This document shows, piece by piece, positions 1 to 23,432 of a stretch of 23,432 nt of DNA. The notes beneath the pieces were generated by a model. That model had not been told where the DNA came from, did not search any database, and worked only from the letters and a program-made list of their open reading frames with translations. Within the stretch, counting starts at the first letter, position 1, and each line of letters opens with the position of its first letter. The translations under genes were made by a program, and so were the position numbers. This DNA comes from a virus. The stretch is taken from positions 1-23,432 of the IMG/VR virus record IMGVR_UViG_3300037294_000245; one strand, written 5' to 3'.

Positions 1-290
1 CAACGGTTGATCTTTGTGCTAAACGCTGTTCTATCAAGTTTTTGATCATTTGATAATCTCCTTATTTGTTTTTCTAACACAGCAAGACGTGAATCTTGCT
101 GCCTTACTTTTTCTTCCAACCCTTGCACATATGCTTGAGTAGGCACTCTTCTTTCGGCACCGTCTTCTCCCAGCACAGTATAATGGTCAACACCACTGCC
201 CTTTAGTCCACCGAGGACTCTGTTAGGATTTTTTTCTCTTGATTGTACTGTAGCAGTTTTTCCACCGTACATATTATGTAAATAACTCAT
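1..290 (-). CDS. Unknown phage protein, N-terminal part (cut by window start)
   Basis: An open frame runs from an ATG at 290 to the window edge, so about 96 N-terminal residues are visible and the C-terminus is missing. The protein begins MSYLHNMYGGKTATVQSREK, followed by a glycine-rich stretch (VLGGLKGSGVDHYTVLGEDG). From about residue 55 there is a charged heptad-like segment (LEEKVRQQDSRLAVLEKQIR) that looks like a coiled coil. The start lies 7 bp after the uvsE stop, so the two are probably cotranscribed. The ribosome-binding site is weak. I do not recognise the family; a coiled-coil virion or assembly protein is possible but unsupported. Confidence 0.7.
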   Translation of the reverse strand, partial: MSYLHNMYGGKTATVQSREKNPNRVLGGLKGSGVDHYTVLGEDGAERRVPTQAYVQGLEEKVRQQDSRLAVLEKQIRRLSNDQKLDRTAFSTKINR

Positions 291-297
291 ACAGTAT

Positions 298-1326
298 TTA
301 TTTCTTTGACTGCTCATATAACTGACTACTGGCCAGGTTCTTCATCTTTGCTTCACACATAATGTCTGCGTATTCAAGAAACTCAAGTGCCCATTCATTA
401 GCAGCACGATTAGGATAGTAATCACTATGCGCTCGTAGTTTTGCTTTCTTGTATCCTTGTTCTATTAGTACAGGGAAGTCAGGCAGTGTGTCGAGATCAA
501 TATGTCCTACATATTCTTCTCTACTGTATGAATAGTGAATAGCAGGACGTATGCCGCGCCAACTATCAATCACACGTTTGAAGCGATCGTCAGTCGGACG
601 AATGTATTCGTTTTCACGACACAGATGATGATGGATATCCAACACTAATGCTATATCTTTTTCTAGCTCGAGACTATCTTCTAGGCCCCATCGGTTTTCG
701 TCGTTTTCGATGGTGATACAGTTTCTTGCCTCTGGAGACAGTCTTGAAAGGGTGCTGCGGATACCGGCTGGACCTTGTCTACCGGAGATGTGGACGTTGC
801 ACTTGAAGTCTTGCCAACTCTTACCATAGCCCATCCACCTGATGAGATTCGCATGATATTCAAACTCCTCTATTGATCTTTCTACAATTTCCGGGTTATC
901 ACTGGCAAGGACGACGAATTGTCCAGGATGCATACTAAGTCGCACATCAAGGGCTCTTGCTGTTTTACCAACGGCGCTATAGTGCTGTTCGCAATACGCC
1001 ACCACGTCAGGCTTACTCCAATAATACTTCCAATCAGCATGGGTAGCACAAGGAAGCTGATTGCTGCCCAATCGGACCATACGAAGTTCAGGTGAAAGTG
1101 TTCCTACATATTCTACTAACCTTTTTGCTGCGGCTGCGTTGTGTTCCATGATGTCCCATAGCCGTTGTTCTGCTACATTACGTGTTTGTCTATTAAGCCA
1201 TTGTACAGTAGTGCATTTCTCTGTAAGAGGGCGTTGCAGTTCTTCAAGCAGCTTGGGCTTGAGTGTTTGATTGTGATATAGATACTTACAGGCCCAACCA
1301 ATCCGCTTTATATCTTGTTTAAACAT
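298..1326 (-). CDS. uvsE: UV damage endonuclease (UvsE/UvdE family)
   Basis: A 342-aa TIM-barrel nuclease that nicks DNA 5' of UV photoproducts and some other lesions, starting alternative excision repair. Family motifs visible include RIGWACKYL at the N-terminus, MVRLGSNQLPC, LSMHPGQFVVLAS, TIENDENRWG, LVLDIHHHLC, AIHYSYSREE and RAHSDYYPN, carrying the metal-binding His, Glu and Asp residues of the barrel. Length fits the family. The frame is open upstream to a GTG at 1371, but that codon overlaps the -10 box of the promoter at 1363-1390, so the ATG at 1326 is preferred. The transcript leader would be about 30 nt. A plus-strand homing endonuclease gene is wedged against the promoter. Family assignment is firm; phage lifestyle role is inference. 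Confidence 0.93.
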   Translation of the reverse strand: MFKQDIKRIGWACKYLYHNQTLKPKLLEELQRPLTEKCTTVQWLNRQTRNVAEQRLWDIMEHNAAAAKRLVEYVGTLSPELRMVRLGSNQLPCATHADWKYYWSKPDVVAYCEQHYSAVGKTARALDVRLSMHPGQFVVLASDNPEIVERSIEEFEYHANLIRWMGYGKSWQDFKCNVHISGRQGPAGIRSTLSRLSPEARNCITIENDENRWGLEDSLELEKDIALVLDIHHHLCRENEYIRPTDDRFKRVIDSWRGIRPAIHYSYSREEYVGHIDLDTLPDFPVLIEQGYKKAKLRAHSDYYPNRAANEWALEFLEYADIMCEAKMKNLASSQLYEQSKK

Positions 1327-1353
1327 ATTTTTTTCCGTATTTGCAAGCAATTG

Positions 1354-1361
1354 TATAAATA
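1354..1361 (+). promoter_or_regulatory. T4-type late promoter (TATAAATA) for the homing endonuclease
   Basis: A perfect match to the T4 late -10 element lies 28 bp upstream of the plus-strand ATG at 1390, leaving room for a short leader containing the AAGGGA ribosome-binding site at 1379-1384. Late promoters of this kind are used by T4 gp55-type sigma factors. It is the only plus-strand signal here, and it sits upstream of the only convincing plus-strand gene. Confidence 0.6.
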
Positions 1362-1362
1362 C

Positions 1363-1390
1363 AGTATACACTATTTACAAGGGAAGTCAA
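1363..1390 (-). promoter_or_regulatory. sigma70-like promoter of uvsE
   Basis: Minus strand: -35 TTGACT at 1390-1385, 16-bp spacer, -10 TATACT at 1368-1363. It overlaps the start codon of the opposing homing endonuclease and lies a few bases from that gene's late promoter, so the two transcripts overlap and may interfere. Confidence 0.75.
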
Positions 1391-2154
1391 TGGCAAACTT
1401 ATCAAAATCAAGAAAAAACAAATATCATCTAATATACAAAACTACAAATTTAATTAACAGTAAGGTTTATATAGGCGCACACTCTACTAACGACATTAAC
1501 GATGGATACATGGGTAGTGGAAAAATGCTACACTATGCAATTAAAAAATACGGTGCAGAAAACTTTAAAAGAGAAATTTTGCATCTGTTCGATTCTCCTG
1601 AGGAGATGTTCGAAAAAGAAAAAGAAATTGTCACTGAAGAATTTGTTAGCAGGTCTGACGTTTACAACATTGTAACTGGAGGTTTCGGAGGATTTAATAA
1701 AGGATCAAAGAATCTTAGACATATTACTAATACTAACACAGGCGAAGTTATAGCAGTTGACAAAATTAAATTAAAAGAATTCTTAAACAATGGTTGGTTT
1801 TTAGGAGGAGTAGAACCGTCTAACAAAGGAAAGGTTTATGTTTATAAAGGTAATAACCGAATAGCAATAGATTCTCTTGAAGTAGACAAATACCTTAAGG
1901 AAGGCTGGCAGTTGGGTTATGCCAAATCTCCTACTAAAGGAAAAATATGGATATACCATAAAATCAAAAATAGATATACTTTATGCGAAGAAGCTGAACT
2001 TGAAGATTATATAAATCAAGGATGGATTAAAAAGAAGTGGGCACCAGTTAAAAAAGGATCAGTTTGGATTAATAAAGAAGGACAAAGGAAAAGAATAGAT
2101 AAAGATTTATTAGACGAATATTTATTATTAGGATGGACTAAAGGCAGAAAATAA
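1390..2154 (+). CDS. GIY-YIG homing endonuclease with C-terminal repeats
   Basis: A 254-aa protein on the strand opposite its neighbours. Residues about 12-100 form a GIY-YIG nuclease domain: HLIYKTTN and KVYIGAHST correspond to the GIY and YIG elements, followed by YMGSG, a conserved Arg/Lys-rich helix and acidic residues (FEKEKEIVTEEF) supplying the catalytic Glu. The C-terminal half contains about four copies of a short unit of the form KGKxxIxK...(I/V)D...YLxxGWxxG, likely DNA-binding repeats. An AAGGGA site lies 5 bp before this ATG, whereas the longer frame from 1315 has none. T4-like phages carry many such free-standing endonucleases (Seg/Mob type). It ends 3 bp before the converging gene at 2158. 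It is probably a selfish insertion between uvsE and the glycosyltransferase operon. Confidence 0.9.
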   Translation: MANLSKSRKNKYHLIYKTTNLINSKVYIGAHSTNDINDGYMGSGKMLHYAIKKYGAENFKREILHLFDSPEEMFEKEKEIVTEEFVSRSDVYNIVTGGFGGFNKGSKNLRHITNTNTGEVIAVDKIKLKEFLNNGWFLGGVEPSNKGKVYVYKGNNRIAIDSLEVDKYLKEGWQLGYAKSPTKGKIWIYHKIKNRYTLCEEAELEDYINQGWIKKKWAPVKKGSVWINKEGQRKRIDKDLLDEYLLLGWTKGRK

Positions 2155-2157
2155 AAT

Positions 2158-2376
2158 TTATACTTTACCTGCTAGTATTTTAAAGATTTTATAATACGTA
2201 TTCTTACATTGTTGTAAGGCCCAATCCAGTTGTTTTGCTGGCATGTCGTCGACAACCAAGTCAATATCCTTTTCTAAGTTATTATTTGAATACATCCTTT
2301 TGAACATCAAACGGTTGTGATCGTCTAGCTTAAATAGGATGCGCTTGATTTCAGATCTCTTTTGTTTTGGTGTCAT
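2158..2376 (-). CDS. Hypothetical small protein, 72 aa
   Basis: A lysine-rich, probably helical protein beginning MTPKQKRSEIKRILFKLDDH. No motif or signal peptide is visible and I do not recognise it. It starts 16 bp after the glycosyltransferase-like gene, with an AATAAGAG stretch as a weak ribosome-binding site. It is probably the last gene of the operon starting at the queD promoter. A TATAAT-like string occurs just before it but lacks a good -35. Confidence 0.65.
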   Translation of the reverse strand: MTPKQKRSEIKRILFKLDDHNRLMFKRMYSNNNLEKDIDLVVDDMPAKQLDWALQQCKNTYYKIFKILAGKV

Positions 2377-2392
2377 GCTGTATTATATACTC

Positions 2393-3199
2393 TTATTTCC
2401 AGTTTTCTTTTGGCCATGTATCAACGCAATCGTGTATGTTAGGGTGTCCATGAAACACTGCTATTTTATTTTCAACATCTAACTTAGGTATCCCGGCTGT
2501 TTTAAAGTTACGCTGACCATTAACCACTCCTAAATGTTCTCGTCCACGCATTTCCCATTTGTAACTTTGTATCCATGTGTCTGGCCAAAATGTATAATCC
2601 TTGATGGTTTTGTACATCCAATCTTGATCGCCTTGGAATTTGCGCACAATACCGGCGTGATTAATTTTAAAGTCTTGATATAAATTATTATACTTGCCTA
2701 TCTTGAACCTAAACACACTGCTGTTCATTCTATCCCATCCTTTGCGAGCAATTCGATTGAAGTCTCGTATAATAACAAAATCAGATTCTAAGTTGTATTC
2801 AAAAAGATGGTCGATGTTTCTAAAAACTATTAGATCAAGATCTAAAAACAATGCAGTGCCAGTGATGCCCAACTCGTTACTGAGAAACCAAGGCTTGTAC
2901 CACCATCCAGTGACTGATATCTTTGGTAGGGGTTTTACAGTTATGTGCTTGTCGATACCTTTAGAATTTTCAGTAAAGCAAATAAATTCGTAATCTATTG
3001 TAAGATTACGGTTTACCATATTATACAATATATTTACATACTCGGCACTATATTTGTCTCCCCATTTAAGACAGAGTACATAGCGTTTTTCAACAAATGA
3101 CGATGGTACAATTTCTTGTACCATCTTGTTTGATTTTTCTGATTGCTTACGAGCTTTACGTTGATCTTTGCTTTCAGCCCATTGCTTTATAGATTGCAC
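2393..3199 (-). CDS. Glycosyltransferase-like protein (GT-A type fold suspected)
   Basis: A 268-aa protein with features of nucleotide-sugar-dependent transferases. ALFLDLDLIVF places a DxD motif at residues 120-122, the usual metal/nucleotide-sugar site. Around residue 190 there is GDQDW, and FHGHP at 249-253 matches the FHG(x)P signature seen near the C-terminus of many such phage and bacterial proteins. The first 30 residues are basic and polar without a signal peptide, so it should act in the cytoplasm. The start overlaps the end of the queD-like gene by 26 bp, implying coupling. Substrate is unknown; DNA, host surface glycan or a virion protein are all possible. Confidence is good for the superfamily, low for the target. 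Confidence 0.75.
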   Translation of the reverse strand: MQSIKQWAESKDQRKARKQSEKSNKMVQEIVPSSFVEKRYVLCLKWGDKYSAEYVNILYNMVNRNLTIDYEFICFTENSKGIDKHITVKPLPKISVTGWWYKPWFLSNELGITGTALFLDLDLIVFRNIDHLFEYNLESDFVIIRDFNRIARKGWDRMNSSVFRFKIGKYNNLYQDFKINHAGIVRKFQGDQDWMYKTIKDYTFWPDTWIQSYKWEMRGREHLGVVNGQRNFKTAGIPKLDVENKIAVFHGHPNIHDCVDTWPKENWK

Positions 3200-3626
3200 T
3201 GTTTGCTCCGTGTTCGGCGCATTCGACTTCTACGCACCAACAGCGTCCATCTGTAGCTGTGCGCACAAGTTCATCTGCAAACTTCCAAGCATGATATGCA
3301 AACTTCTCTACACCAACTCCATCTAAAATTGTAAGTTCAGCAAGTCCTTTTGCTTCTAAGTCTTTAAATGTATCCATATGAGGATCGCTTGATGTTAGCA
3401 CAACTTTGTGATCAAAGTTGTTTTCTAGCCAAGCCTTTAATGGTTTAAGTCCACCAAAGTCTACTACCCAATTTTTATTGTCAAGTTCGTTTGCTGCAAA
3501 TGTAAATTTAAATTGCAAACTGTAACCATGTAGCAAACTACAATGCGAATGATCTGCATTTGGTTGTCTAAAGCAAGCACTAAGTCCTATGTTGTGTCCG
3601 TATGTTTTTGTACTATAATAAGCCAT
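3174..3626 (-). CDS. 6-pyruvoyl-tetrahydropterin synthase / QueD-like protein
   Basis: A 150-aa member of the T-fold PTPS/QueD family, whose standard members make 6-carboxy-tetrahydropterin in the queuosine/7-deazaguanine pathway. Visible matches to QueD: CSLLHGY (the C...HGH region), NWVVDFGGLKPLK (WxxDF...LK), FDHKVVL (the DH pair) and VECAEHGANSAIY (C-terminal Glu region). Two zinc-binding histidines of classical QueD appear changed: SACF replaces AAH, and HGY replaces HGH. From memory, a bacterial and phage subfamily with an SAxFRQW...HGY...EHGANSAIY pattern exists, particularly in alphaproteobacteria, so this is probably a defined variant rather than a broken gene. A good GAGGAAA site precedes the ATG. 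No queC, queE or folE is in the window. Confidence 0.82.
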   Translation of the reverse strand: MAYYSTKTYGHNIGLSACFRQPNADHSHCSLLHGYSLQFKFTFAANELDNKNWVVDFGGLKPLKAWLENNFDHKVVLTSSDPHMDTFKDLEAKGLAELTILDGVGVEKFAYHAWKFADELVRTATDGRCWCVEVECAEHGANSAIYKAMG

Positions 3627-3699
3627 ATTTTTCCTCGTTGGTTGAGGGGGCAGAATATTTAAAGTGGGGTGATCCCTAATAGTCCACTGTCATTTACTT

Positions 3700-3728
3700 A
3701 TATTAATATAATTGTCTATATTTGTCAA
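3700..3728 (-). promoter_or_regulatory. sigma70-like promoter upstream of the queD-like gene
   Basis: Minus strand: -35 TTGACA at 3728-3723, 17-bp spacer, -10 TAATAT at 3705-3700. The leader of about 65 nt contains an AGTGG/CCACT stem-loop just before a CCCCCTCAACC tract and the GAGGAAA site. It does not match the preQ1 riboswitch pattern I know. Confidence 0.6.
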
Positions 3729-3732
3729 TTGG

Positions 3733-4179
3733 TTATTCTACTATCAAAAGTATGTTGTCATAGGTGCGAGTTTGCGTTTCTTCAAACACCCAAAATCTAC
3801 AAGTCCAGTCGCCTATTACATCTACACGCCATACTCCTGGACGCAGGCCTTCTGGTTTGCGCATTTTCCAACTGTTGTTTACTCTTTCTCCTACACTTAC
3901 ATTTCTAATATATTGCTCTGTAAAATCAGTAAGGTAAACTTTGCGCCCGGAACTATCGTATGCTATAGCATATGCTCGTTCAACAATGCATGGCAACATC
4001 TTTGTGCCTGTCATAGCAAAATGAATATCATCTGTTTTGGTTACAGGGTTGTTCACTATCTGCATTATTAAATTTTCGTAAGGCTGAGTATTTTTAAAAA
4101 TAAGATAATTTGCTCCAAATACTATTAAAAATATCAAACTCAATCCACTGATGATGTTAGTCACGATTGTTTTCTTCAT
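3733..4179 (-). CDS. Hypothetical membrane-anchored protein, 148 aa
   Basis: The N-terminus (MKKTIVTNIISGLSLIFLIV) is a short basic region followed by a hydrophobic helix, so it is a single-pass inner-membrane protein or has an uncleaved signal anchor. The remaining ~120 residues are soluble and probably beta-rich (GVWRVDVIGDWTCRFWVFEE), placing the domain in the periplasm if the anchor is type II. The start overlaps the end of the upstream two-TM gene by 23 bp, so the two are likely translated together and may work as a pair. No family recognised. Confidence 0.7.
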   Translation of the reverse strand: MKKTIVTNIISGLSLIFLIVFGANYLIFKNTQPYENLIMQIVNNPVTKTDDIHFAMTGTKMLPCIVERAYAIAYDSSGRKVYLTDFTEQYIRNVSVGERVNNSWKMRKPEGLRPGVWRVDVIGDWTCRFWVFEETQTRTYDNILLIVE

Positions 4180-4486
4180 TTCTCAACTCCTGGTATTCGT
4201 TTTTTATTATTTTTAATTCATCTCCAACTTCAACTAAATTTTCAGTTGCTCTTCTAAAAAGTCTTACTAAAAATTGTATACTAAAAATAGTCCAAAACCA
4301 CCATATTACTGCGGTTGTACCAAACAGTATCATTCCAACTTTGAACATAGTATCAAAGCTTACTCCTATGAGTAAGAAAAAAAATGAAGTCAACAAAAAA
4401 AACGTTGGGGCTAATTTTGCATATAGGTCCCAACGTTCTACTTGTTTTTCAATTTTTTTAGATTTCTCTATGTCTTCTTTGTTCAT
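4157..4486 (-). CDS. Hypothetical protein with two membrane helices, 109 aa
   Basis: Order of elements: a charged N-terminal helix (residues 1-24), two hydrophobic segments (about 28-45 and 50-70, the second WWFWTIFSIQFLVRLF), then a charged coiled-coil-like tail (ENLVEVGDELKIIKNEYQEL). Both termini should be cytoplasmic. It overlaps the next membrane gene by 23 bp. A late-promoter-like TATAAATA sits immediately before the start but is too close for a normal leader. Function unknown; a membrane pair of this type could act in lysis timing or superinfection exclusion, but nothing here proves that. Confidence 0.7.
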   Translation of the reverse strand: MNKEDIEKSKKIEKQVERWDLYAKLAPTFFLLTSFFFLLIGVSFDTMFKVGMILFGTTAVIWWFWTIFSIQFLVRLFRRATENLVEVGDELKIIKNEYQELRNEENNRD

Positions 4487-4493
4487 ATAGTAT

Positions 4494-4802
4494 TTATATT
4501 TGCGGAAGGATTTTTACTGCTTTGATTCGATCATAACGAAAACTACGAAATCCTTGACTTTCAATTGCCCATACTGCACACACTGCCTCTGATAGTTCGC
4601 GTACTTTTTTTTGGGTAATAGCATCTTCCTTGGTTGCAGGCGGCAACATACCAGGAATAAGAGTACAGGGCATTGTACGTTCATCACCGTTGAGTTTAGT
4701 AAATGTCACTTCGACAACTTCTTTACGAAGCATTTCCATTAATTCTTCCCTTGTAGGAATACCTTTGAGCTCAGCGATTATATCTTTTACAGTATTCTTC
4801 AT
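4494..4802 (-). CDS. WYL_2 / Sm-like SH3-fold phage protein (former DUF2693)
   Basis: A 102-aa protein. The central part, VEVTFTKLNGDERTMPCTLIP, followed by GMLPP and later ESQGFRSFRYDRIKAVKIL, matches the small phage family with an 'FTKxDGxxRxMxcTL..lP' pattern annotated as WYL_2 (Sm-like SH3 beta-barrel). Members are common in myoviruses and their role is not established; nucleic-acid or small-ligand binding is a guess from the fold. An N-terminal helix (residues 1-28) precedes the domain. The start overlaps the end of the SGNH gene by 32 bp. Confidence 0.75.
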   Translation of the reverse strand: MKNTVKDIIAELKGIPTREELMEMLRKEVVEVTFTKLNGDERTMPCTLIPGMLPPATKEDAITQKKVRELSEAVCAVWAIESQGFRSFRYDRIKAVKILPQI

Positions 4803-5505
4803 AAAATTTCTTTCCTAAAAATAGTTGAGTTGTTATACCAGGATGAGATAAATCTCTTGCTTTACAACATTTACCAATTGCGTAGTCGATTTGGTTGTCA
4901 TCATCGGTGGGGATATCAATCAGTTCTATATTATTTTCTTTACAGATGTGTTTGATGGCCAACAAGTTTGTTTGATAAAAATTTTCTAATGAATTTTCTT
5001 CTAAATATAATTTGAGTATTGGTTTATCAAGTACAGACCAATGTGCTGCTGTTTGCCACTTTTGTTCTGTTGTATTAAAAAATTGATTTCGATCTCTGCC
5101 GGGAGTAAGCATAAAAATTCGTTTGACTTTAAGTCCGTTGTTTATTAAACCTGTCAGAGACCTATAACATCCACCGATACTACCTCCTGCAATTGCAGCA
5201 TTATAAAACGGTTCATCGAACTTTCTTTTTAATACATTATACCATACATCGGACTCGTTAACGCCAACTCCAAATGTATGACTGCATCCCAATACTAGAT
5301 TATAAACATTGCTTGTATTAATATTTTCACTGTTACGAAATCCGTATTGATCAAAAGTATATGTGATACTTTCTTTGTTCCATCTAAGTCGATTGAGCAA
5401 TGATTTTTGTGTTTTTAAATGAAGATTGAACCGTTCTTCTGTGTCAGCAGGCCACCATTTTAATGTTGTATTTTTGGGGCAACCGTTTTGAAAGAAAGTT
5501 TTCAT
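4771..5505 (-). CDS. SGNH/GDSL-family hydrolase-like protein
   Basis: A 244-aa protein with block I as LGCSHTFGVGV near residue 71 (catalytic Ser in GCSHT), a Gly-rich stretch with Asn (YNAAIAGGSIGG) like block II, and a C-terminal ARDLSHPGI in which Asp and His (DxxHP) complete the triad. Enzymes of this superfamily hydrolyse esters of sugars and lipids. Phage members often act on glycans, but the substrate here is unknown. The ATG overlaps the clpP stop (TAATG), so it is translationally coupled to clpP. A second SGNH gene lies in the tRNA array at 13412-14086; the two are not close copies. Confidence 0.78.
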   Translation of the reverse strand: MKTFFQNGCPKNTTLKWWPADTEERFNLHLKTQKSLLNRLRWNKESITYTFDQYGFRNSENINTSNVYNLVLGCSHTFGVGVNESDVWYNVLKRKFDEPFYNAAIAGGSIGGCYRSLTGLINNGLKVKRIFMLTPGRDRNQFFNTTEQKWQTAAHWSVLDKPILKLYLEENSLENFYQTNLLAIKHICKENNIELIDIPTDDDNQIDYAIGKCCKARDLSHPGITTQLFLGKKFYEEYCKRYNR

Positions 5506-6122
5506 TATCTTGTGTGTACTACTTTATCTGCAAGACCATATTCAACTGCTTCTGCAGCATTTAAGAATGTGTCAAACTTCATAGTTTCAAACAGTTCTGC
5601 ATACTCTTTGCCTGCGCTGTTGTGTTTGACATACAATTCTGTAAGACGCTGGTTGATCTTTTTGCTTTCTTCCATGCTGCGAATGGCATCTTCGAACTGC
5701 AATTCTTGTACGTGAACGCTGCCGCTGGTACCGCGTGTACCCGAACTTACTCGGTGAATCATTGTGCGTGACTCTGGCAACACCACTCGCTTGCCTGCTG
5801 TGCCTGCTTGTGCTAGGAACGAACCCATTGAGCAGGCTTGGCCCATTACAATAGTACGCACATCACATTTGATAAATTGCATAGTGTCGTAGATAGCAAG
5901 TCCTGCTGTGACAGCGCCGCCTGGACTATTAATGTAAAGATTAATTTCTTTATCTGGATCTTGTGATTCTAAATACAGCATTTGTGCTACGATTAGATTG
6001 GCCATATTATCTTCCACAGGGCCGTTGAGCATAACAATGCGATCTTTCATCAAGCGGCTATAAATGTCGTACGACCGTTCGCCGCGAGCTTCTTGTTCTA
6101 CTACCATTGGTACTAAGGGCAT
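5505..6122 (-). CDS. clpP: ATP-dependent Clp protease proteolytic subunit ClpP
   Basis: A 205-aa peptidase of the size of bacterial ClpP. The triad looks intact: Ser98 in [11 protein letters not shown], His123 in RTMIHRV, and Asp184 in [18 protein letters not shown]. The oxyanion-region motif [20 protein letters not shown] is also present. ClpP forms a tetradecamer that degrades proteins fed by ClpX or ClpA. No Clp ATPase or adaptor is in the window, so it may assemble with the host unfoldase or mix with host ClpP. It is a free protease, not fused to a scaffold or portal, so a head-maturation role is less likely. AAGGAAC lies 5 bp before the ATG. It follows the 393-aa unknown by 15 bp. Confidence 0.95.
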
Positions 6123-6137
6123 ATGTTGTTCCTTCTA

Positions 6138-7319
6138 TTAATATGCTTTTAAAATAATTGTATCTGCATTAAACCTGCCATTTAGTTTAATGTCAGTGGT
6201 TTTGATTTCTTCTAAGAATTTGCGAAGTTTGATTTTGCTGGCTTTTTTAAATTCTTTAAGAATCTCTTCAGGCTTGCGCAGTGTTTTTTGAACACTTTTA
6301 TTTGCATCAAAAAACACTAGAGATGTGCCTTTGATTTGTATGCTAACACCATCTTCTGCTACATACTTTCCAAGTTTGCGGGTCTTCACATTGTAAACCC
6401 ACACTTCTTGTGCGTCTAGCATATCCATCGGATTGATGCTAACCAATTGAAGTTTTTCATCCTTGGCTAAGTAGCTGAGTTTGGCTATTAGTTTTTCTTT
6501 TGCTACAGGTTTCTTAATATGCGGCTTGCGTGTGGCTTTACTGGCATCAATTACCATGTTGCAAGCACCGTGCAGCGTCTCTAGCGCAGTCAGGTATACA
6601 GCAGCGTCCTTTTTAGTAAGGTGGCTGTAGCCTTCGCGTAGCTGCGCTAACATGTCGCTTTTATGAGGATCCTTTTCGCGATTAATTTCTCCAGGTGTAG
6701 GAAGAGATTGCATCAGTGATGCTTCTTCGAGTTCGCTTTCGTAATATCCTTTGATCTTACGAGCGTGTGCTTGACTTATTTTCATACGAGCAAAGTGGCT
6801 TGTAAAATCAAATCCTTTGGGATCAAAGTTTTTCTTGTCGGTGACAAATCCGTCCAACCACGTTTCAATGGCTTCACATGCTTCCTGTGCTTGCTCTGTG
6901 ATGCGCTCTTGAATAGTAGGCACATGTACATTCTTAGGTTTAGCAGCAGATTCTACTGTCTTCTCCACTACCGTTGCAGCGCCTTCTTCAGCCATCTTAT
7001 GCACCCACTTTACAATAGCTGTTTTATAATGCGCAGGTACAGTCTCGGGTGCTGTTTCTAGTAAAGCCGCGGTCGCTGCCCAATGGCTGCCCGCACCAAT
7101 CTTCCAATCTGGTAGGCGATTAACATTAGCAACAATCTTCTTGTCATAGTTTTTCTTAATATAGTCTTTGATCTTGCTAAGCCAGTCCTTGCTTTCAACG
7201 TCGTAGTGAACAAAGTGCTTGGCTTTGAACCAATCGTTGGTGGGCATGAGTGCATACCCGTTTATACGACGAGTTGCACGAACTGTTTTCTTTTTACGAA
7301 CTGTGAGTGTCTTGGCCAT
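6138..7319 (-). CDS. Conserved-looking phage protein of unknown function, 393 aa
   Basis: A basic protein with a lysine/arginine-rich N-terminus (MAKTLTVRKKKTVRATRR). The middle third is helical and acidic (QEACEAIETWLDGFVTDKKN, YYESELEEASLMQSLPTPGE). The C-terminal third is probably mixed alpha/beta with many lysines (VWVYNVKTRKLGKY, GTSLVFFDANKSVQKTLRKP). No enzyme motif, signal peptide or membrane segment is visible. It has a strong AAGGAG site 7 bp before the ATG and its own promoter (7345-7373). The basic composition would suit nucleic-acid binding, but I do not recognise the family. Confidence 0.8.
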   Translation of the reverse strand: MAKTLTVRKKKTVRATRRINGYALMPTNDWFKAKHFVHYDVESKDWLSKIKDYIKKNYDKKIVANVNRLPDWKIGAGSHWAATAALLETAPETVPAHYKTAIVKWVHKMAEEGAATVVEKTVESAAKPKNVHVPTIQERITEQAQEACEAIETWLDGFVTDKKNFDPKGFDFTSHFARMKISQAHARKIKGYYESELEEASLMQSLPTPGEINREKDPHKSDMLAQLREGYSHLTKKDAAVYLTALETLHGACNMVIDASKATRKPHIKKPVAKEKLIAKLSYLAKDEKLQLVSINPMDMLDAQEVWVYNVKTRKLGKYVAEDGVSIQIKGTSLVFFDANKSVQKTLRKPEEILKEFKKASKIKLRKFLEEIKTTDIKLNGRFNADTIILKAY

Positions 7320-7344
7320 GGATATCTCCTTAGTGTGTGCTTAC

Positions 7345-7373
7345 ACTATATAGTTATACTCCGTAATAGTCAA
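7345..7373 (-). promoter_or_regulatory. sigma70-like promoter for the 393-aa gene and clpP
   Basis: Minus strand: -35 TTGACT at 7373-7368, 17-bp spacer, -10 TATAGT at 7350-7345. It overlaps the last codons of the upstream 70-aa gene. The leader would be about 20 nt with AAGGAG. Confidence 0.72.
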
Positions 7374-7566
7374 GAACTATTTGAAGTGCCTCTTTGAGTT
7401 TGAGATTGTATTCGTAGTCCTCTGGTTGACCTTTTTGGTGCAGCACAAAGTTATCCATGTCTTCTACGGCATAGTTATAGTGCTGCTTGAGGCTTTGAGA
7501 TGCTATTAGATCTGCGATTTCACTGTCAATCTCAAAGGTTTTTGGAATGTCGTACTTACGTTTCAT
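7354..7566 (-). CDS. Hypothetical small acidic protein, 70 aa
   Basis: Starts MKRKYDIPKTFEIDSEIADL and is acidic and probably helical. The frame is open upstream to 7587, but the ATG at 7566 has a GGAG site 8 bp upstream and overlaps the preceding gene's stop region, which matches the coupling style here. No family recognised. Confidence 0.65.
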   Translation of the reverse strand: MKRKYDIPKTFEIDSEIADLIASQSLKQHYNYAVEDMDNFVLHQKGQPEDYEYNLKLKEALQIVLDYYGV

Positions 7567-7810
7567 TGGTGTAGTCTCCATCGCCATATTTAATCCTATA
7601 GAATGTTTCTTTTTTTGGGTCCATCTTAAATTTAAATTTCACAGTGTACTGATCAGTAGAAGGATCATACCATTTTTCTGTTTCAATGCCTTGATTATTT
7701 TCCAGCAGATAGTTTAACCAAGGCATGTTCCATTTACGCTGAATCCACATGCTCAACGGATTGTGGCCTTCAGAATCGTGTCTTTCAATATTAAATGGAA
7801 CTTCAATCAT
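7556..7810 (-). CDS. Hypothetical protein, 84 aa
   Basis: Begins MIEVPFNIERHDSEGHNPLS and is rich in aromatic residues (WIQRKWNMPWLNYLL, KFKFKMDPKKETFYRIKYGD), suggesting a small beta-rich fold. The start codon overlaps the ligase stop as ATGA, so it should be translated by ribosomes finishing the ligase. Unknown function; a ligase partner is only a thought from position. Confidence 0.68.
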   Translation of the reverse strand: MIEVPFNIERHDSEGHNPLSMWIQRKWNMPWLNYLLENNQGIETEKWYDPSTDQYTVKFKFKMDPKKETFYRIKYGDGDYTNET

Positions 7811-9108
7811 AGTTTTTCCCCTGGTGTAAATCCGCGGAATGTTTTAAAGCGTGGAAAGCGTAGGCTGTAAGTACCGTCTTGATTCTGCGTTACAGCATCT
7901 GCCCTAACTTCAACAAGATTACCAACAACAGCATCCCTAGCATTCCAAAATTGGGATCGCTGATCATCCGAAAAGCCGCCGCCAACGTTGACATGAATAT
8001 CTTTCCCATCGTCCTGCCCAGCACATACCAGAGCCCCGAGTCGTCCTTCATTTCTACCTGTTCCTTGTTCAATACCTGTAACCTCCAGTGTTACTTCAAT
8101 AAATGGTTTGGCTTTGAGCCAACTGTGCGATCGCTTACACTCGTATAGTGCGTCTACTGATTTTATCATTACACCTTCGTAGCCACCGTCTACGGCCGCC
8201 TTATTCAACGCTACAAAGCGTGCTTCGCCTTCTGGTGTGTCCAAGTCTACCGTTTCCCACTCCAGTGCTGTAACGTGCTCTAAGACGCTGCTATGCTGTG
8301 CTACCCAATGCTTGGTGATCTCACTGCGGAAACTCTGTGGCTTGTCCCATGAACCTTTGAGGAAATCTTCCAGCGGAACTGTGTCAAACAGGTGTAGAAC
8401 AGCATCTGAATTTTGAACTGTTTCTTTACGCTGTAACTGTCGCATAAGGTCTTGGAAACTGGCGCTCATTACTTCGCCGTCCAGCACCAACGGATATGGC
8501 ACAGGATTGTCTTTCAATACAGTTTCGATCTCTTGGATGATGTGTCCGAAATTGTGAAACTGTTTTCCGTTGCGACTAAACATTTCTACCTTTTCGCCGC
8601 GGATGATGGTAATGACTCGCACACCATCCAGCTTGACTTCAATCTGTTTTTTGCCCTGCATCTTCTTCTCGTGATTGGCACTATCATGTGCCAGCATACA
8701 AGTAAACACAGGCACACAGTTAGGCACTACTTTGTTCACAGTTTTTTCACTTACACCACAGCGCAGGTCCTTGATAAGGATACGACGGTACCAATCATTC
8801 CATTGTGATGTAGTAGCAATGCTCATAGTCAACACAACAGCATCACGTGCTGCATGACCGGTGAGTTCACGGTTCTGAAGTTTTTGTGCTAGGTCTACAA
8901 ACACACTCCACTCTAGTCCTTGTCCATCCGCAGTTGCTTCGGGTACTTGTTTTACACCAAACGTTACCAGCGGGTCTAATGCCATACGCAACCCTTCAAA
9001 GAATTCAGGCAAGCCTTCTTCGTATGCTGTGCGGATGATTGCTTCTTTGTCCAGTCGGCTGTTGTGCTGTTCTAGGTCTCGAATAATTGCATCAGGTTGC
9101 GTTCTCAT
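7807..9108 (-). CDS. ATP-dependent DNA ligase
   Basis: A 433-aa nucleotidyltransferase that seals DNA nicks via a ligase-AMP intermediate. Motif I is EVKLDGVR, with the adenylated Lys near residue 159. Motif Ia/III elements are MFSRNGKQ and LVLDGEV, motif IV is EGVMIK and motif V is SWLKAKPF, followed by an OB-fold domain (VTLEVTGIEQGTGRNEGRLG ... VEVRADAV). The N-terminal 140 residues form a DNA-binding domain with DWYRRILIKDLRCGVSEKTV, as in T4 gp30-like ligases. Of two in-frame ATGs, the one at 9108 is chosen because AGAGGA lies 6-7 bp before it and it overlaps the stop of the 59-aa gene. It serves phage replication and repair. Confidence 0.94.
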   Translation of the reverse strand: MRTQPDAIIRDLEQHNSRLDKEAIIRTAYEEGLPEFFEGLRMALDPLVTFGVKQVPEATADGQGLEWSVFVDLAQKLQNRELTGHAARDAVVLTMSIATTSQWNDWYRRILIKDLRCGVSEKTVNKVVPNCVPVFTCMLAHDSANHEKKMQGKKQIEVKLDGVRVITIIRGEKVEMFSRNGKQFHNFGHIIQEIETVLKDNPVPYPLVLDGEVMSASFQDLMRQLQRKETVQNSDAVLHLFDTVPLEDFLKGSWDKPQSFRSEITKHWVAQHSSVLEHVTALEWETVDLDTPEGEARFVALNKAAVDGGYEGVMIKSVDALYECKRSHSWLKAKPFIEVTLEVTGIEQGTGRNEGRLGALVCAGQDDGKDIHVNVGGGFSDDQRSQFWNARDAVVGNLVEVRADAVTQNQDGTYSLRFPRFKTFRGFTPGEKL

Positions 9109-9284
9109 TGGTCTTCCTCTGCCCATTTGATTTTGTTAACTGTGTATGTGTCGATGCCCCATTTTTCAGGAGCACCAAATTTCACAATAGTCTTAGCAAT
9201 CGCTTGTGAATGTTCTACAGCATATTCATAGCCTAAGAAATCGTCACCAGCAAACACTTGCCATGTTCTTTGACCTGCCCACAT
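9105..9284 (-). CDS. Hypothetical small protein, 59 aa
   Basis: A complete short frame from an ATG at 9284 to TGA at 9107-9105. It begins MWAGQRTWQVFAGDDFLGYE and ends VNKIKWAEEDQ. Both ends overlap neighbours in the usual style here: TAATG with the metallophosphoesterase stop and ATGA with the ligase start. This makes it a real coding link in the operon. Composition (aromatic and acidic residues, no low complexity) looks like a genuine protein. Family unknown. Confidence 0.7.
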   Translation of the reverse strand: MWAGQRTWQVFAGDDFLGYEYAVEHSQAIAKTIVKFGAPEKWGIDTYTVNKIKWAEEDQ

Positions 9285-9823
9285 TAGATAACTCTCAATT
9301 CTTCTATGTTAACAGGAGTATAGTCAGTTGCTTCTACACTCACATTGCGATAAGGACCTTCTGGGCTGGGGTTCTGATGAATGTGTCCATGGACATTTAG
9401 CAGCACAGGAGCATCAGGGTCGTCGGGTGCCCCTCTGCGTAGGCTAGATTCATGTAGCGGCACATGACTAAACATCAATCCAAACTCAGGAAACATTCGC
9501 CACATCTGTACTTTCTTAAAAAAGCCACCTGAAGCAAGAAACGGAATGTCATCGTGATTGCCAACAATTAGTCGCTTACTGCCGTTAAGACGCGGCCAGT
9601 TTGTTTTGAACCATTCCTTGTCGCCCATTACAACATCACCTAACGTATAAAATATGTCGCCTTTTTTGACATGTTTATTATGTTGTTCAATCATGTGTTC
9701 GTCCATTTCATCCACGTCGGCAAAACGATTACCGCGGATCAACTCGCCAGTTGCGCTGTCAGTGAATTTTAAAATGTTCGCATGTCTAAAATGCGTATCT
9801 GATGTTACAAAAATATCTCTCAT
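9284..9823 (-). CDS. Calcineurin-like metallophosphoesterase
   Basis: A 179-aa enzyme with all metal-binding motifs: SDTHFRH (DxH) near the N-terminus, YTLGDVV (GD), VGNHDD (GNHD), MFSHVPLH and NVHGHIH (GHxH). Such enzymes hydrolyse phosphomonoesters, phosphodiesters or cyclic nucleotides. Phage members include polynucleotide phosphatases and nucleotide hydrolases, so the substrate cannot be stated. Start: the frame extends to 9859, but the ATG at 9823 is preceded by AGAGGAAAG and lies 24 bp after the -10 box at 9847-9852. It is first in the operon that continues through the 59-aa gene to the ligase. Confidence 0.9.
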   Translation of the reverse strand: MRDIFVTSDTHFRHANILKFTDSATGELIRGNRFADVDEMDEHMIEQHNKHVKKGDIFYTLGDVVMGDKEWFKTNWPRLNGSKRLIVGNHDDIPFLASGGFFKKVQMWRMFPEFGLMFSHVPLHESSLRRGAPDDPDAPVLLNVHGHIHQNPSPEGPYRNVSVEATDYTPVNIEELRVI

Positions 9824-9846
9824 AGTCTTTCCTCTTGTTCTTCTAT

Positions 9847-9875
9847 AGTATATGCTCAAACGAAATTTTAGTCAA
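9847..9875 (-). promoter_or_regulatory. sigma70-like promoter of the metallophosphoesterase-ligase operon
   Basis: Minus strand: -35 TTGACT at 9875-9870, 17-bp spacer, -10 TATACT at 9852-9847. It begins within 2 bp of the end of the hairpin terminator that closes the upstream transcript, a compact terminator-promoter arrangement. Confidence 0.8.
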
Positions 9876-9877
9876 GA

Positions 9878-9904
9878 AAAAAGGCGCTACTTGGGCGCCT
9901 TTTT
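9878..9904 (-). terminator. Intrinsic terminator, perfect 10-bp hairpin
   Basis: AAAAAGGCGC and GCGCCTTTTT form a perfect stem around a 7-nt loop. With A- and T-tracts on both sides it can work in both directions. On the minus strand it ends transcription coming from 10822 and the structured region 9905-10258. Confidence 0.85.
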
Positions 9905-10258
9905 GTATTATAACAGATCGGAGAAAGCGAGTAATAAGCTAGACAATGTGCAAGGGCGTGGTATACAGTCCCCTAAACAAAATACAAAAAACAAAGTGCA
10001 TAACGCTTCATATTTCCAGTTAGCAAAGTGCAATCTTATTCAGATGTAATTTAACTGGAGCATGACAGCCAAAGGTTTTTGAAACCGTGTGCTATCGTAT
10101 GAAACTCATACTAGTTGCCTATTCTCTTTCTTTCTCCTCACTGGGTAGTTTACGCTTTCAACGCATAACTACCAAAACTAAAAAGTGTCGCCTGTATGTT
10201 CCTTAGCTAAGGATTAAGGTGCTACCTAATCTGCGTCCGGCGACCCGACTCTGATTCT
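9905..10258 (-). ncRNA. Candidate structured noncoding RNA, about 350 nt
   Basis: No credible ORF lies here. Read on the minus strand there are: a GTCGCC/GGCGAC stem (10239-10244 with 10187-10192) closing two hairpins, one being the palindromic TCCTTAGCTAAGGA; an 11-bp bulged hairpin closed by GGTAGTT/AACTACC (10144-10173); a GTATG/CATAC hairpin; and a TCCAGTTA/TAACTGGA stem (10052-10059 with 10015-10022). The region ends at the terminator at 9878-9904. No separate promoter is obvious, so it may be a processed 3' product of the 10259-10822 transcript. It lacks tmRNA (no T-arm, no tag ORF) and RNase P signatures. No known class recognised. Confidence 0.55.
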
Positions 10259-10822
10259 TTAAAGAATATCCGCGCTCTTTAGGAATGTCGCAGTTTTTTC
10301 CATAAGTTCAATTTCTGTTTGCACGTTCAGTTCAAGCAACTCATCCTGTAACTTCTGCTTATCACGCTTAAAGTTAGCAGCATCCTTGCGGAATGTTTCA
10401 ATTTCTGCTTCTGTAAAGATGTTGGTTGTTACAGCATTTGGACGGTAACTGTAGCTTTCATCCTTACTTTCAGCATTCTTTTTAACTTGTCCGTTCAACA
10501 CACGAAGCGCAATTTGTGCACCTTTGCCAGCCAACATAGTTTTGTGGGCGATCTGCTTTTCAAGGTAAGCAACCAGAGTTAACTTATCGTTAATACCAGC
10601 TGCGGCGTTTGCCTGTGCCACTTTAGCACGGATCTCATAAAGAGATCCAAGCATCTGTGCTCTAATGTCCGACTGTGCCCAAAAGCGATTGCGCACAGCG
10701 TCAATCTGATCCTCCACACCTTCAAACTCGTTAAGAGTCACAGTGTAGTTAAGATCAAGACCTTTTACAGCCTCGTTAATTGCTGCCTGTACAGCGTTTG
10801 CCTTGCGAAGTGTTAGTTTCAT
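10259..10822 (-). CDS. Hypothetical helical phage protein, 187 aa
   Basis: Begins MKLTLRKANAVQAAINEAVK. Most of the length is predicted helical, with alternating charged residues and likely coiled coils (RDKQKLQDELLELNVQTEIE near the C-terminus). A DESYSYRPNAVTTN linker sits in the middle. There are no cysteines or membrane segments. AAGGAAAAGG precedes the ATG. The stop codon lies inside an ATTCTTTAAAGAAT palindrome that leads into the structured region. Family not recognised. Confidence 0.75.
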   Translation of the reverse strand: MKLTLRKANAVQAAINEAVKGLDLNYTVTLNEFEGVEDQIDAVRNRFWAQSDIRAQMLGSLYEIRAKVAQANAAAGINDKLTLVAYLEKQIAHKTMLAGKGAQIALRVLNGQVKKNAESKDESYSYRPNAVTTNIFTEAEIETFRKDAANFKRDKQKLQDELLELNVQTEIELMEKTATFLKSADIL

Positions 10823-10833
10823 TTGCCTTTTCC

Positions 10834-11103
10834 TTATTTTGCTAATGTGCCTAGAAATTCTAGTCTTGTGTATACTTTAAACTCTTTTTCCGCATTGTCA
10901 ACTATTTTCAACGCAGTGTCTAAAGATTTTTGTCTCCGTGTTTTTCTGTATTCTGCTATTGCTTTATGGTATTCATATTCATACTCAGCGAATCTTTTCT
11001 TCAGTCGAGCAGTGGTGCCCGGTGACGTAGACCGGTGGTGTTGATGCCACTCTGCTACAGTTTTGCGAAAATAATCGAATCGGTGTTGGTATGAATGTTC
11101 CAT
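10834..11103 (-). CDS. Hypothetical basic protein, 89 aa
   Basis: Begins MEHSYQHRFDYFRKTVAEWH and is rich in His, Arg, Lys and Tyr, probably two or three helices (RFAEYEYEYHKAIAEYRKTR). It precedes the 187-aa gene by 11 bp in the same transcript. There is no ribosome-binding site: the ATG falls at the predicted transcription start of the promoter at 11110-11138, so the message may be leaderless. Function unknown. Confidence 0.65.
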   Translation of the reverse strand: MEHSYQHRFDYFRKTVAEWHQHHRSTSPGTTARLKKRFAEYEYEYHKAIAEYRKTRRQKSLDTALKIVDNAEKEFKVYTRLEFLGTLAK

Positions 11104-11109
11104 AACTAT

Positions 11110-11138
11110 ACAATAATTTAGACACGGTGTTTTGTCAA
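11110..11138 (-). promoter_or_regulatory. sigma70-like promoter upstream of the 89-aa gene
   Basis: Minus strand: -35 TTGACA at 11138-11133, 17-bp spacer, -10 TATTGT at 11115-11110. Only 6 bp separate the -10 box from the ATG at 11103. Confidence 0.6.
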
Positions 11139-11267
11139 GTTCAAAAGTGGCATCAGCAAATTTCTAGTAAAATATTTAACGGGCCCAGCTGCCTTCAAGC
11201 GACTATGCGCTTCTTTTTACGCCTTCGTAAGGAACTAGAATATTTTTAATCCTTACTCTTTTGAACT
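11138..11267 (-). ncRNA. Stem-closed spacer module after the last tRNA
   Basis: AGTTCAAAAG (RNA 5' side, at 11267-11258) pairs perfectly over 10 bp with CTTTTGAACT (11147-11138). Inside are TTCTAG/CTAGAA, TTACG/CGTAA and AAGCG/CGCTT helices. It begins 3 nt after the CCA of the tRNA at 11271 and could be the 3' end structure of the tRNA transcript. No U-tract follows. Confidence 0.5.
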
Positions 11268-11270
11268 GTT

Positions 11271-11347
11271 TGGTGCTCCGACAGGGACTCGAACCCCGAA
11301 CCTTCCGGTTATGAGCCGGCTTCTCTAACCAATTGAGATATCAGAGC
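11271..11347 (-). tRNA. tRNA with CAT anticodon (elongator Met or lysidine Ile2)
   Basis: Full cloverleaf: acceptor GCTCTGA/TCGGAGC, A73, CCA encoded, D-stem TCTC/GAGA, anticodon loop CTCATAA, T-stem CGGGG/CCCTG. It is not an initiator because 1-72 is paired. With TilS encoded in this genome, this or the tRNA at 17781 may be the AUA-reading tRNA-Ile. The sequence does not decide between Met and Ile2. Confidence 0.9.
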
Positions 11348-11352
11348 GTATT

Positions 11353-11428
11353 TGGTTGCGCAGGACGGATTTGCACCGCCGATCTCTGAGGTATGAACCC
11401 AGTGAGTTAACTACTTCTCTACCGCGCG
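11353..11428 (-). tRNA. Initiator tRNA-fMet(CAT)
   Basis: Acceptor CGCGCGG with 3' CTGCGCA gives an unpaired C1/A72, the hallmark of bacterial initiator tRNA. A73 and CCA encoded. Anticodon arm CTGGG/CTCAG around TTCATAC; T-stem GGCGG/CCGTC with loop TGCAAAT. The middle of the three G pairs in the anticodon stem is G-U instead of G-C. Confidence 0.88.
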
Positions 11429-11433
11429 ACAAA

Positions 11434-11517
11434 CATTGTTTAAAAGATACATCAACCGTTCCATTACTTTCCACAAACGGTACCGGTATTTTAAGTTGAT
11501 GTATCATTAAAACTATG
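11434..11517 (-). ncRNA. GATACA-type stem module upstream of tRNA-fMet
   Basis: GATACATCAAC (RNA, 11505-11495) pairs perfectly over 11 bp with GTTGATGTATC (11456-11446). A further imperfect helix CATAGTTTTAA / TTAAACAATG lies outside, separated by a small internal loop, and an ACCGTT/AACGGT hairpin lies inside. It shares architecture with the modules at 16580-16707 and 17111-17229. Confidence 0.6.
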
Positions 11518-11518
11518 T
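11495..11518 (-). repeat. 24-bp direct repeat, copy A
   Basis: Identical at 22 of 24 positions to 11743-11766. The two copies flank the 61-aa ORF. This copy forms the 5' arm of the module at 11434-11517. Confidence 0.7.
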
Positions 11519-11531
11519 AATTTTTCTGTCC

Positions 11532-11717
11532 TTACTTAACAACAGGTATGTAATCTCTATCAAGACTTGTTGCTGTATTGTATACTTTCAATTGCCTTGC
11601 ATCTTTTTCTATACCTCTATAGACAACATCTTGTGGAAGTTTTGATTCGTATGTCATTGACATATTTACTTCGGCGTCTGATTTTGCATCAATCAGCCAA
11701 ACCAAATTATTTTCCAA
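11532..11717 (-). CDS. Hypothetical protein, 61 aa, TTG start
   Basis: A TTG start at 11717 follows a strong AAGGAG by 7 bp. The protein begins MENNLVWLIDAKSDAEVNMS and ends DRDYIPVVK. Mixed composition without repeats suggests a real protein. It lies inside the noncoding tRNA region between two 24-bp direct repeats, as if inserted as a cassette after the giant RNA. No family recognised. Confidence 0.6.
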   Translation of the reverse strand: MENNLVWLIDAKSDAEVNMSMTYESKLPQDVVYRGIEKDARQLKVYNTATSLDRDYIPVVK

Positions 11718-11742
11718 TATATAACTCCTTTTGTTAATTTTA

Positions 11743-11766
11743 GTCGATGTATCATTTAAACTATGT
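11743..11766 (-). repeat. 24-bp direct repeat, copy B
   Basis: Partner of 11495-11518. It sits at the 3' end of the giant RNA candidate. It can also pair with GTTGATGTATC (11456-11446) through one G-U pair, giving an alternative stem around the 61-aa ORF. Confidence 0.65.
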
Positions 11767-12210
11767 GTTTAGTGTAACAGTCTCGGAAGTGGAGTAATTG
11801 CTTACTTCCAAATGGGTCGGAACTCGAAAACTGTTACACAAAACACATTGCCGAACGGCGTATAGCCTGTCCCATATCAATGTATTTTTGCCTAGGTTGA
11901 GATTACACCTTAGGACGGAGCCCTTTGATAGCCTTACCCGAACCCTTGCGAGGTTGGTTAGCCCATATCCACTAAAGTCCTTGCGGATTCTCTAGTATGC
12001 TCCAATGCTGCCTTTTTTGGAGAGTGGCGTTTCTCTCGTCGCGCATTGCTATTCGTCCTTTGATCTTCCGCCTGCCTTCGGAGCAGTTCACAGTCGCTAA
12101 ACCGTTACGTCTTCTCTTGGAACAATCACCTCTGCCTTGCGAGCTTTGGTGAACCCAATTCACTTGCGTGTCGGGTTTTAAGCATCTTTCACAATGCGCC
12201 GGGACAGTCT

Positions 12211-12293
12211 TTCGCTTTTGTTTATCAAAGAAGGATTTGAACCTTCGCCGATTCCTTAGAAGGGAATTGCTCTACCGCTGAGCTATATGCGAA
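12211..12293 (-). other. tRNA-like domain (Arg TCT-type arms) inside the giant RNA
   Basis: D-arm GCTC/GAGC, anticodon arm ATTCC/GGAAT around CTTCTAA (TCT) and T-arm GAAGG/CCTTC around TTCAAAT are all intact with normal spacing. The acceptor strands (TCGCATA and TTTGATA) do not pair, and no CCA follows. Instead TTCGC (12293-12289) pairs with GCGAA (12215-12211), and a GGGACAG/CTGTCCC helix closes the whole unit. It is therefore unlikely to be a chargeable tRNA. A true tRNA-Arg(TCT) is present at 16308. Confidence 0.7.
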
Positions 12294-12902
12294 CCTACTT
12301 CGATGTGCTGTCCCAGTTGCTCCATATCTTGTTAGATACAGAATACAACACACCAACTGTTTTTTGCCTTGCGGGCTACTAAACGGCTCTTCAAGTCTCC
12401 GGGGCCTAACCCTTCTACTCTTGCGCTGCTACCTAGCCTTTGCTTGCGAGCTCAGACAGTGTAACTACTGGTTGGTCGTCAACATTCGTTAGCGTGGCTG
12501 TATATTGTAGAACCGCCAAGTTCCTTATCGCTCACCGACTGGCTCTGCGACTATCCTTTCGGACAATATACCTAACTTACTGTTTACCGCCTTTCTACGG
12601 ACGGAAGTTGCTTTCGCTTTCACGAGTCAACTTTAACCCCAGCTTGCTTAGATGGACCATTGCTGGCAGTGGTTTATAGGAAACCCACTCTTGGGACAGT
12701 TGCCTGCCTTACCCTTATGGACGCTAAACCGCCCATCTTACTGTATTTACAGCTACAACATGTTCTACTTAGTAGAAGTATGATCAGTACTTGTCTTATG
12801 TGTCACGACATTGGGCTATTAGGCTTACTGTTATGATCCACAACACACGTTGTATGTGTAAATACAGCTTTTGCTCGTCATCGACTTGCGTCTAAAGCTT
12901 GT

Positions 12903-12928
12903 TCTAAATTATCAAATAGCGTGTAAAC
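12903..12928 (-). repeat. Conserved leader element, copy 1
   Basis: A 26-bp sequence, identical at 25 positions to 15821-15846. In both places it starts about 20 bp downstream of a TTGACA/TATATT promoter of the tRNA region (RNA core GTTTACACGCTATTTGA). Confidence 0.75.
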
Positions 12929-12946
12929 ATCTCTGCTTACTTGTTT

Positions 12947-12974
12947 AATATAACATCGTTTAAAACAATGTCAA
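12947..12974 (-). promoter_or_regulatory. Strong sigma70-like promoter of the giant RNA
   Basis: Minus strand: -35 TTGACA at 12974-12969, 16-bp spacer ending CGATGT, -10 TATATT at 12952-12947. Very similar to the promoters at 15863 and 16819, which also share GATGY before TATATT. Confidence 0.8.
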
Positions 12975-13004
12975 CACCTTTTTTAATCTTTTTTATCTTT
13001 TTTT

Positions 13005-13080
13005 TGGTGCTGCCAGCAAGATTCGAACTCGCGACATCTTGATTACTAATCAAGCGCTCTACCAACTGAGCTATGGCAGC
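13005..13080 (-). tRNA. tRNA-Thr(AGT)
   Basis: Textbook cloverleaf: GCTGCCA/TGGCAGC acceptor, A73, CCA encoded, GCTC/GAGC D-stem, CTTGA/TCAAG anticodon stem with loop TTAGTAA, GCGAG/CTTGC T-stem. The anticodon AGT has A34, which is rare in bacteria outside tRNA-Arg(ACG) and would need a TadA-like deaminase or unmodified-A decoding. Confidence 0.88.
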
Positions 13081-13307
13081 ATAAATTTGGCAGTCCGTTA
13101 GCCTACACAGAGTGGAAACTGTGCGTCGACCCCTAGTCAACGTTGCGATTCATAGTCTTGGATTTTGTTGATTAGGATTTAGTGTTTCAAAGTCAAAGAC
13201 CGCCACGGACCAACGGCGGCACTCTTTGACTATATACAGTGCGTTGGACCAGTGCGGCTGCAACGATTATCAGTTCGTTCGCGGAATAGTCGTTTCAACA
13301 CAGTATT
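13081..13307 (-). other. Intergenic spacer with a strong hairpin
   Basis: No gene. A 13-bp two-part hairpin lies at 13191-13231 (AGTCAAAG/CTTTGACT and CCGCC/GGCGG), and a CACAG/CTGTG hairpin near 13110. It separates tRNA-Gly from tRNA-Thr in the transcript. Confidence 0.45.
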
Positions 13308-13381
13308 TGGAGCGGGTAACGAGAATCGAGCTCGTGCGTTCACCTTGGCAAGGTGACAGGCTACCTCTACATCATACCCGC
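13308..13381 (-). tRNA. tRNA-Gly(GCC)
   Basis: Acceptor GCGGGTA/TACCCGC perfect, T73, CCA encoded; anticodon arm TCACC/GGTGA around TTGCCAA; T-stem ACGAG/CTCGT. The D-stem is poor, while a better D-arm lies in the 29-nt Gly 5' fragment fused just upstream (13382-13410), so the mature 5' end is uncertain. Confidence 0.8.
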
Positions 13382-13410
13382 AAGCCGCTTTACCTCTGAG
13401 CTACACCCGC
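13382..13410 (-). pseudogene. Extra 5' half of a tRNA-Gly fused to tRNA-Gly(GCC)
   Basis: The RNA reads GCGGGTGTAGCTCAGAGGTA, then AAGC and a few bases, matching the 5' half of the tRNA-Gly(TCC) at 14841 and then breaking off before the anticodon. GCGGGTG can also pair with the acceptor 3' strand of 13308. It looks like a partial duplication or recombination scar. Confidence 0.65.
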
Positions 13411-13411
13411 A

Positions 13412-14086
13412 TTATAACTTGTATTTTTCTGTTAAGTAATCAAAAATTATTTTGTGCCCATGTCTGTTGGGATGGTGTGTGTCAGGATACATTATTGGGT
13501 GTTTGGTAATTTCTGTCAACACAGAATCTTCCTGGTACACATTGTCAACAACATTGGGTGATACATTTTTTACATTTTTTATATCATTCAACAGCCACAG
13601 TTTGCCTCGAAATAAAATTTCAAACTGTGTTAATCCTGGAATTATTAATTCTAAAACACTGTCGATTGCTATGTTTATTTTTGTGTTGACCACATCAGTG
13701 GTGGTGACTTTGGTCAAGCCACCTAGCAAATATATATTGTCTTTGTCTAATTTATCTAGTTTGTTTACAAAATCAGAAATCAATAATCGGTGTCGATTCA
13801 AATAGTCTTGGTAGGAAAACTGTTTTTTCCAAAATTCGTTGTTGCTCACATCTCGATGAGTATCAGTTACAAAAACAAAAACATAGTCAAAATCTTTTTT
13901 GCCCACAAGACTAGACAATATGTCGCTGTTGGAGGCTCCATCTATTGAGATGTTGTGTACTATGTGTCCTGCGTCGGACAAATACTGTTCTAGTCCTTTG
14001 TGCAGGATTGTATCTTTAGAACTGTTGAATTCCCATTCGCCGCAGCCCCAACTGTCGCCTGCTATTAGAATTTTCTTGGCATTCAT
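13412..14086 (-). CDS. SGNH/GDSL-family hydrolase-like protein within the tRNA array
   Basis: A 224-aa protein with block I as LIAGDSWGCGEWEF near the N-terminus (catalytic Ser in GDSW), a mid-protein SIDGASNSD like block II, and DTHHPNRHGH near the C-terminus providing the Asp and His. Its substrate is unknown. The frame is open to a TTG at 14116, but the ATG at 14086 is preferred, with GGAAT upstream as a weak ribosome-binding site. It is flanked by tRNA-like elements and preceded by a leader closed by an 8-bp stem (14111-14190), so it is probably part of the tRNA transcript or an insertion into it. It is shorter and differently built than the SGNH gene at 4771. Confidence 0.78.
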   Translation of the reverse strand: MNAKKILIAGDSWGCGEWEFNSSKDTILHKGLEQYLSDAGHIVHNISIDGASNSDILSSLVGKKDFDYVFVFVTDTHRDVSNNEFWKKQFSYQDYLNRHRLLISDFVNKLDKLDKDNIYLLGGLTKVTTTDVVNTKINIAIDSVLELIIPGLTQFEILFRGKLWLLNDIKNVKNVSPNVVDNVYQEDSVLTEITKHPIMYPDTHHPNRHGHKIIFDYLTEKYKL

Positions 14087-14110
14087 ACTGATATTTATTC
14101 CAACATAGTT

Positions 14111-14190
14111 GAACAAGCCCCTGACATCATGTTTTTTATAAAAACTAGATACCCTTTATCACGGCTATGCCTTGCATTTGCCGCTTGTTC
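14111..14190 (-). other. Stem-closed leader of the SGNH gene
   Basis: GAACAAGC (RNA, 14190-14183) pairs perfectly with GCTTGTTC (14118-14111), 25 bp before the ATG. The enclosed 64 nt include a GGC/GCC hairpin and an A/T-rich TTTTTATAAAAAA hairpin. A GGACC/GGTCC hairpin lies further upstream. The remainder of 14191-14322 holds no gene. Confidence 0.4.
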
Positions 14191-14322
14191 TTACCCACCT
14201 CTTAATTTAAGGCTGGACCTCACGGATTACTTGGTCCGAATGTTGTCTAGCACTATTCCGCCGTCCTTACTCTAAACTATGTTTGTTCTCAAGGTCGAGG
14301 CTAGATCGAACAGTTTATCTCT

Positions 14323-14408
14323 TGGTGTCAATTAAGGAGTCGAACCTTACCGCAGCTGATGATATGACGCCTGTGATATCCATTGCTGTAGGCGAACCCG
14401 CATTGACA
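14323..14408 (-). other. Atypical tRNA-like element, 86 nt
   Basis: A perfect 7-bp acceptor-like stem (TGTCAAT/ATTGACA) is followed by CCA, and there is a good T-arm (TAAGG/CCTTA around TTCGACT). The centre does not give a normal anticodon arm: it folds as GATAT/ATATC with a C-C mismatch and a tetraloop, inside CAGC/GCTG. The D region GCGGGTTCGC is a mini-hairpin. It sits 5 bp from tRNA-Ala. It is either a decayed tRNA or a tRNA mimic. Confidence 0.55.
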
Positions 14409-14413
14409 TAATA

Positions 14414-14489
14414 TGGTGGACCATAACGGTACTGCCCCGTTTCTTCCGCATTGCAAGTGCGGTGTGCTACCTTCTATCACTAATGGCCC
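14414..14489 (-). tRNA. tRNA-Ala(TGC)
   Basis: Acceptor GGGCCAT/ATGGTCC contains G3-U70, the alanine identity pair; A73, CCA encoded; anticodon arm CCGCA/TGCGG around CTTGCAA. The T-stem AACGG/CCGTT is good but its loop is GGCAGTA, lacking the usual TTC. Confidence 0.85.
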
Positions 14490-14493
14490 TAAT

Positions 14494-14570
14494 TGGTCAG
14501 GGAAGCTGGACTCGAACCAGCGGCCTCTGCATTCCAAGTGCAGCACTCTACCAGACTGAGCTATACCCTG
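14494..14570 (-). tRNA. tRNA-Pro(TGG)
   Basis: Acceptor CAGGGTA/TTCCCTG (C1-G72 as usual for Pro, one T-T mismatch), A73, CCA encoded; anticodon arm CTGCA/TGCAG around CTTGGAA; T-stem GCTGG/CCAGC. Confidence 0.92.
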
Positions 14571-14582
14571 TTATTTTAGTTT

Positions 14583-14658
14583 TGGTTGGGAGAGCAGGGT
14601 TCGAACCTGCCACCTTCTGATTCAAAGTCAAACATTCTACCAACTGAACTATCTCCCA
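14583..14658 (-). tRNA. tRNA-Gln(TTG)
   Basis: Acceptor TGGGAGA/TCTCCCA (U1-A72 typical of Gln), A73, CCA encoded; anticodon loop CTTTGAA; T-stem GGCAG/CTGCC-type helix with TTCGAAC loop. Confidence 0.92.
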
Positions 14659-14665
14659 ACATATT

Positions 14666-14749
14666 TGGTGCGGGTAGAGGGACTCGAACCCCCACGCCTC
14701 TCGGCAGTAGCTTCTAAGGCTACCTCGGCTACCATTACGACACACCCGC
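14666..14749 (-). tRNA. tRNA-Leu(TAG)
   Basis: Class II tRNA of 84 nt: acceptor GCGGGTG/TACCCGC, A73, CCA encoded; anticodon arm GTAGC/GCTAC around CTTAGAA; a long variable arm TGCCGAGAGGCGT; TTCGAGT T-loop. Confidence 0.92.
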
Positions 14750-14756
14750 ATTATTC

Positions 14757-14834
14757 TGGTGCCCCCACACGGATTCGAACCGCGGACTTCCTCATTACAA
14801 GTGAGGCGCTCTGGCCGGACTGAGCTATAAGGGC
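14757..14834 (-). tRNA. tRNA-Thr(TGT)
   Basis: Acceptor GCCCTTA/TGGGGGC with G-U pairs, A73, CCA encoded; anticodon arm CCTCA/TGAGG around CTTGTAA; T-loop TTCGAAT. Confidence 0.92.
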
Positions 14835-14840
14835 GTTATT

Positions 14841-14914
14841 TGGAGCGGGTGAAGGGAATCGAACCCTCGTCTTCTGCTTGGAAGGCAGTGGCTCTACCAT
14901 TGAGCTACACCCGC
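14841..14914 (-). tRNA. tRNA-Gly(TCC)
   Basis: Acceptor GCGGGTG/CACCCGC perfect, T73, CCA encoded; anticodon arm CTGC/GCAG around CTTCCAA; T-loop TTCGATT. The likely source of the duplicated fragment at 13382-13410. Confidence 0.93.
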
Positions 14915-14917
14915 AAT

Positions 14918-15132
14918 TGTTACTACTTACCGCGTGACTGGAAAACTCGCCATCAAAGCGGGATTTGTCAATTGTTTGTTAATCGCTGGGCTTCCCCTTT
15001 GATCTACAAACTCTCAACTGGTCTCGGACTACAACTTTGATACCTTGTCTACTATACACACAGTCTTGTTCAAGTTAAACAACTTACGTGTATTTCAATA
15101 AGGCTTTCCCAGCCCCTCGGAAAATAGTAACA
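14918..15132 (-). ncRNA. Stem-closed noncoding module between tRNA-Ser(TGA) and tRNA-Gly(TCC)
   Basis: TGTTACTA (RNA, 15132-15125) pairs perfectly with TAGTAACA (14925-14918), closing about 200 nt. Inside is an ATCAAAG/CTTTGAT helix and other weaker hairpins. No ORF is credible. Confidence 0.5.
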
Positions 15133-15139
15133 GTTATTA

Positions 15140-15229
15140 TGGCGGAAGCGCAGGGATTCGAACCCTGGGAACCTTGCGGTTCTCTAGTTTTCAAGACTAG
15201 CGCCTTAAGCCTGACTCGGCCACACTTCC
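15140..15229 (-). tRNA. tRNA-Ser(TGA)
   Basis: Class II tRNA of 90 nt: acceptor GGAAGTG/CGCTTCC, G73 (Ser discriminator), CCA encoded; anticodon arm CTAGT/ACTAG around CTTGAAA; variable arm GAACCGCAAGGTTC; T-stem CAGGG/CCCTG. Confidence 0.94.
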
Positions 15230-15236
15230 TTATATT

Positions 15237-15311
15237 TGGCATAGGTGCAAGGATTTGAACCCTGACGAACGGTTTTGGAGACCGTCATGCTACCGTTAAC
15301 ATCACACCTAC
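15237..15311 (-). tRNA. tRNA-Trp(CCA)
   Basis: Acceptor GTAGGTG/CACCTAT (G1-U72), G73 (Trp identity), CCA encoded; anticodon arm ACGGT/ACCGT around CTCCAAA; D-stem ATGT/GCAT. Confidence 0.92.
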
Positions 15312-15318
15312 ACGGTAT

Positions 15319-15394
15319 TGGTGCGGGATGACGGGTTCGAACCGCCGACATCAGCCGTGTAAAGACCGCGCTCTACCAACTGAGCTAATCCCGC
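15319..15394 (-). tRNA. tRNA-Val(TAC)
   Basis: Acceptor GCGGGAT/ATCCCGC perfect, A73, CCA encoded; anticodon loop TTTACAC; GCTC/GAGC D-stem; T-stem GGCGG/CCGTC-type with TTCGAAC loop. Confidence 0.92.
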
Positions 15395-15401
15395 ATTATT
15401 T

Positions 15402-15491
15402 TGGCGGAGCGACAGGGATTCGAACCCTGGGTACCCTTTCAGGTACGACAATTTAGCAAACTGTTCCTTTCGGCCTCTCAGGCACCGCTCC
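15402..15491 (-). tRNA. tRNA-Ser(GCT)
   Basis: Class II: acceptor GGAGCGG/TCGCTCC, G73, CCA encoded; anticodon loop TTGCTAA; variable arm built on GTACC/GGTAC; T-stem CAGGG/CCCTG. Confidence 0.93.
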
Positions 15492-15567
15492 GTATGTGTT
15501 AGGCTCTACCCAGGCTATGTTGGGCGACTTCACTGTTTCTTCATTCAGGCCGAAACAGTACCAAGGG

Positions 15568-15640
15568 CTCCTTGTGCTGGGCTCGAACCAGCGACATTTT
15601 GATTAACAGTCAAACGCTCTACCAACTGAGCTAACAAGGA
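15568..15640 (-). tRNA. tRNA-Asn(GTT)
   Basis: Acceptor TCCTTGT/ACAAGGA perfect, G73; anticodon arm TTTGA/TCAAA around CTGTTAA; T-stem GCTGG/CCAGC. Unlike its neighbours the 3' bases are CCC, so CCA must be added after processing. The spacer 15492-15567 holds an ACTGTTTC/GAAACAGT hairpin. Confidence 0.9.
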
Positions 15641-15642
15641 AT

Positions 15643-15731
15643 AAACTCTACTTACAACTACACAGAACTAAACCTTACTCGCTTCCGCGGCTAAGCCTCA
15701 GGCTATTCCTGTGTATGTGTAAGTAGAGTTT
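15643..15731 (-). ncRNA. Stem-closed module upstream of tRNA-Asn
   Basis: AAACTCTACTTACA (RNA, 15731-15718) pairs perfectly over 14 bp with TGTAAGTAGAGTTT (15656-15643). An ACACAG/CTGTGT helix lies inside, then AGCC/GGCT and CGC/GCG mini-hairpins form a three-way junction. An AAACTGG/CCAGTTT hairpin (15734-15758) precedes it. It is part of the leader of the 15863 promoter. Confidence 0.6.
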
Positions 15732-15820
15732 GTAAACTGGCTTTGGTATTACCAGTTTCTCTACTTACTCTCACCATCATCGCTTACGCTAGGCAAGTGA
15801 TTGTTTTAAAAACAACCGTG

Positions 15821-15846
15821 TCTAAATTGTCAAATAGCGTGTAAAC
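15821..15846 (-). repeat. Conserved leader element, copy 2
   Basis: Matches 12903-12928 at 25 of 26 positions, again about 20 bp downstream of a TTGACA/TATATT promoter. Confidence 0.75.
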
Positions 15847-15862
15847 CTGCGTCTACTTAGTT

Positions 15863-15890
15863 AATATAGCATCGTATTTTACTATGTCAA
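15863..15890 (-). promoter_or_regulatory. sigma70-like promoter for tRNA-Asn and following tRNAs
   Basis: Minus strand: -35 TTGACA at 15890-15885, 16-bp spacer ending CGATGC, -10 TATATT at 15868-15863. It is the second of two tandem promoters after the terminator at 16009. Confidence 0.8.
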
Positions 15891-15956
15891 CCATTTTGTT
15901 TTAGTCTTTTACAAGTGCTTCTGTCTGTGTTAGCAGTTTCTGCGTCCTGTTCTACT

Positions 15957-15985
15957 GTTATATGGTAGTATCTGTGCCTTGTCAA
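15957..15985 (-). promoter_or_regulatory. Tandem sigma70-like promoter
   Basis: Minus strand: -35 TTGACA at 15985-15980, 17-bp spacer, -10 TATAAC at 15962-15957. It lies just after the terminator at 16009-16040. Confidence 0.7.
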
Positions 15986-16008
15986 ATGTTTTTTTGCCTG
16001 TTTAAAAT

Positions 16009-16040
16009 AAAAAACCCTCCTAAGCGTTGTGCTTGGAGGG
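16009..16040 (-). terminator. Intrinsic terminator / attenuator 2
   Basis: RNA CCCTCCAAGC, loop ACAAC, then GCTTAGGAGGG and six T. The 5' arm CCCTCCAAGCA (16040-16030) is perfectly complementary over 11 nt to TGCTTGGAGGG (16094-16084) near the end of the 29-codon ORF upstream, which could act as an antiterminator. Confidence 0.85.
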
Positions 16041-16070
16041 CTTTAGAAACTTTTGTTTGTTTAGAACAGT

Positions 16071-16160
16071 TTAGTCTCTCGCACCCTCCAAGCATAGATC
16101 AACGCCCGGATTACTTTGTCCTGGTGTCCATGCTAACGATATGGCGAGTGATAGTGTCAT
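16071..16160 (-). CDS. Possible 29-aa leader peptide 2
   Basis: An ATG at 16160 follows AAAGGAACAGAGACTTCA, with a shared CATAACAAAGGA upstream sequence also found before leader peptide 1. It encodes MTLSLAISLAWTPGQSNPGV, then DLCLEGARD. The antiterminator segment TGCTTGGAGGG covers codons 22-26, so a ribosome finishing the peptide would mask it and favour the terminator at 16009. No run of a single regulatory codon is present. Expression is unproven. Confidence 0.4.
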   Translation of the reverse strand: MTLSLAISLAWTPGQSNPGVDLCLEGARD

Positions 16161-16228
16161 TGAAGTCTCTGTTCCTTTGTTATGTATTTATTTATCATCA
16201 TGACAAAAAAACGGTTCAAAAGTGATTT

Positions 16229-16303
16229 TGGTGCCCCTGGAGAGATTCGAACTCCCGACCAATGGTTTCGAAGACCATAGCTCTTCCGCTGAGCTACAAA
16301 GGC
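16229..16303 (-). tRNA. tRNA-Arg(TCG)
   Basis: Acceptor GCCTTTG/CAGGGGC with G-U pairs, A73, CCA encoded; anticodon arm ATGGT/ACCAT around CTTCGAA; GCTC/GAGC D-stem; T-loop TTCGAAT. Confidence 0.92.
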
Positions 16304-16307
16304 GATT

Positions 16308-16379
16308 TGGAACCCCCGGGCGGAATCAAACCGCCCTGCACGAGCTTAGAAGGCTCAGTCCCGTCTCAGCGGCGGGGGT
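16308..16379 (-). tRNA. tRNA-Arg(TCT)
   Basis: Acceptor ACCCCCG/CGGGGGT perfect, T73, CCA encoded; anticodon arm GAGC/GCTC around CTTCTAA; T-stem GGCGG/CCGCC with loop TTTGATT. Position 8 is C and the D-stem is weak, so the core is somewhat unusual. Confidence 0.82.
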
Positions 16380-16382
16380 ATA

Positions 16383-16457
16383 TGGTGTGCCGGGAGAATT
16401 TCGAAATCTCGACCCGCGGTTTAAGAGACCGCTGCTCTTCCTCTGAGCTACCGGCGC
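16383..16457 (-). tRNA. tRNA-Lys(CTT), copy 1
   Basis: Acceptor GCGCCGG/CCGGCAC with a C2-A71 mismatch, A73, CCA encoded; anticodon arm GCGGT/ACCGC around CTCTTAA. The T-stem GAGAT/TTCTC has one mismatch. Confidence 0.85.
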
Positions 16458-16502
16458 ATTTTTAAACGATTTCGATGTCAACCTCTTGCATAGTGAATAA
16501 GT

Positions 16503-16575
16503 ATAGACTGGGCTGTTTGCAGCCTTGACCTATCGCTAGGGTCACCCTCACAAGGGGTGATTATATCCAGTCTAT
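16503..16575 (-). ncRNA. Cloverleaf-like module, 73 nt
   Basis: ATAGACTGG (RNA, 16575-16567) pairs perfectly with CCAGTCTAT (16511-16503). Inside, in order, are TCACCC/GGGTGA with a 7-nt loop, CCTA/TAGG with a GCGA loop, and GGCTG/CAGCC with a CAAA loop. This is a compact four-way junction that resembles a tRNA in plan but has no anticodon or T-loop consensus. Confidence 0.6.
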
Positions 16576-16579
16576 TCTT

Positions 16580-16707
16580 GGTGGACTGTATTACTTGAGA
16601 GATACACTATAGCTTTTTTCCCTAACCAACTAAGAACCCGGGGTAGTCTAGCGAGCCAGCCACGGCTGTTTTGTTAATAGTGTATCACCAAAGTAATACG
16701 GCCCACC
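16580..16707 (-). ncRNA. GATACA-type stem module upstream of the cloverleaf module
   Basis: Three helices in series: GGTGG/CCACC, GTATTACTT/AAGTAATAC (9 bp) and GATACACTAT/ATAGTGTATC (10 bp), the last two separated by a TGGT/TCTC internal loop. A CAGCC/GGCTG hairpin lies inside. The segment 16702-16709 (CCCACCGT) could pair instead with ACGGTGGG at 16746-16753. Confidence 0.62.
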
Positions 16708-16818
16708 GTTAACTTTTATTGGCTTTACGTCACTTTAGACCTACCACGGTGGGAACAGCAGGCGGACGATTTGCTGGAACAGTTTATCTCGAGAAACACT
16801 GAACTCAGCCCATGTCTT

Positions 16819-16846
16819 AATATAGCATCAACTACACAGTTGTCAA
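16819..16846 (-). promoter_or_regulatory. sigma70-like promoter within the tRNA array
   Basis: Minus strand: -35 TTGACA at 16846-16841, 16-bp spacer ending TGATGC, -10 TATATT at 16824-16819. It would transcribe the modules at 16503-16707 and the Lys, Arg and Arg tRNAs up to the terminator at 16009. Confidence 0.78.
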
Positions 16847-16855
16847 CTGTTATTT

Positions 16856-16932
16856 TGGTACTCGCGGAGGGATTCGAACCCCCAACCTTCGCATTCGTAG
16901 TGCGGTGCTCTATCCAGTTGAGCTACGAGAGT
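16856..16932 (-). tRNA. tRNA-Arg(ACG)
   Basis: Acceptor ACTCTCG/CGCGAGT with one T5-C68 mismatch, A73, CCA encoded; anticodon loop CTACGAA; GCTC/GAGC D-stem; T-loop TTCGAAT. A34 is normal for this isoacceptor (inosine by host TadA). Confidence 0.9.
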
Positions 16933-16939
16933 ATTATTT

Positions 16940-17015
16940 TGGTACCAGCCAAGGGTTTCGATCCCTTCCCGCCTCATTCACAGTGAGGAATGCCTCCATT
17001 TACACCTGCGCTGGC
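16940..17015 (-). tRNA. tRNA-His(GTG) without G-1, A73
   Basis: Acceptor GCCAGCG/GGCTGGT (G1-U72, a G-G mismatch at 7-66), A73, CCA encoded; anticodon arm CCTCA/TGAGG around CTGTGAA. The base before G1 is T, so no G-1 is encoded, and 73 is A rather than C. This matches the alphaproteobacterial HisRS recognition type. Confidence 0.85.
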
Positions 17016-17018
17016 ATT

Positions 17019-17094
17019 TGGTTGTTCTACCAAGACTCGAACTTGGATCTGACGATTATCAGTCGCCTGCACTAACCACTTGTGCTATAGAACA
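17019..17094 (-). tRNA. tRNA-Ile(GAT)
   Basis: Acceptor TGTTCTA/TAGAACA perfect, A73, CCA encoded; D-stem GCAC/GTGC; anticodon arm GGCGA/TCGTC around CTGATAA; T-stem CCAAG/CTTGG. Confidence 0.92.
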
Positions 17095-17110
17095 ATATTA
17101 CTAATGTATT

Positions 17111-17229
17111 CATTGTTTAGAAGATACACCAGCAGGATCCTCCCCTGCGTAGCCCCGAATGAAACAGGGTAACTTAGTCTTCTCGTAGCATACGCCACTT
17201 CTAGTTCATAGTGTATCATCAAAACAATG
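17111..17229 (-). ncRNA. GATACA-type stem module between tRNA-Lys(TTT) and tRNA-Ile
   Basis: CATTGTTT/AAACAATG (17229-17222 with 17118-17111) and GATACAC/GTGTATC (17217-17211 with 17129-17123), separated by a TGAT/TTCT internal loop. The outer helix uses the last two bases of the tRNA-Lys CCA end, so folding may compete with or mark 3' processing. Confidence 0.6.
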
Positions 17230-17304
17230 GTGTGCCCTCGGGGATTCGAACCCCGGACATTTCGATTAAAAGTCGAACGCTCTAACCAACTGAGCTAAGG
17301 GCGC
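17228..17304 (-). tRNA. tRNA-Lys(TTT)
   Basis: Acceptor GCGCCCT/AGGGCAC with a C2-A71 mismatch, A73, CCA encoded; anticodon arm TTCGA/TCGAA around CTTTTAA; T-stem CGGGG/CCCCG. Confidence 0.92.
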
Positions 17305-17311
17305 ATTGTTT

Positions 17312-17388
17312 TGGTGTGCCGGGTGGGATTTGAACCCACGACCATCGGATTAAGAGTCCGCCGCTCTGACCAACTGAGCTACCGGCGC
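17312..17388 (-). tRNA. tRNA-Lys(CTT), copy 2
   Basis: Acceptor GCGCCGG/CCGGCAC with the same C2-A71 mismatch, A73, CCA encoded; anticodon loop CTCTTAA; T-stem GTGGG/CCCAC. A second Lys(CTT) besides 16383. Confidence 0.9.
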
Positions 17389-17395
17389 ATTGTTA

Positions 17396-17482
17396 TGGTG
17401 AGTCCCCACGGAATCGAACTGTCGACGCTCTTTTTTGGTGGAAGGTCCAGGGATCGAACTCGCATACATCTGACCCGTAGTT
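17396..17482 (-). pseudogene. Two tRNA 3'-end remnants
   Basis: Two segments each end in an acceptor 3' strand plus ACCA (…GGGACTCACCA at 17396 and …ACCTTCCACCA at 17436) after a T-arm-like AGTTCGAT. T-stems are broken (A-C, G-G mismatches) and no 5' halves exist. The upstream piece also has a CTACGGG stretch where an anticodon arm would be. They look like relics of deleted tRNAs. Confidence 0.55.
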
Positions 17483-17566
17483 TGGTGGGAGTGGATGGAT
17501 TCGAACCAACTCACTTTACGAACTGATTTACAGTCAGCCGCGCCTCTCCAACTGCGCCGCACTCCC
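17483..17566 (-). tRNA. tRNA-Tyr(GTA)
   Basis: Class II tRNA of 84 nt: acceptor GGGAGTG/CACTCCC perfect, A73, CCA encoded; anticodon arm CTGA/TCAG around CTGTAAA; long variable region; T-loop TTCGAAT. Confidence 0.92.
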
Positions 17567-17576
17567 GTTTTGTTTT

Positions 17577-17653
17577 TGGTAGCCCCAACGGGTGACGATC
17601 CCGTTTCTCCGGATTGAAAGTCCAGTATTCTAACCAGCGTAAACTATGGGGCC
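17577..17653 (-). tRNA. tRNA-Glu(TTC)
   Basis: Acceptor GGCCCCA/TGGGGCT (G1-U72), A73, CCA encoded; anticodon arm CTGGA/TCCGG around CTTTCAA; T-stem ACGGG/CCCGT with loop ATCGTCA. Confidence 0.9.
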
Positions 17654-17780
17654 ATATTAGGGACAGCCACAAACAGATCATATTAACAACAAGCCTCACC
17701 AGAGCCAGGGAATCGAACCATCTTGTTGTTAACACATTTCTGACCAGCTTGGCCAAGCTGTTGACTGCCATATTGTGTTT
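17654..17780 (-). other. Spacer with an 11-bp stem holding a T-arm-like loop
   Basis: TTAACAACAAG pairs with CTTGTTGTTAA (roughly 17684-17733); the loop contains ATGGTTCGATTCCC, like a tRNA T-arm without its stem. A CAGCTTGG/CCAAGCTG palindrome follows at 17746-17761. This may be a decayed tRNA overgrown by a stem. Confidence 0.4.
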
Positions 17781-17857
17781 TGGTGGTACTGGTTGGGATC
17801 GAACCAACCTACTCCTAGTTATGAGCCAGGCGCTTGAACCAACTCAGCTACAGTACC
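17781..17857 (-). tRNA. tRNA with CAT anticodon (elongator Met or Ile2), second copy
   Basis: Acceptor GGTACTG/CAGTACC perfect, A73, CCA encoded; anticodon arm CCTGG/CTAGG around CTCATAA; T-stem GTTGG/CCAAC. Distinct from the CAT tRNA at 11271, so one of them may be read as Met and the other as lysidine-modified Ile. Confidence 0.9.
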
Positions 17858-17862
17858 AATCG

Positions 17863-17946
17863 TGGAGGTCGGTATCAGAATCGAACTGATTACTTCGCAG
17901 TGCTTGAGATTTGCAGTCTCACCCCTTACCATCCGGGCCACCGACC
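17863..17946 (-). tRNA. tRNA-Cys(GCA) with long variable arm
   Basis: Acceptor GGTCGGT/ACCGACC perfect, T73 (Cys identity), CCA encoded; D-stem CCC/GGG; anticodon arm TGAGA/TCTCA around CTGCAAA; T-stem ATCAG/CTGAT. The variable region is 14 nt with an ACT/AGT mini-stem and GCGA loop, unlike normal class I tRNA-Cys. Confidence 0.9.
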
Positions 17947-18054
17947 AATTCTGTTTTCAACTGCACAACAATCTCTGCCGATTCGGTATTTGCTAGCCAT
18001 AACTTTTCCAGTGGGACTGTCCCATTAGACTGTTGTGCATGTGAAAATAGAATT
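17947..18054 (-). ncRNA. Stem-closed module directly 5' of tRNA-Cys
   Basis: Three helices in series: AATTCT/AGAATT, TTTTCA/TGAAAA and TGCACAACA/TGTTGTGCA (9 bp), abutting the tRNA-Cys 5' end. Inside is a TGGGAC/GTCCCA palindrome. It is the first element transcribed after the attenuator leader. Confidence 0.58.
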
Positions 18055-18164
18055 TGTTTATCTCTCGGATTTTTCAGCTTGCGCTTCCATCACCGAGGAC
18101 GCCCATTTGAGTTTGTTTAGAGTGGTTACTCGCAGTCTCGTTCCGCATTTCCACTGTAATCATT

Positions 18165-18197
18165 AAAAAAGCCTCCTAGTATTGCTACTGGAGGCTT
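18165..18197 (-). terminator. Intrinsic terminator / attenuator 1
   Basis: RNA AAGCCTCCAGTA, GCAA loop, TACTAGGAGGC then six T. It lies between the promoter at 18345 and the first tRNA, with no other promoter visible in between, so the array depends on readthrough. Weaker antiterminator pairing is possible with CGGAGGGTT at 18246-18238. Confidence 0.85.
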
Positions 18198-18226
18198 GTT
18201 AAAAACTTTTGATGTATTACGCTACA

Positions 18227-18316
18227 TCATCCGTTATAACCCTCCGAGGCACCGATACGATACTCGCGGCATTCTCTAATGCTTTTAATAAACATATGTT
18301 TAGTTGCGATCATCAT
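18227..18316 (-). CDS. Possible 29-aa leader peptide 1
   Basis: An ATG at 18316 lies about 10 nt after AAAGGAAA. It encodes MMIATKHMFIKSIRECREYR, then IGASEGYNG. Length equals that of leader peptide 2 at 16071, and both end near a GGAGGGT sequence complementary to the CCTCC of the following terminator. The protein sequences are otherwise unrelated. It may be a translated leader controlling the terminator at 18165. Confidence 0.42.
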   Translation of the reverse strand: MMIATKHMFIKSIRECREYRIGASEGYNG

Positions 18317-18344
18317 CTTAGTAGTCTTTCCTTTGTTATGCTTT

Positions 18345-18373
18345 ACTATAGCATGGTTTTTTTAGTGTGTCAA
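18345..18373 (-). promoter_or_regulatory. sigma70-like promoter of the tRNA array leader
   Basis: Minus strand: -35 TTGACA at 18373-18368, 17-bp spacer, -10 TATAGT at 18350-18345. It drives the leader with the 29-codon ORF and terminator. Confidence 0.8.
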
Positions 18374-18416
18374 CCGTTTTATTTGTTGTCTACGTTTTAT
18401 TTATCATCTTACTGTT

Positions 18417-18444
18417 AATATACACTGTTATTTGAGTATGTCAA
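18417..18444 (-). promoter_or_regulatory. Upstream tandem sigma70-like promoter
   Basis: Minus strand: -35 TTGACA at 18444-18439, 16-bp spacer, -10 TATATT at 18422-18417. It lies about 70 bp before the 18345 promoter, doubling input to the tRNA array. Confidence 0.78.
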
Positions 18445-18473
18445 CAACTTTTTTTCATTTCTGGCAAAAAAAA

Positions 18474-18674
18474 TTATTTTGTTTTAATTCCAATAGCTTG
18501 CAGCATGTTTGTAGCCAATGTACATTGATCCATACTGCTGACTGCTTCCTCGATTACATCCAACGTCTCGATGATGTCAAATGTCCTGGCACGATTCTCC
18601 AGGTTAGTAAATGGATCACCGACGTTGAAGTGATTCATAAATGCTTTGAAGTTTTCGTAATCATAATCATTCAT
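18474..18674 (-). CDS. Hypothetical acidic protein, 66 aa
   Basis: Begins MNDYDYENFKAFMNHFNVGD, acidic and probably helical, ending QAIGIKTK. The ATG at 18674 has GGAG 10 bp upstream and overlaps the preceding gene by 8 bp. The longer frame from 18692 has no ribosome-binding site. Last gene of its operon; unknown. Confidence 0.65.
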   Translation of the reverse strand: MNDYDYENFKAFMNHFNVGDPFTNLENRARTFDIIETLDVIEEAVSSMDQCTLATNMLQAIGIKTK

Positions 18675-18837
18675 TTTTGTTAAACTCCACAATGTTTGTT
18701 TCAGTTTTTACAACAGTCAACGCTGGTTTTTCATGTGGTGTTGCAGGCTTCTTAACGTTTAGATGTTGCTCAAGGCGTTCTAGCCTCATCAGTATCTCAT
18801 CTAAGTTGGCTAGTATTTCATCTAACTTGTAACTCAC
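18667..18837 (-). CDS. Hypothetical coiled-coil protein, 56 aa, GTG start
   Basis: From a GTG at 18837 (AGAAGG 8 bp upstream) it encodes a leucine-rich helix, YKLDEILANLDEILMRLERL, with a heptad-like pattern and a tandem LDEIL. A Pro/Lys-rich linker and short tail follow. The frame is open up to 18888, but that would overlap the promoter at 18866. It probably oligomerises. Unknown family. Confidence 0.62.
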   Translation of the reverse strand: MSYKLDEILANLDEILMRLERLEQHLNVKKPATPHEKPALTVVKTETNIVEFNKNE

Positions 18838-18865
18838 TGTATCAACCTTCTTTTGCTTTATACTA

Positions 18866-18893
18866 TATATAACACAAAAATTGTGCAAGTCAA
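18866..18893 (-). promoter_or_regulatory. sigma70-like promoter for the 56-aa and 66-aa genes
   Basis: Minus strand: -35 TTGACT at 18893-18888, 16-bp spacer, -10 TATATA at 18871-18866. It overlaps the stop codon of the oxygenase gene. Confidence 0.68.
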
Positions 18894-19408
18894 CCGTTTT
18901 TTTGAATCTTGGTTCCAGTTAGCTGTATAGCGTATCTGTCATACATACTAAAATTGTAAAATGCATGTGGGTCCGAACTATCCCATTGGAACCAATCGCC
19001 TGCGCTCCATTTTCCTATTGTTTCGTCACATACTTGACTGATTTGTCCGGGTTTACTGTCTTCAAGCATGATGATGATACGTGTGATTTCCTCATGCTTG
19101 AGATTGTGAACCGAACTGTATTTTCCAAATAAATCAACATGTACAGGAAGATATTGTGCAGGCTTAAAATAATTTATTGCAATGCCAATGTTTGACAGGT
19201 CTTTGAATTGCGGTACAATATAATCAAACACACAGTCGGGCAGTGGGTTTGGTTGGAAATAATTGTAAAGGGTCATATGCGACCTATCATGCCCGGATTG
19301 CTCATAGGTATCCAACAGTTTGTCATCTTTGTGAGTGTCGTGTTTAAAATTTAAACTTTTAAATTGATCGATATCCCAAAGTGGCTCTATATGACCTTTA
19401 TTGAACAT
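18890..19408 (-). CDS. 2OG-Fe(II) oxygenase-like protein (Asp/Asn hydroxylase type)
   Basis: A 172-aa double-stranded beta-helix protein. The iron triad is visible: HVD (His90-x-Asp92) and His148 in SSDPHAFYN, with Arg158 in YDRYAIQLTG as the likely 2-oxoglutarate binder. GDWFQWD resembles the GDxxxF strand before the distal His in aspartyl/asparaginyl hydroxylase-like proteins. Such enzymes hydroxylate proteins, nucleobases or small molecules; phage targets are mostly unknown. A strong AAGGAG precedes the ATG. A CATAAATA sequence at 19434-19427, one base off the T4 late element, is suitably placed for a late transcript. Confidence 0.8.
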   Translation of the reverse strand: MFNKGHIEPLWDIDQFKSLNFKHDTHKDDKLLDTYEQSGHDRSHMTLYNYFQPNPLPDCVFDYIVPQFKDLSNIGIAINYFKPAQYLPVHVDLFGKYSSVHNLKHEEITRIIIMLEDSKPGQISQVCDETIGKWSAGDWFQWDSSDPHAFYNFSMYDRYAIQLTGTKIQKNG

Positions 19409-19429
19409 GTGTATCTCCTTGCAGAATAT

Positions 19430-19834
19430 TTATGAAAGCCCTGCGATCAGTTTGTAATTATCCCAAGCTTTCTTAGCTGCTGGGTTTGAATCAACAACAT
19501 CATCACTCAGCACTACATCATACCAATAGTGGTCTAACCTTTGAGGGTGAGCACCATACTGTCGTGGCTGGTGTAGTTTTCCCTGCTTTTTAAGATAAAC
19601 ACAGATGTTGCGCACTGTCTGTTCATCCGCAGCAGGAATGCTGCTCCACTCAGGAGCACTGTGTAAACTACCAGCACCGGCGCCGCCAGCATACCCTCTC
19701 CAAATTGACTTCCATTGTGCGTCGTCCTGTGGGTCAAAATCTGTACGAGCAACAATCACCAACACATCGTTGATACCAACTGTGCCTTCATAAATGTCTC
19801 GCACACAACGAGACAGCGAGCTTCCTACTTTCAT
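19430..19834 (-). CDS. Hypothetical phage protein, 134 aa
   Basis: Begins MKVGSSLSRCVRDIYEGTVG and contains VLVIVARTDFDP, a Gly/Ala-rich WRGYAGGAGAGSLHSAPEW stretch and a C-terminal HYWYDVVLSDDVVDSNPAAK. It looks like a compact alpha/beta domain. I have a sense of similar proteins in marine T4-like phages but cannot name a function. Its start overlaps the preceding gene as ATGA. Confidence 0.72.
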   Translation of the reverse strand: MKVGSSLSRCVRDIYEGTVGINDVLVIVARTDFDPQDDAQWKSIWRGYAGGAGAGSLHSAPEWSSIPAADEQTVRNICVYLKKQGKLHQPRQYGAHPQRLDHYWYDVVLSDDVVDSNPAAKKAWDNYKLIAGLS

Positions 19835-20091
19835 GTGTTTACTCCATTCAGTCTAATGTTTAATACAAAATTTTCTACCAACAATTTTACCAAGCTTGCG
19901 AGCATTACCAGCTCTCTCTGTTCTTCGGGCAAACTTTCAAACTGGTCAACAACTGTACTTGCCATTAATTCAAACGCATCCTGTTCCTTGATGTTGAGCA
20001 TTCCAAAGTCTATGCTGTCTTTGATTTCCATTTCCTGTGCTAACTCTACTAAGATATTAACAAATTGTGTTTTTGTACCATTGTTTTTCAT
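19831..20091 (-). CDS. Hypothetical helical protein, 86 aa
   Basis: Begins MKNNGTKTQFVNILVELAQE. It is acidic and almost wholly helical, with EEQRELVMLASLVKLLVENF near the C-terminus. Start and stop overlap both neighbours by 4 bp. No motif recognised. Confidence 0.68.
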   Translation of the reverse strand: MKNNGTKTQFVNILVELAQEMEIKDSIDFGMLNIKEQDAFELMASTVVDQFESLPEEQRELVMLASLVKLLVENFVLNIRLNGVNT

Positions 20092-20840
20092 ATTGCTATA
20101 ATCTCTAAATCTGTGCTGGTTTGAAACACATTAAAGTCATAACCTGTTACCGGCTGTGCAAATACACACTGTGTCTTGATTCTAACTTTTCCTTGTTTTG
20201 CTACAAAGTCCCAAGCTGGTTTTGCATAGTCGTTAGACTTCACTATTATCCGAACCAATTTGTTCTTTTGAGTTTTAAAGAAATAGTGTGTAGTATCGCT
20301 TTGTTTGTATCTCATACGAACAGTGTCTACAAACTCTATTTCTGCATTAAACGCAGTAGAAGAAACATTTGGTATAACAGCAACACTTTCAAACTGCTTG
20401 ATAATAGATTCTATCTTTTTGTTCTGAGCATATAATTTAGGAAGCGATACTAAAATGGCAACACTTTCTTTATCGATCCTTGTTCGACTTTCACATAGAT
20501 CATCAACTGCTAGCATAAACTTACTAATGTGCTCTCCTTTGAGTCTGCGCATGGTGTGCTTTTTAGCAAAATATTCGTAAATTTCAGCTGCGGTTGCTTG
20601 ATCTTTAATACTGATTGCATCTTCAAATTTGATTTGAGGTCTTTGACCTACACCTATAATAGTACTATGAATTTCGTAACCTTCTTTACCTTCTTTCTGC
20701 ATAGCAATTACAAGTGCTAGAGGAGGTGTATTGTAGTCAAGATATTCTTTGGGTTTTTCTTCTACAGCCACAGCGTTGACACATGCTGCTCCCCAGTCAT
20801 CAAAGATTGATACAGGTTTTGCGTATATTGTGTTTGTCAT
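20088..20840 (-). CDS. Hypothetical protein, 250 aa
   Basis: From the ATG at 20840 it begins MTNTIYAKPVSIFDDWGAAC. The frame extends four codons upstream, but this ATG has GGGA close by and overlaps the preceding stop. Mixed alpha/beta, basic C-terminal half (MRYKQSDTTHYFFKTQKNKL), no transmembrane segment. The region TMRRLKGEHISKFMLAVDDL looks helical. No enzyme motif recognised. It sits in the run of coupled unknown genes from tilS to 19430. Confidence 0.7.
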   Translation of the reverse strand: MTNTIYAKPVSIFDDWGAACVNAVAVEEKPKEYLDYNTPPLALVIAMQKEGKEGYEIHSTIIGVGQRPQIKFEDAISIKDQATAAEIYEYFAKKHTMRRLKGEHISKFMLAVDDLCESRTRIDKESVAILVSLPKLYAQNKKIESIIKQFESVAVIPNVSSTAFNAEIEFVDTVRMRYKQSDTTHYFFKTQKNKLVRIIVKSNDYAKPAWDFVAKQGKVRIKTQCVFAQPVTGYDFNVFQTSTDLEIIAI

Positions 20841-20842
20841 AA

Positions 20843-21571
20843 TTAATCCCACAATGATTCATAGAATTTTCCAAATAGTCTAAAACCATTGGAAATTCTT
20901 GCTTGATATGCTTTTATACCATCCCAGTCAGTTTCGCTGGTATCATTAGCGCCTCGAATCATTTCGCTCATACCGTTTTCCAGCTTTTTCATTTTGAATT
21001 TAATTTCGCCTTTGCGAAACCGATCTTGCCAACTGTCGTCAAGTTTGCTTTCAAACGCAAAGATCATTTCATCCAACACCCAATCCCAACGAAGATGATG
21101 ATTGCTGTCAAGGCCGCCCCAGTCTTTTTCTTCTTGAGTAAGTTCAAGAGACGCAGTGCTGCGAAGGTGCTCAGGAACATCTTCGTCATCTACCAAAGGT
21201 GATCCGTGCTTGGTTGCTTGAAGCTGACGCAGCATGGGCAGGATGATATGAGCAAGAGTGTCATCCATACTCCAAGTATCCCATGGATCAATACGAACTA
21301 AGATCTTGCGATCTTTCTTGCTGTGTACCCAAGTAAGAAAACGATTCAACCAAGTAGGCTTGCGATCGTCATCAATGAAGCTGTATACTTCGCCTACACC
21401 AGGTTCAGGCTCTACGCTGCCATAAGCAAGCAGTTCTCCAAACTTGTGTACCCAATCAGGCTTACTGAGAATGCCATATTCACCAGGCTGTTTCTTGACC
21501 CAGAAACACAGCATTTCGGCCAATTGATATGGGCCGATCCTGTTCTTGTAAGGTCTAATTTTCACTTTCAT
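20843..21571 (-). CDS. Conserved-looking phage protein, 242 aa
   Basis: Begins MKVKIRPYKNRIGPYQLAEM. It is rich in Trp and Asp: ILVRIDPWDTWSMDDTLAHI, EEKDWGGLDSNHHLRWDWVL and MIRGANDTSETDWDGIKAY. The many Asp, His and Trp could line an active site, but I do not recognise a fold. Such Asp/Trp-rich proteins of about 230 aa are, as I recall, frequent in T4-like marine phages without assigned function. ATGA overlap with the upstream gene. Confidence 0.72.
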   Translation of the reverse strand: MKVKIRPYKNRIGPYQLAEMLCFWVKKQPGEYGILSKPDWVHKFGELLAYGSVEPEPGVGEVYSFIDDDRKPTWLNRFLTWVHSKKDRKILVRIDPWDTWSMDDTLAHIILPMLRQLQATKHGSPLVDDEDVPEHLRSTASLELTQEEKDWGGLDSNHHLRWDWVLDEMIFAFESKLDDSWQDRFRKGEIKFKMKKLENGMSEMIRGANDTSETDWDGIKAYQARISNGFRLFGKFYESLWD

Positions 21572-21924
21572 TTTTTACTCCTAGCCGCAGCTTGTTTTGC
21601 TTTAAATAGTTTAACATCGTTTACAGCACTTGTCAACGCCGCAGCATAATTCAATGCCTGCTGTTCTTTTAGAATAGTACTGGCTTCGTATTCTACATAG
21701 CCACGAGTTAACAGACTCCAAATGTCACGCCAGCGACGGCGTCCCCAAAACCGTGTCTTCACAGTAGTATAGATGGTAACAGTTACACTATGGTCGTCTG
21801 CTTCTATGTCAACCGTATGAGCGTGATCAGGATCAGTACAATCGCACGGTACTTGATACCAAACACTTTCGCCCCAATCATTTAGTTTGAGTATACCTTC
21901 TGCTGGTTTTTCAGGCTTCATCAT
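21568..21924 (-). CDS. Hypothetical protein with CxC...H cluster, 118 aa
   Basis: The N-terminal region has YQVPCDCTDPDHAHTVDIEA, a Cys-x-Cys plus two His cluster suited to binding a metal such as zinc. A beta-rich stretch and a basic segment (RFWGRRRWRDIW) follow, then an Ala-rich C-terminal helix. GAGGAG precedes a double ATG; the exact start could be either. Overlaps both neighbours. Family uncertain. Confidence 0.7.
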   Translation of the reverse strand: MMKPEKPAEGILKLNDWGESVWYQVPCDCTDPDHAHTVDIEADDHSVTVTIYTTVKTRFWGRRRWRDIWSLLTRGYVEYEASTILKEQQALNYAAALTSAVNDVKLFKAKQAAARSKK

Positions 21925-22096
21925 TGTTCTCCTCGTACGGTACTATTTTCGAATTTTGGCCCCAAATAGCCGCTGCTTCTTGTGCTGCTTCGTGGGTGTC
22001 GTGTAGTACAGGTTCTACTTCAAACTTATCTCCTGTCAGACGAGTTACATAGATATAATCGTTGCTTCCAAACGGTACCATTACTGCGTATTTCAT
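21911..22096 (-). CDS. Hypothetical small protein, 61 aa
   Basis: Begins MKYAVMVPFGSNDYIYVTRL. A small beta-rich domain followed by a helix with THEAAQEAAAIWGQ. The ATG at 22096 overlaps the upstream stop as ATGA. Overlaps the next gene by 14 bp. The pattern of a two- or three-strand sheet followed by an 'A..AA..W' helix is seen in many small phage proteins of unknown role. Confidence 0.66.
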   Translation of the reverse strand: MKYAVMVPFGSNDYIYVTRLTGDKFEVEPVLHDTHEAAQEAAAIWGQNSKIVPYEENNDEA

Positions 22097-22332
22097 CGAT
22101 TTGTCCAATTACTAAATTCCATAGCAAAGTTTTGTGCTACTATTATATTTTCAAAATAGAACGTATGTTCATATACATCCGTCCATGTACTCATGCTCCA
22201 AGCCTGTCTTTCTAGACTACGCCTGCACCAAGTTTTACCAGCGTCGCTGAGATCGCTGTGTAGACGCACAGGGTTGTTATTCCCTGTGCTCATCCAACGC
22301 TGCTTGTAATCAGCGATTTCTTGTGGTGTCAT
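22093..22332 (-). CDS. Hypothetical protein, 79 aa
   Basis: Begins MTPQEIADYKQRWMSTGNNN, contains CRRSLERQAW and ends EFSNWTNR. The aromatic- and Arg-rich sequence suggests a small nucleic-acid- or protein-binding domain, but nothing decisive is visible. Coupled to the following gene. Confidence 0.66.
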   Translation of the reverse strand: MTPQEIADYKQRWMSTGNNNPVRLHSDLSDAGKTWCRRSLERQAWSMSTWTDVYEHTFYFENIIVAQNFAMEFSNWTNR

Positions 22333-22341
22333 CTTAGCCTC

Positions 22342-22551
22342 TTAATGTACTGTATGATAACATGTTTTGTTATTTGGGTCAACTCCAAAATGTGTGTCAC
22401 ACATATTAGCAATACTAGCAGGTAGTTCGTCTTCGTTTTCGAGATGTGCAGGAACCCAAATACCTTTGATAGTACCGTCTTTTCCAACAATAATTCCATA
22501 GTCGTCTTCTTCGAGCGTTTGTGAAAAGCCCATATAGTCATGATTAGCCAT
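22342..22551 (-). CDS. Hypothetical protein, 69 aa
   Basis: Begins MANHDYMGFSQTLEEDDYGI; acidic, with a GKDGTIKGIWVP hairpin-like segment and a C-terminal CDTHFGVDPNNKTCYHTVH that has two Cys and two His. GGGAG lies 7 bp before the ATG. The overlapping frame at 22329-22541 is rejected as a shadow. Function unknown. Confidence 0.66.
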   Translation of the reverse strand: MANHDYMGFSQTLEEDDYGIIVGKDGTIKGIWVPAHLENEDELPASIANMCDTHFGVDPNNKTCYHTVH

Positions 22552-22580
22552 ATTAGTACTCCCTATGTTATGTATTGTAT

Positions 22581-22724
22581 TTAATCGTTTGGCTTCATAC
22601 CTTTCCTTGCAAACTCTTTAGCACGTTTAATCTGTTGTTGTTCAGTGAGCCTACTGTTTTGCAAATGCTGCCGCCACTCACGAACAAGTTTCTTGCTGTC
22701 ATCCTTGGAGATCTTCTTGTTCAC
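22581..22724 (-). CDS. Possible small basic protein, 47 aa, GTG start
   Basis: A frame from a GTG at 22724 encodes a charged helix, NKKISKDDSKKLVREWRQHL, then QIKRAKEFARKGMKPND. The composition is protein-like. The start is inside the upstream gene and its ribosome-binding site (TTGGGAAA) is too close, so the start is doubtful. A competing 35-codon frame begins at the ATGA overlap (22702) but looks less like protein. Confidence 0.4.
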   Translation of the reverse strand: MNKKISKDDSKKLVREWRQHLQNSRLTEQQQIKRAKEFARKGMKPND

Positions 22725-22902
22725 TTTCCCAATACCTACTGTATTTCAATGCCAGTTCAATATCTTGTTCTGGATAGCCTTCTGCGATCAGCCAACGGCC
22801 TGGATCAAAGTCACTGCCCAGCGTGTGAAACTCCTCATGAACAGGCTTGGGAAAGCCATAACGCCATCCTTCGGGCGGATCAATCATCAATACCTTAGCC
22901 AT
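22699..22902 (-). CDS. Hypothetical protein, 67 aa
   Basis: Begins MAKVLMIDPPEGWRYGFPKP. Pro/Gly/Trp-rich first half, then an acidic helix (PEQDIELALKYSRYWESEQE). It overlaps the preceding gene by 8 bp. No motif recognised. Confidence 0.66.
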   Translation of the reverse strand: MAKVLMIDPPEGWRYGFPKPVHEEFHTLGSDFDPGRWLIAEGYPEQDIELALKYSRYWESEQEDLQG

Positions 22903-23146
22903 GCCGTGCTCCCATTAGTTTATCTCTTACTCTACGAGTATACCATGTCTCAGGGTTTTTGTCAAGTTGATCCAGCAGAAACTGCCAGTCTTCACGATCC
23001 ATTCCTGCTTCACGGTCTTTGATACAGGTGTATCCACGCTGATTCATTTCGTCAATCAGTTCTTCATCATCCCACTGATCAAGATCGATGTCTACATCTA
23101 CATCTACGTCTACACTTGCGGTTGTAGTTACAGTCTTATAAGTCAT
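22895..23146 (-). CDS. Hypothetical acidic protein with Asp-Val repeat, 83 aa
   Basis: Begins MTYKTVTTTASVDVDVDVDI. The alternating V-D repeat is one edge-charged strand, followed by DQWDDEELIDEMNQRGYTC and a helical tail. The ATG at 23146 is preceded by AGGAGG, both inside the end of tilS, so translation is coupled to it. The repeat could come from DNA slippage (GATGTAGACGTAG-like hexamers). Function unknown. Confidence 0.68.
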   Translation of the reverse strand: MTYKTVTTTASVDVDVDVDIDLDQWDDEELIDEMNQRGYTCIKDREAGMDREDWQFLLDQLDKNPETWYTRRVRDKLMGARHG

Positions 23147-23432
23147 CTGTGTCCTCCTTGACTTTCTTAGCAATGGTCTTGTGAATTCCAGGGTTTACTT
23201 TGAGTATGTGTGGCATCATCTCATGCCTAATATAGTTTCTAGTATAACATGTATCTCTGTTGCTGTCATCCTCTATCCACGGCACTGAATTGATTCTTGC
23301 CCATAATTCTAAATCTCTTTTGCGTGTAAGACGAAACGGACGAATCACATGATTTCTACGATAGGGGATCCATTTGCCTGTGCCGTTTAGACTGCTCCAA
23401 ATCCAAGTCTCCACACAGTCATCCAAGTGGTG
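23136..23432 (-). CDS. tilS: tRNA(Ile)-lysidine synthase TilS, C-terminal part (cut by window end)
   Basis: The 98 visible residues begin with HHLDDCVETW, matching the TilS HHxDDxxET active-site motif of the N-type ATP pyrophosphatase domain. The start and the SGGxDS P-loop lie beyond the window. Next come VIRPFRLTRKRDLELWA (RPLL...R), VPWIEDDSNRDTCYTRNYIR (WxxDxSNxD...RNxIR) and MMPHILKVNPGI, all diagnostic. It ends soon after the catalytic domain, so the C-terminal domains of long bacterial TilS are absent. The enzyme changes C34 of a CAU tRNA-Ile to lysidine so that it reads AUA, a fitting partner for the CAT tRNAs at 11271 and 17781. Confidence 0.9.
   Translation of the reverse strand, partial: HHLDDCVETWIWSSLNGTGKWIPYRRNHVIRPFRLTRKRDLELWARINSVPWIEDDSNRDTCYTRNYIRHEMMPHILKVNPGIHKTIAKKVKEDTDDL

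Follow-up and report, generated by a model that had tools for sequence, protein, structure and literature searches.

A GOLLD RNA with a tRNA-like linker domain in a phage tRNA array

What does a stretch of about 1.2 kb encode in the middle of a phage tRNA array, and what might a tRNA-like unit be doing inside it? These questions are raised by the DNA analyzed here (referred to as the window), the 23,432 bases of IMG/VR virus record IMGVR_UViG_3300037294_000245, which carry phage-type genes (encoding a UV-endonuclease-like protein, a GIY-YIG-type homing endonuclease, QueD, a ClpP-like protease, and an ATP-dependent DNA ligase) and an array of 24 tRNA genes predicted by ARAGORN. An earlier sequence-only reading had placed a GOLLD-like RNA at 11764-12940, and left open whether it was a new or divergent member or a related unnamed class. 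GOLLD was reportedly first described by Weinberg in 2009. It is a large RNA of phages and prophages, often located near tRNA islands as in this window, and its expression rises during lysis.

Identity and architecture of the RNA

A cmscan of the window matched the Rfam GOLLD model (RF02032) on the minus strand at 12356-11894, with 192.1 bits (gathering cut-off 150 bits) and an E-value of 5.1e-53, and a further search gave 1.2e-56 for the GOLLD match. The model is covered end to end (1-416 of 416), and thus the Infernal comparison with the GOLLD and ROOL models that the sequence-only reading had named as its test came out in favor of GOLLD. ROOL, which is unrelated to the window RNA in sequence and secondary structure, was absent among the matches with E up to 1, and both ROOL and a separate RNA class are ruled out by the cmscan. 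The minus strand from about 12940 to 11760 therefore encodes a GOLLD RNA, and we regard its membership in the family as practically certain. The locus adds one more GOLLD to a known class; the proposed new member stands, and the unnamed class does not. From promoter to 3' end, with both boundaries inferred, the RNA measures about 1.05-1.2 kb, in the large size range of GOLLD.

The promoter attributed to this RNA is present on the minus strand at 12974-12947, directly after the tRNA-Thr(AGT) gene. It is a sigma-70-type site (TTGACA-16-TATATT) with 11 of 12 matches to the consensus and an extended TG. Shuffled sequences contained on average 3.3 weaker promoter sites in the region, so it is the strength of this site, not the count, that stands out. 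Similar promoters occur in dozens of related loci, likewise in tRNA arrays and 0.47-0.87 kb upstream of the pseudoknot strand. The 5'-most part of the RNA (12940-12751, its start being inferred from the promoter) contains an 11-bp stem, CTGTATTTACA/TGTAAATACAG, at 12867-12857/12751-12741. About 180 nt of the proposed 5' end (roughly 12940-12760) are missing in a close relative, L015, which does not share this part of the RNA.

Downstream of this part lies the variable 5' domain of GOLLD (12690-12317), which forms the cage cap in the published structure. We aligned it with 28 relatives (alignment A2, 29 sequences) and derived a consensus structure of 97 pairs by RNAalifold. Changes on both sides were found in 62 of the 97 pairs, compared with 41 in shuffles, and the covariation score was 0.494, compared with 0.204 for shuffled and 0.05-0.08 for slid alignments. 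As the structure was derived from the same alignment, the share of cells that are paired (98.6%) is favored by construction, but shuffles and slides still fall far below. The 5' domain is a strongly covarying structured RNA, separate from and less conserved than the 3' domain, as is characteristic of GOLLD. Because the homologues covary strongly, the outcome that would have counted against the GOLLD call, namely homologues without covariation and no match to any large RNA class, is the opposite of what was found.

Other structural claims also held. Nine GNRA-capped hairpins of at least 3 pairs were counted in 12940-11894, where at least six had been claimed, whereas 500 dinucleotide shuffles averaged 2.1 and never exceeded 8. 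Besides the 11-bp stem, the long-range pairings include a 7-bp stem at 12314-12308/12207-12201 and a terminal hairpin at 11849-11762, with 19-nt arms (11848-11830/11781-11763) that are 95% complementary and a fold z of -6.2. Since the Rfam-conserved part stops at 11894, this hairpin is an extra 3' element within the proposed extent. It has no T-run and is thus not a classical terminator; related DNA is found in L030, L431, and other loci. The frames within the RNA amount to only 63-79 aa, in agreement with the earlier statement that no credible ORF is present, and the sequence is explained by base-pair covariation. That the locus instead codes for protein or represents a new class of large RNA is refuted in practice: the Rfam model does leave the 5' domain uncovered, but the match spans the whole model, GOLLD linkers in related loci are immediately preceded by homologous 5' domains, and short frames coincide with strong RNA covariation.

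A truncated tRNA-like unit in the linker

The linker is closed by the 7-bp pseudoknot stem, with GGGACAG (12314-12308) as its 5' strand and CTGTCCC (12207-12201) as its 3' strand; the stem varies across linkers, and its complementarity served to collect them. Within it, a tRNA-like domain (12292-12223) has a cloverleaf core, and is recognized by its Rfam tRNA match (58.8 bits, 12292-12222) and by 69 homologous linkers. Its anticodon loop is CTTCTAA, with the anticodon TCT at 12260-12258. The acceptor stem is reduced to a 4-bp remnant, CATA (12289-12286) facing TTTG (12229-12226) with one T-T mismatch, and an A-rich 3' tether, AACAAAAGCGAAAGA (12222-12208, alignment A1), leads from the domain to the pseudoknot strand. 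ARAGORN made no call for the unit, and single-sequence folding of the linker did not predict the cloverleaf (z = -0.1), the support for which is comparative.

Compared with a functional elongator tRNA, the unit retains the cloverleaf core and the elbow residues (D, anticodon, and T arms, TTCRANN T-loop, and Levitt pair), but lacks the 7-bp acceptor stem and an encoded CCA. Only 4 of its 7 acceptor pairs are present, whereas the tRNAs of the array form 6-7 of 7 and encode CCA in 23 of 24 cases. The absence of CCA is read from the sequence alone and is compatible with post-transcriptional addition. The internal tRNA-like unit noted earlier is thus real, although it is not an intact tRNA.

To gather linkers, viral contigs and phage isolates were scanned by pattern, and a linker was kept if it had the 3' motif and a pseudoknot 7-mer with its complement. 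Among 50 records from the first scans, 7 lacked any GOLLD match and were chance hits; the analysis was therefore restricted to linkers in which the pseudoknot, the 3' motif, and a cloverleaf were all present. This yielded 97 linkers (77 unique), 69 of which parse as cloverleaves. The parser required the D-loop GG and the T-loop TTCRA core; as the acceptor stem played no part in collection or parsing, its pairing can be read without bias. Of the acceptor pairs, 4-69 to 7-66 are formed in 63-67 of the 69 unique linkers, above all 5000 shuffles, and they covary. By comparison, pairs 1-72, 2-71, and 3-70 are formed in 34, 20, and 30 of 69, against shuffle means of 31.2, 19.8, and 30.1. The same pattern, with pairs 4-7 kept and pairs 1-3 at chance, is seen when the set is reduced to 29 representatives with less than 85% identity. 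Across the 69 linkers, the stems of the D, anticodon, and T arms are retained and covary, the Levitt pair 15-48 is present in 62 and also covaries, and all 69 have a TTCRANN T-loop, while CCA occurs near the acceptor end in a single one. Given this covarying core, the chance-level outer pairs, and the missing CCA, as opposed to the CCA-encoding array tRNAs with 6-7 pairs, the unit is a conserved truncated tRNA mimic that probably cannot be charged.

The same linker type is found in the isolates phiCbK, CcrKarma, RBC57, MD18, DSS3_MAL1, Phosso, and Cp1R7A-A1. A GOLLD query from L031 had no match among phage isolates, and a match in Rhodococcus phage Francesca (H25) proved to be an ordinary tRNA-Arg. 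The tRNA-like domain is optional and absent from many GOLLDs: L020, L040, L228, and the group L001/L018/L039/L041 have a simple hairpin or short loop in its place. We also considered another 4-bp stem (TTCG/CGAA) that would connect the two ends of the linker beyond the acceptor remnant, but it is restricted to the GCGAAAG subgroup (27 of 30, compared with 0 of 39 elsewhere); since common descent may account for this, we make no claim for it.

One virus departs from this scheme. L009 (4739-4857) and L048 are 99.97% identical and represent one virus, whose GOLLD linker appears to contain a tRNA in circularly permuted form: the T-arm, the acceptor 3' strand, and CCA come first, and a short spacer separates them from the acceptor 5' strand, the D-arm, and the anticodon arm. 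Its 7-bp acceptor stem (GGGGGAG/CTCCCCC) is intact and the tether is at the variable loop; when the unit was rejoined in normal order, ARAGORN called a tRNA. A further scan gave no second virus with this arrangement. In phage DSS3_MAL1 (L226, 3586-3994), an annotated tmRNA (ssrA) directly follows the GOLLD.

Possible roles of the linker unit

As the best explanation of the locus as a whole, at a probability of roughly 0.6, we propose a GOLLD cage RNA that carries a conserved, non-translating tRNA mimic in its linker. The RNA would be transcribed from its own promoter inside the tRNA array and, by analogy with the cryo-EM structure of the 14-mer of env-38 GOLLD (PMC12286853), would likely assemble into a closed 14-mer cage. 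In the env-38 cage the disordered linker (nucleotides 497-538) is located in the lumen, and tRNAs are sometimes present in the GOLLD linker (Kretsch et al., PMC12286853, a study that assembled more than 800 GOLLDs). By Rfam model position, the unit described here would fall at this luminal linker, and a 14-mer could hold up to 14 tRNA-like domains in its lumen, each within a pseudoknot-closed linker and each with core and elbow kept, a 4-bp acceptor remnant, and no CCA. Such a domain would be neither charged nor used in translation, and we consider it very likely that it is not a working translational tRNA. The caged mimic may act as a decoy or bait for a factor that recognizes tRNAs (a host anticodon nuclease, for example) or as a ribosome ligand, but a decoy or bait role specifically is proposed with low confidence.

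A purely structural role appears about as likely, though tentative too. The element would then be an elbow-stabilized plug or spacer that folds the luminal linker or docks on GOLLD, with no outside partner. Consistent with this, core and elbow are kept in the window's subgroup while the anticodon loop differs in both length and sequence (8-nt loops, lost U33), and the simple hairpins of L020 and L040 occupy the same place in other GOLLDs. Yet a spacer would not need a complete cloverleaf whose Levitt pair covaries, the linker in the published structure is disordered and shows no docking site (PMC12286853), and changes focused on the anticodon loop occur in three groups of close relatives.

These changes were followed in pairs of near-identical GOLLDs. 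Between phiCbK and Karma/RBC57/Swift, 5 contiguous loop bases differ in GOLLDs that are ~99% identical; L453 and L468 have 4 differences over 860 bases, 3 of them in the anticodon loop; and the sole difference between L002 and L035 is a base beside it. Counted as events, anticodon-arm changes in the three groups number ~3, compared with 0.3 expected (P about 0.004), a statistic that is only suggestive as it was computed after the pattern had been noticed. Over 24 independent close pairs, a general excess was not clear, with 0.104 changes per site in the loop and 0.076 in the rest. Among the 58 seven-base loops, GTT (18), CTT (12), TCT (9), and TTT (7) are the most common anticodons, and many loops are canonical (CTGTTAA, CTCTTAA). 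Because of these canonical loops and the lack of a clear excess over the 24 pairs, diversifying selection in the three groups is only suggestive. In a more specific version, which we regard as unlikely, the cages of this lineage would display an unchargeable luminal mimic with an anticodon loop under diversifying selection, and would serve as a phage counter-defense device that traps or decoys host tRNA-targeting enzymes or sensors, the loop being retuned to the host's arsenal.

It is far less probable that a functional tRNA-Arg(UCU) is released from the linker by processing and used in translation, with GOLLD storing or delivering tRNAs. The tRNA-model score of 58.8 bits is good, the anticodon TCT is absent among the ARAGORN tRNAs of the fragment, and isolate genomes have tRNA-Arg, Lys, Gly, or Leu annotated at the corresponding position. 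Nevertheless, the outer acceptor pairs are at chance in 69 linkers, CCA is missing although the array tRNAs encode it, 11 of the 69 anticodon loops deviate from a length of 7 nt and 3 of the seven-base loops lack U33, and no expression was detected for the pseudo-tRNA inside a mycobacterial GOLLD (PMC6582537). Decay of a captured tRNA, i.e., a pseudogene left by recombination between array tRNA genes, is less probable still: despite the location in tRNA arrays and the broken acceptor stem here with its T-T mismatch, decay would not be expected to preserve a cloverleaf with covarying D, anticodon, and T stems, Levitt pair, and T-loop, or to shorten the acceptor to an identical point in every lineage, and the covariation led us to reject it.

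Relation to known systems and further features of the locus

GOLLD, the GOLLD cage, and tRNAs in its linker are already known; the systematic 4-bp acceptor with missing CCA was not found in the searchable literature. The bacterial Y RNA YrlA reportedly has a tRNA-mimic module (Chen et al. 2014, cited in PMC9569102) and would be comparable as a larger noncoding RNA with a tRNA-like module inside. At 17244-17360, the window has a weak match to YrlA (25.7 bits, cut-off 69), which falls on two ordinary tRNA genes.

Like env-38 GOLLD, the window RNA has a 3' domain covering the whole model, a separate variable 5' domain, and a linker at the position that is luminal and disordered in env-38, and lies in a tRNA island of a phage genome. 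It differs in its extra 5' stem and extra 3' hairpin and in having a tRNA-like domain where env-38 has a 42-nt disordered stretch. In the GOLLD cryo-EM model, kissing loops (B7-B9) and A-minor contacts (B1 and B6) form conserved bridges between molecules, and ROOL, also a large phage and prophage RNA, likewise forms cages (PMC12286853). The GOLLD of a Mycobacterium tRNA array is similarly located among clustered tRNA genes and contains a degenerate tRNA, for which no separate expression was detected (PMC6582537); that is a single pseudo-tRNA case, whereas truncation here is systematic, with base-pairing constraint across 69 linkers. Phage counter-defense tRNAs share the anticodon-loop variation and the setting in tRNA arrays but are proposed to be replacement tRNAs (PMC10264068, PMC11555353), whereas the linker unit is tethered, lacks an acceptor end, and thus could act only as a mimic.

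The proposal that GOLLD cages hold phage tRNAs (PMC12286853) can be made more precise: in this large lineage, what is tethered is a conserved tRNA core that lacks a functional acceptor end, and this speaks against storage or delivery of tRNAs and for mimicry or structure. Since the same architecture exists in phiCbK-like Caulobacter phages and Roseobacter-group phages, both of which can be propagated on laboratory strains, the question is directly testable.

Several minor features surround the RNA. The QueD-like 6-pyruvoyl-tetrahydropterin synthase (3174-3626), on the same fragment as the array, may serve deazaguanine modification of tRNA or DNA. At 14417-14489 is an atypical tRNA-like gene with CCA (Rfam 39.2 bits, no ARAGORN call). 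Both tRNA-Thr (anticodon AGT, 13005-13080) and tRNA-Arg (ACG, 16856-16932) have A34; tRNA-Thr(AGT) is rare in mycobacteria (PMC9569102). Directly downstream of the GOLLD RNA, a 61-aa ORF (11717-11532, minus strand) is flanked by a 32-nt repeat (88%) at 11487-11518 and 11735-11766, which has an inverted partner at 11433-11456 and is possibly regulatory or mobile.
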